The notes under the pieces were generated by a model. It saw only the letters and a list, made by a program, of their open reading frames with translations. It was not told the origin of the DNA and did no database searches. Shown one piece after another: positions 1 to 52,324 of a stretch of DNA of 52,324 bases (within the stretch, counting starts at the first letter, position 1; every line of letters begins with the position of its first letter). This DNA is from Longimicrobium sp. Its GTDB lineage: Bacteria; Gemmatimonadota; Gemmatimonadetes; Longimicrobiales; Longimicrobiaceae. The position numbers and the translations under genes were made by a program. The stretch spans positions 1-52,324 of the forward strand of contig DASVWD010000102.1 in assembly GCA_036389795.1 (NCBI GenBank), given 5' to 3'.

Positions 1-9
1 GATTGGCAT

Positions 10-90
10 CACACAGAGGACACGGAGGACACGGAGAGAACTTCAATCTCTCCGCTGTTCCTCTGTGTTCTCTGTGCCCTCTGTGTGAGA
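10..90. repeat. Long hairpin repeat, copy 1
   Basis: The left arm is made of units like ACACAGAGG and ACACGGAG. The right arm is its approximate reverse complement (TCTGTGTTC, CTCTGTGTG), separated by a short loop. The same architecture, with different unit sequences, recurs at 9117, 15342, 42266 and 48980. No coding potential is credible here. Confidence 0.75.
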
Positions 91-132
91 CCTTTTCAGG
101 GCTGATACCCGAACGATTCCCTGCGAAATGGT

Positions 133-175
133 ATGAGACATTCGGTTATGGATCTCGATCCCGAACGAGCCTCGC
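133..175. repeat. Dispersed repeat, copy 1 (partner at 50607)
   Basis: The segment reads CATTCGGTTATGGATCTCG followed by ATCCCGAACGA. A closely matching segment lies at 50607-50650 in the same orientation (CATTCCGTTACGGATCTCG, ATTCCGAACGA). Both lie beside the 3' end of a leftward gene. Function is unknown. Confidence 0.6.
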
Positions 176-188
176 AGTCCGCACAGGG

Positions 189-225
189 AGCGCCCCCGCG
201 CCGATGCTGCCGGCGCGGGGGCGCT
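189..225 (-). terminator. Terminator-like hairpin downstream of the beta-barrel gene
   Basis: A perfect 14-bp stem (AGCGCCCCCGCGCC at 189-202 with GGCGCGGGGGCGCT at 212-225) with a 9-nt loop lies 34 bp past the stop of the leftward gene ending at 259. There is no clear U-tract, so its strength is uncertain. Confidence 0.55.
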
Positions 226-258
226 TCGTGTTCGGGAGACTTTCCGCCTGCCGGGCGG

Positions 259-858
259 CTACCACCAGCCGCGGCCGGAGATGGGAACGTTGATGCCGAC
301 GTTCAGGCGGAAGGCGTCGTAGTCGTCGACGTTGGTCCAGCGGCCCTCCACGAAGGGGCGCAGGCTGCTGCCGCTGATGCGGCCGCCGTCCAGCCCCACC
401 AGCAGGTTGAAGCCCACCTCGGTGTCGCTGTCCTCCTCCAGATCCCCCAAGTCGAAGTCGCGGTTCAGGAAGGCGGCGCCGGCGCCGAAGTAGAGCCCGG
501 CCAGCGCGTCGGGGCGCAGCACCGCGTCGGCGTTGATCTGCCACTCCGAGGCGGACTCGTCGTCGTCGAAGAACACGTCGGCGCTGGGGACGATGGCGAG
601 CTGCCGCACCAGCGGGATGCGGAACTGCGCGCCGGCCGTCCCGCCCTCTTCCTCGAAGTCGTACCCGCCCCGCACGCCGAACTCGATCGGGCCCGCGTCG
701 CGCCAGGGGCCGCGGCGGCGCTCCCGGTCGCGATCGCGGTCGCGGTCGCGGTCCCGCTCGCAGACCGTCACCCGGCCGTGGGTCCGGCAGCGCTGGGCGC
801 TCAGCTCGCCCGCGGTCAACAGCAGCAGTCCCAGCACTCCGACGCAGATCCGTCGCAT
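259..858 (-). CDS. Putative outer-membrane beta-barrel protein
   Basis: A 199-residue secreted protein. It starts at the ATG behind a strong GGAGGGG ribosome site; the longer in-frame ORF upstream is rejected because the signal peptide (MRRICVGVLGLLLLTAGELSAQ) begins here. After the signal comes a charged (RD)n stretch near residues 33-48, encoded by a GCGGTC hexamer repeat, and then about 150 residues of alternating Gly/aromatic strands. The C-terminus ends in an aromatic pair (SGRGWW), as outer-membrane barrels often do. No specific family was recognised. It could be a small porin-like or OmpA-barrel-like envelope protein. It is transcribed alone, 246 bp beyond crcB. Confidence 0.7.
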   Translation of the reverse strand: MRRICVGVLGLLLLTAGELSAQRCRTHGRVTVCERDRDRDRDRDRERRRGPWRDAGPIEFGVRGGYDFEEEGGTAGAQFRIPLVRQLAIVPSADVFFDDDESASEWQINADAVLRPDALAGLYFGAGAAFLNRDFDLGDLEEDSDTEVGFNLLVGLDGGRISGSSLRPFVEGRWTNVDDYDAFRLNVGINVPISGRGWW

Positions 859-1104
859 GGCACCCCTCCGTTCGTTCGAGGACTCCGGCCGTGGACGCGG
901 AAGAGCCCGCGCCACGAGCACGCAAGGGGTGAGATGCCCAAGCCGGAGACTTGGTTGCAGCCGAATGCTAAAATCTTGCCAGGGGGTGGTCAGGGGCGGG
1001 TGAACCCGCAGCAACAACGGCGAAAAGCCCGCCTGCGCGGGCTCCGTCGGTGCAGCACGAGGTTCGGAGCGCGGGAGTAGGGACCTCGTCGGAGAACAAC
1101 AAGG

Positions 1105-1494
1105 TCAGCCGGCGAGGGCGCGGCCGATCGTCATGCCGGCGAAGACGGCGAGGAGGCCGGCGGCCAGGCTGGCGCCGACGTACGCGGCGGCCGCGCTCCA
1201 GTAGCGGGCCTCCAGGAGGGCGACGGTCTCGTAGCCGAAGGTGCTGAAGGTGGTGAAGCCGCCGCAGAAGCCCACGCCCAGGAGCGCGCGCGCCCGCCAG
1301 GCGTCGGCGCCGGGCCAGGCGCCCAGCAGCAGGCCCAGCGCCAGGCACCCCAGCGCGTTCACCGCGAAGGTGCCCCAGGGGAAGGCGGCGGGGAAGCGGG
1401 CGCTCAGCCACTCCGAGAGCGCGAAGCGGGCCATGGCGCCCGCCGCCCCGCCGAGCGCCACGTACAGCCACACCAGCGGGCCGCGCTCCGGCAT
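1105..1494 (-). CDS. crcB: Fluoride ion channel CrcB/Fluc
   Basis: A 129-residue membrane protein of the usual Fluc length, predicted to export F- as a dual-topology dimer in the inner membrane. Four hydrophobic segments are visible. The family signature GFCGGFTTFSTF lies near residues 74-85, and the conserved Asn of the second helix (FAVNALG) is present. The start is 7 bp beyond the M1 peptidase stop, so the two are probably co-transcribed. No fluoride riboswitch is possible in that gap and none was seen upstream of the peptidase. Fluoride-responsive expression is therefore not supported by this sequence. Confidence 0.93.
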   Translation of the reverse strand: MPERGPLVWLYVALGGAAGAMARFALSEWLSARFPAAFPWGTFAVNALGCLALGLLLGAWPGADAWRARALLGVGFCGGFTTFSTFGYETVALLEARYWSAAAAYVGASLAAGLLAVFAGMTIGRALAG

Positions 1495-1501
1495 CCGTGG
1501 C

Positions 1502-3358
1502 CTACGGCAGGCGGAAGGTGTTGTTCGAGCGGTCGGGGTCGATCAGCACCCAGCGCGGGTCGAGCACCACCTCGGCCGGCTTCTCCCGCGTCACCACCTC
1601 CACGCTCTGCCGGCGGGCGCGCGACTCCAGCCGACGCCGCACGTCGCCCACCTTCACCTCCACGGGCATCCAGGCCGCGCCCGTGCGCAGCACCTCCACG
1701 CGCGTGCGCCAGCGGCCGCCGCCCGCGGGGCGGGTGGCGGCGCTCGCGACGCCGTAGTCCAGCCCGTCGGTGCGCTCGATCCACTGGCCGAAGAACCAGT
1801 CCAGGTCGCGCCGGCCCACCTCCTCGGCCACGCGCTGGAAGTCGGCGCCGGTGACGTGCTGCAGCCGGTGCCGCCGGTAGAGCTCGCGCAGGATGCGGCG
1901 GAAGGCGTCCTCGCCCACCAGGTCGCGCAGCATGCGGAAGACGGCGGACGCCTTGGTGTACGTCATCGCCGTGTAGATCCGCGGCGAAGGGTAGGCGGCC
2001 CCGGGGAGCGCGACCGGCTGCACCGAGTCGGCGCGCTCCAGCCGCTCCAGCGTGCGCATGGTCGAGCCCCAGACGACGGCCGCGACGGAGTCTTCCAGCG
2101 CGGCCCGGTCGAGGGCGGGGACGGCGGAGCGCAGCGAGTCGCGGGTGAAGTCCTCGGTGAACCAGTCCTCGACGAACGAGGTGAAGCCCTCGTCCATCCA
2201 CCCCTCGCGCCACTCGTTGTTGGCCAGGATGCCGTGCAGGTACTGGTGGGTGACCTCGTGCACGATGAGCCCCCGGTTGGCCGAGCCGTTCATCACCAGC
2301 ATGGGGAACTCGGTGCCGCCGCTCTCCAGCCGGTGCAGGTTGGTGAGCTGCGGCCAGGGGTACGGCCCGAACATCCCCTGCAGCCACGCCAGCGCGTCGT
2401 AGGTGACGCGCGCGGCCTGGTGGCTGCCCCACGCGGCGGTGTCGCCGGGCCAGAAGAGGACGTGGATGGTGGGGAGCCCCGCGCGCCCGCCGCCCTCGCG
2501 CAGGTTGAAGCGGGTGACGTCTTCGTGGCGGAACCCGGGGTCGATGGCCCAGGCGAAGTGGTGCACGCTGTCGGCGTGGAAGCGCACGCGCTTGCGGCCC
2601 TGCCCGGCGTCCCCGGCCAGGAGCCCGAGTGGTTCGGCCGCGCCCACGCGGTAGAAGCCGCGCTCGAAGTCGCTCACCGTCCACCCGGGGTTCCCCTCGA
2701 CGGGCACGCCGGTGGCGCCCACCACCTGGTCGGCGGGGAGGTCGAGGGTGACGTCGTAGGTGGCGAACTCGCCGTAGAACTCGCCCTGGGGGAGGAGCGG
2801 CTGGTACGCCCACCCGGTGCGGTCGTAGACGGCGATGCGCGGGTACCACTGGGCGAAGTCGTAGTGCCGCCCGCGCCGCCCCTGGCGCCGGGGCAGGGTC
2901 GAGAGCCGCGCGTCCCAGTCCATCACCACCGTCACGCTCCCGCCGGGGGCGAGCGGGGCGGGGAGCGGGAGGGCGGCCACGGTGGAGTCGGGCGCGCCGG
3001 GGTAGGCGGGGCGCACCTCGCGGCCGTCCACGCGCACCGAGGTGAAGCGCTCGAAGGCGTGCTCGCTGGGCCCCAGCTCCTGGAAGCGGCGGTTGCCGAA
3101 CTGCAGCTCGCGGCGCGCCCAGGCGCTGTTGGGGCGGAAGGCGTTCAGGTGCTGGTGGACGTACAGGGTGTCGAGCGTGGCGGGCGAGCGGTTGGTGTAG
3201 CGCAGCCGCGCCCGCCCGTGCAGCACGTCGGTGCCCTCCTCCAGCCGCGCCTCGATGCGGTAGTCGACGCCCTGCTGGAAATACGGCGCCGCCTGCGCCC
3301 ACGCGCTCCCGTGCGCCAGGAGCGCCGCCGCCGCGGCCGCCAGGATCGATCGTGTCAT
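1502..3358 (-). CDS. M1 family zinc aminopeptidase, secreted
   Basis: A 618-residue protein with an N-terminal signal peptide (ILAAAAAALLAHGSAWAQ). The zinc site is HEVTHQYLHG followed by EGWMDEGF, giving the M1 pattern HExxH-x18-E near residues 363-386. The upstream exopeptidase-type loop reads GGTEFPM in place of the canonical GAMEN. An N-terminal beta-saddle domain precedes the catalytic domain, and a short C-terminal domain follows. It should be a periplasmic or outer-membrane-facing aminopeptidase. It is the first gene of a likely two-gene unit with crcB. A heptamer repeat array lies 36 bp upstream of the start. Confidence 0.9.
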   Translation of the reverse strand: MTRSILAAAAAALLAHGSAWAQAAPYFQQGVDYRIEARLEEGTDVLHGRARLRYTNRSPATLDTLYVHQHLNAFRPNSAWARRELQFGNRRFQELGPSEHAFERFTSVRVDGREVRPAYPGAPDSTVAALPLPAPLAPGGSVTVVMDWDARLSTLPRRQGRRGRHYDFAQWYPRIAVYDRTGWAYQPLLPQGEFYGEFATYDVTLDLPADQVVGATGVPVEGNPGWTVSDFERGFYRVGAAEPLGLLAGDAGQGRKRVRFHADSVHHFAWAIDPGFRHEDVTRFNLREGGGRAGLPTIHVLFWPGDTAAWGSHQAARVTYDALAWLQGMFGPYPWPQLTNLHRLESGGTEFPMLVMNGSANRGLIVHEVTHQYLHGILANNEWREGWMDEGFTSFVEDWFTEDFTRDSLRSAVPALDRAALEDSVAAVVWGSTMRTLERLERADSVQPVALPGAAYPSPRIYTAMTYTKASAVFRMLRDLVGEDAFRRILRELYRRHRLQHVTGADFQRVAEEVGRRDLDWFFGQWIERTDGLDYGVASAATRPAGGGRWRTRVEVLRTGAAWMPVEVKVGDVRRRLESRARRQSVEVVTREKPAEVVLDPRWVLIDPDRSNNTFRLP

Positions 3359-3394
3359 GCGCCCCGCCGGGTCGGAAGTGAGGGGCGGAACTTA

Positions 3395-3423
3395 GTGCGA
3401 AAGTGCGAAAGTGCGAAAGTGCG
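3395..3423. repeat. AAGTGCG heptamer array
   Basis: Four tandem units of GTGCGAA lie just upstream of the M1 peptidase gene. The array is one arm only, with no facing complementary arm. It belongs to the same family as the arrays at 17709, 20515, 20951, 27018, 33162, 35780 and 44428. Confidence 0.8.
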
Positions 3424-3605
3424 TCCGGCGGGGTGGCCCCCTCCCCCGCGCGGTCCTCGGCTGCTCGTTCCTCGCAGCCAGAGGACGCGCTCCCCTCCCC
3501 CGCTGCGCGGTAGAGGGGAACACCTCGGCGCTGCGCGCGACGAAATCGATTGCGATCGGGATGGGTTACGCAGGTGAAGCCTCGCGGGGTTTGCGAGGCT
3601 TTCCG
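3424..3605. repeat. Composite dispersed repeat, inverted copy at 33941
   Basis: About 130 bp (including CCTCGGCTGCTCGTTCCTCG and the GCTGCGCGGTAGAGGGGAA stretch) are followed by a GCGAGGC hairpin (GAAGCCTCGCGGGGTTTGC then GAGGC). The reverse complement of the same composite occurs at about 33941-34150. No gene is visible in this block. Confidence 0.8.
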
Positions 3606-3654
3606 TGGTTCCAGCGAGGGGCTTTAGCCCATCGCGACCCGGCACCCGGGCGAT

Positions 3655-3820
3655 GCCCCGCGTGAGGGATGCGCGCCCGACAGGGCCGGGACGCCGCCGC
3701 CACAGGGGTTTCGTGGCGGCGGTGGCCCGGCGCGGTTGGGCACAGTGGTATCGTGCCCTACCGCGCGCGCAGCCCGGCCCGGAGCGCAGCGGAGGGACAC
3801 GCCCGGGGCCGTGGCTGCCG
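3655..3820. repeat. Dispersed GC-rich repeat, long copy
   Basis: The block begins CGCGTGAGGGATGCGCGC, contains an internal hairpin (CGCCGCCGCCAC with GTGGCGGCGG) and ends GCGCAGCGGAGGGACACGCCC. The two ends, without the middle, recur at 40798-40857. It fills the remaining gap before the DUF4105 gene. Together with the repeats from 3395 it explains the whole 3359-3849 gene-free interval. Confidence 0.7.
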
Positions 3821-3849
3821 TTCGCGGTTTCGTCGTCCGGAAACAACCC

Positions 3850-4686
3850 TCAGGGGGCGCCGAACTCGCGGATGCGGCGGGAGAAGTCGGGGGCGTCGCC
3901 CAGGCGCTGGGCGCGGGGGGTGATCAGGAAGCGCTCGCGCGCCCGCTCCAGCGGCAGGTCGGTGTCGATCAGGCCCAGCTCGTAGGCCAGCGCGTCGGAG
4001 TAGCCGGGCAGCAGCACGCGGGGGCTGTACGGCCGCACCCGCCGCGGCGAGACGCGGTTGAGGTGCCGCACCAGGTTGGTGGTGCAGGTGTTGGTGAGCG
4101 TGTTGTAGAACTCGGGGCGCTCGCGCAGCTCGTTGGCCCGCTCCAGCATGTCCACCAGCATGGCGCGCACCTGCGCCCGCTCGGCGCGCACCGGGTACAG
4201 GTGCACGGGGTCCTTCCGATAGTTGGTGCGCAGGCGGATCGCGTCGCGCTCGTCGGCGACGACGTAGGTGACCTCGAACTGGTTCAGCAGCCCCTTGAGC
4301 GGCGAATACTTCTCGCCCTTCTCCTTGCGGACCTCCACCGAGACGGCCAGGTAGCGCCCGTCGCGGAAGCCGAACGACACCAGCGTGTGCGCCAGGCCGC
4401 GCCAGTCGCGGGCGAACGGCTCCACCACGAACCACGCGCTCTCCACCTCGCGCAGGTCGTAGGCGCGGTCGTCGTGGGCCACCGTGTAGCGGTCCTTCGA
4501 CTCGTAGCGGGCGTTGCGCACGTTGTGCACGCGCACGCTGTCGCCCCGGAACTCGGCCCAGGGGAGCACCGCGTTGTCGGGCGTCCAGTCGCGCGTGTTC
4601 GACGGCTCCATCGCCACCCACCAGCCGGCCGCCGGGAGCACGAGCGCCAGGGCGATCCAGCGCTTCCTGATCCGCTTCCCCTGCAT
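3850..4686 (-). CDS. DUF4105 family membrane-anchored protein
   Basis: A 278-residue protein. It begins with a basic N-terminus and one hydrophobic segment ([16 protein letters not shown]), which acts as a signal anchor. The body matches DUF4105 (the Lnb N-terminal periplasmic type): [33 protein letters not shown] and [17 protein letters not shown], the last with the conserved Asn-Thr-Cys-Thr cluster. Family members have a papain-like periplasmic fold, but the substrate is unknown. The start is 11 bp beyond the stop of the preceding membrane gene, so the two are probably one transcript. Confidence 0.8.
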
Positions 4687-4697
4687 CCTCCCGGCCC

Positions 4698-5099
4698 TCA
4701 GTACGGGGCGATCTGCCGTCGGCCGCCGCTCTCCAGCAGCAGGCGGGACCGTTCGTCCAGCAGCACCCAGATGCTGTAGGCGCCGATCAGGGTGCCCTGG
4801 GGGAAGTTGAAGAGGTTGAGGAAGCTCACGATCAGCGTCAGGATCCGCGCCCAGGGCCGGTGGTTGAGCAGTCCCCAGCCCCCGATGATCGAGGGGACGG
4901 CGAGGATGCCGATGAAGATCACGATGAACCATCCCAGGCCGGCCATGAGCGCGAAGATCCCCGCCCCCTCCTCGGCGGCGGCCAGGATCCCGGCGCCGCT
5001 CATCAGCGTGGCGACGAGTACGGCGATGCCGATGGCCAGCGCGCCGTTCACGATGTTGAGCCAGCCGGCGATCTTCAGGTGCTGTCGCATGTCTTGCAT
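4698..5099 (-). CDS. Small polytopic membrane protein, unknown function
   Basis: A 133-residue protein with about four hydrophobic helices ([54 protein letters not shown]; a final segment ending in IWVLLDE). It resembles the small DUF-type inner-membrane proteins common in envelope operons, but no specific family is recognised. The start is the ATG of MQDMRQH, because longer in-frame extension reads through the repetitive tail region of the upstream gene. It lies between the TPM-domain gene (36 bp upstream) and the DUF4105 gene (11 bp downstream), probably in the same operon. Confidence 0.7.
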
Positions 5100-5134
5100 G
5101 ATTTCGACTCCGTTGTGCGATGTCGAACCAACCC

Positions 5135-6322
5135 TCACCAGCTCCCGCTGGCGCCGCGCCCGGACGAGTGGCTCCCCCCGGACGACCCACTCGACGACCA
5201 GCCGCCCGAGGCGCCGCGACCGGACGACGACCCGCTGCTCCACGACGACGAGGACTCCTCGCGCTCGGGCGGCGGGGTCAGGCGCGGCAGCGTCACCAGG
5301 TGCTCGTGGTGGTAGCCGCAGTGGCGGCAGTGCTGGGTGACCTGGTCGGTGCCGGTGGAGTGGTAGGTCGGCCGCTCCAGGGTGCGGCGGCTCACCTGGC
5401 AGGTGCGGTAGCGGCACCCCGGGCACGGCTTGGCCGAGGTGAACCACGCGTTGTACGGCAGGAGCAGGTGGTTGCCGCAGCTCCCGCACTTCCACACGTC
5501 GTAGTCCACCGACTTCAGCCACTCCTCCATCTTCTGCCCGGAATCCAGGTACACGTCGTCGGACACCTCGTCCAGCCGCTCCATCTCGGTGCCGCAGCCC
5601 GGGCACTTCCGCTTGCGGTTCCGCGCGTACGCCGCCGCGCCGACCGCGGCCGCGCCGAGGCCGCCGAGCCCCAGCAGCAGGCCGATTCCCCCGCCCGCCC
5701 CGTCCGGGGACCTGGAGTCGCGCGGCGGCGGGACGTAGTACGGCTGCGGCGCCGCGGGCTGTCCGGCGAAGGGCTCGCGCGCGGGCGCGTAGCCGCCGCC
5801 CGCGGGCGGGGCGGCAGGGGACGACGCGGGCTCTTCGCGGTACCAGCGCGCGATCTCCCCCGCGCCGGCGAGGATCCCGGCCGCGAAGTGGCCCGCGCGG
5901 AACTCGGGGACGATCCGCTCGTCGATCGCCTGCTTCGCGCGGGCGTCGAACGAGGGGGGCGCACCGTCGCCCAGCTCGATGCGCACCCTGCGGTCGCGGA
6001 CGGCCACCAGCAGCAGCGCGCCGTCGTTCTCCGCCCGGTCGCCCACGCGCCAGGCGTTGAAGAGCCCGGTGGCGAACGCCTCGATGCTGGCGGCGCCCGA
6101 CGAGTAGTCGTGGACGCTGCCGATGGTGACCACCCGCACGTCCGCGCCCGAGTTGCGCACGCCGGCCAGCAGCGCGCGCACGCTGTCCTCCTGCGCCCGG
6201 GTGAGCACCTCGGCCAGGTCGGTGACGGCCGCGCCGGTGTTCTCGGGATACGCGCCTTGCGCGCGGGCGGGCGCGGCGAGGAGCAGGCCGGCGGCGGCGA
6301 GCGCCAGCGGAGTCGGCTTCAT
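5135..6322 (-). CDS. TPM-domain protein with C-terminal zinc ribbons
   Basis: A 395-residue protein starting at an ATG behind GAGGAAG. It has a signal peptide ending ARAQG and a TPM (YgcG/TLP18.3-type) domain at about residues 25-165, including [30 protein letters not shown] and [15 protein letters not shown] proline-rich linker and one transmembrane helix ([21 protein letters not shown]) follow, then a zinc-binding region with [22 protein letters not shown] and CRHCGYHH. A Ser/Gly tail ends the protein. Short Ser/Gly tails are common in this family; three or four Cys pairs after the helix are less usual. TPM domains are linked to photosystem repair in plants and to envelope roles in bacteria; the role here is unknown. 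Confidence 0.85.
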
Positions 6323-6512
6323 CTCGGGTCTTCCTCGTTCGCGGGGGAAGATCAGGGAGGCCGCGCGGCGGCGGGAGGGGAGATCCGCGGAAGGCGGGAG
6401 GGGGACTGCCCAGCTTCGCCTAAGTTCCGCTCGAATCTACCGTTCCGCGCCGTCCGCGTACAGCCCCCGCGGAAGCGGCGCCCGATTACGAGGGATGCGG
6501 CCGAAAAGTTTT

Positions 6513-6537
6513 CGCGGCCCGGAATGATCGGGCCGCG
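6513..6537. terminator. Bidirectional terminator-like hairpin
   Basis: A 9-bp stem CGCGGCCCG / CGGGCCGCG with a 7-nt loop lies 32 bp past the stop of the leftward gene ending at 6569. AAAACTTTT follows on that strand. Confidence 0.6.
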
Positions 6538-6568
6538 AGCGTTCTTCCATGGGATGAAAGCAGCGCCG

Positions 6569-6856
6569 TCAGCGGCGGGTGGTGGCCTCGCGGCTGACGC
6601 CGGAGAAGGCGGGGCGGTTGAGGCGGCCGGTGCGGGTGAGCCCCTCCCAGCCGCAGCGCGGGCACCAGCGCCGCTGCACGCGCCCCAGGCTGAGCGCGGA
6701 GAGGAAGCGGCCGACGGGGCCCATCTGGATCGGGAGCGTCTCCCCGTCGCACTCGTTGCAGACGCGGTCCGCCGGGAAGATCAGGTAGATCATCGCGAAC
6801 GCCAGGAGGACCTTGGCGCCGAAGGCGACGAAGAAGAGGAAGATCCACGTCAGCAT
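6569..6856 (-). CDS. Small membrane zinc-ribbon protein
   Basis: A 95-residue protein. Residues 2-28 form one hydrophobic helix (TWIFLFFVAFGAKVLLAFAM). Two Cys pairs (VCNECDG near 33 and WCPRCGWEG near 63) should bind one zinc on the cytoplasmic side. The C-terminus is basic. No family is recognised. It stands alone, leftward, with its own terminator-like hairpin downstream and a 307-bp gap to the divergent ABC-F gene. Confidence 0.65.
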   Translation of the reverse strand: MLTWIFLFFVAFGAKVLLAFAMIYLIFPADRVCNECDGETLPIQMGPVGRFLSALSLGRVQRRWCPRCGWEGLTRTGRLNRPAFSGVSREATTRR

Positions 6857-6928
6857 GGGACTGCCCTGATCGAAGTGCCCCGTCGGCCGCGGCGCCGGCC
6901 CGTCCGCCCGCCGTGCAAGAAGCAGGCT

Positions 6929-6962
6929 CTCCGGACCTCCTTCTCAAAGTATCCGGAGGCCG
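6929..6962. other. Gene-free 6857-7163: small inverted repeat only
   Basis: The interval between the divergent zinc-ribbon and ABC-F genes holds a CTCCGGA / TCCGGAG inverted repeat with a 16-nt loop here and otherwise nothing recognisable. Promoters for both genes must lie in it, but I could not pick convincing -35/-10 boxes. Confidence 0.35.
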
Positions 6963-7163
6963 CCCCTCACGGGAGAGGGAAATTCCCCACGGGCCGGCCC
7001 GGCGCCCGCACGCCGTCCGCCCTCCGGAACGGGCGAGCGGGCGCCCGTCTGACGCCAACGCCGTGCCGCTCCGGAAACATCTGCCGACTCCCCGCCGCCC
7101 CTCTCGCACTCCCCCGCCGCGCGGGTGTAGATTCGCCGCTCCTTTCACCCGCAAGACCGGTAG

Positions 7164-9101
7164 ATGGCGAACGTCCTCAACGTCCAGGATCTGCACAAGT
7201 CGTACGGCCCCCGCGTGGTGTTCGACGGCGTCTCCTTCGCCGTGGACGAGGGGGAGAAGGTGGGCTTCATCGGCGTCAACGGCTCGGGGAAGTCCACGCT
7301 CTTCCGCATCGTGGGCGGGGTGGAGGGGGCCGACGCGGGGACGCTCGCCTTCCAGCGCGGCGTCCGCGTGGGCTACCTGGCGCAGGAGCCGGAGTTCGAG
7401 GAAGGGGCGACGATCCTCTCCGCCGCCGCCTCGGGGCGCCCGGAGCTGATGGAGGCGATCGGCGAGTACCACGCGGTCGCCGAGGAGCTGGCGCGCGGCG
7501 GGGGGGATTCGGGCCGCCTGCTGGCCCGGCAGGAGGCGGCGGGGGCGAAGATCGCCGCGCTGGGCGGGTGGGACTACGAGCACCGCATGGAGGCGCTGCT
7601 GACCCGCCTGGACGTGGACCGCTGGGAGCGCCCCGTGGCCGGCCTCTCCGGCGGCGAGCAGAAGCGCGTGGCCCTGGCGCGCGTCCTCCTCCAGGAGCCT
7701 GGGCTCCTCCTGCTGGACGAGCCCACCAACCACCTGGACGCCGACACCGTGGCCTGGCTGGAGGAGCACCTGCTCGACTACCCCGGCACGGTGATGCTCA
7801 TCACCCACGACCGCTACTTCCTGGACCGCGTGGTCACGCGGATGCTGGAGGTCTCGCGCGGCGAGCTGGCGCCCTACCCCGGCGGCTACACCGAGTACCT
7901 GGAGGCCAAGGCCGAGCGGCTGGCGCAGGCGTCCGCGGCCGAGCAGAAGCGCAAGCGGCTGATCGAGCAGGAGCTGGAGTGGGCGCGCCGCTCGCCGCCG
8001 GCGCGCACGGGGAAGGCCAAGGCGCGCCTGGACCGGGCGGCCGCGCTGCAGGCCGAGCAGCGCGAGAAGCGGCTCCCGCGGCGCACCACCGTCGAGGTCG
8101 CGCCGATCGAGGCGCCGCGGCTGGGGCGGACGGTGCTGGAGCTGCACCACGTCGGCAAGGGCTACGGCGGGCGTACGCTGATCCGCGACTTCAGCACCAT
8201 CCTGCAGGCCGGCGAGCGCATCGGGGTGATCGGGCCCAACGGCGCGGGGAAGACCACGCTGCTGCGGATCGTCCTGGGGCTGGAGGAGCCGGACGCCGGC
8301 GTGGTGGAGCTGGGGAAGAACACGCGCGTGGCCTACTTCGACCAGCGCCGCGAGGACGTGGACCCCGAGAAGAGCGTCTACGAGGCCGCCGCCGGGCAGG
8401 ACTGGGTGAGCGTGGGCGGCGAGCGGATGCACCTGCGCAGCTACCTGGAGAGCTTCCTCTTCCCGCCCGAGCAGCAGCGGCAGAAGGTCTCCTCGCTCTC
8501 CGGCGGCGAGCGCAACCGGCTGCTGCTGGCCAAGCTGTTCCTGAAGGACGCCAACCTGCTGGTGCTGGACGAGCCCACCAACGACCTGGACCTGGTGACG
8601 CTGCAGGTGCTGGAGTCGGTGCTGGCCGGCTGGCCCGGGTGCGTGCTGATGGTGACGCACGACCGCTACTTCCTGGACAAGGTGGCCACCGGCCTCATCG
8701 TCTTCGAGGGGGGCGGAGAGCTGCGGCGCCACGCGGGCGGCTACGACCTGTACCGCCGCCTCAAGGAGCAGCGCGACGCCGAAGCCGCCGCCGCGTCCGC
8801 CGCCGCGCCGAAGAAGCCCGCCGCGCCCCCCACGGCGAAGACCGCCGCCTCGGCCGACCGGCCGCGCAAGCTCACCTGGAAGGAGCAGAAGGAGCTGGAG
8901 GGGATGGAGGCGGCGATCCTGGAGGCCGAGGCGCGGAAGGAGGAGCTGGGCGCCCGCCTGGCCGACCCCGCGCTCTACGCCTCGGCCCCCGGCGAGGTGG
9001 CGCGCCTCACCGCCGAGTACCGCGAGGCCGGCGAGCGCGTGGACGCCCTCTACGCCCGCTGGGCCGAGCTGGAGGAGATCGCCGCCGCGGCCGCGAAGTA
9101 G
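7164..9101 (+). CDS. uup: ABC-F family ATPase, Uup-like
   Basis: A 645-residue soluble ATPase with two nucleotide-binding domains and no membrane segments. The first has Walker A GVNGSGKST (about residue 36), signature LSGGEQKR and Walker B LLLLDEPTNHLD. The second has GPNGAGKTT, LSGGERNR and LLVLDEPTNDLD. A basic linker between them (EQKRKRLIEQELEWARRS) is typical of Uup. An Ala/Lys/Pro-rich region and then a coiled coil (WKEQKELEGMEAAILEAEARKE cut short here) close the protein, as in Uup's DNA-binding C-terminus. ABC-F proteins act on ribosomes or, for Uup, on branched DNA and ribosome-associated processes. The symbol is by similarity; another ABC-F subgroup is possible. Confidence 0.88.
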   Translation: MANVLNVQDLHKSYGPRVVFDGVSFAVDEGEKVGFIGVNGSGKSTLFRIVGGVEGADAGTLAFQRGVRVGYLAQEPEFEEGATILSAAASGRPELMEAIGEYHAVAEELARGGGDSGRLLARQEAAGAKIAALGGWDYEHRMEALLTRLDVDRWERPVAGLSGGEQKRVALARVLLQEPGLLLLDEPTNHLDADTVAWLEEHLLDYPGTVMLITHDRYFLDRVVTRMLEVSRGELAPYPGGYTEYLEAKAERLAQASAAEQKRKRLIEQELEWARRSPPARTGKAKARLDRAAALQAEQREKRLPRRTTVEVAPIEAPRLGRTVLELHHVGKGYGGRTLIRDFSTILQAGERIGVIGPNGAGKTTLLRIVLGLEEPDAGVVELGKNTRVAYFDQRREDVDPEKSVYEAAAGQDWVSVGGERMHLRSYLESFLFPPEQQRQKVSSLSGGERNRLLLAKLFLKDANLLVLDEPTNDLDLVTLQVLESVLAGWPGCVLMVTHDRYFLDKVATGLIVFEGGGELRRHAGGYDLYRRLKEQRDAEAAAASAAAPKKPAAPPTAKTAASADRPRKLTWKEQKELEGMEAAILEAEARKEELGARLADPALYASAPGEVARLTAEYREAGERVDALYARWAELEEIAAAAAK

Positions 9102-9116
9102 GATTCGAACCGAATG

Positions 9117-9189
9117 TCTCACGCAGAGCAGCAGAGTCAGCGGAGAAACTCCGAAGTTCTCTGCTGACTCTGCTGCTCTGCGTGCGATT
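9117..9189. repeat. Long hairpin repeat, copy 2, between convergent genes
   Basis: CACGCAGAGCAGCAGAGTCA on the left pairs with TGACTCTGCTGCTCTGCGTG on the right, giving a stem of about 20 perfect pairs plus GAGAA/TTCTC nearer the loop. It sits between the convergent ABC-F and kinase genes and could end both transcripts. Confidence 0.85.
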
Positions 9190-9235
9190 GTCAGGCGCCT
9201 GGGACCAGGACGATAGCCAGCGGACCCGCCCAGGA

Positions 9236-11326
9236 CTACTCCTCCTCGTCCTCGATCTCCTCGTACTCGGGCCGCAGCGGCAGGGTGAAGAAGAAGGTGC
9301 TCCCCTCGCCCGGCGCGCTCCGGACCCAGATGCGCCCGTCGTGCGCCTCCACGATCCCCCGGGCGATGGCCAGGCCCAGCCCGGCGCCCTGGCGGTTGGC
9401 CGAGCGCACCTTCCAGAAGCGGTCGAAGACGTGCCCCAGGTGCTCGGGCGGGATGCCGGGGCCGGTGTCGGACACCGCGAAGCGCACCTCGGCCTCGTCC
9501 GCGCGCACCGCGAGCTCCACGCGCCCGCCCTCGGGGGTGAACTTCACCGCGTTGCCCAGCAGGTTGGCCAGCACCTGCAGCACCCGCTCGCGGTCGCCCT
9601 CCAGCGCGGGGAGCCCCGGGGGAATGTCGCTCGCCAGCTGCAGGCGCTTCTCGGCCGCCAGCGGCGCGAACGCCTCCAGCGACTCGCGCGCCAGGGCCCC
9701 GGGATCCCAGCGGTCCCACTCGATCGCCAGGCGCCCCGCCTCGATGCTCGCCACGTCCAGCAGGTCCTGCCGGAGCCGCTGCATCCGCCGCGCGAGGTCG
9801 CGGATCCCCGTGATGCGCTTCCTGAGCTCCGCGTTCTCCCCGTCCTCGGGCAGGGTGCGCAGCAGCACCGTGGTGGTGATCACGATGGCCGAGAGCGAGT
9901 TGCCCAGGTCGTGCGACACCACGTGCAGCACGTCCTCGCGCGCGCGGATGGCGCCCTGCGCCGCGCCGTAGAGGCGCGCGTTCTCCACCGCCAGCGCCGC
10001 CCGCCCGGCCAGCTCGCGCGCCGTCTCCACCGCCACCGCGTCGAAGCGGCGCCCGGACCGCGAGATCACCAGCTCCAGCGCGCCCAGCGCTTGGTCGCGC
10101 AGCACCAGCGGCACCACCAGCACCGAGCGGATCCCCAGCTCCTCCATCACACGCCGCTGCTCGCCGCCCGCCAGCGAGGAGGTGAAGTCTTCCCCCGCCT
10201 CCTCGACCAGCACCGGCTCGCGCGCCTGCAGGGCGCGCAGCACCGGGTGGGCGGCCACGGCGTCGACCGGCAGCCCCAGCAGCGCGCGCGCCAGCTCCTC
10301 GCGCGCCGGGTCGCCGTGCGCCGCCGCGAGGCGCCGGACACCGCCGTCGTCGTCGCGCAGGAACACCACGCACCAGTCCGCCAGCTCGGGCACCGCCGCG
10401 CGGGCCAGCGTGCCGAGCGTCGCCTCGCGGTCCAGCGACTCCGAGAGCCGCGCGCCCGCCTCGGCCAGGAAGCGCATCCGCCGCTCCGCGGCCTCCGCCC
10501 CGGCGCGCGCCTCCGTCTCGCGCGCGAGCGCCCCGGCCACCCGCCGCTCGGCCTCCTTGCGCTCGGTGATGTCGCGCAGCACCGCGGTGAAGAGGCGCTG
10601 CCCCCCCAGCTCGAGCCGCGAGATCGACGCCTCGGCCGGGAACTCCTCGCCGTTCCTGCGCCGGCCGAAGATCTCCTGCCGCTCCCCCATCCGCTTGGCC
10701 ACCACGGGCCCGCGGCCGAAGTGCTCGAGGTGGCCCTCGTGCCGCTCCCGCACCCGCTCCGGCAGCAGCGCGGCGAGCGGCTGGCCGATGATCTCCGCGG
10801 CCGTCCAGCCGAAGATCCGCTCCGCCCCCTGGTTGAAGAGCACGATGCGCTGCTCCTCGTCCACCGAGACCACCGCGTCGGTGGCGATGGAGATGATCCC
10901 CGAGAACTTGGCCTCGGAGAGCCGGAGCGCCTCCTCGGCGCGGATGCGCTCGGTGACGTCGCGCACCACCCGCGCGTAGCCGGTGAGCCGCCCCCCCTCA
11001 TCGCGCAGCGCCGTGGTGAGCACCTGCGCCCAGAAGCGCGTGCCGTCCCTCCGCACGCGCCACCCCTCCGTCTCCAGCGAGCCGTGCTGCGCGGCGCGGC
11101 GCAGGTCGCGCTCGGGCATCCCCAGCGCCACGTCGTCGGGAACGTAGAACGCCGAGCAGTGCAGCCCCGCCGCCTCGGCCGCGGGGTAGCCGATCACGGC
11201 TTCCGCCCCCGCGTTCCAGAACGCCACGCGCCCGCCCGCGTCCAGCGCGAAGACGGCCTCGTCGCGCAGGCCGTCCAGCAGCAGGCGCGAGATCCCGTGC
11301 GCGGGAAAGGGCGGGGCGGTGCTCAT
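9236..11326 (-). CDS. PAS-PAS-GAF sensor histidine kinase, soluble
   Basis: A 696-residue kinase. Two PAS domains (about residues 12-130 and 140-260, each ending in a DVTER/DITER motif), a GAF domain (about 285-445), HisKA (VSHDLGNSLSAI near 465), and an HATPase with N box NLLGNAVKF, G1 DTGPGIP, F-box-like FDRFWKV and G2 GAGLGLAI. No transmembrane helix is visible, so it senses a cytoplasmic signal. The phosphoacceptor His is present, but the usual H-D/E-L-R-N-P-L reads HDLGNSL, lacking Arg and Pro. The ATG at 11326 is preferred over a TTG 63 bp upstream. No response regulator is adjacent. The acidic tail (EYEEIEDEEE) is unusual. Confidence 0.88.
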   Translation of the reverse strand: MSTAPPFPAHGISRLLLDGLRDEAVFALDAGGRVAFWNAGAEAVIGYPAAEAAGLHCSAFYVPDDVALGMPERDLRRAAQHGSLETEGWRVRRDGTRFWAQVLTTALRDEGGRLTGYARVVRDVTERIRAEEALRLSEAKFSGIISIATDAVVSVDEEQRIVLFNQGAERIFGWTAAEIIGQPLAALLPERVRERHEGHLEHFGRGPVVAKRMGERQEIFGRRRNGEEFPAEASISRLELGGQRLFTAVLRDITERKEAERRVAGALARETEARAGAEAAERRMRFLAEAGARLSESLDREATLGTLARAAVPELADWCVVFLRDDDGGVRRLAAAHGDPAREELARALLGLPVDAVAAHPVLRALQAREPVLVEEAGEDFTSSLAGGEQRRVMEELGIRSVLVVPLVLRDQALGALELVISRSGRRFDAVAVETARELAGRAALAVENARLYGAAQGAIRAREDVLHVVSHDLGNSLSAIVITTTVLLRTLPEDGENAELRKRITGIRDLARRMQRLRQDLLDVASIEAGRLAIEWDRWDPGALARESLEAFAPLAAEKRLQLASDIPPGLPALEGDRERVLQVLANLLGNAVKFTPEGGRVELAVRADEAEVRFAVSDTGPGIPPEHLGHVFDRFWKVRSANRQGAGLGLAIARGIVEAHDGRIWVRSAPGEGSTFFFTLPLRPEYEEIEDEEE

Positions 11327-11589
11327 CTGCGGCGTCGCGGGTGCCGGGGTGGTCGCGGATCGGCGGGAAAGCCGGGAACGGTGTCCCAACCTACGTGCGG
11401 CCGGACCCGCCCGGTAGCCCGCCCGCGTCGGGAATCACCCGACAGATACTGCGGCCCGGGCCCGACGCGGCTCCCCATACGCCGACGACAGACGCGGCGG
11501 CGCCGCCCGCCCATCTTTCCACCTCAGGAGAGCCCGCCGCCGTTCCGCCGCGGGTCCTCGCCGCAGATCCGAGACGAGTGGAGGAGCCC

Positions 11590-11922
11590 GTGCCCATCGC
11601 GCAGCGGTCCGAGTGGCCGCAGATCCTCAGGGACTTCAGCCGGAAGAACGCGGGGCGCGCTTCCCGGCTGGAGGTGGACGACCCCGAGCTGGGCGCGCAG
11701 TGGAGCGAGCTGGAGCTCTGCTTCCGCGGGGCCGCGTACGAGCCGCGCTTCCGGCGGGTGGAGATCCTGCTCGTCGACGGCGGCGGGCCCGCCGGCCCCC
11801 TCACGCACAGCATCGAGGCGGTGACGGACATCGCCGTCCGGCAGGGCGCCGACGGGCGCGACCGCGTGCTGCGCATCGGCTACCCCGGCGGCCAGACCCT
11901 GCTGCGCCTCGCGGCCACGTAG
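11590..11922 (+). CDS. DUF5335 family protein
   Basis: A 110-residue cytoplasmic protein. The GTG start follows GGAGGA with good spacing; upstream codons in frame lack family similarity. The layout (SEWPQILRDFSRKNAGR, then LEVDDPELG, then IEILLVDGG-like strands and a basic C-terminal strand pair) fits DUF5335 as I remember it. Function is unknown. It is monocistronic, with a terminator-like hairpin 27 bp downstream. Confidence 0.65.
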   Translation: MPIAQRSEWPQILRDFSRKNAGRASRLEVDDPELGAQWSELELCFRGAAYEPRFRRVEILLVDGGGPAGPLTHSIEAVTDIAVRQGADGRDRVLRIGYPGGQTLLRLAAT

Positions 11923-11948
11923 CCCGCGGCGCCCGGACGACGGACACG

Positions 11949-11985
11949 GCGGCCTCTCCGGTCATCCCGGGAGGCCGCTCTTGTT
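11949..11985. terminator. Terminator hairpin between DUF5335 and Abi_2 genes
   Basis: A GCGGCCTC / GAGGCCGC stem with a further CCGG/CCGG pairing inside is followed on the + strand by TCTTGTT. It lies at the meeting point of two convergent genes. Confidence 0.6.
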
Positions 11986-12737
11986 CACCTCTTCGCTCCG
12001 AAGTACGCTTCGGCCCGAGGGCGATACGCGTCCGGGCCCGCGTTGAAGACAGGCTCCAGCACGGACTCGGCACGCACGACTCGCTCGACGCTCTGGTTCA
12101 TCCACGACAGCGTTTCCAGGATCTTCGCGTGCCAGGTTGTAAGGTCCTGATCCCAGATCGGCTCATGGTGTGAGATTCGGTTCCGAAACTCGCGGATCTC
12201 ATCGAAGCGGTGCAGGATCGCAGGGCGGCTCCGGACGGACCTGGGTGCGAAAACGAAGGTGTGCGTTAGAATCTCCGGCCACAGGCCGGGCCCCGAACGG
12301 CGTGTCTGCTCATAGGGAGACTGGCAGAGCGCGGTCCAGAAACCGAATCCGAGCTGCGCGATCAGTCACCCCGGCGTAAGATTTTTCGTTTGACTACGCT
12401 TGCGAAGCCGTTCCTTCGCCTCCTCGACCGTAGCCTGTTCGCGTGGCATCAGCAGCGGCGGCGTTGCGTCAAGCCAGCATGGAATGTCAGCGAACGCGAG
12501 TGAACGGCCGCTCAGCACCTTGAGGGACCCGCTGTAGAGCACGTTGCGGAAGGTGATTTCCAGCGCGTGCAAGGTCGGATGGAATGCGCATGACAGCGCC
12601 ACATTCCAGAAGTACCGCGCAACCATGTCCAGGTCGTCGGCATCCGCGGCTGTGCGGTACGCGTCCAGGCGCTCGATGGAGAACGCGTGGTAGATCGCGT
12701 GGAGGGAAAGGGGTTGTTCTGAACCGGCTTTGGGCAT
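11985..12737 (-). pseudogene. Abi_2 (AbiD/AbiF-type, HEPN) gene with one in-frame TGA
   Basis: Read leftward, 123 codons (from ATG 12737) are followed by TGA at 12366-12368 and then, in the same frame, 126 more codons to the stop at 11985. The first part carries the Abi_2 N-terminus (LDAYRTAADADD, ARYFWNVALSCAFHPTLHAL, EITFRNVLY). The part after the TGA carries the rest: LIAQLGFGFWTALCQ, IREFRNRISHHEPIW and ILETLSWMN. RNRISH fits the HEPN RNase motif R-x4-H, so the product made before the TGA lacks the predicted catalytic motif. Frame and homology continue unbroken across the TGA, so it is a nonsense change (for example from CGA), not a frameshift. Abi_2 proteins are linked to phage abortive infection. 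Base composition is visibly less GC-rich than neighbours, suggesting transfer. A sequencing error or readthrough could still give a 250-residue protein. Confidence 0.8.
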
Positions 12738-12812
12738 AAATTGGAGGCGTAATTCCTCGGGTCGTCCTCTGCTGGAGCAGTCGCCTTCGGGTGCGGCATG
12801 ACGCCGAGGTTG

Positions 12813-12845
12813 GAATCCCCGCGACGAGCCTCGTCGCGGGGATTC
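12813..12845. other. Perfect 15-bp hairpin in the Abi_2 leader
   Basis: GAATCCCCGCGACGA pairs perfectly with TCGTCGCGGGGATTC across a 3-nt loop. It lies between the candidate promoter (12908-12936) and the ATG at 12737 of the leftward Abi_2 gene. No U-tract follows on the minus strand; TGCGTTTCTG follows on the plus strand. It may be a structured leader, a noncoding RNA or a leftover terminator of a lost rightward gene. Confidence 0.6.
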
Positions 12846-12907
12846 TGCGTTTCTGCCCTGCCCCCGCTCACCGAGCGCTCTCCTTGGGAAAGCCCCTGGC
12901 CGCGGAT

Positions 12908-12936
12908 ATTATACGCCCTAACATGAGAAATGTAAA
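12908..12936 (-). promoter_or_regulatory. Candidate sigma-70 promoter for the Abi_2 gene
   Basis: On the minus strand TTTACA (12931-12936) is followed after exactly 17 bp by a perfect TATAAT (12908-12913), in an AT-rich island within GC-rich DNA. The predicted start near 12900 gives a leader of about 160 nt that includes the perfect hairpin. Confidence 0.7.
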
Positions 12937-13049
12937 CTCCGTCTATTCCAGGTATGCTGAAAGTCAGATCGCCCCACCGCCCCACCTCAATCGCCGCGGT
13001 CCACACCTGGAACCGCTGGTGCGCGTCGTCTCAGGCGGCGTGGGAGCAC

Positions 13050-13099
13050 TTGACGTGGTGAGTGGCATCTGCGCATAGTCCTGGTGCCATTTGCGCAAA
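13050..13099 (+). promoter_or_regulatory. Promoter and repeated operator of the Xre-RES operon
   Basis: TTGACG (13050-13055) is followed after 18 bp by CATAGT (13074-13079). Two direct repeats, TGGCATCTGCGCA (13063-13075) and TGCCATTTGCGCA (13085-13097), are 22 bp apart start to start, about two helical turns. The second contains the palindrome TTTGCGCAAA. They overlap the -10 region, as expected for an autoregulating antitoxin. Confidence 0.6.
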
Positions 13100-13109
13100 G
13101 GACGACGAC

Positions 13110-13535
13110 ATGCACGCGATTGCGGAGAAGCTCGGGGGAGCCAGGGTGCTCCAGAGAGACATCCGGTCGGACCTGGAGCTCGCCGAGGTGATCCACGCCG
13201 GGTTCCCGATCCGCGTCGTGGACTTCGTCCTCAAGGCCGGGCTCCTGGACGCTTCCGAGCTGTACGGCTTGGTCATCCCGCGGCGGACGCTCGCCCATCG
13301 GAAGGAGAAGCAGAACACCCTGTCGCGGGAGCAGTCCGACCGCCTGGCGCGCGTGGTTCGCGTACTGGTGCGCGCGGAAGAGGCGCTGGGCACGGTGGAG
13401 AAGGCGGCGCGCTGGCTGCGCAAGGAGAACCGCGCGCTCGGCGGAAAGCGGCCCATCGAGCTGCTGGAGAGCGACACGGGCGCGCGGGTCGTCGAGCGGA
13501 TCCTCGGCCGGATCGAGCACGGCGTCTACAGCTGA
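13110..13535 (+). CDS. Xre/MbcA/ParS-type antitoxin
   Basis: A 141-residue protein starting at the ATG behind AAAGGA. The C-terminal half holds the DUF2384 toxin-binding region: SREQSDRLARVVRVLVRAEEALG, cut here, then AARWLRKENRALGGKRPIEL and a final VERILGRIEHGVYS. The N-terminal half (LELAEVIHAGFPIRVVDFVL) is the helical DNA-binding part of this family. It should bind and neutralise the RES toxin encoded 6 bp downstream and repress the operon through the TGCGCA repeats upstream. Order (antitoxin first) and spacing are typical. Confidence 0.88.
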   Translation: MHAIAEKLGGARVLQRDIRSDLELAEVIHAGFPIRVVDFVLKAGLLDASELYGLVIPRRTLAHRKEKQNTLSREQSDRLARVVRVLVRAEEALGTVEKAARWLRKENRALGGKRPIELLESDTGARVVERILGRIEHGVYS

Positions 13536-13541
13536 CCCCGG

Positions 13542-13997
13542 ATGCGCGTCTGGCGGATCACCAGGCGACCGTTCCAGGCGCTGGACGGAGAGGGCGCCCG
13601 CCTGAACGGCGGGCGCTGGAACTCCGAGGGCGTGGCGGTCGTGTACACCTCCTTCGCGCTCTCCCTCGCCGCGCTGGAGTACCTGGTGCACGTCGACGTC
13701 GAAGAAGCGCCGGCCGACCTCGTGGCGCTGGAGATCGACGTGCCGGACGACGTGCCCGCGGACGAGGTCCGGCTCGACGATCTGCCCGAGGACTGGAACC
13801 GGGTCGAGGACCACCCCGCCTGCGCCTCCATCGGCGACCGCTGGGTTCGGGACGGCAGGGCGCTGGTGCTCCGCGCGCCTTCCGCCGTCATTCCCCACGA
13901 ATCCAACTACCTGCTGAACCCGAAGCATCCCGACGCTGCGCGGATCAGGGTTGTCTCCGTGCGGGACTTCGTCTTCGATCCCCGCCTGCTGGAGTGA
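13542..13997 (+). CDS. RES-domain toxin (NAD+-degrading type)
   Basis: A 151-residue protein with RES family landmarks: MRVWRITRRPF at the start, the GARLNGGRWNSEG motif with its conserved Arg, YTSFALSLAALEYLVH with Ser and Glu, and SNYLLNPKHP near residue 128. Family members in Xre-RES modules deplete NAD+ by phosphorolysis or hydrolysis and arrest growth. The gene lacks a strong ribosome site and starts 6 bp after the antitoxin stop, which suggests translational coupling. It appears intact. Confidence 0.9.
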   Translation: MRVWRITRRPFQALDGEGARLNGGRWNSEGVAVVYTSFALSLAALEYLVHVDVEEAPADLVALEIDVPDDVPADEVRLDDLPEDWNRVEDHPACASIGDRWVRDGRALVLRAPSAVIPHESNYLLNPKHPDAARIRVVSVRDFVFDPRLLE

Positions 13998-14025
13998 TCC
14001 AGCCAGATCCCGCCGATCCGCCCCC

Positions 14026-15246
14026 TCACCTCGCGGCCGCCCGCATCCGCCAGAGCCGCAGCATCGAGGCGATCCCCGCGGCCGGGCCCAGGGCCAGGAT
14101 GCCGAACGCCAGCGGCCAGCCGCCGGCGTCGCGCAGGTGCGGCACGGCGGCGATGGTCACCGTGGTCAGCAGGAAGCCGAGCGCCGTCTGGAAGGTGAGC
14201 GCGGTGCCCACGGCGTGCTCGGGGGCCACCTCCGTCACCACCGCGCTGAACTGCGCCGAGTCGGCCACCACGGCGAAGCCCCACACCAGGGCGACCGCGA
14301 TCACCAGCGGCGCCGGCGCGCGGAAGAGCCAGCCGACCACGAGCGCGCAGGCGCCGCTCACCGCCATCGCCCCGATGGTGACCTTCTCGCGCCCCAGCCG
14401 GTCGGCCCAGCGCCCGGCCAGCACCGAGCCCGCCCCGCCCATCGCGATCACCCCGAAGCCCACCAGCCCCGCGCGCGCCGCGGCCGCCGCCGGGTCCGCC
14501 CCGCGCGCGGCGAAGAGGTCCTGGAAAAAGAGAGCGATGAAGGTCCACACCGCGTACAGCTCCCACATGTGCCCCAGGTAGCCGCCCACCGCCAGCCGCG
14601 TGGGCCGGTGCCGCACCACATCGCCCAGCAGCGCCGGCGAGAAGCGGCGGCGGGGGAAGGGGAACGGCCCGTCGCGGTACGCCGCCCCCACCAGCACGGC
14701 CGCGACGACCGCGCCCACCGACGCGGCGGCGACGATCTCGCGCCAGCCGAGCGCGGGGAAGGCGCGCAGCAGGTACGGCGTGGCCTTCCCCACCGTGAGC
14801 GCGCCCACCACGGTGCCGATCGCCAGGCCGCGCCCGGAGCGGAACCAGGTGGAGACCATCTTCATGGCGGGCGGGTAGACGCCGGCCAGGAACAGGCCGG
14901 TGAGGAAGCGCCACGCGAGAGCCGCTCCGTACCCGTCCGCCGCCAGCAGCCCCGCGTTGGCGCCCGCCGCCAGCAGCGCCGAAGCGGCGAAGTACGCCCG
15001 GCTGGGGAGCACGTCGGCCAGGTTGAGCAGCGCCGCCAGCGCCGTCCCCGCCACGAAGCCGAGCTGCACCGTGGCGGTGAGCCACCCCGCCTGCGACTCG
15101 CCCAGCCCCCACAGCGCGCGCAGCTGCGGCGCCACGGCGCTGGCGGTGAACCAGAGCGACATCCCGATCAGCTCGGCGGCGCCCACCAGCGCCAGCACGC
15201 GCCAGCGGCGGGGGTCGCGGTCGGGCTCGGGGACGGCTGGAGGCAA
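14026..15246 (-). CDS. MFS transporter
   Basis: About 406 residues with 12 hydrophobic segments. The loop after helix 2 and the central loop carry MFS-type basic clusters (WADRLGREK for the second half, the A-motif-like D-R-x-G-R). Helices include MSLWFTASAVAPQL, LGFVAGTALAALLNL, VWGFAVVADSAQFSAVV and ALGFLLTTVTIAAVP. Substrate is unknown; remote similarity to nitrate/cyanate-type MFS proteins is possible. The start is uncertain: the first in-frame ATG falls inside helix 1, so a TTG at 15246 (or 15276) is assumed. The gene ends 29 bp from the convergent RES toxin. Confidence 0.75.
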   Translation of the reverse strand: MPPAVPEPDRDPRRWRVLALVGAAELIGMSLWFTASAVAPQLRALWGLGESQAGWLTATVQLGFVAGTALAALLNLADVLPSRAYFAASALLAAGANAGLLAADGYGAALAWRFLTGLFLAGVYPPAMKMVSTWFRSGRGLAIGTVVGALTVGKATPYLLRAFPALGWREIVAAASVGAVVAAVLVGAAYRDGPFPFPRRRFSPALLGDVVRHRPTRLAVGGYLGHMWELYAVWTFIALFFQDLFAARGADPAAAAARAGLVGFGVIAMGGAGSVLAGRWADRLGREKVTIGAMAVSGACALVVGWLFRAPAPLVIAVALVWGFAVVADSAQFSAVVTEVAPEHAVGTALTFQTALGFLLTTVTIAAVPHLRDAGGWPLAFGILALGPAAGIASMLRLWRMRAAAR

Positions 15247-15341
15247 GGAAGGATCGCGGCGGCGGGTCGGGAGCAAAGGGTCCGCACAGAGTACGCGCGC
15301 CGCGCCGGACGCGAAAGGATGATCCTGCACCTGGAAAGCAA

Positions 15342-15404
15342 TCTCACGCGGGGTCGGCAGGATCAGCGGAGGGGTTCTCTGCTGACTCTGCTGCTCCGCG
15401 TGAG
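15342..15404. repeat. Long hairpin repeat, copy 3 (degenerate)
   Basis: TCTCACGCGG... on the left pairs with CTGCTCCGCGTGAG on the right. The inner part has the familiar TTCTCTGCTGACTCTG right arm but a more diverged left arm than copy 2. It lies between the tandem methyltransferase and MFS genes. Confidence 0.65.
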
Positions 15405-15443
15405 CCTGGTGTTTTCCGGACGCCTCGGGACCCGATCCGGTGA

Positions 15444-16265
15444 TTACGCGTCCCCGCCCGGCTTCTGGAAGACGAAGTTGAGGTAGCGCACCTCCCGGGT
15501 CCGGAAGCGCTCGAAGGCCCTGGAGTCCCGGGTGGCGGCGAACTCGTGGAGGGCGCCCCGCAGCCAGCGCGGGCACTTCTCCGCGATCAGCCGCGCCTTG
15601 CGGTCGTGGTCGAGCTCCAGCGCCCGCACCACCTGCGGCGTGATCTCCTCCTCCTTCAGCAGCGAGAGCCCCGACGCGCCGAGCTGCTTCCGCCACCCCT
15701 CCAGCTCGTGCCGGTTGCGGTGGTCGGCGTAGAGGAAGTGGCCGCCCGGCCGCAGCACCCGGCGCACCTCGGCCAGGAAGCGCGCCAGCGAGCCGTAGCC
15801 GTGCGACGACTCCACGTTCATCACCACGTCGAAGCTGCCGTCCGCCGCCGGGAGCGCCTCGGCGTCGCCCTCGCGGAAGGAGAGGCCGTCCACCGCGTAG
15901 GCGCGGGCGCAGAACTCCACCGCCTTCCGGCAACGGTCGACCCCCAGCAGCGACTTCGGGCCCAGGTGGCGGGCGACGTACGCCGCGCCGCCGCCGCGCC
16001 CGGACCCCACCTCGAGCACCTCCTTCCCCGCCAGCTCCACCGCGCCCGCCAAGTGGTGGTAGAGCTGGATGCCGAGGCGGTGCTCCTCGTCCTCGGGGCG
16101 CAGGATCGGCGGCCGGCCGCCGTTCAGCGAGGCGTAGCCGTAGTTCATCAGCGGCAGGTCGGCGTCGCGGTCGAGCGTCGAGATCGTGTGGTACAGCCGC
16201 TGGATCAGCGCGCGCTTCAGGGCCGGGGACGCACACACGCCGAGGTCGAACGCCCGCTTCAGCAT
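15444..16265 (-). CDS. Class I SAM-dependent methyltransferase
   Basis: A 273-residue protein starting at the ATG behind AGGAGA. SAM motif I is LEVGSGRGGGAAYVA (about residue 85), then LLGVDRCRKAVEFC (acidic residue of strand 2), LSFREGDAEALP, and FDVVMNVESSHGYG, ending motif III with VLRPGGHFLYAD. The N-terminal YHTISTLDRDADLPLMNYGY segment resembles the sterol- or phenolphthiocerol-type small-molecule methyltransferases. The divergent neighbour is a glycosyltransferase, so a role in lipid or glycolipid tailoring is possible, but this is inference. Confidence 0.85.
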   Translation of the reverse strand: MLKRAFDLGVCASPALKRALIQRLYHTISTLDRDADLPLMNYGYASLNGGRPPILRPEDEEHRLGIQLYHHLAGAVELAGKEVLEVGSGRGGGAAYVARHLGPKSLLGVDRCRKAVEFCARAYAVDGLSFREGDAEALPAADGSFDVVMNVESSHGYGSLARFLAEVRRVLRPGGHFLYADHRNRHELEGWRKQLGASGLSLLKEEEITPQVVRALELDHDRKARLIAEKCPRWLRGALHEFAATRDSRAFERFRTREVRYLNFVFQKPGGDA

Positions 16266-16524
16266 GGGTCTCCTGTTCGCCGGGAGGACGGATCCGTGCG
16301 GACATGAGGATGCGGCGCCGGCGGCCCGCTGTCCAATGTTTCGTCGCACCTTTCCGCGGTACGGCCCCATCGGCGCCGGGCCGCCGGCCGGCCGGCATCG
16401 GGAGCGGCGCGCGCGCGAGCCCCGCCGCCACGAAGGGGTGGCCTCCCGGCGCAACCCGCTGTATGTTCGGCGGTTAACCCGGACCTCACCAGACCCCTCG
16501 CACCCTGCACGGACCGCGAGAACG

Positions 16525-17706
16525 TTGCGTCTTCTCTACGTCTCCCACTCGTTCCCGCTGCCGGGCCGGCCCCTCTCCAACGTGGGCGGGATGCAGCGCG
16601 TGGCCGCCGGGCTGCACGCCGCGCTCGCCGCGCACCCCGGGGTGCGGCTCTCCTCGCTGGTGCTCGAAACCTCGTGGAAGGCCACGCCGTACCGCATGCC
16701 CGGCTACCTGGCCGGGCTGCTGCGCTCGGTGCCGCGCGTGGCGGAGCGCGAGGAGGCCGACGTGGTCCTCTTCTCGTCGATGGTCACCGCCGCGCTGGCC
16801 CCGCTGCTGCGCCGCCGCCTGGCCCGACGGGGGACGCTCCTGGCGGCGATCCCGGTGGGGCGCGACGTGACGCTCCCCACGCCCGGCTACCAGTGGCTGG
16901 TGCCGAAGGTGTTCCACGCGCTCGACCTGGTCTTCCCGATCAGCCGCGCCACGGGGGCCGAGTGCCTGGCGCGCGGGCTGGACCCGGCCCGCATGCGCGT
17001 GATCCCCTGCGGCGTCGACACGGAGCTCTTCTCGCCGCCGCGCGACCGCGCCGCCGCCCGCCGCGAGCTGCTGGCGGCCCTCGGCGAGTCGCCCGGGACC
17101 GTTCCCGACGACGCGCTCCTGCTGGTGAGCGTGGGGCGGCACCAGGAGCGCAAGGGCTTCCAGTGGTTCGCCGACCAGGTGATGCCGCGGCTCCCCGCCG
17201 ACGTCTTCTACCTGGTGACGGGCGAGGGGCCGATGACGCCGCACATCCAGGCGGCCATCGACCGGCACGGGCTGGGCCGCCGCGCCCGGCTCCTGGGGAA
17301 GGTGCCCGAGGAGATGCTGCGCCGGCTGTACCGCGGCGGCGACCTGTTCGTGATGCCCAACGTGCACGTCCCCGGCGACATCGAGGGCTTCGGCGTGGTG
17401 ATGCTGGAGGCGGGGATGTGCGGGATGCCGGTGGTGGCGGCCGACCTGGAGGGGATCAGCGACGTGGTGAGCGAGGGCGAGAACGGCCACCTGGTCCCCA
17501 GCCGCGACGCGGCCGCCTTCGCCGAGGCCGTGCTCCGCTACCGCGGCAGCCGCGAGCTGCTGGCCGCCGCCTCGCGCGCCGCCGCCCGCCGCACCGCGCG
17601 CGACTTCTCGTGGAGCGCCGTCGCCGAGCGCTTCGTGGAGGTGCTGCGCGAGCGGCTGGGCGAGGCCCGCCCCGCGCCCGTGGCCCGGGCCGCGTCCGGG
17701 CGCTGA
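16525..17706 (+). CDS. GT4-type glycosyltransferase
   Basis: About 393 residues. It starts at TTG (LRLLYVSHSFPLPGRP), because the fold must begin with this first beta-strand and there is no nearby ATG. The Gly-rich NVGGMQRVAAGLHAAL loop is the nucleotide-sugar/acceptor N-domain, and VIPCGVDTELFSP marks the domain linker. The C-terminal domain has LLVSVGRHQERKGFQ, and the GT4 E-x7-E motif appears as EGFGVVMLEAG. It probably adds a sugar to a cell-surface lipid or polysaccharide. A heptamer array lies just after the stop. Confidence 0.87.
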   Translation: MRLLYVSHSFPLPGRPLSNVGGMQRVAAGLHAALAAHPGVRLSSLVLETSWKATPYRMPGYLAGLLRSVPRVAEREEADVVLFSSMVTAALAPLLRRRLARRGTLLAAIPVGRDVTLPTPGYQWLVPKVFHALDLVFPISRATGAECLARGLDPARMRVIPCGVDTELFSPPRDRAAARRELLAALGESPGTVPDDALLLVSVGRHQERKGFQWFADQVMPRLPADVFYLVTGEGPMTPHIQAAIDRHGLGRRARLLGKVPEEMLRRLYRGGDLFVMPNVHVPGDIEGFGVVMLEAGMCGMPVVAADLEGISDVVSEGENGHLVPSRDAAAFAEAVLRYRGSRELLAAASRAAARRTARDFSWSAVAERFVEVLRERLGEARPAPVARAASGR

Positions 17707-17708
17707 GG

Positions 17709-17746
17709 GAAAGTGCGAAGTGCGAAGTGCGAGGTGCGAAGTGCTT
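17709..17746. repeat. AAGTGCG heptamer array
   Basis: Five imperfect tandem units (AAGTGCG, GAGGTGCG) follow the glycosyltransferase stop. One arm only. Confidence 0.75.
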
Positions 17747-17812
17747 CGGATCGTGAGCCCGATCGGTCCCGGACGTCCGCCGTCCCACCACCCGAGACCC
17801 CGCTAGACCGCC

Positions 17813-18103
17813 ATGGATGAAGACATCATCGCCATCGTCGCCACCTTCCTGGTCGTGTTCGTCCCCGTGGCCGGCATCACGCTGCGCATCGCGGTGAAGC
17901 CGGTGGCCGAGGCGTTCGCCAAGTACATGCAGGCCAGGCAGGGGACGGAGGAGCTGCAGCTCGTGGAGCGGCGCCTGGCGCTCCTGGAGCAGGAGCTCGG
18001 GGCGGTGCGCAGCGAGGTGCAGCACCTCGCCGAGGAGCGCGAGTTCTACCGCCGCCTCTCCGAGCAGCAGCCCGAGACGCCGCGGATCGGCACCGGCGGC
18101 TAG
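17813..18103 (+). CDS. Small membrane-anchored coiled-coil protein
   Basis: A 96-residue protein with a single N-terminal hydrophobic helix (IIAIVATFLVVFVPVAGITL), an amphipathic stretch, then a coiled coil (about residues 45-80: LVERRLALLEQELGAV, VQHLAEEREFYRRL). No family is recognised. Similar small proteins sit beside phage-shock or envelope regulators in other genomes, but nothing here shows that role. A strong terminator follows. Confidence 0.65.
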   Translation: MDEDIIAIVATFLVVFVPVAGITLRIAVKPVAEAFAKYMQARQGTEELQLVERRLALLEQELGAVRSEVQHLAEEREFYRRLSEQQPETPRIGTGG

Positions 18104-18129
18104 CCGTCGGCCTCGATTCGCGAGAATGC

Positions 18130-18168
18130 GAGAAGGGCGGGCGCCGGTGCGGCGCCCGCCCTCTCTCG
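18130..18168 (+). terminator. Rho-independent-like terminator
   Basis: An 11-bp perfect GC stem (GGGCGGGCGCC / GGCGCCCGCCC, loop GGTGC) is extended by CGAGA/TCTCG pairs and followed by a short pyrimidine tract. It lies 27 bp past the small coiled-coil gene and before the convergent V4R-like gene. Confidence 0.75.
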
Positions 18169-18190
18169 TGTCGTCCAATTCCCCGCCAGG

Positions 18191-18856
18191 TCAGTCGATC
18201 GGGAGCGTCACCAGGTAGGTGCAGCTGCCGGTGCCGGACTCCCGGCAGCCGCCGGGGTCGTGCCGGACGGTGGCCCGCGTCCCCAGGAGCGTCTCCACGA
18301 AGCCCTCGATCGCCCCGAGCCCGAACTCGCAGGGGTACGGCGCGCTGGTGGTCACGCTCGCCGAGCGGTGGCTGGTGACCCGCACCGACACGGACCCCGG
18401 CTCCAGCTCGCGGTGGGTGGCCTCGAAGCAGTGCGCCATCGCCTCCAGCGCCTCGCGCAGCGATCCGCAGGCGGGCGGCAGCGGCACGTGGCGGGAGATC
18501 TGCCGGCCGATCTGGACCAGCGTGTTGGGCCCCAGCGTGTCGCGGATGGTCTCCAGCGCGGCGGCGTACGCGGCCAGCGGGTACCACTCCTCCGCGTCCA
18601 CCACGCCGATCCCGTGCTCGGCCAGCATCAACTGCCCGCGCCGCTGGAACGGCCCCAGCGCCGCCAGCACCGAGCGGACGCAGCCGCCCCGCACCATGGC
18701 CCCGGGCGCCGCGGCCTCGCCGGCGCGTTGCGCGGCCGCGGCCGCGCGGGCCCGGACGGCCACCGCCACCCGGGCCGGGCGGCGCACGGGCAGGCTGGAG
18801 ACCCAATCGGCCGCGGCCCCCCGGCCGCTCACCGGGAGCGGAGCGAACAACTCCAT
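18191..18856 (-). CDS. Hypothetical protein, V4R/heme-NO-binding-like fold suspected
   Basis: A 221-residue cytoplasmic protein starting at an ATG behind AGGAAA. The N-terminal third is Ala/Arg-rich and probably disordered. From about residue 52 (MVRGGCVRSVLAALGPFQ) it has helical segments, then SVSVRVTSHRSASVTTSAPYP, then a C-terminal Cys cluster (PCEFGLGAIEGFVETLLG, GCRESGTGSCTYLVTLP). A Cys-rich end after an amphipathic helix recalls V4R-type and related small-molecule sensor domains, but this is a weak call. No partner gene is adjacent. Confidence 0.5.
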   Translation of the reverse strand: MELFAPLPVSGRGAAADWVSSLPVRRPARVAVAVRARAAAAAQRAGEAAAPGAMVRGGCVRSVLAALGPFQRRGQLMLAEHGIGVVDAEEWYPLAAYAAALETIRDTLGPNTLVQIGRQISRHVPLPPACGSLREALEAMAHCFEATHRELEPGSVSVRVTSHRSASVTTSAPYPCEFGLGAIEGFVETLLGTRATVRHDPGGCRESGTGSCTYLVTLPID

Positions 18857-19115
18857 GCGAGTTTTCCTGGGAATTCGAGGTGGGAGCGCGTCCACACCCT
18901 TCCGGACGCTACATTCACGAAAACATCATAGCGCGAAATGACCGGCTTGTAAAGTGTCTCGTCGCGTCCTTCTTCACCTTTCCGGACTCGTTGTGGAAAA
19001 CGGCGTGCAACAACGGGGAGCAAGTCCAGGCGGCGCTCGCGCTCGTGCACGACACTTCCGCTCACTTGGAGACCATGTGATTCCTTCCGGGCCGGGGGCG
19101 GCCTGGAACGAAGAA
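18857..19115. other. Gene-free spacer 18857-19115
   Basis: No credible gene. A less GC-rich patch (about 18910-18960, ACATTCACGAAAACATCATA) is a likely promoter zone for the leftward V4R-like gene, but no boxes stand out. Confidence 0.35.
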
Positions 19116-19137
19116 CGCCGGCCTTCCCGGGCCGGCG
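19116..19137 (-). terminator. Terminator of the paa operon
   Basis: An 8-bp stem CGCCGGCC / GGCCGGCG is followed on the minus strand by TTCTTCGTTCC. It lies about 30 bp beyond the stop of the last paa gene. Confidence 0.65.
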
Positions 19138-19166
19138 CTCCGTTGCGGCAAAACCGCTTCCGAGGA

Positions 19167-19361
19167 TCAGTTCCGCTCGTCCGCGTCGTCCCACTTGAGG
19201 TACTCGAAGCCGGTGCGGCAGCGGTTGCACCAGTACTGCGCCACGGAGAGCTGCCCCCCGAACGGGTTGAGCAGCCGCGTGTCGGTCCCCTCGCAGAACG
19301 GGCAGGGGACGGCGTCCGGCAGGGTGCCGGGCTCGGCGGCGGGGCGGAGGGGCCCGGGCAT
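19167..19361 (-). CDS. Stand-alone zinc ribbon equal to the PaaD C-terminal domain
   Basis: A 64-residue protein whose ATG overlaps the paaC stop (ATGA). Its body, VPCPFCEGTDTRLLNPFGG then YWCNRCRTGFEYLKW, matches the C-terminal zinc ribbon of PaaD/PaaJ, in which CPxC, a FG step, CxxC and FxYxK occur in that order. In Escherichia coli this ribbon is fused behind the DUF59 domain. Here the DUF59 part is a separate gene three positions upstream. It probably acts with that gene in maturing the epoxidase iron centre. It is the last gene of the operon. Confidence 0.8.
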   Translation of the reverse strand: MPGPLRPAAEPGTLPDAVPCPFCEGTDTRLLNPFGGQLSVAQYWCNRCRTGFEYLKWDDADERN

Positions 19362-20215
19362 CAGTCCAGCAGCATCGCGCGGTTCTTGTCGCCGCGGGCG
19401 CGCGCGGCGGTCTCCTCGTCCAGCGCGCCGCCCGCGCGGCGGGCCGCGTCGTCCCACGCGGCCCAGTCCAGGGGGCCCGCGTACGTCCACCCTCCCCCGT
19501 CGTCCCTGGCCAGCCCCAGCGGCTCGGCCATCCCGGCCTCCTCCAGCACCGGCCCCACCCGCTGGAGGAAGCGCGCCCGGAGCGCCGACGGCTCCGCGCG
19601 CACGATCCCCTCCTCCACCAGCCGGCGGGCGCCGGGCGCCTCGTCGCGCCCCAGCCAGCGCACCGCCTCGGAGAGGTAGCGCCCCAGCGAGTCTCGCAGC
19701 TCCGCGCGCAGGCCCGGCACCGCGGCGATGCGGCGGGCCCAGCCGGCGGCGTACTGGAAGTGGAAGCGCTCCTCGTCCAGCAGCTTCTGCACGCGGTTGC
19801 GCACCGGCGTGTAGCGGCTCTCGGCCAGGGCGCCGTACTGAACGGTGAGCGCGGTGTCCACCAGGAGCCCCGCGGCCACCAGGTCGCTCCAGCTGGAGAA
19901 GGCGCGGTCGAGCGCGGCGATGCTCCGGTACTCGGCGCCGGGCCGCTCGTGCTCCAGCGCCTTGGGGTCGTCGCCCAGGTCGGAGAGGAGCGCGTAGGTG
20001 AGGCGGCCGTGCCCCCACTCGTCCTGCGCCATGGAGCTGGCGGCGATCCCCGTCTCCAGCGTGGGGGCGCCCAGCATGCGGTCGCTGTAGCGCAGCCCCA
20101 GCACGCGCTTGCTGTCGGCCAGCGCCAGGACCAGGTCGCGCAGGTGTCCGCGCACGTCGTCGGGGAGCTGGCCGGCCCGGTCGAAGGCGGCGGCCGCGGG
20201 GAGGGTCTCCGTCAC
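19361..20215 (-). CDS. paaC: Phenylacetyl-CoA epoxidase subunit PaaC
   Basis: A 284-residue ferritin-like subunit starting at GTG, overlapping the paaB stop (GTGA). Helical-bundle motifs include SSMAQDEWGHGRLTYALL and LLDEERFHFQYAAGW, with E..H pairs in the family positions. PaaC is the structural partner of PaaA in the multicomponent oxygenase that converts phenylacetyl-CoA to its ring epoxide in the cytoplasm. The overlaps on both sides show tight translational coupling. Confidence 0.92.
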   Translation of the reverse strand: MTETLPAAAAFDRAGQLPDDVRGHLRDLVLALADSKRVLGLRYSDRMLGAPTLETGIAASSMAQDEWGHGRLTYALLSDLGDDPKALEHERPGAEYRSIAALDRAFSSWSDLVAAGLLVDTALTVQYGALAESRYTPVRNRVQKLLDEERFHFQYAAGWARRIAAVPGLRAELRDSLGRYLSEAVRWLGRDEAPGARRLVEEGIVRAEPSALRARFLQRVGPVLEEAGMAEPLGLARDDGGGWTYAGPLDWAAWDDAARRAGGALDEETAARARGDKNRAMLLD

Positions 20216-20511
20216 CGCGCCTCCTTGACGGCCAGGTCGCCGCCGCCGTAGCTGCCGGTGCCCGCGCTGTGCACGATCTCGTCCTCGCTGTCCTGGAGCA
20301 TGGCCGCGGTCACGAACTGGCTCTCCTCGGGGTCCACGGGGAGGATGGCCGCGCGCGGGACCACGCACATCTCCACCCAGTTCTGCTCGTCGTACGTCTT
20401 CCAGGCGCAGACGCGGGCCAGGTCGCCGTCCAGCGCGTTCACGTAGCCGATGTGCCGGAGCGGCTCCTCGCGCGTCTTGCGGGCGAACACTTCGTAGACG
20501 GGCTCTTTCAC
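20212..20511 (-). CDS. paaB: Phenylacetyl-CoA epoxidase subunit PaaB
   Basis: A 99-residue protein typical in length for PaaB. It begins at GTG (KEPVYEVFARKTREEPLRH) and includes VCAWKTYDEQNWVEMCVVPR. PaaB bridges PaaA-PaaC dimers. There is no recognisable Shine-Dalgarno: the 36 bp between it and the upstream gene are mostly an AAGTACG-type repeat array. Confidence 0.92.
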   Translation of the reverse strand: MKEPVYEVFARKTREEPLRHIGYVNALDGDLARVCAWKTYDEQNWVEMCVVPRAAILPVDPEESQFVTAAMLQDSEDEIVHSAGTGSYGGGDLAVKEAR

Positions 20512-20514
20512 GGA

Positions 20515-20546
20515 AGTGCGTCGGTCAGAAGTACGAGAGTACGGAA
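20515..20546. repeat. Heptamer array between paaD and paaB
   Basis: Units AAGTGCG, GAAGTACG, AGAGTACG fill nearly all of the 36-bp gap, in the place where the paaB ribosome site would be. Confidence 0.65.
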
Positions 20547-20547
20547 G

Positions 20548-20997
20548 TCACATCGAGATGCCGAACTGCCGCAGCATCTCGCGGCCTTGGGGACTGACGC
20601 GCGACTTGGTCCACGCGGGGTCCCACACCTCCCTCACCTCGACGCGCTCCACGCCGGGCTCCCGCATCAGCCGGTCCTGGATGTCGAAGTGGATGAAGGC
20701 CATGCACGGGCAGGCCGTGGCCGTGAAGGTGAGGTCCACCTCCACCACGCCGCCGTCCCGCCGGACGTCGTAGATCAGCCCCAGGTCCACCAGGGAGATC
20801 GGGAGCTCGGGGTCCATCACCTCGCGCAGCGCGTCCCACAGCGGGCCCACGCGCGCCTCGGGGGGCACCGGGTAGGCGGCGGGCGCCTCCAGCACCGCCG
20901 TCCCCGTACCGTCCTCCAAGCGCGAATCGGCGGGGGCGCGAGCCTCCCACTCCCGCACTCTCGCACTCTCGCACTTTCGCACCGCGGCTCCGGCCAT
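20548..20997 (-). CDS. paaD: PaaD-like DUF59/MIP18 protein without its zinc ribbon
   Basis: A 149-residue protein whose ATG overlaps the paaA stop (ATGA). The core (LREVMDPELPISLVDLGLIY, TATACPCMAFIHFDIQ, VREVWDPAWTKSRVSPQGRE, final LRQFGISM) is the PaaD/DUF59 domain, with the conserved Asp-Pro-Glu and Cys-Pro. It ends exactly where the family's C-terminal ribbon would start; that ribbon is a separate gene at 19167-19361. About 45 residues at the N-terminus are extra and low-complexity, and residues 6-20 (VRKCESARVREWEAR) are encoded by in-frame heptamer repeat units. PaaD is needed for maturation of the PaaA iron centre. Confidence 0.85.
   Translation of the reverse strand: MAGAAVRKCESARVREWEARAPADSRLEDGTGTAVLEAPAAYPVPPEARVGPLWDALREVMDPELPISLVDLGLIYDVRRDGGVVEVDLTFTATACPCMAFIHFDIQDRLMREPGVERVEVREVWDPAWTKSRVSPQGREMLRQFGISM
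20951..20985. repeat. Heptamer array inside the paaD reading frame
   Basis: Five units of CTCGCACT / CCGCACT type (plus strand) lie within the first 20 codons of paaD and are translated. Three heptamers equal 21 bp, so the array can change in steps of three units without breaking the frame. Confidence 0.7.
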
Positions 20998-21941
20998 CAG
21001 GCCGCCACCTCCAGCTGGCGGCGGAAGCCGCGGCCCTCCTGGATCATCTCCACGTACCGCCAGTTGGCCGGGCCGCGCCCCTTCCAGCGCTCGAACACCT
21101 GCGACCAGGGGATCTCGCCCTCGTCGAAGAGCCAGCGCTTCTCGTCCTCGTCGTACTCGCAGGGGAAGGGGTAGTCGAGCACGAACTTCTGCTGCCCGTC
21201 GTCCCAGTGCGCGGGGACCCGGATGCCGATCCCCTCGCAGAGCGGCACCGTGGACTTCATCCAGGTCTGCCGCAGCTCGTCGTTGGTCATCCCCTTGAGC
21301 TTGTAGTCCAGCTGGCCCGAGTGGCGCTTCATGTCGTCGGGGAGCCCGAACCACTCCACGGCCATGGGGAACATCCAGTCCACCGCGCGCCGGATCTTCT
21401 CCTTCGCCTCGCCTCCGGCGGCCGAGAGGCGCTTCATCCACATCTCGCCGTGGCGCAGGTGGAAGGTCTCCTCCTGGTCCACCTTCACCAGCGCGCGCTT
21501 GAGCGGCCCGTAGCTGGTGTTCTTGTAGACGTCGCCCAGCAGGGTGATGCCGGCGCGGTCGTACAGCCCGTTGGCCACCACCAGCTCGGCCCAGTTCTCC
21601 AGCGGGTGGTCGAAGCCGTAGGGGTGCTTGAACTCGTGCGGCTCGCGCCCGTAGACCAGCTGCTCCTTGTCGAGCCCCAGGTCTTCCAGCAGCCGGTAGG
21701 CGATGTTGGCGTGCGCCAGCTCGTCCTGGATGATGGCCGTGGCGCTGACCATGGTGTTGGTGGACGGGGCGTCCTTGGCCGCGCCATAGTACGCCGGCGC
21801 CGAGATCAGCTCCGTGTCCGCCTGCACCAGGAGCTGCACGATCAGCGCGCTCTTGTAGCCCTCCGTCATCTCGTCGGGGTACTCGACGATGAAGCCGGAG
21901 TGGACCTTCTCCTTCAGCTCCTCTTCCGTGTAGCGAGCCAT
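20997..21941 (-). CDS. paaA: Phenylacetyl-CoA epoxidase catalytic subunit PaaA
   Basis: A 314-residue protein starting at the ATG behind GGAGG. Diiron ligand motifs are visible: ADTELISAPAYYGAA, IIQDELAHANIAYRLLED (E..H) and VDQEETFHLRHGEMW (E..H). Together with PaaB and PaaC it forms the phenylacetyl-CoA 1,2-epoxidase. It is the first gene of the operon, behind a 250-bp leader that carries a consensus-like promoter and a PaaR-type operator. The reductase PaaE and downstream ring-opening genes are not in the window, so electrons must come from a reductase encoded elsewhere. Confidence 0.95.
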   Translation of the reverse strand: MARYTEEELKEKVHSGFIVEYPDEMTEGYKSALIVQLLVQADTELISAPAYYGAAKDAPSTNTMVSATAIIQDELAHANIAYRLLEDLGLDKEQLVYGREPHEFKHPYGFDHPLENWAELVVANGLYDRAGITLLGDVYKNTSYGPLKRALVKVDQEETFHLRHGEMWMKRLSAAGGEAKEKIRRAVDWMFPMAVEWFGLPDDMKRHSGQLDYKLKGMTNDELRQTWMKSTVPLCEGIGIRVPAHWDDGQQKFVLDYPFPCEYDEDEKRWLFDEGEIPWSQVFERWKGRGPANWRYVEMIQEGRGFRRQLEVAA

Positions 21942-22090
21942 CCGTGGCCTCCGTGGGGGATGGTGCCTTCTCCGCGCGCGTGCACCGTCCGCCGGGATCT
22001 GCTCCCCGGCGGACGGCGGTATTCTACGTCCGGCCCGTGCCTGCTGCGAGCCCTGTGCCGGTCGTCCGGCCTTCCGGCGGCGCTTCTCGT

Positions 22091-22106
22091 TCGAACGCTC
22101 GTTCGA
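22091..22106 (-). promoter_or_regulatory. PaaR-type operator upstream of paaA
   Basis: TCGAACGCTCGTTCGA is palindromic apart from the central CT and contains CNAACGNNCGTTNG, the site I recall for the TetR-family repressor PaaR of Thermus. It lies just downstream of the predicted -10 box, where a bound repressor would block transcription until phenylacetyl-CoA appears. No adjacent regulator gene is seen. Confidence 0.7.
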
Positions 22107-22113
22107 GGCGAAA

Positions 22114-22143
22114 AACCTATCCCGCCGCACCGGGGCCTGTCAA
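22114..22143 (-). promoter_or_regulatory. Sigma-70-type promoter of the paa operon
   Basis: On the minus strand TTGACA (22138-22143) is followed after 18 bp by TAGGTT (22114-22119), or after 17 bp by ATAGGT. The -35 box is a perfect match. The transcript start would fall at about 22105, inside the palindromic operator. Confidence 0.65.
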
Positions 22144-22191
22144 GCTCCGGCGCGGCGGGACGGCGGCGGGGCCGGGACGGCGGGGAGCGAA

Positions 22192-23229
22192 TCAATCCTG
22201 CGCGCCGAGCCAGGCGCGCACCTGCCGGGCGATGGCCTCGGCGGCGGGCGGGTCCAGGTTGGCCAGCACCACCAGGTCGTAGCCGCCGGGGAGGTCGCCG
22301 TCGAGGCTGGCGTTGATCCCGGGCGCGCCGCCGGCGATCCCGATCCCCGCCGGCGGCCCGTTGGCGATGCGCCGCTCCCGGAGCGCCTGCACGAAGCGCA
22401 GCAGGTCGCGCGCGGTGGAGTAGCCGCCCCCGGCCGCGCTCCCCCGCCCGGGAAGCGTCTCGTCGTTCCGCCGCAGCGGCCCCGTCCCCGGGGTGCCGGG
22501 GCCGCCGCGGGTGTAGCCGAGCGCGGTGTTGGGCGGGAGCGAGTCGGAGGCGTAGTGCGCGGTGCGCGCCATCCCCGCGGGCTCGTAGACGTGGCGGCGC
22601 ACGTAGTCGTAGTAGTCCTCGCCCGAGAGCCGCTCCACCAGCAGCCCCAGGACCACGTAGCCGGCGTTGGAGTAGCGGCTCTGCGTCCCCGGCTCGAACA
22701 GGAGCGGCTCGCTCGCGAAGAGGGGGAGGAAGTCGCGGTTGTGGCGGAGGTCGCCCATGGTGCCGCCCGCGGGCGGGGCGAAGATGTTGCCGCCGATCCC
22801 GGAGCGGTGCTGCAGGAGCTGGCGGACGGTCACGCGGCGGGCGACTTCGGCGTTCGGGTAGTCGGGCCAGTGGTGCGCGAGCGTGGAGTCGAGGTGGATC
22901 TTCCCCTGCGCCTCGAGCTGCCGGATGGCGATCTGCGTGAACATCTTGTTGATGGAGCCCAGGTTGAACGCGGTCTCCACGTCGTTCGCGCGCCGCCCCT
23001 CGCGGTCGGCGAGGCCGTACGCGCGCTCGAAGACGGGCGCGCCGCCGCGGGCCAGGAGCACCACGCCCGAGAAGCGGTCCTGGGCGGCCAGGGAGTCGAG
23101 CGTGGCGGACAGGCGGCGGACCAGCTCTTCCTGCGAGATCGGCGTCTGCGGCGTCTGCGGCGTCTGCGCGGCGAGCGAAGCCGCGGGCAGGAGCGCGGCG
23201 GCGAGGAGCAGCGAGGGTCGGATCGGCAT
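22192..23229 (-). CDS. Secreted serine hydrolase, beta-lactamase/PBP-like (class C fold)
   Basis: A 345-residue protein with a signal peptide (SLLLAAALLPAASLAAQ) followed by three repeats of TPQ. The nucleophile motif S-x-x-K is in FNLGSINKMFTQ (about residue 92), and the second motif Y-x-N is YSNAGYVVLG. The usual third motif (K/H-T/x-G) is not clear: the corresponding place reads IGIAGGAPGINA without His or Lys. It could be a peptidase or esterase of the serine-hydrolase/beta-lactamase family with altered specificity. It is monocistronic, leftward. Confidence 0.83.
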   Translation of the reverse strand: MPIRPSLLLAAALLPAASLAAQTPQTPQTPISQEELVRRLSATLDSLAAQDRFSGVVLLARGGAPVFERAYGLADREGRRANDVETAFNLGSINKMFTQIAIRQLEAQGKIHLDSTLAHHWPDYPNAEVARRVTVRQLLQHRSGIGGNIFAPPAGGTMGDLRHNRDFLPLFASEPLLFEPGTQSRYSNAGYVVLGLLVERLSGEDYYDYVRRHVYEPAGMARTAHYASDSLPPNTALGYTRGGPGTPGTGPLRRNDETLPGRGSAAGGGYSTARDLLRFVQALRERRIANGPPAGIGIAGGAPGINASLDGDLPGGYDLVVLANLDPPAAEAIARQVRAWLGAQD

Positions 23230-23437
23230 GAGAATCTTCAGCCTTGAGGTGGACGTTTCGGCTCACGGCCCGGTTGGAGCACGGCATTCGAGTCCACCGT
23301 TGCCCGTCCCGGCGAGCGCGCCCTCGTGCTCACGTTATCCTAATCTCACACCGCGGCGCGGTGATTGAAACGCGCCGCCAGGGCTAGACGTACGGCGGGC
23401 ACGTTCCAGCCCTCCGAACCCTGTCTCCCGCCGGCGC

Positions 23438-23983
23438 ATGACGGACCAGCCAGCCCTGCTCGTGGTGACCGGCGCATCCGGCGCGGGGAAGACCACGCTC
23501 GTGCGCGAGCTGGAGGCGCTGCGGCTCCCCGGCGTGGGGTGCTACCAGCTGGACTCGATCGGCGTCCCCTCGCCGGAGGAGATGGAGCGCCGCTGGGGCG
23601 GGCCCGGGCAGTGGCAGGCGCACGCCACGGAGTACTGGGTCGAGCGCCTCCTGCGCAACGACGACGGCGTGGAGGTGGCGGTGTTCGACGGCCAGACGCG
23701 GCCCAGCGAGGTGCGCGCCGCGCTCGAGCGCCTGGGCGTGCGCCACGCGCGCATCGTGCTGGTCGACTGCGGCCACGACGAGCGGAACGAGCGCCTGCGG
23801 GGTCCGCGCGGCCAGCCGGAGCTCGCGTGCGGGCAGATGGACTGCTGGGCCGCCTACCTCCGCGGCCAGGCCGACGCGCTGGGCCTGCCGATCGTCGACA
23901 CCGCCGGCCGCTCCGTCGGCGAGGCCGTGGCGGAGCTGGCGGCGCACGTCCGCGAGCTCGCGGCGCTGCGGCGGGGCGGCTGA
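23438..23983 (+). CDS. P-loop kinase-like protein
   Basis: A 181-residue protein. Walker A is VVTGASGAGKTTLVREL near residue 10. A Walker-B-like strand is VEVAVFDGQTRPSE, and a second strand is ARIVLVDCGHDERNERL with a lid-type Arg cluster. It resembles small AAA_33-type nucleotide or sugar kinases. The substrate is unknown, and QLDSIGVPSPEEMERRWGG may be the substrate-binding loop. It is monocistronic and convergent with thyX, sharing a terminator. Confidence 0.7.
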   Translation: MTDQPALLVVTGASGAGKTTLVRELEALRLPGVGCYQLDSIGVPSPEEMERRWGGPGQWQAHATEYWVERLLRNDDGVEVAVFDGQTRPSEVRAALERLGVRHARIVLVDCGHDERNERLRGPRGQPELACGQMDCWAAYLRGQADALGLPIVDTAGRSVGEAVAELAAHVRELAALRRGG

Positions 23984-23993
23984 CTGAAGACGA

Positions 23994-24023
23994 AGGAGCG
24001 GAAGGCCGGCGCCCTCCGCTCCT
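23994..24023. terminator. Bidirectional terminator hairpin
   Basis: A 9-bp stem AGGAGCGGA / TCCGCTCCT with a 12-nt loop lies between the convergent P-loop kinase and thyX stops. Confidence 0.6.
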
Positions 24024-24049
24024 CTCCGTGCATCAGCCTTCCACCGCCG

Positions 24050-25918
24050 TCAGACCTTGCTGTGCGGCGTCTCGACCACGGGGATGCCGTCTTCGTGCTC
24101 GACGGCCTGCATGTCGCCGAAGATGTGCGGCGCCTCTTCGCGGAGCTGGCGCAGCACCTCCACGGCCAGGCGGCGGATCTCCACCTCGGCGGTGGGGCTG
24201 CCGCGCATCTCACAGAAGTGCCGCCACGCGCGCGCGTTGCCCGTCACCACGATCTTGGTCTCGGCGCAGTTGGGGAGCACCGCGCGCGCCGCCTGCCGTG
24301 CCCGCTTCTTCCGCATGGTGGCGGTGCCGCTCTCGCCCACCCTGTCCGTCACGCCCGCGAGCAGCGCCCGGTACGCCTCCAGCGACTGCTCGCACGCCCG
24401 CCGCCATGCCTCGAACGCCTCGCTCCCCTCCTCGATCTCCGGCGGCAGCACGAAGCCGATCTCCGATTCGTCGACGTAGCGCTGCGACAACTGCGAGTTG
24501 TGCGTGACAATCCCGTTGGCGACAAAGTTGTGGTTCGGCCCTTCCATCTCCAGGTCGTAGGTCATCTGCTCGCCCACGTACGTGACGCTCGCGATCCGTG
24601 CCGGACGGGCGACGAGAACGTTGCCGCGTCCGCGTGGCGGGCGGGCGTTCGATGGGATCTCGCTGAGTGACCGGTCGAAGCGTTCTACGTATTCGAGTTC
24701 GCGCCCGTTCAACGTCAGGTGACAGGAATGGCACACGGTTACCACGTTCGTCTCGTCGTCGGCAAGGTCCGGCCGGGCCCACACCGGGAGAACATGGTGG
24801 AGCGTCAGCGTGCCTCCGCGCTCGCCGCAACGCCGGCAGGTATGCCGATCACGCTCGTAGATTTCCTCCCGTCGATCCATCAAAGGCTTGCGTAAGACCA
24901 GTCCCTGCGGAGTGATTCCCCCCTTCCACTGCGGGTTGGCCTCACCGGTCTTCTGAGCCGAGAGGCGGGCGCGAGTTTCGGGCGTGTGCCTCCATCCGGC
25001 ATGGTAGCGCTTGCCGCGGTTCCACGGGCTCCGACCCACGGTCCACGATCCGACCGGCTTCTGCAAACCGTGCTTCCGGATCCACGCACGGATCGTGTGT
25101 GGAGATACACCCGCAAGCTGTGCGATCGTGCTCTGGTCGAGGTTGCGGTCGTGGTAGTGAAGCTTCAGCCAGTCCCGGTCTTTGTAGGCCGCAAGGCCGT
25201 TGACCATGATCTCGGCGCCTGAGCGCCCGTACGTCGCCAGCCCTCCCGGCGAGACGGCGAGCCCGCCGACGATCTCGTCCAGCGGCTTCCATCCGTTCGC
25301 GGTGAGGAATCGGTGATCTTTCGAACAGGTGATCGATTTCCCATCCTCGAGCTCAACGCGGAAAACCGGCTTCGCCCCGGACTGGACGACGGCGCGCACC
25401 CGCCCCGTAGTAAACGTCCCGCTCACCACGTCAAGGCAGCGCAGGCGTAGCAGCTTCAGACGGGAGCGTCCATGCGGCGTCTGCGTCATCTCGAACAGGC
25501 GCTGGATCGAACGCTTCTTGGTTCCATTCGGCTTTCCACGCTGGCGGTGCTCGCTGTAGACCCGCGTGTCTCCCGTCAAGCAGTATCCCATGCCGGCCCG
25601 GTGCCGCACCAGCTCGTGGGTGAGCGAGCGGCTGACGCCCTCGAAGAGAAAGGTCCACACCGCGTGCTCCAGCACGGAGCCGTGCTTGGTGTGGAGGATG
25701 TTGTGCAGGTAGGCCTCGTTCGTCGTGCGCCCCGGGATCGTCTTGTGCCCGCCTTCCAGCCCCGCATCGGCCCCGAAGCTCAGGTAGCACAGCCGTCCCG
25801 CGAACTCCGCCAGCGCCTCGCCGGCCACCTGGCTGTCGCTCTGCCAGCGGATGTGCGGCGGCACGGTGAACTGCTGGCGGGCGATGACGGTGACGCGGGG
25901 CTGGCGGATGATCTGCAT
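24050..25918 (-). CDS. thyX: Flavin-dependent thymidylate synthase ThyX containing an intein
   Basis: One 622-codon frame. Residues 1-112 are the ThyX N-terminal half, ending in the active-site helix SLTHELVRHRAGMGY. Residues 113-474 are an intein. Residues 475-622 are the C-terminal half, starting SQLSQRYVDES and containing ARAVLPNCAETKIVVTGNARAW. Removing the insert rejoins the signature as RHRAGMGYSQLSQRY, so splicing would give a normal-length 260-residue enzyme. ThyX makes dTMP from dUMP with methylenetetrahydrofolate, FAD and NADPH. No stop or frameshift interrupts the frame. The start ATG is weakly preceded by GGAG. Confidence 0.95.
   Translation of the reverse strand: MQIIRQPRVTVIARQQFTVPPHIRWQSDSQVAGEALAEFAGRLCYLSFGADAGLEGGHKTIPGRTTNEAYLHNILHTKHGSVLEHAVWTFLFEGVSRSLTHELVRHRAGMGYCLTGDTRVYSEHRQRGKPNGTKKRSIQRLFEMTQTPHGRSRLKLLRLRCLDVVSGTFTTGRVRAVVQSGAKPVFRVELEDGKSITCSKDHRFLTANGWKPLDEIVGGLAVSPGGLATYGRSGAEIMVNGLAAYKDRDWLKLHYHDRNLDQSTIAQLAGVSPHTIRAWIRKHGLQKPVGSWTVGRSPWNRGKRYHAGWRHTPETRARLSAQKTGEANPQWKGGITPQGLVLRKPLMDRREEIYERDRHTCRRCGERGGTLTLHHVLPVWARPDLADDETNVVTVCHSCHLTLNGRELEYVERFDRSLSEIPSNARPPRGRGNVLVARPARIASVTYVGEQMTYDLEMEGPNHNFVANGIVTHNSQLSQRYVDESEIGFVLPPEIEEGSEAFEAWRRACEQSLEAYRALLAGVTDRVGESGTATMRKKRARQAARAVLPNCAETKIVVTGNARAWRHFCEMRGSPTAEVEIRRLAVEVLRQLREEAPHIFGDMQAVEHEDGIPVVETPHSKV
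24497..25582 (-). mobile_element. Intein with HTH-NUMOD3-HNH homing endonuclease in ThyX
   Basis: 362 residues. It starts at Cys1 (CLTGDTRVYSEH, block A); block B is ITCSKDHRFLT (Ser-x-x-His form); the splice end is YDLEMEGPNHNFVANGIV then THN, followed by extein Ser. Inserted between blocks are a helix-turn-helix (about 149-172, STIAQLAGVSPHTIRAWIRK), a NUMOD3-type motif (about 187-222, HTPETRARLSAQKTGEANP) and an HNH nuclease (about 249-288: CRRCGERGG, LHHVLPVW, VCHSCH). All key splicing residues and nuclease Cys/His are present, so it may be active for both splicing and homing. Its codon use is less GC-biased than the exteins. Confidence 0.93.
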
Positions 25919-26083
25919 CGGGGGCGCTCCGGAGGTGGGGGTCGGCCGGCGGCGAAAACGTAGACGCCGGCCCCCCGGGCGGCAAGGCGAAGGGAACCCG
26001 GCCGAACGCATGCGGCGGACGGCGCCCCCTTCCGCCTCTACAGCCGAGGTTGCTCCGGCGCGGCGCGGGGTTAGCTTTCGCGC

Positions 26084-26992
26084 ATGCGCATCGCCTCCCT
26101 CCTGTCCAGCGCCACGGAGATCGTCTACGAGCTGGGGCTCGAGGACCGCCTGGTGGCCATCTCGCACGAGTGCGACTGGCCGCCCGAGGCGCTCCGGCTG
26201 CCGCGGCTCTCCCGCTCGCGCTTCGACCCGGCGGGGCTCACCAGCGGCGAGATCGACGCCGAGGTGCGCCGCTGCATGGCCGAGCACGGCAGCGTCTACC
26301 AGGTGGACGTGGACGCGCTGCGCGAGGCGCGGCCGGACCTGATCCTCACCCAGGCCGTCTGCGAGGTGTGCGCCGTCCCCACCGGCTCGGTGAACGAGGC
26401 GGTCGCCGCGCTGCCGTTCCAGCCGCGGGTGCTCTCCCTCGACTCGCACACGCTGGAAGAGATCCTGGAGTCGCTGCGGCAGGTGGCGGACGCGGCGGGC
26501 GAGCCGGAGCGGGGCGGGGAGACGGCCGCGCGGTTGCGCGGAAGGATCGACCGCGTGCGCCGGGCGGTGGCCGGGAGGCCGCGGCCGCGGGTGCTGGCGC
26601 TGGAGTGGCTGGACCCGCCGTTCGCGCCGGGGCACTGGATCCCGGAGATGATCGAGCTGGCGGGCGGACGGAGCCTGATCGGCAGGACGGGCGGGCACTC
26701 GGTGGAGGTCCCGTGGGAGGAGGTGGAGGGGCTCGACCCGGACTTCCTCCTGCTGGTGCCCTGCGGCTACGACCTGGACCACGCCCGCGACGACGCCGCG
26801 CGCGCCCGCGCCCGCCTGCACGCGCTCGCCCCGCGCGCCGTCCGCGAGGGCCGCGCGGCGATCGGCCACAGCGCGTACTTCAGCCGCTCCGGCCCGCGCG
26901 TGGTCGCCGGGATCGAGGCGCTCGCCGCCGCGCTGCACCCGGACGCGCTCGACGGCGGAGCGGCGGAAGGCATCGTCGAGCGCTGGAGCTGA
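26084..26992 (+). CDS. Cobalamin-binding protein, BtuF-like
   Basis: A 302-residue protein of the class III periplasmic-binding fold: MRIASLLSSATEIVYELGL, VAISHECDWPPEAL, the long linker helix TLEEILESLRQVADAAGE, and GHWIPEMIELAGGRSLIG. No signal peptide is visible at the chosen ATG, so it may be cytoplasmic, as in many such annotated cobalamin-binding proteins. No permease or ATPase genes are adjacent and no cobalamin riboswitch was found in the 165-bp spacer shared with thyX. A one-armed heptamer array follows the gene. Confidence 0.82.
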   Translation: MRIASLLSSATEIVYELGLEDRLVAISHECDWPPEALRLPRLSRSRFDPAGLTSGEIDAEVRRCMAEHGSVYQVDVDALREARPDLILTQAVCEVCAVPTGSVNEAVAALPFQPRVLSLDSHTLEEILESLRQVADAAGEPERGGETAARLRGRIDRVRRAVAGRPRPRVLALEWLDPPFAPGHWIPEMIELAGGRSLIGRTGGHSVEVPWEEVEGLDPDFLLLVPCGYDLDHARDDAARARARLHALAPRAVREGRAAIGHSAYFSRSGPRVVAGIEALAAALHPDALDGGAAEGIVERWS

Positions 26993-27017
26993 GAGGCCGC
27001 GGCGGCGCCGCCCCGAG

Positions 27018-27079
27018 ACCGTACTCCGTACCTCGTACCCCGTACTCTCGCACTCCCGCACTCCGCACTCTCGCACTGT
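27018..27079. repeat. CGTACTC / CGCACTC heptamer array
   Basis: About eight units in one arm. The first half uses the TAC form (CCGTACTC, CTCGTACC) and the second half the CAC form (TCGCACTC, CCGCACT). It lies between the cobalamin-binding and SPW-protein genes. Confidence 0.75.
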
Positions 27080-27139
27080 CCTTGCAATCGCGACGCGCGT
27101 CCGGACGAAAACGCGCGTACCGCAACGGAGATGAAGAGC

Positions 27140-27502
27140 ATGCGGCTTCCCACCCGCACTCACGGCATCCTGGACTACACGGTGGGGGCGCTCATGATCG
27201 CGCTCCCCTTCCTCCTGGGGTTCGGCGGCGGGGCGCAGACGTGGATCTTCGTGGTCCTGGGCGCCGCGGCGCTGGTCTACAGCTTCTTCACCGACTACGA
27301 GCTGGGCGTGGTGAAGCGGCTGCAGATGCCCTATCACCTCTGGCTCGACGGGCTCTCGGGCGTGCTGCTGGCCGTCTCGCCCTGGGCGCTCGGCTTCGAC
27401 ACCGAGGTGTGGGTGCCGCACGTGGTCGTGGGCGCCTTCGAGATCGCCGCCGCGGTGGTCACCGACACCATCCCCGCCTATGACCGACGCCGCGCAGGCT
27501 AA
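27140..27502 (+). CDS. SPW-motif integral membrane protein
   Basis: About 120 residues with four hydrophobic helices (YTVGALMIALPFLLGF; WIFVVLGAAALVYSFF; LWLDGLSGVLLAVSPWALGF; VVVGAFEIAAAVV). The SPWALGF sequence is the SPW motif. The second ATG (MRLPTRTHG) is chosen because GGAG lies 9 bp before it; the ATG 9 bp upstream touches its own GGAG. The function of the family is unknown. Its 3' end overlaps corA by 23 bp. Confidence 0.72.
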   Translation: MRLPTRTHGILDYTVGALMIALPFLLGFGGGAQTWIFVVLGAAALVYSFFTDYELGVVKRLQMPYHLWLDGLSGVLLAVSPWALGFDTEVWVPHVVVGAFEIAAAVVTDTIPAYDRRRAG

Positions 27503-28550
27503 CGACCTCCTCCTGGCGCAGGGCGAGCTCACCGACGCCGCGGTCCCCGAGCCGCGCGCCCGCGTCCAGGCCTACGCCGAGACCGCCACCGGCGTCCACG
27601 CCATCCCGCTGGACGACGCGCTCGAGCGCTTCGAGCGCTGCCGGCAGGCGCGCTCGGCCGACGAGACGGACATCCCGATCGTGTGGATCGACGTGGCCTC
27701 GCCCGGCGAGGCCGAGGCCGTCTTCCTCCGCGAGCGGCTGCACTTCCACCCGCTGGCGGTGGAGGACTGCATCAGCGGGCGGCAGCGGCCCAAGCTGGAC
27801 CGCTACCCGGGCTACTACTTCATGGTGATGTACGCGGCGGCCATCAACCGCGAGCGGAACCGCATGGCGCTGCACGAGGTGCACATGTTCCTCGGGCGCC
27901 GCTACATCGTCACCGTGCACGACCACAAGATCGGCGAGCTGGGCGAGGTGCTGGCGCGCTGGCGGGCCGCCCCGGCCAGCTACCGCAGCGTGGGCCCGCT
28001 GGCGCACGCGCTGATCGACGCCATCGTCGACGACTACTTCCCGATCCTGGACCACTTCGCCGAGCGGGTGGAGGAGGCGGAGCTGGACGTGTTCCGCCAA
28101 GACAAGACCGCGGAGCTGGACCAGATCCTGGCGATCCGGCGCGAGCTGACGCTCTTCCGCAAGGTGGTGGGCCCCGAGCGCGACCTGCTCTCCACCATGC
28201 TGCGGCGCGACCTGCCCTTCCTGAGCCCGGAGCTCACCCTCTACTTCCAGGACGTGCACGACCACTCCATGCGCGTGGTGGAGGAGCTCGACACGCTGCG
28301 CGACCTGCTTTCCGCCGCCATGGAGGGGCAGCTCTCCATCGCCTCGAACCAGCTCAACATCACCATGCGGCTGATGGCGGCGTGGTCGATCATCCTGATG
28401 GCGATGGCCTGGATCGCCGGCATCTACGGGATGAACTTCCGCCACATGCCGGAGCTGGAGTGGCGGGCGGGCTACCCGTGGGCCCTGGGGCTGATGCTGG
28501 TGGTGGGGACCGTCCTCGTCTTCTACTTCCGCCGCAAGCGCTGGCTCTGA
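27480..28550 (+). CDS. corA: CorA family divalent-metal transporter
   Basis: A 356-residue protein with a long cytoplasmic N-domain (PIVWIDVASPGEAEAV, LAVEDCISGRQRPKLDRYPGY) and the stalk helix. Two C-terminal helices carry the selectivity motif YGMNFRHMPEL between them (about residue 318). It should import Mg2+ or another divalent ion as a pentamer in the inner membrane. The start overlaps the SPW gene by 23 bp, so the two are translationally coupled. Confidence 0.93.
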   Translation: MTDAAQANDLLLAQGELTDAAVPEPRARVQAYAETATGVHAIPLDDALERFERCRQARSADETDIPIVWIDVASPGEAEAVFLRERLHFHPLAVEDCISGRQRPKLDRYPGYYFMVMYAAAINRERNRMALHEVHMFLGRRYIVTVHDHKIGELGEVLARWRAAPASYRSVGPLAHALIDAIVDDYFPILDHFAERVEEAELDVFRQDKTAELDQILAIRRELTLFRKVVGPERDLLSTMLRRDLPFLSPELTLYFQDVHDHSMRVVEELDTLRDLLSAAMEGQLSIASNQLNITMRLMAAWSIILMAMAWIAGIYGMNFRHMPELEWRAGYPWALGLMLVVGTVLVFYFRRKRWL

Positions 28551-28565
28551 GGAGTCGCCGAGGGG

Positions 28566-28632
28566 TGTCGGGCGGCTGAAGCCGCGGCTACAACGGCGGA
28601 AAGCCTCGCAAACCCCGCGAGGCTTCAACCGC
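28566..28632. repeat. GCGAGGC hairpin repeat after corA
   Basis: A small GCGGCTGAAGCCGC palindrome is followed by AAGCCTCGC / GCGAGGCTT around AAACCCC. It lies between convergent corA and the DinB-like gene and may terminate both. Other copies: 3570, 33941, 39779, 47968. Confidence 0.8.
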
Positions 28633-28658
28633 TTTTCGACCGCGACCGGCAGGCATCG

Positions 28659-29231
28659 TCAGGCGCCGGCCGCGGCCTCGCTCTTCCGCCGCTCGACCAC
28701 GTGGACGTGGTGCAGGTTGTGGTAGAGGGTGAAGAAGAGCATCTCCCGGACGGTGAGCCTGCCCAGCAGCGGGTGGGGGAGGCGGCAGCGGTCCAGCGCC
28801 CTTTCGCTCCAGCGCTCGACGCCGCGCACCAGGGCCCGGGCGGCCTCTTCGCGGTGCCGCATGATCTCCTCCCTCCACTCCTCCAGGTCGGCCGGCGGCG
28901 TGCGCGGGCTCGGGGCGAAGCGGCCCGCCCGCCCCCCGGCGGCGAGCGCGGCGCGATAGGTCTCGACGAGCTCCGCGTACGTGCGGGACGGGCGGAACGA
29001 CGGGCCGAAGGCGACCAGGACGAAGAGCCGCGGGAGCGAGAGCCCCCGCGCCACCGCCCGGTTCCCCTTCGTGAGGTGCCGCACGTTGTCCGCTGGCGAC
29101 CAAGCGGCGCCGAGGGGGCGGAAGAACGCCTCGGTGGAGAACGCGCTCCAGTAGCGCGTGCTCTCCTCGTGCAGCCGCTCCAGCCCGGCGACGATCTCCG
29201 CTCGGGTGGTCGGTGGGTCAACGCTCAGCAT
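28659..29231 (-). CDS. DinB-like four-helix protein
   Basis: A 190-residue protein. W-S-P-A-D-N-V-R-H-L early (about residue 44) and GRLTVREMLFFTLYHNLHHVHVVERR near the end are the two helices that carry the metal-binding His residues in the DinB/DinB_2 superfamily. Members act as thiol-dependent or unknown metalloenzymes. The ribosome site is weak and an earlier start cannot be excluded. It is leftward, 107 bp past the DUF6665-like gene. Confidence 0.72.
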   Translation of the reverse strand: MLSVDPPTTRAEIVAGLERLHEESTRYWSAFSTEAFFRPLGAAWSPADNVRHLTKGNRAVARGLSLPRLFVLVAFGPSFRPSRTYAELVETYRAALAAGGRAGRFAPSPRTPPADLEEWREEIMRHREEAARALVRGVERWSERALDRCRLPHPLLGRLTVREMLFFTLYHNLHHVHVVERRKSEAAAGA

Positions 29232-29338
29232 GGCGTCAGGCAGAGGCGGGGGAGCGGGAATCCATCGTAACGATCCCAAGCTCGAGCGACGGGGCCGGGA
29301 AGCGCAAGGGTGCGCTCGGACGTGGGACGGGGCGCGAC

Positions 29339-29701
29339 CTACCTGCCCCGGTCCTTCGGGAAGAACCCCATCCGCAGCTGCACCTCCCGCGAGACGCGCA
29401 GCTCCCGCAGCATCGCGTCGGTCCCCCCGATCCCGCACACCTCGCGCTGGACCACGTAGTACCACAGCGCCTCGCCCGCCGCGGCGACCAGCGCCTCCCG
29501 TTCAGATGCATCTCCCGCCGCGGGCGTCCGACCATCCCGCCGCGACGCGTCGAACGCCTCCAGCTCCCTCAGCGCCGCGTCCAGCCGCCGGCCCAGGCGC
29601 GCCAGCGTCGCCGCCATCTCCTGGCGGAGCTCGTACTCCAGGACGTCGAAGCCTCCCGAGCCCGGCTGCACCGGGAGGTTGCGCGGCTTCCGGAAGACCA
29701 T
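29339..29701 (-). CDS. Small helical protein, DUF6665-like
   Basis: A 120-residue soluble protein with a long amphipathic helix (LEYELRQEMAATLARLGRRL), a mid helix (REALVAAAGEALWYYVVQRE) and the ending LRMGFFPKDRGR. I recall the same layout for DUF6665, but the match is from memory. Function is unknown. It is probably a single gene. Confidence 0.55.
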   Translation of the reverse strand: MVFRKPRNLPVQPGSGGFDVLEYELRQEMAATLARLGRRLDAALRELEAFDASRRDGRTPAAGDASEREALVAAAGEALWYYVVQREVCGIGGTDAMLRELRVSREVQLRMGFFPKDRGR

Positions 29702-29761
29702 CCGATCACCTGCTCATGAGATCTACCGTCGACACGTGGCGACGCGAGCCCGTGTGGAGGC

Positions 29762-29801
29762 AAAAACCGCGCGCCGCCCGGGCTGGGCCGGGCGGCGCGC
29801 G
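29762..29801 (-). terminator. Intrinsic terminator of the lipoprotein gene
   Basis: A 14-bp perfect stem CGCGCGCCGCCCGG / CCGGGCGGCGCGCG with a short loop is followed on the minus strand by GGTTTTTG. It lies about 24 bp past the stop at 29825. Confidence 0.85.
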
Positions 29802-29824
29802 TCCTGGTGATCCCCGGCGGTATC

Positions 29825-30601
29825 CTACCGGCCCATGCGGAACGAGCGCAGGATGGTGGGAAGATCGCCCTTCTCGCCCACGTCCTCGGGGCCGCGCAGC
29901 ACCGACTCGACCGGGCTGCCGATCATCATCAGCACCACGCCGCGCCCGTCGTCGCCGGGGAGGACCAGGATGCGGCCCCACAGGTCCACCGGGCCGCGGG
30001 GGGTGTTCTCGGCGTGCGCGGCGAAGCGGAAGCCCGTGGCCTCGCGCCCGCCCACGGTCGTCCGGTCGTCCGACACCCGGCGGTAGTTGGGGAAGCCCGT
30101 GCTGAACTGCGCCTCGAACGTGTCCAGCAACTGCTTCAGCACCGCCGGGTTCCGCTCGGTCCCCGGCGGCAGCGACACGTAGCCCACCGCGAAGTTCTCG
30201 GAGGTGAAGCCGTCCGGCGTGCCGCGCTCCACCTTCACGAAGTTGACGTCGTCGGGCTGGTCGCCGCGCTCCAGCACCTTCCAGGTGGCCGGGTACTCGA
30301 ACGAGAAGGGGACGAAGTTCTCCGCCAGCTTCGGGATCAGCGCCTCGCGCCCATTGGTGTAGGTGCGCGTCTCCGCCGCGCGGGCGCCGCTCTCGGCCAG
30401 CGCCGCCCCCTCCTTCGGCGCCTCCACCGTCCCCTCGGCCGTCCCGCCGACGGTGCGCTTTTCCCGCGAGTCCGCCTGCCCCGAGTCGTCCCCGCCGCAG
30501 CCCGCGGAGCCGAGGAGGAGCGCGGCGAAGAGCAGGCTGCCGAGGCCCGCGCGGCTCGTTCCGCGCGTGGAAAGTGACCGAAGTGCGTCGTAGGTGTTCA
30601 T
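29825..30601 (-). CDS. Putative lipoprotein
   Basis: A 258-residue protein with a lipoprotein signal ending LLLGSAGCGGDDSG, so it should be membrane-anchored through the Cys. A linker follows, then a domain with FVPFSFEYPATWKVLERG, FAVGYVSLPPG and TTVGGREATGFRF, in the style of PsbP/DUF1795-like domains. No enzymatic residues are evident. The ATG has GGAG 8 bp upstream. It is monocistronic, with a strong terminator. Confidence 0.75.
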   Translation of the reverse strand: MNTYDALRSLSTRGTSRAGLGSLLFAALLLGSAGCGGDDSGQADSREKRTVGGTAEGTVEAPKEGAALAESGARAAETRTYTNGREALIPKLAENFVPFSFEYPATWKVLERGDQPDDVNFVKVERGTPDGFTSENFAVGYVSLPPGTERNPAVLKQLLDTFEAQFSTGFPNYRRVSDDRTTVGGREATGFRFAAHAENTPRGPVDLWGRILVLPGDDGRGVVLMMIGSPVESVLRGPEDVGEKGDLPTILRSFRMGR

Positions 30602-30815
30602 GGCGGACGCTCCGGTGTGGAGTGGGGAGACGGGGCCGTGATGCGAGTGGAGCGCGGCCCGCGGCGAGATTCCTGTTCTTCTAATCGCCCGTTCCCCTCC
30701 TCGCAAGCTTCTTCGCACGCCCGGCGAACCCCGGCGGGGGCTCGTTGTATCAGGCGCCCGTATTCCGTATACTGCCGGCCGAAGTGCTTCCCGTCCCCCG
30801 ATTTCTGTAGTGGCC

Positions 30816-33161
30816 ATGACCTTCCCGAGACACCCGCGCGCGGCGCTCGCGGCCGCCGCCGTCCTCTGCTGCGCCTCCGCCGCGCGCGCCCAGCAGGCGG
30901 CGCCCGCGCCGGCGCGCACCTTCGACCTGTCGGTGCGCAACATCATGCGCGGCGAGCTGCTGGTGGGGCGCTCGCCCGACGAGGTGCGCTGGTCCGAGGA
31001 CTCGCGCTGGGTCTACTTCCGCTGGCGCGACCCCGAGGCGCGCGACACCGCCACGCACGTCTACCGCGCCGCGGCGTCCGGCGGCGCCCCCGAGCCGCTG
31101 GCCGACTCCGTGGCCGAGCGCATCGCCCCCGCGCAGGAGGGGCGCTGGACGGCGGACCGCACCCGCCGCGCCGTCGAGCGCCGCGGCGACGTCTTCGTGG
31201 TCGACGCCACCGGCCGTGAGCGGCGCATCACGCAGACCCCGGTGCGCGAGCGCTGGCCGCACCTCTCGCCCGACGGGCGCACCGTCTACTTCGTCTCCAG
31301 CAACAACCTGTTCGCGGTGGAGGTGGACGGCGGCCCGCTGCGCCAGCTCACCGACATCCGGCTCGACGCCGCCCCCCGGCCAGACACGGCGAAGGGGAAC
31401 CGGCGCTTCCTGGAGCAGCAGCAGCGCGAGCTGCTCGACGCCGTGCGCGACCGCCGCGAGGAGCGCCTCCACCGCGAGGCCGTCGACTCGCTCCGGCGCC
31501 AGGTGCAGCCCCTCTGGCTGGGGAAGAACGCCTCCCTGACCTCGGCCGAGGTCTCCCCCTCGGGCCGCTACCTGCTGCTGGGCGTCGGCGAGCGCGCCGA
31601 GGGCGACCGGCAGACGCTGGTCCCCAACTTCGTCACCGAGACCGGCTACACCGAGCCGCAGAACGTGCGCACCAAGGTGGGCGACGTGCAGGCGTTCCAG
31701 AAGGTCGCCGTGGTCGACCTGGCGTCGGGAAAGCTCGCCTGGGTGGAGCCCGAGGCCAAGGAGCGCAAGGTGACCCTCACGGCCGTCGGCTGGGCGCCGC
31801 GCTCCGACCGGGCGCTGCTCCTGGGGATCCCCTTCGACTACAAGGACCGCTGGATCTACGTGGCCGGCCCCGACGGGAAGACCGCCACCGTCGACCACCT
31901 GCGCGACGACGCCTGGGTGGGCGGCCCCGGTCTCTTCTCCGCCGGCTGGCTCCCCGACGAGCGCGTCTGGTTCGTCTCCGAGCGGAGCGGCTGGGCGCAC
32001 CTCTACACCGCCGCCTCCGGCGGCGGCGACGCGCGCCCCGTGACCGCCGGCGAGTGGGAGGTGACCGACGTCGAGCGCTCGCGCGACGGGCGCACCTTCT
32101 GGATCACCACCAGCGAGACGCACCGCGGCGAGCGGGCCCTGTACGCGGCGTCCGCGGCCGGCGGCGCGCGGACGCGGGTGACGCCGCTGGAGGGGTGGAC
32201 CGAGTCGTTCGTCTCGCCCGACGAGCGCTGGGTGGCGCTCCTGCACTCCACGGCCAACGAGCCGCCCGAGCTGTACCTGATGCCCAACCGCGCCGGGGCC
32301 CAGCCGCGCCGGGTGACGCGCTCCACCACCGCCGAGTTCCGCGCGGGCCCCTGGATCCGCCCGGAGGTGGTCACCTTCCCCGCGCGCGACGGGGCGCGGG
32401 TGCACGCGCGCATCTTCCGCCCGCGCGACCTGGGCGCGGCCCCCAACGGCGCGGCGGTGCTCTTCGTCCACGGCGCCGGCTACCTCCAGAACGCGCACCG
32501 CGGCTGGAGCACCTACTACCGCGAGTACATGTTCCACCACCTGCTGGCCTCGCGCGGCTACACGGTGCTGGACGTGGACTACCGCGGCTCGGCCGGCTAC
32601 GGCGCGGCGTGGCGCACGGGGATCTACCGCCACATGGGCGGCAAGGACCTGAGCGACCACGTGGACGGCGTGCGCTGGCTGGTGGCGAACGAGGGCGTCG
32701 ACCCGCGGCGCGTGGGGATCTACGGCGGCTCGTACGGCGGGTTCATCACCCTGATGGCGATGTTCACCGAGCCCGACGTCTTCCGCTCGGGGGCGGCGCT
32801 GCGCTCGGTGACCGACTGGGCGCACTACAACCACTGGTACACCAGCCGCATCCTGAACCAGCCGCAGGACGACACCCTGGCCTACCGCCGCTCCTCGCCG
32901 ATCTACTTCGCCGAGGGGCTCAAGGGCGACCTGCTGATCGCGCACGGGATGGTGGACGTCAACGTGCACTTCCAGGACGTGGTGCGCCTGGCCGAGCGCC
33001 TGATCGAGCTGGGGAAGACCAACTGGGAGCTGGCCGTCTACCCGGTGGAGGACCACGCCTTCACCCGCCCCGAGTCGTGGACCGACGAGTACCGCCGGAT
33101 CCTGGAGCTGTTCGAGCGCACGCTGCGGCCCGGGGCGCCGGCGGCGGCGGCAGGGAACTGA
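30816..33161 (+). CDS. S9 family prolyl oligopeptidase, DPP IV-like
   Basis: About 781 residues with a signal peptide (AALAAAAVLCCASAARAQQ), so it is periplasmic or exported. A beta-propeller fills about residues 50-500. The alpha/beta-hydrolase domain has the nucleophile GIYGGSYGGF (Ser near 640), acid MVDVNVHF (Asp near 715) and VEDHAF (His near 748), with DPP4-like spacing. The ATG at 30816 is preferred to a GTG two codons earlier; neither has a clear ribosome site. It is monocistronic and followed by a paired heptamer array. Confidence 0.92.
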   Translation: MTFPRHPRAALAAAAVLCCASAARAQQAAPAPARTFDLSVRNIMRGELLVGRSPDEVRWSEDSRWVYFRWRDPEARDTATHVYRAAASGGAPEPLADSVAERIAPAQEGRWTADRTRRAVERRGDVFVVDATGRERRITQTPVRERWPHLSPDGRTVYFVSSNNLFAVEVDGGPLRQLTDIRLDAAPRPDTAKGNRRFLEQQQRELLDAVRDRREERLHREAVDSLRRQVQPLWLGKNASLTSAEVSPSGRYLLLGVGERAEGDRQTLVPNFVTETGYTEPQNVRTKVGDVQAFQKVAVVDLASGKLAWVEPEAKERKVTLTAVGWAPRSDRALLLGIPFDYKDRWIYVAGPDGKTATVDHLRDDAWVGGPGLFSAGWLPDERVWFVSERSGWAHLYTAASGGGDARPVTAGEWEVTDVERSRDGRTFWITTSETHRGERALYAASAAGGARTRVTPLEGWTESFVSPDERWVALLHSTANEPPELYLMPNRAGAQPRRVTRSTTAEFRAGPWIRPEVVTFPARDGARVHARIFRPRDLGAAPNGAAVLFVHGAGYLQNAHRGWSTYYREYMFHHLLASRGYTVLDVDYRGSAGYGAAWRTGIYRHMGGKDLSDHVDGVRWLVANEGVDPRRVGIYGGSYGGFITLMAMFTEPDVFRSGAALRSVTDWAHYNHWYTSRILNQPQDDTLAYRRSSPIYFAEGLKGDLLIAHGMVDVNVHFQDVVRLAERLIELGKTNWELAVYPVEDHAFTRPESWTDEYRRILELFERTLRPGAPAAAAGN

Positions 33162-33288
33162 AGTACGAAAGTACGGAAGTACGTGAGTACGAAAGCGGTT
33201 CGGTGCGCGCCGAGCCTCGCGTCGCGCCGGCCCGCCGTTCGTACTTCCGTACCTCGTACTTTCGTACTCCCGTACTCTAGAACACGCC
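33162..33288. repeat. Paired heptamer array (long hairpin)
   Basis: The left arm is GAAGTACGAAAGTACGG plus related units; the right arm is CGTACTTCCGTACC, TCGTACTTTCG and so on, its approximate complement. The inner region holds GGTGCGCGCCGAG and a GC-rich core. It directly follows the S9 peptidase stop and may act as its terminator. Confidence 0.8.
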
Positions 33289-33436
33289 CTGATTGGCACG
33301 CTTTACGCATAGCCGTTCCGGTCCAACAGATAGCGAGAGCGTCGGGGGCACCGCGCGGGTGGGCGAACACGCCCCGCCCGCGTTCGCTGTTCAGGAAGCA
33401 AACAGTTGTCAGGCAAGGGGTTAGATGGTCCGGGCG

Positions 33437-33451
33437 TGGCACGCGGGTTGC
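33437..33451 (+). promoter_or_regulatory. Sigma-54-type promoter for the zinc-ribbon gene
   Basis: TGGCACGCGGGTTGC matches the RpoN consensus TGGCAC-N5-TTGC exactly (GG-N10-GC spacing). Transcription would begin near 33464, 60 bp before the ATG at 33525. A second, weaker match (TGGCACGCTTTACGC, 33294-33308) lies upstream, perhaps by chance. Confidence 0.65.
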
Positions 33452-33524
33452 GAAAGGTCGGGAGACGACGACACGGGAGATTCAGGGACCCGCAGTCGAG
33501 GGCCTCTTTAGAGGAGGGAAGACC

Positions 33525-33824
33525 ATGACCAACCGCATCGCGAAGGAGCTCTCCGAGACGCTGCCGCAGCCGAAGGGGCCTTTCACCGATGCCGAGGCTC
33601 TGGAGCTGCTGATGGCGTATCGCAAGGACCCGTCGGACGTGCCGTGCCCGCTCTGCGGCCCCGACACCATCGAGGTCCTGGCGTTCATCGAGCCGCAGAT
33701 CGACCCGAACGGGTTCGCCTCGGTGACCAACCCCGAGGGCGAGTACGCGGCCGCGCTGTACTGCCACAAGTGCTTCCGGGCCGTGGGCATCCTGGCCGGC
33801 GCCATGCGCGACGACCGCGTCTGA
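33525..33824 (+). CDS. Small zinc-ribbon protein
   Basis: A 99-residue cytoplasmic protein starting at an ATG behind GAGGAGGGAAG, one of the strongest ribosome sites in the window. VPCPLCGPDTIEVLAFIEP and ALYCHKCFRAVGIL give a C-x-x-C pair twice, forming one zinc ribbon. The N-terminal 40 residues are helical (FTDAEALELLMAYRKD). No family is recognised. A sigma-54 promoter upstream and a strong terminator downstream suggest a highly expressed, specifically regulated single gene. Confidence 0.72.
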   Translation: MTNRIAKELSETLPQPKGPFTDAEALELLMAYRKDPSDVPCPLCGPDTIEVLAFIEPQIDPNGFASVTNPEGEYAAALYCHKCFRAVGILAGAMRDDRV

Positions 33825-33896
33825 CGGCGGCGGCGCCCCCTCCCTGACGGGCGCCGGACGGTAAAAAACTGGTCTTCTCCCTCGACGACGAGGAAA

Positions 33897-33924
33897 GCGG
33901 CGGCACCCGGGCGGGTGCCGCCGC
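33897..33924 (+). terminator. Terminator of the zinc-ribbon gene
   Basis: A perfect 12-bp stem GCGGCGGCACCC / GGGTGCCGCCGC with a 4-nt loop is followed by TGCGTTTGCG, about 70 bp past the stop. Confidence 0.75.
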
Positions 33925-33940
33925 TGCGTTTGCGTGCTGG

Positions 33941-34150
33941 GCGGCTGAAGCCGCGGCAACAACTGCAGAAGCCTCGCAAACCCCGCGAGGCTTCAACCGC
34001 GTAACCCCAAATACCGCACCCGGTTTCGTCGCGCGAAGCGCCGAGGTGTTTCCCCTCTACCGCGCAGCGGGGGAGGGGAGCGCGTCCTCTGGCTGCGAGG
34101 AACGAGCAGCCGAGGACCGCGCGGGGGAGGGGGTCTCCCCGGCGGCGCAG
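33941..34150. repeat. Composite dispersed repeat, inverted relative to 3424
   Basis: GCGGCTGAAGCCGC, the AAGCCTCGC / GCGAGGCTT hairpin, then the reverse complement of the 3424-3600 block (TTTCGTCGCGCGAAGCGCCG, GTTCC-type ends, CGAGGAACGAGCAGCCGAGG). It sits beside the 3' end of the leftward EamA gene. Confidence 0.8.
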
Positions 34151-34177
34151 CCGCCGGACGGGCGCCGAAGGGGGCTT

Positions 34178-35053
34178 CTACGCCGGCGCCGCGTCCGGCT
34201 CGGGGGCGCGGCGGGCGTCCTGCCAGGTCTTCACGGTGGTGGCGCCCAGGATCAGCGCGCCGCCCGCCAGCGCCCAGGCGCCGGGGCGCTCGCCGTGCAC
34301 CAGCCACGCCCAGAACGGGCTGAGCGCGGGCTCCAGCAGCAGCAGCGCCGACGCCTCCAGCGCCGAGAGGTGGCGGATCCCCGCGGTGAGCAGGACGTAC
34401 GCGGCCCCCACCTGGAAGACGCCCAGGTACCCCACCACCGCCCAGTCCACCGGGCGCGCCGCCGCCGGCAGCGCCATCGGCAGGCACGCCAGGAAGGCGA
34501 TCACGTTCCCCGCCGCCACCGTGGGGAGCCCGTTGCCGTCCTCGCCGCGGCGGCCCATCCAGCGCAGCCCCATCAGCGTGAGCGCGTAGCAGACGCCGCT
34601 CAGGAACCCCAGCACGTTCCCCGTGCGCGGGTCGGGCGCCGTGACGGCCGGCTCCTCGGCGCCCACGAAGAACACCACCAGCCCCGCCACCACCACCGCC
34701 ATGAACGCCAGGTCGCGCCGCCGGATCGGCTCGCGCAGCAGCAGCGGCGACAGCAGCAGCACGTAGAGCGGCGCCGCGGCCTGCAGGAAGATGGCGTTGG
34801 CCGCCGTGGTCAGCTTGTTGGCCGTGACGAAGAGCACCAGCGTGGCGGCGTACGCCGCGCCCACCGGGAGCGCGTGCCACGTCCACCCGCGCCGCGCGGC
34901 CGGCACCAGCAGCAAGAGCGCCAGCGCCGCCACCCCCGAGCGGAACCCCGCCACCTGCCAGCCGGTGAGCTCGGTGGCCTTCACCGCCGCGCCGCCGGTG
35001 GAGAAGAGGAGCGCGGCCCCCAGGATCTCGAGTCGGTGTCGGATGGATGCCAC
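34178..35053 (-). CDS. EamA/DMT family transporter
   Basis: About 291 residues with ten hydrophobic helices in two EamA repeats (EILGAALLFSTGGAAVK first; AGNVIAFLACLPMALP and ALSPFWAWLVHGERPG later). Sequence elements TELTGWQVAGFRSGVAAL and LEASALLLLEPALSPFWAWL are family-typical. The substrate is unknown (metabolite exporters are common). A GTG (VASIRHRLEILG) is chosen as start because upstream codons are Arg/Pro-rich and non-membrane. It is divergent from the PNPOx-like gene. Confidence 0.83.
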   Translation of the reverse strand: MASIRHRLEILGAALLFSTGGAAVKATELTGWQVAGFRSGVAALALLLLVPAARRGWTWHALPVGAAYAATLVLFVTANKLTTAANAIFLQAAAPLYVLLLSPLLLREPIRRRDLAFMAVVVAGLVVFFVGAEEPAVTAPDPRTGNVLGFLSGVCYALTLMGLRWMGRRGEDGNGLPTVAAGNVIAFLACLPMALPAAARPVDWAVVGYLGVFQVGAAYVLLTAGIRHLSALEASALLLLEPALSPFWAWLVHGERPGAWALAGGALILGATTVKTWQDARRAPEPDAAPA

Positions 35054-35216
35054 GGCGGCTGGAGTCCGGTTCGGCGGTGGGGGTTCGGTCGCGCGGCGAG
35101 GCGGTACGATGCTCGGCCCGCCGTCCCGCGGCAAGGCTGGACCGCGCCCGGCACGCATGCTGCGACAGTCTTCGTCCTCACAACGTTTGGCAAACATTAA
35201 ACAGGCGGAATGTACG

Positions 35217-35777
35217 ATGGCTATGGACGAAGCGCCGCACGGGGCCGAGGCGGTCCCGACCGACAAGAAGCTGGAGGATCTCTACGCGCTGGTGGACGGG
35301 ATCGAGGTGGCCATGTTCACCACCCGCCGCCCCGACGGGCACCTGGTCTCGCGCCCGATGCAGACGCAGGAGCGCGACGGCGTGGCGGACTTCTGGTTCG
35401 TGACCGACGGCGATGCGAGCAAGCTGGACGAGCTGGAGCACGACCCGCACGTGAACCTGGCCTACTACCGCGACCGCACCCGCGAGTGGGTGTCGGTGAG
35501 CGGCACGGCCCGCGCGACCCGCGACCGCGAGCTGGTGCGGCGCCTCTACCAGCCCGACTGGCGCGCCTGGTTCGCCGACGAGGGCGGCGAGCGGGACGGC
35601 GGCCCCGAGGACCCGCGCATCACCCTGGTGCTGGTGGAGGCCGAGAGCGTGGTCTACATGAAGAGCGACACCCCGCGCCCGGTCGTCCTCTTCGAGGTGG
35701 TGAAGGGGATCGTCACCGGCCAGGAGCCCCGCATCGGCTCGGTGCGCACGCTGGACCACGCCGAGCTGCACCGGTAG
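35217..35777 (+). CDS. Pyridoxamine 5'-phosphate oxidase-like protein (general stress type)
   Basis: A 186-residue flavin-binding split-barrel protein. MFTTRRPDGHLVSRPMQTQE and VADFWFVTDGDASKLDEL are the general-stress-protein 26 signature; NLAYYRDRTREWVSVSGTAR and the ending VLFEVVKGIVTGQEPRIG complete the barrel. It probably binds FMN, F420 or FAD and handles redox stress rather than making PLP. The first of two nearby ATGs is used. A paired heptamer array starts immediately after the stop. Confidence 0.85.
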   Translation: MAMDEAPHGAEAVPTDKKLEDLYALVDGIEVAMFTTRRPDGHLVSRPMQTQERDGVADFWFVTDGDASKLDELEHDPHVNLAYYRDRTREWVSVSGTARATRDRELVRRLYQPDWRAWFADEGGERDGGPEDPRITLVLVEAESVVYMKSDTPRPVVLFEVVKGIVTGQEPRIGSVRTLDHAELHR

Positions 35778-35779
35778 GA

Positions 35780-35907
35780 ATTACGGAAGTACGAAAGTAC
35801 GAAAGTACGAAAGTACGAACAGCGAAACCGGTCGACGCGAGGAGCGTCCCTCCTCGCGCCGACCGGCCTCGTACTCACGTACTTCCGTACTTCCGTACTT
35901 CCGTACT
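35780..35907. repeat. Paired heptamer array between convergent genes
   Basis: The left arm has about five AAGTACG units; an inner hairpin (CGGTCGACGCGAGGAG with CTCCTCGCGCCGACCG) follows; the right arm has CGTACTTC units. The whole is one long hairpin occupying the gap between the convergent PNPOx-like and VWA genes, so it may end both transcripts. Confidence 0.85.
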
Positions 35908-35909
35908 GA

Positions 35910-37592
35910 TCAGTTCCCCGCGACTCGATCCTCATCCCGCCGCTCGCGGGCGGCGATCTGGCGGCTCTGCTCCACCAGGCCCACGAACTCGGCGCGGTAG
36001 CCGCCCGGGTCGTCGGCCAGGGCGCCGCGGGCCAGCCCCAGCACGCCGGACCAGCTGGACGTGCCCTTGAACTTCGAGTCGCGCAGCAGCAGCCCCCACT
36101 GGGCCACCGCCGCGGCGAAGCGGAAGTCGTCGGAGGTGCGCTCCAGCGCGGCGCCGCGGTCGGCCACCGGGCGCTCGATCAGCCGGCTCGTCTCGCCGTC
36201 GGGCTGCTTGTAGCGCAGCGCCACCGTCAGCAGCTCGCCGGTCTGGCGCGTGCCGGCGCGCGGGCGCGTCTCCTGGTAGCGCAGCGGGCCCGCGCCCCGC
36301 ACCGGGGTGGGCGCGCCCACGGGGACCACCTCGTACAGCGCCGTCACCGAGTGGCCGGCGCCCAGCTCGCCCGCGTCCTTTTTGTCGTCCTGGAAGTCTT
36401 CCGGCGCCAGCGCGCGGTTCTCGTAGCCGATCAGCCGGTACGCCCGCACCCGCGCCGGGTTGAACTCCACCTGCACCTTCACGTCCTTGGCGATGGTCAG
36501 CAGCGTGCCGCCCATCTCGCGCACCAGCACCTTGCGCGCCTCGGCCTCGCCGTCCACGTAGGCGTAGTTGCCGTTCCCGGCGTCGGCCAGCTGCTCCATC
36601 TTGGCGTCCTGGTAGTTCCCCGTCCCGAAGCCCAGCACGGTCAGGAAGACGCCGGCCTCGCGCTCGCGCTCGATCAGCCGCACCAGCTCGGCGTCGCTGG
36701 AGACGCCCACGTTGAAGTCGCCGTCGGTGGCCAGGATCACCCGGTTGTTGCCGCCCTGGATGAACGCCTCGCGCGCGGTGCGGTAGGCCAGCACGATCCC
36801 CTCGCCGCCCGCGGTGGAGCCGCCCGCCTGCAGGTCGTCGATCGCCCGCATGATCCGCCCCTTCTCGGAGCCCGCCGTGGGCGGCAGCACCAGCCCGGCG
36901 GCGCCCGCGTACACCACGATGGAGACGCGGTCCTGCGGGCGGAGCTGCTCCACCAGCAGGCGCAGGCTCTCCTTGACCAGCGGCAGCTTGTTGGGCTCGT
37001 CCATCGAGCCGGAGACGTCGACCAGGAGCACCAGGTTCCCGGGCGGGAGGCTGTGCCGCTCCATGCGCCGGCCCTGCAGCCCCACGTGCACCAGCCGGTG
37101 CGCGGGGTTCCACGGCGCCGCCGACACCTCGGTGGTGATGGAGAAGGGGTGCTCGCCCTCGGGGTCGGGGTAGTCGTACTCGAAGTAGTTGATCAGCTCC
37201 TCCAGGCGCACCGCGTCGGCCGGCGGCAGCCGCCCCTCGGTCAGGAAGCGCCGCACGTTGCTGTACGAGGCCGCGTCGACGTCGATGGCGAAGGTGGAGA
37301 GCGGGTGCAGCGTCACGTCCTGGAACTCGTTCTCGCGGATGAGGCGGTACCCTTCTCGATTGAACCCGGCGGTGTCGGCCGCGCCGGGCACGCCACGCAC
37401 GGCGGCGTCGTAGTCCACGGGCGGCGCGACCTCCATCATGTCGGCGGCGACCATGGGCTGCGGGGCGGCCGCACCCACGCTCTCCTGGGTGACGGTGGCG
37501 GTGTCGGAGCGGCCGCGCTCGGAGGCGCAGGCGCCCAGGACGGCGAGCGCCCCGGCCAGCAGCAGGGGCGTGAGGTGTCGTTTGGTCCACAT
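35910..37592 (-). CDS. YfbK-type VWA-domain lipoprotein
   Basis: A 560-residue protein with a lipobox (LAGALAVLGACAS), so it is lipid-anchored. An N-terminal region (TFAIDVDAASYSNVRRFLTEG, EELINYFEYDYP) is the VWF-A-associated domain of the YfbK family. The VWA domain follows with a MIDAS motif, LVLLVDVSGSMDEPNKLP (DxSxS), then TDGDFNVG and LTVLGFGTGNYQ. A C-terminal DUF3520-like region ends it. Its ligand is unknown. The start ATG has GGAGAAGG upstream. Confidence 0.9.
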   Translation of the reverse strand: MWTKRHLTPLLLAGALAVLGACASERGRSDTATVTQESVGAAAPQPMVAADMMEVAPPVDYDAAVRGVPGAADTAGFNREGYRLIRENEFQDVTLHPLSTFAIDVDAASYSNVRRFLTEGRLPPADAVRLEELINYFEYDYPDPEGEHPFSITTEVSAAPWNPAHRLVHVGLQGRRMERHSLPPGNLVLLVDVSGSMDEPNKLPLVKESLRLLVEQLRPQDRVSIVVYAGAAGLVLPPTAGSEKGRIMRAIDDLQAGGSTAGGEGIVLAYRTAREAFIQGGNNRVILATDGDFNVGVSSDAELVRLIEREREAGVFLTVLGFGTGNYQDAKMEQLADAGNGNYAYVDGEAEARKVLVREMGGTLLTIAKDVKVQVEFNPARVRAYRLIGYENRALAPEDFQDDKKDAGELGAGHSVTALYEVVPVGAPTPVRGAGPLRYQETRPRAGTRQTGELLTVALRYKQPDGETSRLIERPVADRGAALERTSDDFRFAAAVAQWGLLLRDSKFKGTSSWSGVLGLARGALADDPGGYRAEFVGLVEQSRQIAARERRDEDRVAGN

Positions 37593-37958
37593 CGGTGCCT
37601 TCTCCGTTCGAGTGGGAGTCGGGCTGGCGCCTCCCGCCGGGGTCGATGCCGCGGCGGAGCGGCGCGCGAGGGGGCATCGGGCGTACCCGCGCCGGCCCTC
37701 CGGCGCGGACGCCCGCAACTCCTGCGTCCTCCAGCACTTGCGTGTGATCTGGCCCCGCGGGCGCGGCCGCTGCCCGCGGCGTTCGGACGGTGTTCAGTGG
37801 ACCCGGGTCGCGTTCAATGAACGCAGAGGGGCGCCTCGATCTGACGCGGGTGGCGGGCGGGCGCGGGACGGCTAACTTCAGGGGACAGGGGACAGGGGAC
37901 AGCCGGCGCGCTTCCGCGGATCCCCGTCACGATTCTCGACCACCGGAAGGGAAGATCC

Positions 37959-39748
37959 GTGAGGCTCCGACTCGCATCCACGCTCGCCGCGCTCCTGCTG
38001 GCCGCCGCGTGCGCCTCCCCTCGGCCGGAGCGCGCCGCGGCGGCGCCCGCGGCCCCGGCGCCGGCCGCGCCCGGCGCCGCGCAGGCGGAGTACGAGCGCT
38101 TCGCCCGCGAGTTCCTGGACTGGCACTACGCCAGCAACCCGGTGGAGGCGACCTCGCTGGGCGTCCACGCCCACGACGCGCGGATGCCGGACGTCTCGCG
38201 CGCCGGGATCGAGCGGCGCACGGCGGAGCTGCGCGGGTGGCTGGAGCGGCTGGGGCGGATCGACCGGGCGGCGCTCGCGGGCGACGCCGCGCTCGACTAC
38301 CAGATCCTCGACCACGCCATCCGCGCGCAGCTGCTGGATGTGGAGGAGGTGCGCCCCTGGCGGAAGGACCCCGGCTTCTACAACAGCCAGGTGGCGTACG
38401 GGATCTCGACCCTCTCCTCGCGCGAGTTCGCGCCGCTCCCCCAGCGGCTGGAGGCGATGATGGCGCGCCTGGCCGCGCTCCCCGCGATCCTCGCCGCCGC
38501 GCGCGAGAACCTGGACCCGGCCGCCGTCCCCCGCCTCTGGGCCGAGCAGGCCGTTGGCGACGTGCGCGGCACCGCCACGTTCGTCCGCGACGACCTGCAG
38601 CAGGCGCTCGCCGCGCAGGGGCTGCCACGGTCGACCCGGAGCTCCGGCGCCGCTGGTCGGTGGCGGCGGGGCAGGCCATCGTGCAGCTGGAGCGCTTCGC
38701 GGGGTGGATCGAGCTGGAGGTGGTGCCGCGCGCGGAGGGCGACTTCCGGCTGGGGAAGGACCTCTTCGAGCGCAAGCTCCGCTACGACGAGCACGTGGCG
38801 CTCACCGCCGAGGAGCTGCAGGGCATCAACGAGGGCGCCATCCGCGACTACCACGCCCGGGTGGCGCGCGAGGCGGCCCGCATCGACCCGCGGCGGACTC
38901 CGGCGCAGGTGATGGACTCCCTGGTCCGCGTGCACCCCACGCCCGAGGAGCTGATCCCCACCGCCCGCCGGCAGCTGGACTCGATCAAGGCGTTCATCGT
39001 GCGGCGCGGCATCGTCACCCTGCCGTCGGAGCGCATGCCGGTGGTGCGCGAGACGCCGCCGTACGCGCGGCTGGGCTTCGCCTCGATGGACACGCCGGGG
39101 CCCTTCGAGACGGTGGCCACCGAGGCGTTCTTCAACATCACCAACGTGGACCCGGCCTGGACGCCCGAGCAGAAGGAGCAGCACCTCACCTACTTCAACT
39201 ACCCGGGGCTGCTGGGGATCACGGTGCACGAGGCGATGCCCGGCCACTTCGTGCAGCTGCTGTACATGCCGCAGATCCCCACCGAGGTGCGCAAGGTGTT
39301 CATCCCCGCCTCGGTGGTGGAGGGGTGGGCGCACTACGCGGAGCAGATGATGGTGGACGAGGGCCTGGGCGGGGGCGACCCGGCGGTGCGGCTGGCGCAG
39401 CTGCGGCGCGCGCTGCAGCGGCACGCGCGCTGGCACGCGGGGCTCTCCATGCACGCCTTCGGCGGCTCGGTGGAGGACGCGGCGAAGCGCTTCGAGGAGA
39501 TCGCCTTCTTCGCCCCCTTCCCGGCGCTGCGCGAGACGCAGCGCGGCACCGGCGACCCCACCTACCTCTACTATGCGCTGGGGAGGATGCAGATCCTGAA
39601 GCTGCGCGAGGACTACCGGCGCTGGCTGGAGTCGCGCGGCCAGCGCTTCAGCCTGCGCGAGTTCCACGACCGCTTCCTGCGTCTGGGGCTCCCGGTCTCC
39701 CTCGCCCGGCAGGTGATGATCCCGGGGGACACGGGGCCGTCGCTGTAG
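37959..39748 (+). pseudogene. DUF885 family putative peptidase with one frameshift
   Basis: The lipoprotein-type N-terminus ([16 protein letters not shown]) and about 220 residues of DUF885 ([20 protein letters not shown]) read in one frame to about 38620. The homologous continuation ([21 protein letters not shown] onward, with the HEAMPGH zinc-site-like motif, [13 protein letters not shown] and a C-terminus at 39748) is in the frame one base back. The shift lies at CAGGGGCTGCC (38616-38626), a G run; one missing base explains it. The pieces match end to end, so this is a recent frameshift or a sequencing error in a GC-rich run. Confidence 0.8.
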
Positions 39749-39778
39749 AGGGGTGAGGGCGGGGGAAGAGATGGTCGA

Positions 39779-39872
39779 AGGCGGCTGAAGCCGCGGCAAC
39801 CACTGCAGAAAGCCTCGCCTGGCCGGGTTCCGTGCAACGCGGGATTCGGTGCGGGCGAGGCTTCAACTTCGA
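39779..39872. repeat. GCGAGGC hairpin repeat, variant copy
   Basis: GCGGCTGAAGCCGC, then AAGCCTCGC, a 40-nt insert that contains TTCCGTGCAACG, then GCGAGGCTTCAAC. The loop is longer than in the other copies. Confidence 0.7.
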
Positions 39873-39950
39873 GTGCGCGACGATGGCCATCACGGAACGC
39901 CGTCCCCGCGGGGGCGGCGTTCGCGTTTCGGAAGGGGTCAGGGGATGGGC

Positions 39951-40029
39951 TTGAACGCGTTCAACAGAATTCTTGACCTCGGCGAGAGCGCGCATTATCC
40001 TGCGTGCCGGGAGAGTTGAACGTGTTCAA
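39951..40029 (+). promoter_or_regulatory. TetR-gene promoter between two operator palindromes
   Basis: TTGAACGCGTTCAA (39951-39964) and TTGAACGTGTTCAA (40016-40029) flank TTGACC (39973-39978) and TATCCT (39996-40001) at a 17-bp spacing. The two palindromes are 65 bp apart, and the second overlaps the predicted start region. This is a textbook autorepression layout. Confidence 0.75.
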
Positions 40030-40046
40030 AATCAGGAGAGGGCCAG

Positions 40047-40802
40047 TTGGTCGACTCGAGCACGACGGAGACGGCGACGACGGCCGCCCGGACGGTTCGC
40101 GGGGAGCAGACGCGGGCGCTGATCCTGGAGACGGCGCTGGAGCTGTTCCGCGACCGCGGTTACGAGGAGACCACCATGCGCGCCATCGCCGAGCGCGCGG
40201 GGGTGGCCCTGGGGAGCGCGTACTACTACTTCCGCAGCAAGGAGGAGCTGATCCAGGGCTTCTACGCCCGCACGCACCAGGAGCACCTGGAGGCGTCGCG
40301 GGGGGTGCTGGCGGGGGAGCGCGGCTTCCAGCGGCGGCTGCTGGGGCTGATGCGCGCCAAGCTGGAGACGATCGAGCCGTACCACCGCTTCGCGGGGATC
40401 CTCTTCAAGACCGCCGCCGACCCGAAGAGCCCGCTCAACCCCTTCAGCCCCGAGTCCGCCGCGGTGCGCGCCGAGGCCACGGCGCTGTTCGCGGAGGTGG
40501 TGCGCGGCGCGGACGACGTGCGCGTGCCGGCGGACCTGGCGGCGGAGCTCCCCGGCCTCTTGTGGACCTGGCACATGGGGATCGTGCTCTTCTGGATCCA
40601 CGACGCCTCGCCGGGGCGGGCGCGCACCTGGAGGCTCATGGAGCGCACGGTGGAGCTGGTCGCCCGGCTGGTGAGGCTGGCCGGCAACCTGCTGCTGGCT
40701 CCGCTGCGCAAGACGACGCTGCGCCTGCTGCGCGAGCTGCGCGACGACGGGACAGGGCCGGCCGCTCCCACGACGATACCTGCGGATGTGCCACCCGCGT
40801 GA
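40047..40802 (+). CDS. TetR/AcrR family regulator
   Basis: A 251-residue protein starting at TTG behind AGGAGAG. The N-terminal HTH is canonical: TRALILETALELFRDRGYEE, TTMRAIAERAGVALGSAYYY, FRSKEELI. The ligand-binding domain follows (LRDDGTGPAAPTTIP tail is extra and disordered). It very probably binds the TTGAAC palindromes around its own promoter. The next gene, a DUF805-SRPBCC membrane fusion 88 bp downstream, is a likely target. The longer tail than usual is of no known consequence. Confidence 0.9.
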   Translation: MVDSSTTETATTAARTVRGEQTRALILETALELFRDRGYEETTMRAIAERAGVALGSAYYYFRSKEELIQGFYARTHQEHLEASRGVLAGERGFQRRLLGLMRAKLETIEPYHRFAGILFKTAADPKSPLNPFSPESAAVRAEATALFAEVVRGADDVRVPADLAAELPGLLWTWHMGIVLFWIHDASPGRARTWRLMERTVELVARLVRLAGNLLLAPLRKTTLRLLRELRDDGTGPAAPTTIPADVPPA

Positions 40803-40857
40803 GGGATGCGCGCGCAGCCCGGCCCGGAGCGCAGCGGAGGGACACGCCCAGAACCGC
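40798..40857. repeat. Dispersed GC-rich repeat, short copy
   Basis: CGTGAGGGATGCGCGC directly joined to GCAGCCCGGCCCGGAGCG and GCGGAGGGACACGCCC: the two ends of the 3655-3820 repeat without its middle. It sits between the TetR and membrane genes. Confidence 0.75.
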
Positions 40858-40890
40858 AGTTGATTCTTCCAAGCTGACCGGGAGGAATTT

Positions 40891-42255
40891 GTGACCACGC
40901 GAGCCCTGCAGCGCTATTTCGGCTTCCGTGAGCGCGTCGATCGGCGGATGTACCTGACCACGGGCGCGTCGCTGATGCTGGCGAAGTACGCGGTGGACGC
41001 CGGGGTGGTCTGGCTGGTGACGCGGCAGGTGTGGACGCCGCTGGACTACCTGAGCCCGCTGATGAGCCTGCGCTCCGAGAAGGTGGCGGCGTTCCCCGCC
41101 TGGCTGGCGGTGGCGCTGGTGGCGTGGTCGCTCCCCTTCGTGTGGATCGGGGTGAGCATGACGCTCAGGCGCGCGGTGGACGCGGGGCACTCGCCGTGGC
41201 TGGCGCTGCTCTTCTTCGCGCCGGTGGCCAACTACGCGCTGATGCTGTGGCTGGCGGCGGCGCCCGGCCGCCCCGGCGTCGTGTGGGCGATGCACCCCGC
41301 TCCCGACACCGTGGCGGACCGCTTCCGGAGCGCGCTGCTGGCCGTCGCGGTCAGCATCGGGGTGGGCGTGGCCGCGGTGGCGCTGAACGCGCTGGCGCTG
41401 GAGAGCTACGGGCTCTCGCTCTTCCTGGCCACGCCGTTCGTGCTGGGGCTGCTCTCGGCCTACATCCACAACCACGGCCACCCGCGCACGCGCCGGGAGA
41501 CCCGGAGCGTGGTGCTGCTGAGCCTATTCCTGGTGGGCGGCTCGCTCATCCTCTTCGCGCTGGAGGGGGCGGTGTGCCTGGTGATGGCGTTCCCCATCTG
41601 CGCGGTGGTGGGGCTGCTGGGCGGCGCGGTGGGGCGGGCGGTGGCCGTCCACGGCCGGGTGCGTCCGGCGAGCACGGCGTACAGCCTCCTGCTCCTCCCC
41701 ATGGCGGCGGTGGGCGACCGGGCGGCGCCGCCCCCGCCGGTCTACGAGGCGGTGACCAGCATCGTGGTGGAGGCGCCGCCGGAGCGGGTGTGGGAGAACG
41801 TGATCCGCTTCCGCGAGATCGAGGCGCGCCCCGGGCTCCCCTTCCGGCTGGGGGTGGCGTACCCGGTCCGCGCGCGGATCGTGGGCTCGGGGGTGGGCGC
41901 GGTGCGGCACTGCGAGTTCTCGACGGGCGCCTTCGTGGAGCCGATCACGGCGTGGGAGGCGCCCCGCCGCCTGGCGTTCGACGTGACCGAGCAGCCGCCC
42001 GCGCTGGAGGAGTGGAGCCCGTACCGCACGGTCTACGCGCCGCACGTGCGGGGCTTCTTCCGCTCGGTGCGGGGCGAGTTCCGGCTGGTGGAGCTCCCCG
42101 GGGGGCGGACGCGGCTGGAGGGGAGCACCTGGTACACGCTCGACATCCACCCGCAGGCGTACTGGCGGCCGATCGCGGAGTGGCTCCTGCACCGCATCCA
42201 CGCCCGCGTGCTGCAGCAGGTGGAGCGCGAGTCGGAGGCTGCCGTCAACGGCTGA
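40891..42255 (+). CDS. DUF805-like membrane domain fused to an SRPBCC lipid-binding domain
   Basis: A 454-residue protein starting at GTG behind GGAGGAATTT. Residues 1-280 contain about seven hydrophobic helices with a DUF805-like first half (RYFGFRERVDRRMYL, RRAVDAGHSPWLALLFFAP). Residues 285-440 form an SRPBCC/polyketide-cyclase-type domain (VYEAVTSIVVEAPPERVWEN, ITAWEAPRRLAFDVTEQPP, GGRTRLEGSTWYTL). The fusion suggests a membrane protein that binds a hydrophobic ligand on one face. It probably belongs to the TetR regulon. Function is unknown. Confidence 0.75.
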   Translation: MTTRALQRYFGFRERVDRRMYLTTGASLMLAKYAVDAGVVWLVTRQVWTPLDYLSPLMSLRSEKVAAFPAWLAVALVAWSLPFVWIGVSMTLRRAVDAGHSPWLALLFFAPVANYALMLWLAAAPGRPGVVWAMHPAPDTVADRFRSALLAVAVSIGVGVAAVALNALALESYGLSLFLATPFVLGLLSAYIHNHGHPRTRRETRSVVLLSLFLVGGSLILFALEGAVCLVMAFPICAVVGLLGGAVGRAVAVHGRVRPASTAYSLLLLPMAAVGDRAAPPPPVYEAVTSIVVEAPPERVWENVIRFREIEARPGLPFRLGVAYPVRARIVGSGVGAVRHCEFSTGAFVEPITAWEAPRRLAFDVTEQPPALEEWSPYRTVYAPHVRGFFRSVRGEFRLVELPGGRTRLEGSTWYTLDIHPQAYWRPIAEWLLHRIHARVLQQVERESEAAVNG

Positions 42256-42265
42256 ACGGCCTTGC

Positions 42266-42348
42266 CTCACGCAGAGGAAGCAGAGGTAGCAGAGGAGAAC
42301 CACAGAAAGCGGTGAGCTCTCTGCTTCCTCTGCTGACTCTGCGTGAGA
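42266..42348. repeat. Long hairpin repeat, copy 4, between convergent genes
   Basis: CTCACGCAGAGGAAGCAGAGG on the left; TCTGCTTCCTCTGCTGACTC on the right and CTGCGTGAG at the end. It lies between the convergent DUF805-SRPBCC and Crp/Fnr genes. Confidence 0.8.
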
Positions 42349-42374
42349 AATGCGGTTGTCTTTTCGTGGGATGC

Positions 42375-43046
42375 TCAGCCTTCGCCGTCGCGCGCGATCT
42401 CCCGCAGCCGAGCGGGGTCGGCCACTTCCCAGCGGCCCCGGCCGGCGGAGCGGAGGATGCCCGCGGCGCGGAGGGCGCGCAGCTCCTTGACCACCACCTC
42501 GCGGACGGTGCCCAGCTCTTCGGCGACTTCGGCCTGGGTGGCGCCGAGGGTGAAGGCGCCCTCCGCTTCCGCGCGGTGCACGATCCAGCCGGCCAGCCGC
42601 GCGCGCACGCTCTTACCGCGCACGGCGCCCAGGCGCGCGATGAGCGTGCGGACGCGGCGGGCGAGCCCCTGCAGCAGCGCGAACGCGAGCGACGGGTCCG
42701 CGGCGATGGCGGCCTCGATCGTCGCGCGGTCCAGCACCAGGCAGAGCGTCGGCTCGGCGGCGACGGCCGTGGCCGGGTAGGCGCCGCCCTCGAAGAGCGG
42801 CAGCTCGCCGAGCGTGGCGCCCGCTCCCTCCGCGTGGATCACGTGCTGCCGTCCGCCGGGCGCGCGCACCACGCGCACGCGGCCGGCGAGCACCACGAAC
42901 AGCCCGCGCGCCGGCGTCCCCTCGGCCCACAGCAGCTCCCCCGCCGCGAAGCGCCGCGCCACGCCGCGCGCGGCCAGCTCGCGGCGGGCGGCGGCGTTCA
43001 GGTCGCGGAAGATCCGCGCGCGGTCCAGCAGCGTCTCGTCGATCAC
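42375..43046 (-). CDS. Crp/Fnr family transcription regulator
   Basis: About 223 residues. A cyclic-nucleotide-binding fold fills the N-terminal 130 (LWAEGTPARGLFVVLAGRVR, GATLGELPLFEGGAYPATAVA), and a C-terminal winged helix has FTLGATQAEVAEELGTVREVVVK, cut here, as the recognition helix region. Only Cys-free sensor positions are seen, so it is not an Fe-S Fnr; the ligand is unknown. GTG at 43046 is used as start, with ribosome signals weak. A perfect GGAACC-CA-GGTTCC palindrome lies just upstream. Confidence 0.85.
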   Translation of the reverse strand: MIDETLLDRARIFRDLNAAARRELAARGVARRFAAGELLWAEGTPARGLFVVLAGRVRVVRAPGGRQHVIHAEGAGATLGELPLFEGGAYPATAVAAEPTLCLVLDRATIEAAIAADPSLAFALLQGLARRVRTLIARLGAVRGKSVRARLAGWIVHRAEAEGAFTLGATQAEVAEELGTVREVVVKELRALRAAGILRSAGRGRWEVADPARLREIARDGEG

Positions 43047-43052
43047 GGGGAT

Positions 43053-43066
43053 GGAACCCAGGTTCC
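43053..43066. promoter_or_regulatory. Candidate operator between Crp/Fnr and His-rich genes
   Basis: GGAACC-CA-GGTTCC is a perfect palindrome 7 bp before the Crp/Fnr start. It sits in the divergent spacer and may mediate autoregulation or control of the neighbour. Confidence 0.45.
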
Positions 43067-43164
43067 TTCGCGACGGGGCCCCGCAGTCTACATTCGGGAT
43101 CGCGCGGGACGAAAGGCCCGGCGCATGCGAACCTGAACGAAGACTTCGATCCGGAGAGATCTCG

Positions 43165-43767
43165 ATGCGGACGACACTGACGCTGGCCGCCGCGCTCCTG
43201 CTGGCCGCCGCCCCCGCCGCCGCGCAGGAGCACGGGGGGCACACGGGCGGGTGCGGCGGGATGCAGGGGGAGGGCGGGAGCATGAGCCACGCGGATCACG
43301 CGGCCCACGCCGGGCACGCGGCGCACGCGCAGGGCGGCCACCAGCACGCGGGCGGGGCGGCGGACAGCGCCTTCGCCGGGGTGCAGGCGCGGGGGAAGAT
43401 CGTGATGGGCGTGGACCAGTACACGTCGACGCACTGCTTCGACGCGCTGCCGGACGGCGGCCGCATCGAGCTGCAGCGCGACGCGGACGATCCGGAAGGG
43501 GTCGCGACGATCCGCCGGCACCTCCGGGAGATCGCCGGCGCTTTCTCGCGGGGCGACTTCAGCGCGCCGGCGGCGGTGCACATGCGCGAGGTCCCCGGCG
43601 CGGCGTCGATGGCGGCCAGGCGCGGCGTCATCACCTACACCTACCGCGACCTCCCGCGCGGCGGCGAGGTCCGCATCCGCACCGCCGACCCCGAGGCGCT
43701 CCGGGCCGTCCACGAGTTCCTGGCCTTCCAGCGCGGCGACCACCGCGCGGGCGGGCGGGAGCACTGA
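43165..43767 (+). CDS. Secreted histidine-rich protein
   Basis: A 200-residue protein with a signal peptide ([19 protein letters not shown]), so it is periplasmic. Residues 22-63 are very His-rich (HADHAAHAGHAAHAQGGHQH), a metal-binding pattern. The C-terminal domain (GVDQYTSTHCFDALPDGG, VHMREVPGAASMAARRGVIT, DPEALRAVHEFLAFQRGDH) is a small domain seen in other secreted proteins, function unknown. It is divergently transcribed from a Crp/Fnr regulator, hinting at metal- or redox-controlled expression. The ATG has GGAGAG upstream. Confidence 0.75.
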   Translation: MRTTLTLAAALLLAAAPAAAQEHGGHTGGCGGMQGEGGSMSHADHAAHAGHAAHAQGGHQHAGGAADSAFAGVQARGKIVMGVDQYTSTHCFDALPDGGRIELQRDADDPEGVATIRRHLREIAGAFSRGDFSAPAAVHMREVPGAASMAARRGVITYTYRDLPRGGEVRIRTADPEALRAVHEFLAFQRGDHRAGGREH

Positions 43768-43819
43768 CGCGGGGCGGAAGCGAAGGCTAGCGCCCTGCCT
43801 TCTGGACGCGCTGTGACTC

Positions 43820-43925
43820 GTAGGGGCGAGCATGCGAGTCCGAGCACAGGCGGCCCCTGCGCAAGAGGCCGCCTGCCGCGCGTGAGCCGGCATCCGCCGG
43901 TCGAGGCATGCCTCGCCCCTACGGA
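43820..43925. repeat. Inverted-repeat element with CCCCTAC ends
   Basis: CGTAGGGGCGAGCATGC on the left and GCATGCCTCGCCCCTACGG on the right form near-perfect terminal inverted repeats around a 70-nt GC-rich core. No coding region is inside. It resembles small mobile MITE-like or REP-like elements. Confidence 0.6.
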
Positions 43926-43940
43926 TCACCCACCATCCGC

Positions 43941-44426
43941 TCAGATCATCCCGGCGACGTGGGGGAAGCGGTGGCGGACGGCGTCGGCCTCGAGCGGGTG
44001 GTCGGCGAGGAGCGCGAAGTCGGCGAAGTCGAACCCGGGGCCCACCGCGCAGGAGACGAGCGTGTAATCTCCCGTGGTCCGCGCCGCCTGCCACTGGCCG
44101 GCGGGCACCACGCGCACCCCCTCGCACTCCTCGCCCGGCGCGCCCAGCATCTCCCGGATGCAGTCCTCCCCGTCGGCGTCGACGCGGAACAGCTCCAGAG
44201 GGTCGCCTTCGATCCAGCACCACGCCTCGTCCGAGGCCACCCGGTGCCAGCGGCTGTGCCCGCCTCCGGCGAGCAGGAAGTAGATCACCGTGAGCGCCGA
44301 GCGCGCCGGCCGCCCGTCGTCGGGCCGCACGCCCAGCGCGGAGCGGAACACCTCGCGGTAGAACCCGCCCTCGGGGTGCGGCTGGAGCGCGAGCTCGCGG
44401 ATCAGGCTGGCGGCGCGGGGGTGCAT
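43941..44426 (-). CDS. DUF985 cupin-fold protein
   Basis: A 161-residue cupin. ALQPHPEGGFYREVFRS, FLLAGGGHSRWHRVASDEAWCW (His and metal-binding motifs) and GPGFDFADFALLADHP are the DUF985 landmarks. The function of the family is uncertain; some relatives are linked to sugar metabolism. It precedes no co-directional close neighbour and may be a single gene. Confidence 0.85.
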   Translation of the reverse strand: MHPRAASLIRELALQPHPEGGFYREVFRSALGVRPDDGRPARSALTVIYFLLAGGGHSRWHRVASDEAWCWIEGDPLELFRVDADGEDCIREMLGAPGEECEGVRVVPAGQWQAARTTGDYTLVSCAVGPGFDFADFALLADHPLEADAVRHRFPHVAGMI

Positions 44427-44427
44427 A

Positions 44428-44555
44428 AGGGTACGAAGTGCGAAGTGCGAAGTGCGAATTTAGGCGAGGCGAGGTGTCCGGGTGGAGGTGCAGTCTCGTA
44501 CCCCGTACTTCGTACCCCGTACCTCGTACTTCCGTACTCACGTACTTCCGTACTC
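44428..44555. repeat. Heptamer array at the end of the large kinase gene
   Basis: A left arm of GTACGAAGTGCGAAG units faces a right arm of CGTACTTC / CGTACCCC units through a GC-rich loop. The right arm overlaps the last codons of the kinase gene. Confidence 0.75.
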
Positions 44556-47141
44556 GACCGGCAGCCGCAGCGTGAACCGGCTCCCCTCGCCGACGGCGCT
44601 CTCCGCGGTGACGTCGCCGCCCATGAGGCGCGCGAGGCGGCGCGCGACGCTCAGGCCCAGCCCCGCGCCGCCGTGCGAGCGCATCAGCCCCTGGTCGGCC
44701 TGCCAGAAGGGCTCGAAGATGCGCTCCATCTGCCCGGGGGCGATGCCGATCCCCGTGTCGCTCACCACGAACACGGCCTCGCCGCCCTCGCGGCGGACCT
44801 GGAGGAGCGCGCGGCCGCGCTCGGTGAACTTCACCGCGTTGCCCAGCAGGTTGCCCAGGACCTGCCGCACCTTGCGGGCGTCGGCCACCATCGCGAAGTC
44901 GGGCTCGGGGCCCTCCACCCGGAAGGCGATCCCCCGCTCCAGCGCCAGCGGCTCCACCAGCGCGGCCGCCTCCTGCACGACGGCCGCCGCGCTCACGCGG
45001 GCCGCGCGCACCTCCTCCTGCCCCGCCTCCAGCCGCGCGAAGGTCAGGATCTCCTCGATCAGCTCCAGCAGGTGGCGGGCGGCGCTCTTCACCCGCTCCA
45101 TCTGCGGGCGCATCGCGTCGGGGAGCGGCGCCGGCACGCCGTACAGGAAGAGGTCGGTGTAGCCGATGATGGCGTTCAGCGGCGTGCGCAGCTCGTGGCT
45201 CATCACCGCCAGGAAGTCGGCCTTGGCGCGGTTGGCCTCCACCGCCCGCTCGTACAGCCGCGCGTTGTCAATGGCGAACGCCGCCCGCCGCGCCAGCTCC
45301 TCGGCCCGCACCAGCTCGGCCTCGTCGTAGCGCCGAGCCGAGCCGGCCGCCGAGAAGGTGATGGCCTCCAGGATGCGCCCCCGCGCCACCAGCGGCACCA
45401 CCATGTACGCCGTGGGCGCCAGCCGCCGGATCGCGGCGCGGTGCTCCGGGTCGCCCAGCACCGGGTCCAGCGCGCCCGGGGCGAGGTCGTTGGCCACCTT
45501 CGGCACCCCCGTGCGCAGCACCCCGGCCGCCGGGTGCCCCGAGCCGCGCGAGAGGTCGGGAGGATGGCGGCGCAGCACCGCCATCAGCGGCTCCGCGGCG
45601 GGGTCGGCGTGCACGGCGTCCACCCGGTGCACTCCCCCGTCGTCGTCCAGCAGGTCCACGATCACGAAGTCGCCCACGGCCGGCACCGACAGGCGGCACA
45701 CCTGGCGCAGCGTCTCCTCGTACTCGAGCGACGAGGCCAGCACGGTGCCCGCCTCGGCCAGGAAGCGCTGCCGCTCTTCGGCCTCGCGGCGCTCGGTGAT
45801 GTCGATGCAGCTGCCGATGAAGCCCGCGAACGAGCCGTCGGGCGCGAAGCGCGGCGCCCCGTGGTCCAGCACCCAGCGGTACTCGCCGTCCCGGCGGCGC
45901 AGGCGGTACTCCACCTGGAACGCGCGCCGCGCCTCGATGCCGGAACGGTAGAGGGCCAGGCAGCGCGGGCGGTCGTCCGGGTGCACCCCCTCGATCCACC
46001 CGTCGCCCAGCTCCTGCTCCAGGGCGCGGCCTGTGAACTCCAGCCAGGGGCGGTTGAAGTAGTCGCAGCGCCCGTCGGGCCCGGCGGTCCAGATCAGCAC
46101 CGGGGCGCTGTCGGCCATGGCGCGGAAGCGGGCCTCGCTCTCGCGCAGCGCGGCCTCCGCCTCGCGATCGGCCGTCACGTCGTCGAACGAGACCACCACG
46201 CCGGTGAGCGCCCCCTCGGAACCCCGGAGCGGGGCGGCGCCCACGCGCAGGAACGAGCGGCGAGCGTCGGCGCGCATCTCCACCTCCTGTGCCGCCACGG
46301 GCCGGCCGGTGCTGAGCACCCGCGCCACCGGGGCCTGGTCGGAGGGAAGCGGCGCGCCGTCGGGCCCCGCGGGGTGGAAGCGCGGGTCGTCGAAGCGCAC
46401 CCCGTGCAGCTCGCGCGGCCGCTCGGCGCCCAGGATGCGCGCGGCGGCCGCGTTGGCGTAGGTGATGCGCCCCTCCGGGTCCACCAGCGCCACCCCCTCC
46501 ACCATCGTCTCCAGGACGCTCGCCAGCCTGAGCCGCGACGCGTCGGCCTCGGCGCCGGCGGCGCGCAGCTGCCGGTTGGCCGCCTCCAGCTCCAGCCGGA
46601 GCGCGGTGGCCTCCTCGATCTGCTGCTCCAGCTCCTCGTTGAGCGCCTGGGCCTCTTCGCTCTGCGTCTCCAGCTCCACCGTCTGCTCCTGGAGCTGCAT
46701 CGCCAGCCGCGCGTTCTCCTCCGCCTGCCGCTCCGCGCTTTGCCACGCCCGGCGCATGCGGTCGCAGAGGAGGGAGACGATCCCGCCCAGCACCGCCAGG
46801 GCGGCCAGCTTTCCCACATCGCCTGCGTCGTGGATGGCGAAGCGGTGGCGCGGCTCCAGGAGGAAGGGGATGGCCAGCGCCGAGAGGAGCGTGGCCAGCA
46901 GCCCCGGGCCCAGCCCGCCCAGCCAGGCGGACACCACCACGCCGGCCAGGAAGAGGAAGAAGAAGTTGGTCTCGAAGACGCCGGGGAGCACCAGCGCCAC
47001 TCCCAGGGCGGCCGCGGGTGCGAGGACCGCCGCGACCCAGGCGAGCGCGGGAGTGCGGGGGAGGTCCGCGAGGCGGTGCGGGCCGGCGGAAGGAGGGCCG
47101 GCAGAGGGGGTTGCGTCCGAGGCCGCGGGCGCGTCGGTCAT
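44538..47141 (-). CDS. Large membrane PAS-PAS-GAF histidine kinase
   Basis: 867 residues. A four-helix N-terminal membrane region (about residues 30-125: ALAWVAAVLAPAAALGVAL, GLLATLLSALAIPFLL, LAALAVLGGIVSLLC) resembles DUF4118. A coiled coil (130-200) leads to PAS 1 (about 205-320), PAS 2 with PAC (about 335-455), GAF (460-620), HisKA (MSHELRTPLNAIIGYTD) and HATPase (NLLGNAVKF, DTGIGIAPG, HGGAGLGLSVARR). The C-terminal residues VEYGST and the stop codon are encoded by an overlapping heptamer array. No response regulator is adjacent. Confidence 0.9.
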   Translation of the reverse strand: MTDAPAASDATPSAGPPSAGPHRLADLPRTPALAWVAAVLAPAAALGVALVLPGVFETNFFFLFLAGVVVSAWLGGLGPGLLATLLSALAIPFLLEPRHRFAIHDAGDVGKLAALAVLGGIVSLLCDRMRRAWQSAERQAEENARLAMQLQEQTVELETQSEEAQALNEELEQQIEEATALRLELEAANRQLRAAGAEADASRLRLASVLETMVEGVALVDPEGRITYANAAAARILGAERPRELHGVRFDDPRFHPAGPDGAPLPSDQAPVARVLSTGRPVAAQEVEMRADARRSFLRVGAAPLRGSEGALTGVVVSFDDVTADREAEAALRESEARFRAMADSAPVLIWTAGPDGRCDYFNRPWLEFTGRALEQELGDGWIEGVHPDDRPRCLALYRSGIEARRAFQVEYRLRRRDGEYRWVLDHGAPRFAPDGSFAGFIGSCIDITERREAEERQRFLAEAGTVLASSLEYEETLRQVCRLSVPAVGDFVIVDLLDDDGGVHRVDAVHADPAAEPLMAVLRRHPPDLSRGSGHPAAGVLRTGVPKVANDLAPGALDPVLGDPEHRAAIRRLAPTAYMVVPLVARGRILEAITFSAAGSARRYDEAELVRAEELARRAAFAIDNARLYERAVEANRAKADFLAVMSHELRTPLNAIIGYTDLFLYGVPAPLPDAMRPQMERVKSAARHLLELIEEILTFARLEAGQEEVRAARVSAAAVVQEAAALVEPLALERGIAFRVEGPEPDFAMVADARKVRQVLGNLLGNAVKFTERGRALLQVRREGGEAVFVVSDTGIGIAPGQMERIFEPFWQADQGLMRSHGGAGLGLSVARRLARLMGGDVTAESAVGEGSRFTLRLPVEYGST

Positions 47142-47335
47142 TTTCCGTCGGTGCGCTGATCCGTCGGTGGGAGAGGGCAGGAGCCCGTTGGGAAGGGCGG
47201 AACGTCCTGCAAGATCCGGGCGTGCCCCGCGGCGGAGTCGGGGACGGGGCGCCCGTGCGGAAGCTGGCCCCTCCCCTGGAAACGGACTACCTTTGCCCCG
47301 GGACGCTCGCGTCCGCTTCCCTCCCGGAGGTCTTC

Positions 47336-47833
47336 ATGCCCACGTCCCGGTCCCTGCTCCGCGCCGCAATCCCGGCGGCGCTCGCGCTTCTAGCCGCGCT
47401 GCCCGCCCGCGCGGCGGCCCAGCGGACCGCCTCGCCGCAGACGCAGGCCGCGCTCGACTCGGCCCGCGCGCGGCTGGAGTCGCTGCGCGCCGCGGTGGCC
47501 GCGCTCGACAGCCTGCTGCGGCCGGTGCCCGGCCTGGACTCCCGCCAGGGCCCGCGCGACGCCCGGCACATGCGCTGGCTCGCGGACGTGCGCCGCCGCC
47601 TGGGCGAGCACGCGGCCGCCCTGGCCGCCCTGGTGGAGCCGCCGGCCGGCCGCGCCCCGGACACCGCGCCGGACCCGCGGGAGACGGCGCGCCGGGTCGC
47701 GGAGCTCAGCCGCGAGTTCCTGGCGCTCCAGGAGGCGATCCAGCAGGAGAGCCGCCGCTTCCAGACGCTCTCCGACGCCTCGCGCGCCCGCCACGAGAAC
47801 GCCATGATCGCGGTCCGGAACGCGCGGGGCTGA
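47336..47833 (+). CDS. Secreted coiled-coil protein
   Basis: A 165-residue protein starting at an ATG behind GGAGG. The signal peptide ends near ARAAAQRTAS. The mature part is one long helical region rich in Ala/Arg/Leu (SARARLESLRAAVAALDSLL, RRVAELSREFLALQEAIQQE) likely to form a periplasmic coiled coil. No family is recognised. It is divergent from the kinase gene. Confidence 0.68.
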   Translation: MPTSRSLLRAAIPAALALLAALPARAAAQRTASPQTQAALDSARARLESLRAAVAALDSLLRPVPGLDSRQGPRDARHMRWLADVRRRLGEHAAALAALVEPPAGRAPDTAPDPRETARRVAELSREFLALQEAIQQESRRFQTLSDASRARHENAMIAVRNARG

Positions 47834-47967
47834 GCGGCGGGTCCGGCAAGGCGAAGTGCAAGGGCCCCCGCAAACCGCTCGTTCGGACGCGTCCTCCGCG
47901 CCTGGCGCGAATGCCGGGGCGCGCGAGTGTCCCGGCGGCGAGTGCCTGAAGACACCCGCCGGGACAA

Positions 47968-48003
47968 CGGAAAGCCTCGCAGACCCCGCGAGGCTTCAAC
48001 CGC
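47968..48003. repeat. GCGAGGC hairpin repeat
   Basis: AAAGCCTCGCAGACCCCGC then GAGGCTTCAACCGC. A 9-bp stem with a short loop lies between convergent genes. The interval 47834-48083 holds nothing else recognisable. Confidence 0.75.
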
Positions 48004-48083
48004 ATCCCCTTCCGCATCCGTTTCGCCGCGCGCCTTCCAGGTGTCTCCTTCTCCCGTGGCTCCGAGAGGGCAACCCGTGAGTC

Positions 48084-48905
48084 TCACCCCGTCCAGTGCA
48101 TCTCGAGCTGCGCAGACTCCTCCGCCCACCCGGCGGCGAGGAGGGCGCGGTGCACGGGGCTTCCCTCCGGCTCGTTGACGATCACCGCCGGCCGGCCCGG
48201 GTGCGCGGCGCCCAGCGAGGCGAGCAGGCGCGCCGCGGCGGCCTCGTCCAGGGCGGCGGCGTCCATGATCCACAGCGGGTCACTTTCGGCCGCCGCCGCC
48301 AGATAGCCCGCCGGCCGCTCCTCCGGGCCCGTTACGACGACGTGCGGCGGGGCGTTCATCCCCGCCGCGCAGGCGAGCCAGGGCGGCTCGCGGTTCCAGC
48401 TCGCCGGCCACTCGCCGTGCAGCCGCGCGTGGTGCTCCAGCGCCGCGGCCAGCGGGACGGCCGGGAGCGCCTCGCCCGCCACCGGCGTGGCGCCCCGCAG
48501 GAGCGGCAGGCGGCGGGTGGCGCGGAAGCCCACGCGCTCGTAGACGCGCGCCGCCCAGTTCTGCACGAAGACCTCGAGCTGGACGTGGCGCAGCCCCCAC
48601 GCGCGGAAGTGGCGGACGTGCTCCTCCATCAGCGGGTACGACAGCCCGCGCCCGCGGAACTCCGGCGCGATCCCCACCCCGGCGATCCACCCGCGGTGGC
48701 CGCGCTGCGCCAGGTACGAGAACCCCGCCGGCCGCCCCTCCACCGTCATCACCACCGAGCGCTCCAGGTCAGCCGGCGCACACTCGAAGTGCCGCGCGAA
48801 CCGCTCGGCCGTGGCTTCGGCCGGCACGAAGTAGCCCGTGTACCCCGCGTTCCACAGCGCCAGCAGCTCGTTCGCGCCGTACTCGCTCGCTCTCCTGAAT
48901 TCCAC
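48084..48905 (-). CDS. GNAT-family acetyltransferase, two-domain
   Basis: A 273-residue protein starting at GTG behind GAGGAGAG. The first domain (about residues 1-145) carries GNAT motif A, VGIAPEFRGRGLSYPLMEEH, and motif B, LRHVQLEVFVQNWAARVYERVGFRATRRL. The second half (about 150-273) is a degenerate GNAT-like region without a clear acetyl-CoA loop. The substrate is unknown. A hairpin repeat lies upstream. Confidence 0.82.
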   Translation of the reverse strand: MEFRRASEYGANELLALWNAGYTGYFVPAEATAERFARHFECAPADLERSVVMTVEGRPAGFSYLAQRGHRGWIAGVGIAPEFRGRGLSYPLMEEHVRHFRAWGLRHVQLEVFVQNWAARVYERVGFRATRRLPLLRGATPVAGEALPAVPLAAALEHHARLHGEWPASWNREPPWLACAAGMNAPPHVVVTGPEERPAGYLAAAAESDPLWIMDAAALDEAAAARLLASLGAAHPGRPAVIVNEPEGSPVHRALLAAGWAEESAQLEMHWTG

Positions 48906-48979
48906 CGCTTGCTCTCCTCGCGCATGAGAGGAAGGAGCTGACGATACCCCTTCCCGCCTACGGTGACGGATCATAGGGG

Positions 48980-49053
48980 TCTCACACGGAGTTAACGGAG
49001 TCAACGGAGAACAGCAATGAAGTTCCTCCGTCAACTCCGTTGACTCCGTGTCA
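48980..49053. repeat. Long hairpin repeat, copy 5
   Basis: CTCACACGGAGTTAACGGAG and TCAACGGAGAACAG face GTTCCTCCGTCAACTCCG and TTGACTCCGTGTCACC. The stem pairs well although its units differ from all other copies. Confidence 0.8.
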
Positions 49054-49665
49054 CCGCCGAACCCGTTTCAGCAATCGCTCCGCAACCCGCTAAGCAGCGC
49101 TCTGGCCGCAACTTGCGCCACCCGGAACAATCCGGCACCCAGCCGGGCTGGGATAGGTATGGGATAGGTTCATGCGGCTTTCTTTTGGCCTCGCTCGGCC
49201 TCGGTGAGAAAGGCCCGCATGCTGCGGCGCGCCTCTGCCGCCCGCGCCCCTGCGAGTGCCGGAGGCCGCACGGGGGCCCCGGGTGGCGGAGCGGATGCAG
49301 CCGCTTCCTGCTGGTGGTGGCGCCGGGAACCGGGAGGCTGCTCGGCGCGGTGGACCGCGAGCGCTGGACGCGCGCCCCTGCTACCGCCGCCTGCAGAGCC
49401 GGTGTACGGCTGGTGTAGCACTTGGGCGCGGACATGCACTTCTGCTTCCCCGACGAGCACACGTCGGAGGTGCTCGAGACGGAGGCGGAGCGTTCATCGG
49501 TTCTTTGCAGCGTCTACCATGCTCGTTCGATTCAGATCAAACCACGGCGTTTCCGTCACCAGGCGGAGATATTCGTCGGCTACGGCGGGGGCGGCGGAAC
49601 GGCTGACGCGTCATTGCCAGATGTGGCTCGCGCGGAAGGTGGAGCGGCTGGAACAGGGGGATTTG
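49054..49665. other. Gene-poor interval before the M15 peptidase
   Basis: No reading frame here matches a family. Composition is less GC-rich from 49100. The direct-repeat-like sequence GGGATAGGTATGGGATAGG lies at 49150-49168 and a related one at 50475. Small open frames exist on both strands but look like noise or remnants. Confidence 0.4.
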
Positions 49666-50343
49666 ATGCGCGAACGCCGATGGTCGCGATGGGTTGTGTT
49701 GCTCGCGGTGCTCGCTGCAGGGTGTGTCGCGGCGCGCCGTCCCGTGGCGACCGAGGCTGAGTTCCGCCGGTGGAGCAGTGAGGCCCCCGCCAGGGCTGAA
49801 GCCTTTGCTCGTTTCGAGGCAATGCTGAGCGCGCTTGGCGTGGGAGGCGTCGTTCCTGCGTACGATCTGTGGATCGCCGACCGTTTGAAACCGAAGTGCC
49901 TCGTCGAGCCCTTTGTCGCTCCACCCGACAAGGACTGGCCGAACATTATCCCGGTGCTGCGCTTCATCCGCGATCACGTCGAGCCGGCGATTGGTGATGT
50001 GCGGGTCGTCTCGGCCTATCGCGATCCGGCGTTCAATGCCTGCGTGGGCGGGGCGCCGGCCAGTGCACACAAGGAATTCTATGCCATCGATCTGCTTCCC
50101 GTAGACCGCGCGGTCACGCGTGATCGTTTGATTTCCACATTGTGCGCCATTCACCAGCGAGAAGGCGCACGCGCTGGGATTGGCCTTGGAATCTATGGCG
50201 GCCGGCGTTTTCATATCGACGCGCGCAGCTATCGCGGTTGGGGCGCCGATCATCGCGGTGCTTCATTTCCCTGTCGGGCCAACGACGTCCCGGCTCCATC
50301 CAGAGGTCCCGAGATCGGGAAAATCACCCGATATCATAAGTAG
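49666..50343 (+). CDS. M15-type peptidase, lipoprotein
   Basis: A 225-residue protein. The signal ends in a lipobox (WVVLLAVLAAGCVAARR). The M15 (D-Ala-D-Ala carboxypeptidase-like) core is visible: VVSAYRDPAFNACVGGAPAS, AHKEFYAIDLLPVDRA (His and Asp of the zinc site) and FHIDARSYRGWG (final His). It probably cuts peptidoglycan peptides at the outer membrane. Codon use is less GC-rich than neighbours, and the gene lies between two GGGATAGG repeat blocks, suggesting acquisition by transfer. ATG at 49666 is preferred to one at 49621 because the signal starts there. Confidence 0.8.
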   Translation: MRERRWSRWVVLLAVLAAGCVAARRPVATEAEFRRWSSEAPARAEAFARFEAMLSALGVGGVVPAYDLWIADRLKPKCLVEPFVAPPDKDWPNIIPVLRFIRDHVEPAIGDVRVVSAYRDPAFNACVGGAPASAHKEFYAIDLLPVDRAVTRDRLISTLCAIHQREGARAGIGLGIYGGRRFHIDARSYRGWGADHRGASFPCRANDVPAPSRGPEIGKITRYHK

Positions 50344-50474
50344 CGGCGCGATTCATCGCGCCCGGCCGATCTCGTGGATGCGCCGCGGTGTGGGATGTTC
50401 CGACGGGCGCGAAGGGGCTTTGTCCCCGCCGCCCCCGCGCACCGGTGGTCCGAGACGCGAATCGCGGCCTTGAT

Positions 50475-50497
50475 GGGATAGGTCCTAGGATAGGTTT
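50475..50497. repeat. GGGATAGG repeat, right copy
   Basis: GGGATAGGTCCTAGGATAGG then TTT. A similar left copy at 49150 has GGGATAGG twice. The pair brackets the M15 gene and its less GC-rich surroundings. Confidence 0.45.
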
Positions 50498-50606
50498 GCC
50501 GCGAAAACGCGGCATTTCAGCGCGGAAAGTCCGGTAGGCCTTCCGGAACATCAAGGATTTACAAGCGTTTTCGGCACCCGCGCCGATTTCCCCGTTTCCT
50601 CCGTGT

Positions 50607-50650
50607 GAGGCATTCCGTTACGGATCTCGATTCCGAACGATCCTCCGCAA
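50607..50650. repeat. Dispersed repeat, copy 2
   Basis: Partner of the block at 133-175 (CATTCCGTTACGGATCTCG, then ATTCCGAACGA), same orientation, just past the end of the leftward membrane gene. Confidence 0.6.
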
Positions 50651-50657
50651 AATGGGA

Positions 50658-52025
50658 TCAGCGGCGCAGCACGTACTCCGCCCCCGCCCAGGCCCCGGCG
50701 TCGGCACGCTTGCCGAGGATGTGGAGCGGGCCGCCGACGCCGACGTTCTCCACCATCAGGCTGGTCAGGCAGCGCCCCTCGACGGCACGCGCGAGCTCTT
50801 CGCGGCGGATCGGCTTCTCGGCCGCCAGCATCATCAGCTTCCCGGGCCAGACGACGCGCCCCCGCGGCGGTCCGGCCTGCGTGCAGTGCCGGAGGCTCGC
50901 GGTGCGGAGGCGGACCTCCTCGGGCCTCACCGGCCGGGCCACGCCGCACACCGGCACGTCCTGCTCGGGGGGGATCGGCCGGACGGTGGAGCTCGCGCAG
51001 GTCGTCACGAGCGTGTGGGTGCCGGCGGGGAGGAGCCGGTTGTCGGCGTCGCCCGTGGGGTAGATCAGGTGCCAGCGCTCCTCGGGGGTGACCTCCACCA
51101 GCGCCACGTACGCCGGCCGCGCCAGCGAGACAGTGACGCGCCCGCGCGGCTCGGTGAGCGCGGCGGGCGAAAGCACCCGCGGGCGGAAGTGCTCGTCGCG
51201 GCCCGCGGTCTCGGGCCCGGCGTGCACCGTGGCGGCTTCGCCCCGGCGCAGCGGCTCCACCACCCGGCGCTCGAAGGCGGCGCGCACCGAGTCGGGGTGG
51301 AGCCTGGCGCCGAAGCTCCCCGCGCTCACCACGTAGAGGGCGCTCCCCGTGGGCGTGCTGCTCGCCTCCAGCTCCAGGAGCACCGCGTCCAGGTCGTGGC
51401 CGCCCTGCCGCGGGGTGCCGACGGGCGGCAGCGAGAGCAGGAACCGGTCGGGGCCTTCCGGACTGGCTTCGGGGGGAGTGCCCAGGTCCTCGTACGACAG
51501 CCGCAGCTCGTAGATGCGCCGGAGCAGCTCCGCGCGGGAGAAGGGGAAGTCGTAGGTGGCGTCGGGGACGAGGATCTGCGGCAGCGCCCGCGAGGTGGCC
51601 GCGAACGCGAAGAAGCACATCGCGGCCGCCGCGGGGCCCAGCAGCCGCCGCGCCGCCGGGCCGACGCGCGGCCCGGGTCGCCAGGCGCAGGCGAGCGGGA
51701 GCACGAGCAAGGCGACAAGGTCGGTGGGGTCCACCACGCGGGCGACGGGGAAGGGGCCCAGAGCGTTCCAGGCGTCGATCGCCGGCTGCGCGAGGGGCGA
51801 CTTCCAGAGCACGAAGCCGGCGGCGGCGAGGAGCGCGACCTGGGCACGGTGCCGCGGGAAGAGCGCGGACCAGAAGACGGCGAAGAGGAAGAGGCCGGCG
51901 AAGTCGGAGAGCTTGCCCGTGAGCGCGCCCGGGAAGGCGGCCTTGAGGACGAAGTCGTTCAGCAGCAGCAGCGCCAGCGCGCCGAGCGCCGGCGGCCCCA
52001 GCAGCGCGTCGAGCCGTCGGGCCAT
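50658..52025 (-). CDS. Membrane protein with periplasmic C-terminal domain
   Basis: A 455-residue protein. The N-terminal 165 residues form about five hydrophobic helices (GALALLLLNDFVLKAAFPG, LSDFAGLFLFAVFWSALF, DPTDLVALLVLPLACAW, AAAAMCFFAFAATS). The NDFVLK...LTGKLSDFAGLF motif is shared with other unannotated membrane proteins I have seen. The C-terminal 280 residues are soluble, with VVSAGSFGARLHPDSVRAA and Cys residues (TTCASSTVRP, VPVCGVARP, LRHCTQAG). Function is unknown. The start is at the ATG before ARRLDALL. Confidence 0.65.
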   Translation of the reverse strand: MARRLDALLGPPALGALALLLLNDFVLKAAFPGALTGKLSDFAGLFLFAVFWSALFPRHRAQVALLAAAGFVLWKSPLAQPAIDAWNALGPFPVARVVDPTDLVALLVLPLACAWRPGPRVGPAARRLLGPAAAAMCFFAFAATSRALPQILVPDATYDFPFSRAELLRRIYELRLSYEDLGTPPEASPEGPDRFLLSLPPVGTPRQGGHDLDAVLLELEASSTPTGSALYVVSAGSFGARLHPDSVRAAFERRVVEPLRRGEAATVHAGPETAGRDEHFRPRVLSPAALTEPRGRVTVSLARPAYVALVEVTPEERWHLIYPTGDADNRLLPAGTHTLVTTCASSTVRPIPPEQDVPVCGVARPVRPEEVRLRTASLRHCTQAGPPRGRVVWPGKLMMLAAEKPIRREELARAVEGRCLTSLMVENVGVGGPLHILGKRADAGAWAGAEYVLRR

Positions 52026-52324
52026 GTTCGCTTCTCCGGTGGATGGACGGATTCGCCGTCGTGGACGCTTCGGTCCACGGCCGCGGCTGGGTGGAAGTTC
52101 GTCCGGAGAGAACGAGCGAGGGGGGAGATGCGGGACGGCGGGTGAGTCCGGGCGGCGGCGGGGGCCCTCACCCGCCGCCTTAGAGACTTTTGAGAAACGT
52201 CACTTTGGCGCACTCGGAGGTCCTACTGGGTGGTCTACAGAGCCTCCGCAGAGGGAATCAGCCACGGATTTGGGATTGATTTCGCGTGCTGAAACACCAA
52301 AGGAGCGGTTCCTCAATAGTCTCT

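What the first reader, a model, noticed from the sequence alone, without database searches (positions are those of the whole stretch)
11985..12737. Abi_2/HEPN defence-type gene interrupted by a single in-frame TGA
The two halves of an Abi_2 protein read in one continuous frame across a lone TGA at 12366-12368; the HEPN-like RNRISH motif lies after it. Either the defence RNase has been silenced by one point change beside an intact RES toxin module, or the TGA is read through (the following base is C, a context that can be leaky). A silencing nonsense mutation in an abortive-infection toxin is a plausible sign of self-toxicity or of lost phage pressure.
Basis: partly seen in the sequence, partly recalled or inferred. 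Interest (0 to 1): 0.72.

Follow-up and report, generated by a model that had tools for sequence, protein, structure and literature searches.

The report
Silenced RNase toxin beside divergent RNA
A bacterial anti-virus RNA-cutting toxin gene has been cut short by one stop codon, but a small structured RNA gene read in the opposite direction beside it, probably the toxin's safety catch, is intact, and in related bacteria this RNA is often kept after the toxin is damaged or lost.

Summary
Confirmed, on the minus strand: a 250-codon ORF (12737 to 11985) has one TGA at codon 124, before the HEPN motif RNRISH. The protein is PD-T4-5/Abi_2-like (PADLOC E 9e-20). No compared relative has a stop there; close ones carry Arg. 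The C-terminal half has no usable start codon, and no selenocysteine machinery was found. Best reading: a recent inactivating nonsense mutation; a sequence error is not excluded. At least seven relatives in Gemmatimonadota are broken in other ways.

The larger result lies outside the coordinates. Window 12747-12856 (+ strand) is a ~100-nt structured RNA gene, divergent from the toxin, with its own promoter and terminator, absent from Rfam 15. A covariance model finds it in 37 of 395 Gemmatimonadota genomes: 14 places beside intact toxins, 7 beside broken ones, 16 with no toxin remnant, 4 weak. At one toxin-free locus its pairing is kept better than neutral drift predicts. By analogy with AbiF and its RNA antitoxin (8VZ6, Z 11.2) it is probably this toxin's RNA antitoxin in a divergent, single-motif layout. 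Transcription and neutralisation are inferred, not shown.

The parts
11985..12737 (-). Interrupted PD-T4-5/Abi_2-type HEPN toxin gene, 250 codons from ATG 12737 to TGA 11985
12366..12368 (-). Premature TGA (codon 124), unique to the window; relatives carry Arg, or Lys/Asn/His
12168..12185 (-). HEPN motif RNRISH (residues 185-190), cut off by the stop
12543..12560 (-). Conserved E60xxxR64N65 in the first long helix (family-invariant E and R), kept in the truncated product
12747..12856 (+). Divergent structured RNA gene (model R1 match, 87 bits), candidate RNA antitoxin
   Evidence: not in Rfam 15
12813..12853 (+). Terminator of the RNA: near-perfect hairpin 12813-12845, then TGCGTTTC
   Evidence: equivalent + strand-type terminators in relatives. 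The simple scan of the window itself did not call it
12714..12742 (+). RNA promoter: TTGTTC (12714-12719), 17 nt, TAAATT (12737-12742); its -10 overlaps the toxin start codon
   Evidence: same columns as TTGCGY-N17-GATACT in intact, broken and toxin-free loci
12908..12936 (-). Strong sigma-70-like promoter TTTACA-N17-TATAAT facing the toxin; not seen in 15 relatives
13062..13535 (+). Intact Xre/MbcA/ParS-type antitoxin (true start may be the internal ATG at 13111)
13542..13997 (+). Intact RES-domain (ParT) toxin

Best explanation
The locus is an RNA-controlled HEPN toxin of the PD-T4-5/AbiF branch whose toxin half has been switched off. Shown: the TGA removes the catalytic RNxxxH helix; the gene is otherwise free of lesions; an RNA with conserved structure, promoter and terminator lies divergently beside it and is intact. 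Inferred: when intact, the toxin is a dimeric HEPN RNase held inactive by this RNA and released on phage infection, as in AbiF with AbiFr/RCd22; the TGA abolishes that function in this strain. Inferred from comparison: the window is an early stage of a repeated path in which the toxin decays (stop, frameshift, deletion, loss) while the RNA gene stays.
For: Toxin identity: PADLOC PD-T4-5 in 14 of 14 family members. The model of an intact relative (pLDDT 74.5, pTM 0.72) matches PbAbiF bound to ncRNA (8vz6) at Z 11.2 over 202 of 238 residues; the next rows are HEPN toxins at 5.6. Inactivation: C half has no start codon giving 60 aa or more; all 14 family-invariant residues are kept; 11 of 49 conserved positions differ, evenly 5/24 before and 6/25 after the stop, against 9/58 for the most divergent intact Gemmatimonadota row. 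RNA: 92.3% of cells paired, 11 pairs with double changes, 0/500 shuffles; 37/395 genomes, E to 1e-30. Divergent strand: terminators on the RNA strand, with the C. difficile AbiF control on the toxin strand, and a fixed-position promoter kept even where the toxin is gone. Decay series. Structure kept in toxin-free copies.
Against: No transcript, protein or read data. Foldseek alone gave no significant match, and Z 11.2 is below the level regarded as safe for helical bundles. Core pairs at three places would be G-U on the toxin strand and A-C on the RNA strand, so the strand rests mainly on terminator, promoter and wobble in the other helices. Three toxin-free RNA copies lack the promoter. That the RNA binds this protein is analogy only.
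Confidence: 0.72

Rival explanations
1. The TGA is a base-calling or assembly error in a draft genome, and the toxin is intact.
For: One single-base difference from a sense codon in an otherwise clean ORF with all family-invariant residues kept; draft of 285 contigs.
Against: Substitution errors are rarer than indels in draft assemblies (own knowledge); several sister loci are plainly broken, so inactivation is common here.
Confidence: 0.12
2. The TGA is read through (leaky UGA-C or selenocysteine), making a small amount of full-length toxin under control.
Against: No relative has a stop there; relatives have Arg, not Cys; no better-than-shuffle stem-loop; the tRNA-Sec match is tRNA-Ser; no SelB over cut-off.
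Confidence: 0.04
3. The RNA is read on the toxin strand as a structured leader of the toxin mRNA, as in AbiF/RCd22, not as a divergent gene.
For: The bulge side matches the Rfam abiF motif topology on that strand; 51 G-U against 7 A-C in the toxin-strand structure; a strong toxin-strand promoter in the window.
Against: 47 of those 51 G-U cells sit at three positions (two nearly invariant); on the RNA-strand structure it is 34 G-U against 5 A-C. Terminators face the other way; the promoter on the RNA strand is kept in toxin-free loci; the toxin-strand promoter is absent from 15 relatives.
Confidence: 0.12
4. The RNA is not an antitoxin but an antisense regulator of toxin translation or an unrelated sRNA that hitchhikes with the toxin.
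For: It would overlap the leader of a toxin mRNA started at the 12908-12936 promoter; toxin-free copies keep their structure.
Against: Conserved secondary structure with compensatory change is more than antisense pairing needs; the family shares the AbiF fold, whose partner RNA binds protein (PMC12373285).
Confidence: 0.2

Closest known systems
PD-T4-5 (Vassallo 2022, PMC9519451), plasmid-borne E. coli abortive-infection gene, a distant AbiF/D relative
   Same: Same profile family; single HEPN gene
   Different: Here interrupted by TGA; the divergent RNA gene is not mentioned in the passages read of that paper
AbiF with ncRNA RCd22/AbiFr (PMC12373285; review PMC12737573; PDB 8VZ6), type III-like toxin-antitoxin
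   Same: AbiF fold (Z 11.2), RNxxxH, structured RNA next to the toxin start with its own terminator
   Different: RCd22 is on the toxin strand, has two abiF motifs (RF03085) and is co-transcribed through a terminator. Here one motif, opposite strand, own promoter, no RF03085 match
Type III toxin-antitoxin systems (ToxIN, AbiQ)
   Same: Protein RNase with a probable RNA antitoxin
   Different: No repeat array, different toxin fold, divergent RNA
Orphan antitoxins of type II systems (own knowledge)
   Same: Antitoxin kept after toxin loss
   Different: Here the kept part is an RNA

Membership tests
PD-T4-5 | Match to the PADLOC PD-T4-5 profile | tested here: met
   E 9e-20; 14 of 14 relatives
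PD-T4-5 | Intact open reading frame | tested here: not met
   TGA at codon 124: a pseudogene of the family, unless a sequence error
PD-T4-5 | Abortive-infection activity against phage | not testable with these tools
   needs phage assays
AbiF RNA-HEPN toxin system (type III-like) | RNxxxH HEPN motif | tested here: met
   RNRISH, residues 185-190, invariant R185 and N186; beyond the stop
AbiF RNA-HEPN toxin system (type III-like) | AbiF fold | tested here: met
   intact relative: 8vz6 Z 11.2, 202 of 238 aligned, far above the next row (5.6); Foldseek E not significant
AbiF RNA-HEPN toxin system (type III-like) | Structured RNA next to the toxin start | tested here: met
AbiF RNA-HEPN toxin system (type III-like) | RNA on the toxin strand, co-transcribed, terminator between RNA and toxin | tested here: not met
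   terminator and promoter on the opposite strand
AbiF RNA-HEPN toxin system (type III-like) | Rfam abiF motif (RF03085), often repeated | tested here: not met
   no RF03085 match up to E 1 in the window or E 5 in 18 loci; the model does find phage phiC2; no tandem repeat
AbiF RNA-HEPN toxin system (type III-like) | RNA neutralises the toxin | not testable with these tools
   needs co-expression
Selenoprotein / programmed UGA read-through | tRNA-Sec and SelB in the genome, stem-loop after UGA, Cys or UGA in relatives | tested here: not met

The most novel reading that the evidence does not exclude
A so far undescribed RNA family encodes divergently transcribed antitoxins for the PD-T4-5 branch of AbiF-like (Cas13-ancestor) HEPN toxins, and in Gemmatimonadota these RNAs are repeatedly kept by selection after the toxin dies, as stand-alone RNAs that protect against incoming toxin-bearing elements or serve another regulator role.
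Probability: 0.35. Interest if true: 0.78.

Novelty: new variant of a known kind. Interest (0 to 1): 0.58.

Why it matters
The TGA alone would be an ordinary pseudogene. The RNA gives a testable partner for PD-T4-5, a defence gene so far treated as a single protein, and shows that AbiF-fold toxins, regarded as ancestors of Cas13, may carry their RNA in a divergent layout with its own promoter. The series intact toxin, broken toxin, RNA alone within one phylum allows the question of why an RNA antitoxin outlives its toxin to be tested.

Tried and rejected
Selenocysteine and stem-loop-driven read-through. A recurrent stop at the same column: the TGAs flagged are terminal stops. A natural split of the gene near residues 85-105, suggested by half-length hits: inspection shows separate deletions and frameshifts. 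Toxin-strand reading of the RNA, first assumed and then dropped. Rfam families. Close DNA copies of the gene: none; the DNA search instead exposed the RNA. Searches with no result: and (no relatives; alignment too diverse; no solved structure by sequence; the two rows are chance). A weak second R1 match at window 111-235 (16.8 bits, E 0.005) rests mostly on the terminator hairpin and is taken as chance.

Full report
Observation. The reported stretch codes on the minus strand. It reads from ATG 12737 to TGA 11985 with a single internal TGA at codon 124 (12368-12366). Both halves match single, uninterrupted genes in other genomes. The stop separates the first long HEPN helix (E60xxxR64N65) from RNRISH (185-190).

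What the gene is. PADLOC PD-T4-5 matches at E 9e-20 and matches all 14 family members tested; Pfam Abi_2 is weak for the window copy but reached by 13 of 14 members at E up to 1. An AlphaFold2 model of an intact relative (L120, 11 sequences, pLDDT 74.5, pTM 0.72) has PbAbiF bound to its ncRNA (8vz6) as the clear first match in the second-look alignment (Z 11.2, 3.9 A, 202 residues); the next four rows are HepT-type HEPN toxins (Z 5.4-5.6). Foldseek by itself was not significant, so the fold claim rests on the gap between the first row and the rest plus the shared motif.

The stop. It is absent from every relative compared; the column holds Arg in nine Gemmatimonadota proteins and Lys or Asn in two from Chloroflexota, His in some more distant ones. 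The second half offers no ATG/GTG/TTG ORF of 60 aa or more, so ordinary re-initiation would not make the catalytic part. All 14 residues invariant across the diverse alignment are kept, and departures at conserved positions are spread evenly before and after the stop (5 of 24, 6 of 25). This fits a recent event, or a sequence error, and gives no sign of long decay. Read-through has no support: no stem-loop beyond shuffles, the only match over the tRNA-Sec threshold is tRNA-Ser(UGA), no SelB over its cut-off. Lesions of other kinds occur in relatives: internal deletion plus frameshift (L018), frameshift (L020), loss of the N-terminal part (L021, L024, L030) or the C-terminal part (L026, L029).

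The RNA. A DNA search found that window ~12745-12864 is 75-82% alike beside other copies although the proteins are only 40-49% alike. Aligned (A3), 20 sequences form a long outer stem, two inner stems with a conserved CUCUA/CUCUG-type bulge and a strong hairpin: 92.3% of cells paired, 11 pairs changed on both sides, 0 of 500 shuffles as high, sliding controls near 45%. Rfam 15 has nothing for it, although its abiF model does find the published motif in phage phiC2.

Its strand. On the + strand of the window (opposite to the toxin) the hairpin comes last and is followed by UGCGUUU; relatives show UUGCGUUU, UUUUUUUU and similar. A scan of upstream regions finds terminators facing this way in most PD-T4-5 relatives, including plasmids of Pseudomonadota and Actinomycetota; several are bidirectional and a few face only the toxin. 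The C. difficile AbiF control faces the toxin, as published (PMC12373285). A promoter TTGCGY-N17-GATACT stands at a fixed distance before the RNA in all 14 intact loci, in the broken loci (L020 shifted by one), and in 12 of 16 loci without a toxin (offset up to 2, one with TTT for TTG); the window has TTGTTC-N17-TAAATT in the same columns. By reading the folds, the loop of the inner hairpin is UUCG or a GNRA loop on this strand in most subfamilies. Wobble counts agree for most helices (34 G-U against 5 A-C) but three core positions point the other way. The strand is therefore strongly indicated, not proven.

Distribution. Model R1 finds 41 places in 37 of 395 Gemmatimonadota genomes. By comparison with the protein hits and a permissive HMM search of the flanks: 14 beside an intact toxin, 7 beside a broken one (the window included), 16 without toxin remnant in about 1.5 kb, 4 weak and unclassified. 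Thirteen of the 15 genomes with toxin-free copies... stated exactly: G163, G032 and G273 have a toxin elsewhere, the other 12 have no toxin match at all. Weaker matches sit at the right place and strand in Chloroflexota (E 2e-6 to 5e-4), an Azospirillum plasmid (0.008) and, at chance-level E-values, E. coli pBJ114-141 (0.35) and Comamonas (0.74).

RNA kept without toxin. Pairing in toxin-free copies is close to that beside intact toxins. L078, L080 and L082 share one flank and L077 and L080 the other, so they are one inherited locus. Among them, 8-20 differences left 0 or 1 broken pair where random placement gives 3.6-7.0 (P 0.0002 to 0.05, and below 0.0002 for L080/L082; comparisons not independent). 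This suggests, but does not prove, selection after toxin loss. These copies lie in clusters of protein toxin-antitoxin genes, as the window copy lies beside Xre/RES.

Mechanism. Shown by sequence: dead toxin, intact RNA gene, divergent layout. Inferred: the RNA binds and blocks the toxin as AbiFr/RCd22 do, with release on infection. It works like an AbiF system; it is not filed as a type III system, because the defining co-directional, repeated RNA was tested and not met. One further speculation: a strong promoter facing the toxin is unique to the window, so raised toxin expression may have favoured its loss.

Novelty. The stop is ordinary. The divergent RNA family and its survival without toxin were not found in Rfam 15 or in the papers searched; most subscription papers, including the main AbiF/Cas13 paper, are not held, so prior description cannot be excluded.

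Noticed in passing
window 12936-12908 (minus strand): Near-perfect sigma-70 promoter TTTACA-N17-TATAAT facing the toxin, absent at 15 related loci; raised toxin expression may have favoured inactivation.
   Followed up: partly
L080 698-2159; L061 612-1228: Toxin-free RNA copies sit among protein toxin-antitoxin genes: Phd/YefM + ParE and an HTH gene (L080), RelE + HTH (L061).
   Followed up: partly
L115 (G198) toxin: The invariant Asn of RNxxxH is Ile and a nearby conserved Trp is changed, so this full-length copy may also be inactive.
   Followed up: no
L046 674-757 (own genome, contig C198): Rfam tRNA-Sec model passes its gathering score on what ARAGORN calls tRNA-Ser(UGA); a false-positive trap in this phylum.
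   Followed up: yes
window 111-235 (+): Weak second match to the RNA model, mostly its terminator hairpin (16.8 bits); probably chance.
   Followed up: partly
L056 and L111 upstream regions (Phaeobacter, Yoonia plasmids): Identical RNA-strand terminator hairpin in two genera beside PD-T4-5 relatives next to type IV secretion genes, suggesting recent plasmid transfer.
   Followed up: no

Follow-up and report, generated by a model that had tools for sequence, protein, structure and literature searches.

The thyX gene of a Longimicrobium genome (Longimicrobiaceae, Gemmatimonadota; contig DASVWD010000102.1) is interrupted within its active-site motif by a long in-frame insertion. The gene lies in a window of 52,324 nucleotides, which is the whole stretch of DNA analysed, and it raises the questions of whether the insertion is an intein able to splice and to home, how it reached this gene, and what such elements have left behind in the thyX alleles of related genomes. 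We are highly confident that it is a functional-looking mobile intein in ThyX with a helix-turn-helix (HTH)-NUMOD3-HNH homing endonuclease, for which splicing and homing are predicted from sequence.

An earlier note on this DNA had placed a 362-residue insert between GMGY and SQLSQRY, and these limits are exact to the base (Table 1). The insert fills 362 codons of the minus strand without a stop, so the frame, whose integrity the note had wanted checked, is unbroken. The ThyX models TIGR02170 and PF02511 match above their cut-offs, with the RHR-X-S motif, on both sides of it, and its identification as a ThyX intein stands. The most likely start of thyX is the ATG at 25918, and a 1160-residue open reading frame (window positions 24050-27532), a high-GC open frame, runs upstream of the gene across genes on the opposite strand. 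There is a single copy of thyX in this genome (G000) and no ThyA match was found in it; a ThyA search of six genomes gave a match in G005 only. As had been proposed, the intein sits in a chromosomal thyX, and no phage or mobile genes were found among the five neighbours annotated at positions 22192-28550.

Table 1. Features of the interrupted thyX gene and its neighbourhood (window positions).
Feature	Positions	Strand	Remarks
thyX precursor gene	24050-25918	-	622 aa with intein, 260 aa spliced; TIGR02170 139 bits vs cut-off 87.9
N-extein, 112 residues	25583-25918	-	C-terminal end LVRHRAGMGY
Intein, 362 residues	24497-25582	-	CLTGDT...GIVTHN
Splicing domain, N-terminal part (residues 1-132)	25187-25582	-	Cys1, His90; boundary from the G157 mini-intein, which is without residues ~133-293
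Homing endonuclease region (residues 133-293)	24704-25186	-	
HTH segment (residues 133-178)	25049-25186	-	sub-cut-off MerR/HTH matches; modelled helices 136-145, 150-157, 161-170
NUMOD3 motif (residues 196-217)	24932-24997	-	Pfam NUMOD3 E 5.8e-4, 20.2 bits vs cut-off 20.4
HNH nuclease (residues 237-293)	24704-24874	-	C249, C252, H262, H263, N279, C284, C287, H288; Pfam HNH above cut-off
Splicing domain, C-terminal part (residues 294-362)	24497-24703	-	His361-Asn362
C-extein	24050-24496	-	SQLSQRY to stop codon
beta-lactamase family gene	22192-23229	-	
AAA kinase-like gene	23438-23983	+	
periplasmic binding protein gene	26084-26992	+	
SPW repeat gene	27131-27502	+	
CorA gene	27480-28550	+	

All the splicing landmarks named in the earlier note are present, and they are the residues of a class 1 intein: Cys at position 1, a block-B His (His90), a C-terminal His-Asn (His361-Asn362) and Ser at +1. 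Three intein profiles score above their cut-offs (TIGR01445 intein_Nterm, 31.6 bits vs 24.5; TIGR01443 intein_Cterm, 27.2 vs 15.6; Pfam Intein_splicing, 46.1 vs 35.8). Conservation at the junctions also held: across 19 aligned inteins (ours among them) Cys1, His361 and Asn362 never vary and His90 hardly does. The block-B Thr, kept in both congeneric inteins, is conservatively replaced by Ser (SKDH) in this one. A structure model built from the 19-intein alignment (an earlier three-sequence fold with a pLDDT of 50 was discarded) has a mean pLDDT of 76, with 87-96 in most blocks of the splicing part; the endonuclease part is modelled less confidently, with means of 45-50 in blocks 181-200 and 211-230. 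Compared with the PDB, the model gave 36 matches at E ≤ 0.001, the best of them inteins, which identifies the HINT fold; it resembles the Ssp DnaB mini-intein (6frg, E 4.7e-8) and the Mtu RecA intein (2imz_B, TM 0.87 of target).

The HINT domain would excise itself after translation: Cys1 would act as the N-terminal nucleophile and Ser+1 of the C-extein as acceptor, His90 and His361 would assist, and Asn362 would cyclise, so that the halves of ThyX would be joined inside the RHR-X-S active-site loop. This splicing chemistry is inferred, and so are cleavage, homing and the explanation given below for the rare codons. Because no ThyA was detected in the genome, splicing is probably required for thymidylate synthesis in this bacterium. 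The intein looks ordinary in kind and very probably works; that it is a decayed, non-splicing relic is very improbable, given its stop-free frame, intact splice residues and dN/dS of ~0.2 in both parts, and given that ThyX is the only thymidylate synthase found in the genome.

The HTH-NUMOD3-HNH layout proposed earlier stands, with only its HNH part above the profile cut-off (Pfam HNH, 30.2 bits vs 21.4); the HTH, a MerR-type match at E 2e-4, and the putative NUMOD3 motif score below theirs, the latter by 0.2 bits. The HNH-region residues listed in Table 1, which include the metal-binding Cys and the catalytic His and Asn, are invariant in alignments of five and of three inteins, and C252, H263, N279 and H288 are nearly invariant in the alignment of 19 that includes this one. 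HNH was matched in 15 of these 19 inteins and NUMOD3 in three, this one among them; no NUMOD3 match was found in the seven inteins of the set from families f2 and f3. The inteins of G023 (L038) and G337 (L134) keep HNH and lack the NUMOD3 stretch, and are possible steps in endonuclease decay. The endonuclease is under purifying selection with a constraint much like that of the splicing part: comparing G000 with its congener G004 and with G005 (NG86, dS near saturation), dN/dS is 0.16-0.21 in the endonuclease and 0.18-0.23 in the splicing part. The HTH-NUMOD3-HNH part is predicted to recognise the uninterrupted codons of the loop and to drive copying of the intein into empty thyX by break repair. 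In NUMOD/HNH homing endonucleases such as I-HmuI, an HNH nuclease is likewise accompanied by HTH and NUMOD modules; those enzymes are encoded by introns, whereas here the candidate modules sit inside a protein-splicing element.

ThyX inteins have been published from Streptomyces, mycobacteriophages and Trichodesmium (PMC5050341, PMC3620165), and Gemmatimonadota is here added to the range found in print. The earlier note had them mainly in phages, which does not hold, as section 11 of PMC5050341 describes them as widespread in Streptomyces too. The mycobacteriophage and Streptomyces ThyX (TdS) inteins of that paper share with ours the host protein and the RHR loop, and their transfer was likewise read from tree conflict. 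In the mycobacteriophage inteins Norm, Colt and StAugustine (L094-L096), the HNH part matches 33-35% of our intein at 34-42% identity. Their insertion point precedes S-Y-N-E-E-S and lies five residues ahead of the S of S-x-R-Y, whereas ours lies three ahead of it, and they are without the HTH-NUMOD3 stretch that ours has, as seen on L230, which is near-identical to Norm's. Closer in position is the intein of the Methanomassiliicoccales virus vir335 (BK063680.1), which has the same insertion point (RHRxxxY/SQxSQRY) and an HTH and HNH like ours, but is 247 residues long, without the NUMOD3 stretch and 32% identical. The intein of an Omnitrophota MAG (JAUYPJ010000046.1, L128) gives a full-length match with HTH and HNH and a closely similar HTH stretch, but reaches 31% identity (best segment) and is inserted four residues before the S (SEQVSQRF). 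The Trichodesmium Ter intein, likewise in ThyX, splices at ~100% in E. coli in its mini form (PMC3620165).

Viral contigs scanned with the plain intein protein gave no relative, nor did a plasmid scan. A viral-contig scan with the intein alignment yielded 48 loci, all of which were searched for junctions and 16 of which were taken as ThyX inteins; two further loci, L221 (the twin of L220) and the fragment L233, are also ThyX. A second scan with the f3 alignment yielded 13 loci, matching around the HNH part only. Insertion lies five residues before the S of S-x-R-Y in f2, f3, f7, the mycobacteriophages and 2 of the 16 virus contigs, three before in our own group, vir335 and four contigs, four before in the Omnitrophota genome only, and at the S itself in the other ten (within L215-L238). 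These positions need five changes on a tree of 32 inteins, and the "three before" set was rejected as a single group (AU p 2e-5, with a long branch present). The insertion point of related ThyX inteins appears to have shifted between neighbouring positions in a single active-site loop; ThyX sites a and c had already been labelled (PMC5050341).

Within the order, thyX was found in 111 of 117 genomes and 24 of the 111 carry an intein: nine are full (345-384 residues; G000, G004, G005, G023, G046, G058, G070, G092, and G116) and 15 are mini-inteins (189-229 residues). The remaining alleles were scored empty from the span of the match, except that of G045, which has a gap at the site; a split intein in this one-contig genome, suggested by its holding the N half of thyX only, was rejected owing to a run of N after ARQWIR (L138, C1:534000-541000). 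One order thus holds empty, endonuclease-bearing and endonuclease-less alleles, making the homing cycle traceable in related genomes. Intein-free alleles do occur in close relatives, a point on which the earlier note had staked its reading: three of the nine thyX-bearing genomes of the own genus are filled and six are empty (3/19 filled in the own family, f1), and filled and empty alleles can be close in their exteins (G005/G006, 94.9% identity; G157/G199, 94.5%).

Across 395 genomes of the phylum, the intein query matched 79, of which 29 did so through ThyX inteins. Six of these lie outside the first set (G157, G241, G324, G337, G358, and G396), the inteins of G241 and G337 being truncated by a contig end and that of G324 split over two contigs. 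The other 50 genomes matched more weakly (best E 2.2e-9), and those identified among them were DnaB and DnaE inteins only. In G189, G243, G275, G351, and others, from other families, thyX matches are multiple or only weak, and these genes may hold further inserts.

How the intein travelled is best seen from G157, a genome of another order in the same class, which carries a 201-residue ThyX intein without endonuclease at the same insertion point. The inteins of G000 and G157 are 63.6% identical (126/198 columns) and their exteins 48.7% (127/261), and an intein identity exceeding that of the exteins argues for horizontal movement. In the extein tree two thyX groups are separated by branches with 100/100 support and G157 falls among empty congeners; in the intein tree G000, G004, G005, and G157 cluster at 100/99. 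As judged from these comparisons, such inteins evidently moved horizontally between distant thyX genes and lost their endonuclease to leave mini-inteins. Vertical inheritance, in which an ancestral Gemmatimonadota thyX was filled and most lineages lost the intein with no transfer needed, would explain why g18 and g12 mini-inteins keep largely to their own genus in the intein tree, and why intein and extein identities match within the own genus (G000-G004, 74.6% vs 75.5%), where descent with losses fits as well as recent homing. Between families it is disfavoured, and we regard it as improbable overall: it does not account for the excess identity of the G000 and G157 inteins, for the nesting of G157 among empty congeners, or for the occupation of this loop by inteins in virus contigs, an archaeal virus and an Omnitrophota genome, and decay of the endonuclease should be far commoner than exact loss of the intein (PMC3229294).

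GC3 is 0.79 in this intein and 0.956 in its own exteins, whereas that of the two congeneric inteins matches their hosts (0.91 vs 0.92 and 0.90 vs 0.89), so the window's copy looks like a younger arrival than those of its congeners. A recent arrival of this copy is accordingly favoured, though not by the own-genus identities.

A further trace of homing may lie in the empty alleles, at whose insertion point we noticed the rare codons AGA, AGT, CTA, and TCA. As the pattern in thyX was found by inspection, its p-values are exploratory. Synonymous codons were shuffled within each gene, taking six codons each side of the site (G045, G117, and G057 were not included, and g79 and g13, the latter represented by G023 only, were excluded from both carrier and control groups). 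Empty alleles in carrier genera were low in 12 of 18 cases at p < 0.05 (own genus 4/6, f3 8/12), compared with 11 of 108 elsewhere (other f3 2/47, f5 4/34, f4 0/5, other f1 2/10, f2 2/10, and f6 and f9 1/2). An analytic version (z < -1.645) gave 13/18 vs 12/108 in other genera, and 31/558 for other spans of the same carrier genes. At genus level, five carrier genera differ from 65 others (Mann-Whitney p 7.7e-5), and spans of 4-10 codons or GC3 alone give genus-level p of 2e-5 to 4e-3. The number of independent events is smaller than 18, since some of these alleles are related or identical: G030, G038, G069, and G109 form one group, and the proteins of G028 and G087 are identical. Among the 18, G009 and G081 clearly lack recoding, and G008, G028, and G087 do not reach the threshold. 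None of the three empty alleles of g79 is recoded either (z 0.07, -0.82, and -0.62); in that genus the carrier is G157, and its mini-intein has no endonuclease.

When each gene was scanned blind, half of the carrier-genus empties (9/18, with 1.5 expected) had their lowest span no more than six codons from the site, as did 8/108 of the other empties (8.4 expected); the patch spans roughly codons -6 to +8 (~12-14 codons). In carrier genera, close pairs show more synonymous divergence at the site than elsewhere in the gene (81/226 vs 660/2560), which is not so in other f3 (125/266 vs 1259/2807) or f5/f4 (98/222 vs 924/2292). Within carrier genera the excess is seen in pairs with an empty allele (62/134 vs 452/1503) and is absent where both alleles are filled (19/92 vs 208/1057); pairwise sign tests of this divergence were not significant (13/20 and 9/12).

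We applied the same statistic to intein sites in two other genes. The DnaB test was planned after that on thyX and its prediction was not recorded beforehand. In the own family, DnaB inteins follow GK/T (first site) and LRE/S (second site), the slash marking the insertion; within the own genus the first is found in 8 of 10 genomes, the own genome included (L306-L316), and the second in G004-G007 and G009. At the first site all carrier-genus empties are strongly recoded (G001 -4.50, G009 -6.19, and G020 -6.45), whereas the rest of the family's empties (0/6) are not and those of other families seldom are (2/31); filled alleles were recoded in 5 of 10. With a shorter stretch of DnaB, G012 scores -1.91 and 4/31 controls fall below -1.645; with the longer one used here the values are -1.51 and 2/31. 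In dnaB of G001, G009, and G020, the four lowest spans all lie at the first site or 162-168 codons on, at the second. The second site itself, for which the controls come from f1 only and none from f2/f3, does not separate the groups (3/4 carrier-genus empties, 4/9 empties of f1 genera without that intein, 2/5 filled; Fisher p 0.56).

For DnaE the prediction was recorded before the test, in which G028 was unread and G007, G010, and G013 lay outside the sample. The intein is found at FGRYGFNK/S in G001, G004, G005, and G006 (L357, L361, L367, and L382). Two of five carrier-genus empties are recoded (G002 -6.86, the gene's lowest span, and G003 -3.59), against 1/9 and 2/20 controls (Fisher p 0.15). 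Genera g63 and g96 carry a second DnaE paralogue (L334-L337), whose PF07733 match is interrupted near 167-182 by ~500-540 bases. Pooled over DnaB and DnaE, 8/12 compares with 9/75 (Fisher p 1.3e-4, uncorrected for kinship and with genomes reused across sites).

The codon patch suggests homing-endonuclease pressure on empty alleles, which could act through selection for uncut sites or through mutagenic repair after cutting. We consider it quite possible, though a little short of an even chance, that hosts become resistant to inteins by recoding the homing site synonymously in thyX, dnaB, and dnaE, with no change to the protein. Among the open-access papers listed in searches on the subject, none reports this, judging by title and abstract opening. 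Such resistance is not a given: at mcm, resistance arises via a proline at +1, and a target that differs at several, mostly synonymous, positions is still recognised (PMC10643990).

Filled alleles show part of the signal, which speaks for a second reading, in which the rare codons would be scars left by earlier occupation, or by short gene-conversion tracts with foreign flanks, and not resistance. In thyX 15 of 27 filled alleles have z < -1.645 (full 5/10, mini 10/17), with G000, G004, and G005 all significant, and recoded filled alleles recur at both DnaB sites and at DnaE (1/4; G004 -2.42). Several genomes share almost the same C-flank at the filled first site of DnaB, a likeness that co-conversion would produce. 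With the filled alleles of both DnaB and DnaE taken into account, we gave resistance less weight and scars more. Against scars, a dip of ~12-14 codons is short for a conversion tract, the excess synonymous divergence appears in pairs with an empty allele and not in filled-filled pairs, and the site is the blind-scan minimum in half of the carrier-genus empties but in 0/7 full alleles of f2/f3, 1/3 full alleles of f1 and 3/17 mini alleles. We judge this reading unlikely, if still to be taken seriously.

Many filled alleles with rare codons, DnaE of G004 among them, would also be expected if such codons slowed translation for intein folding and empty alleles retained them after intein loss. This is distinctly improbable, as full-length filled alleles in f3 are weaker than empties (mean z -1.56 vs -2.63), although the three full alleles of f1 average -3.84, and the filled DnaE alleles of G005 and G006 are without rare codons (0.98 and 1.05).

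Recoding as resistance, if true, would be nature's parallel to gene-drive resistance and could be recognised by codon usage alone; the old question of host escape from homing would become testable, and active homing sites could be found from sequence alone. At DnaE, the empty alleles of G000 and G008 differ in amino acids next to the insertion point (SHSVAY; an R in place of K in G008), and such changes could offer a further route of resistance.
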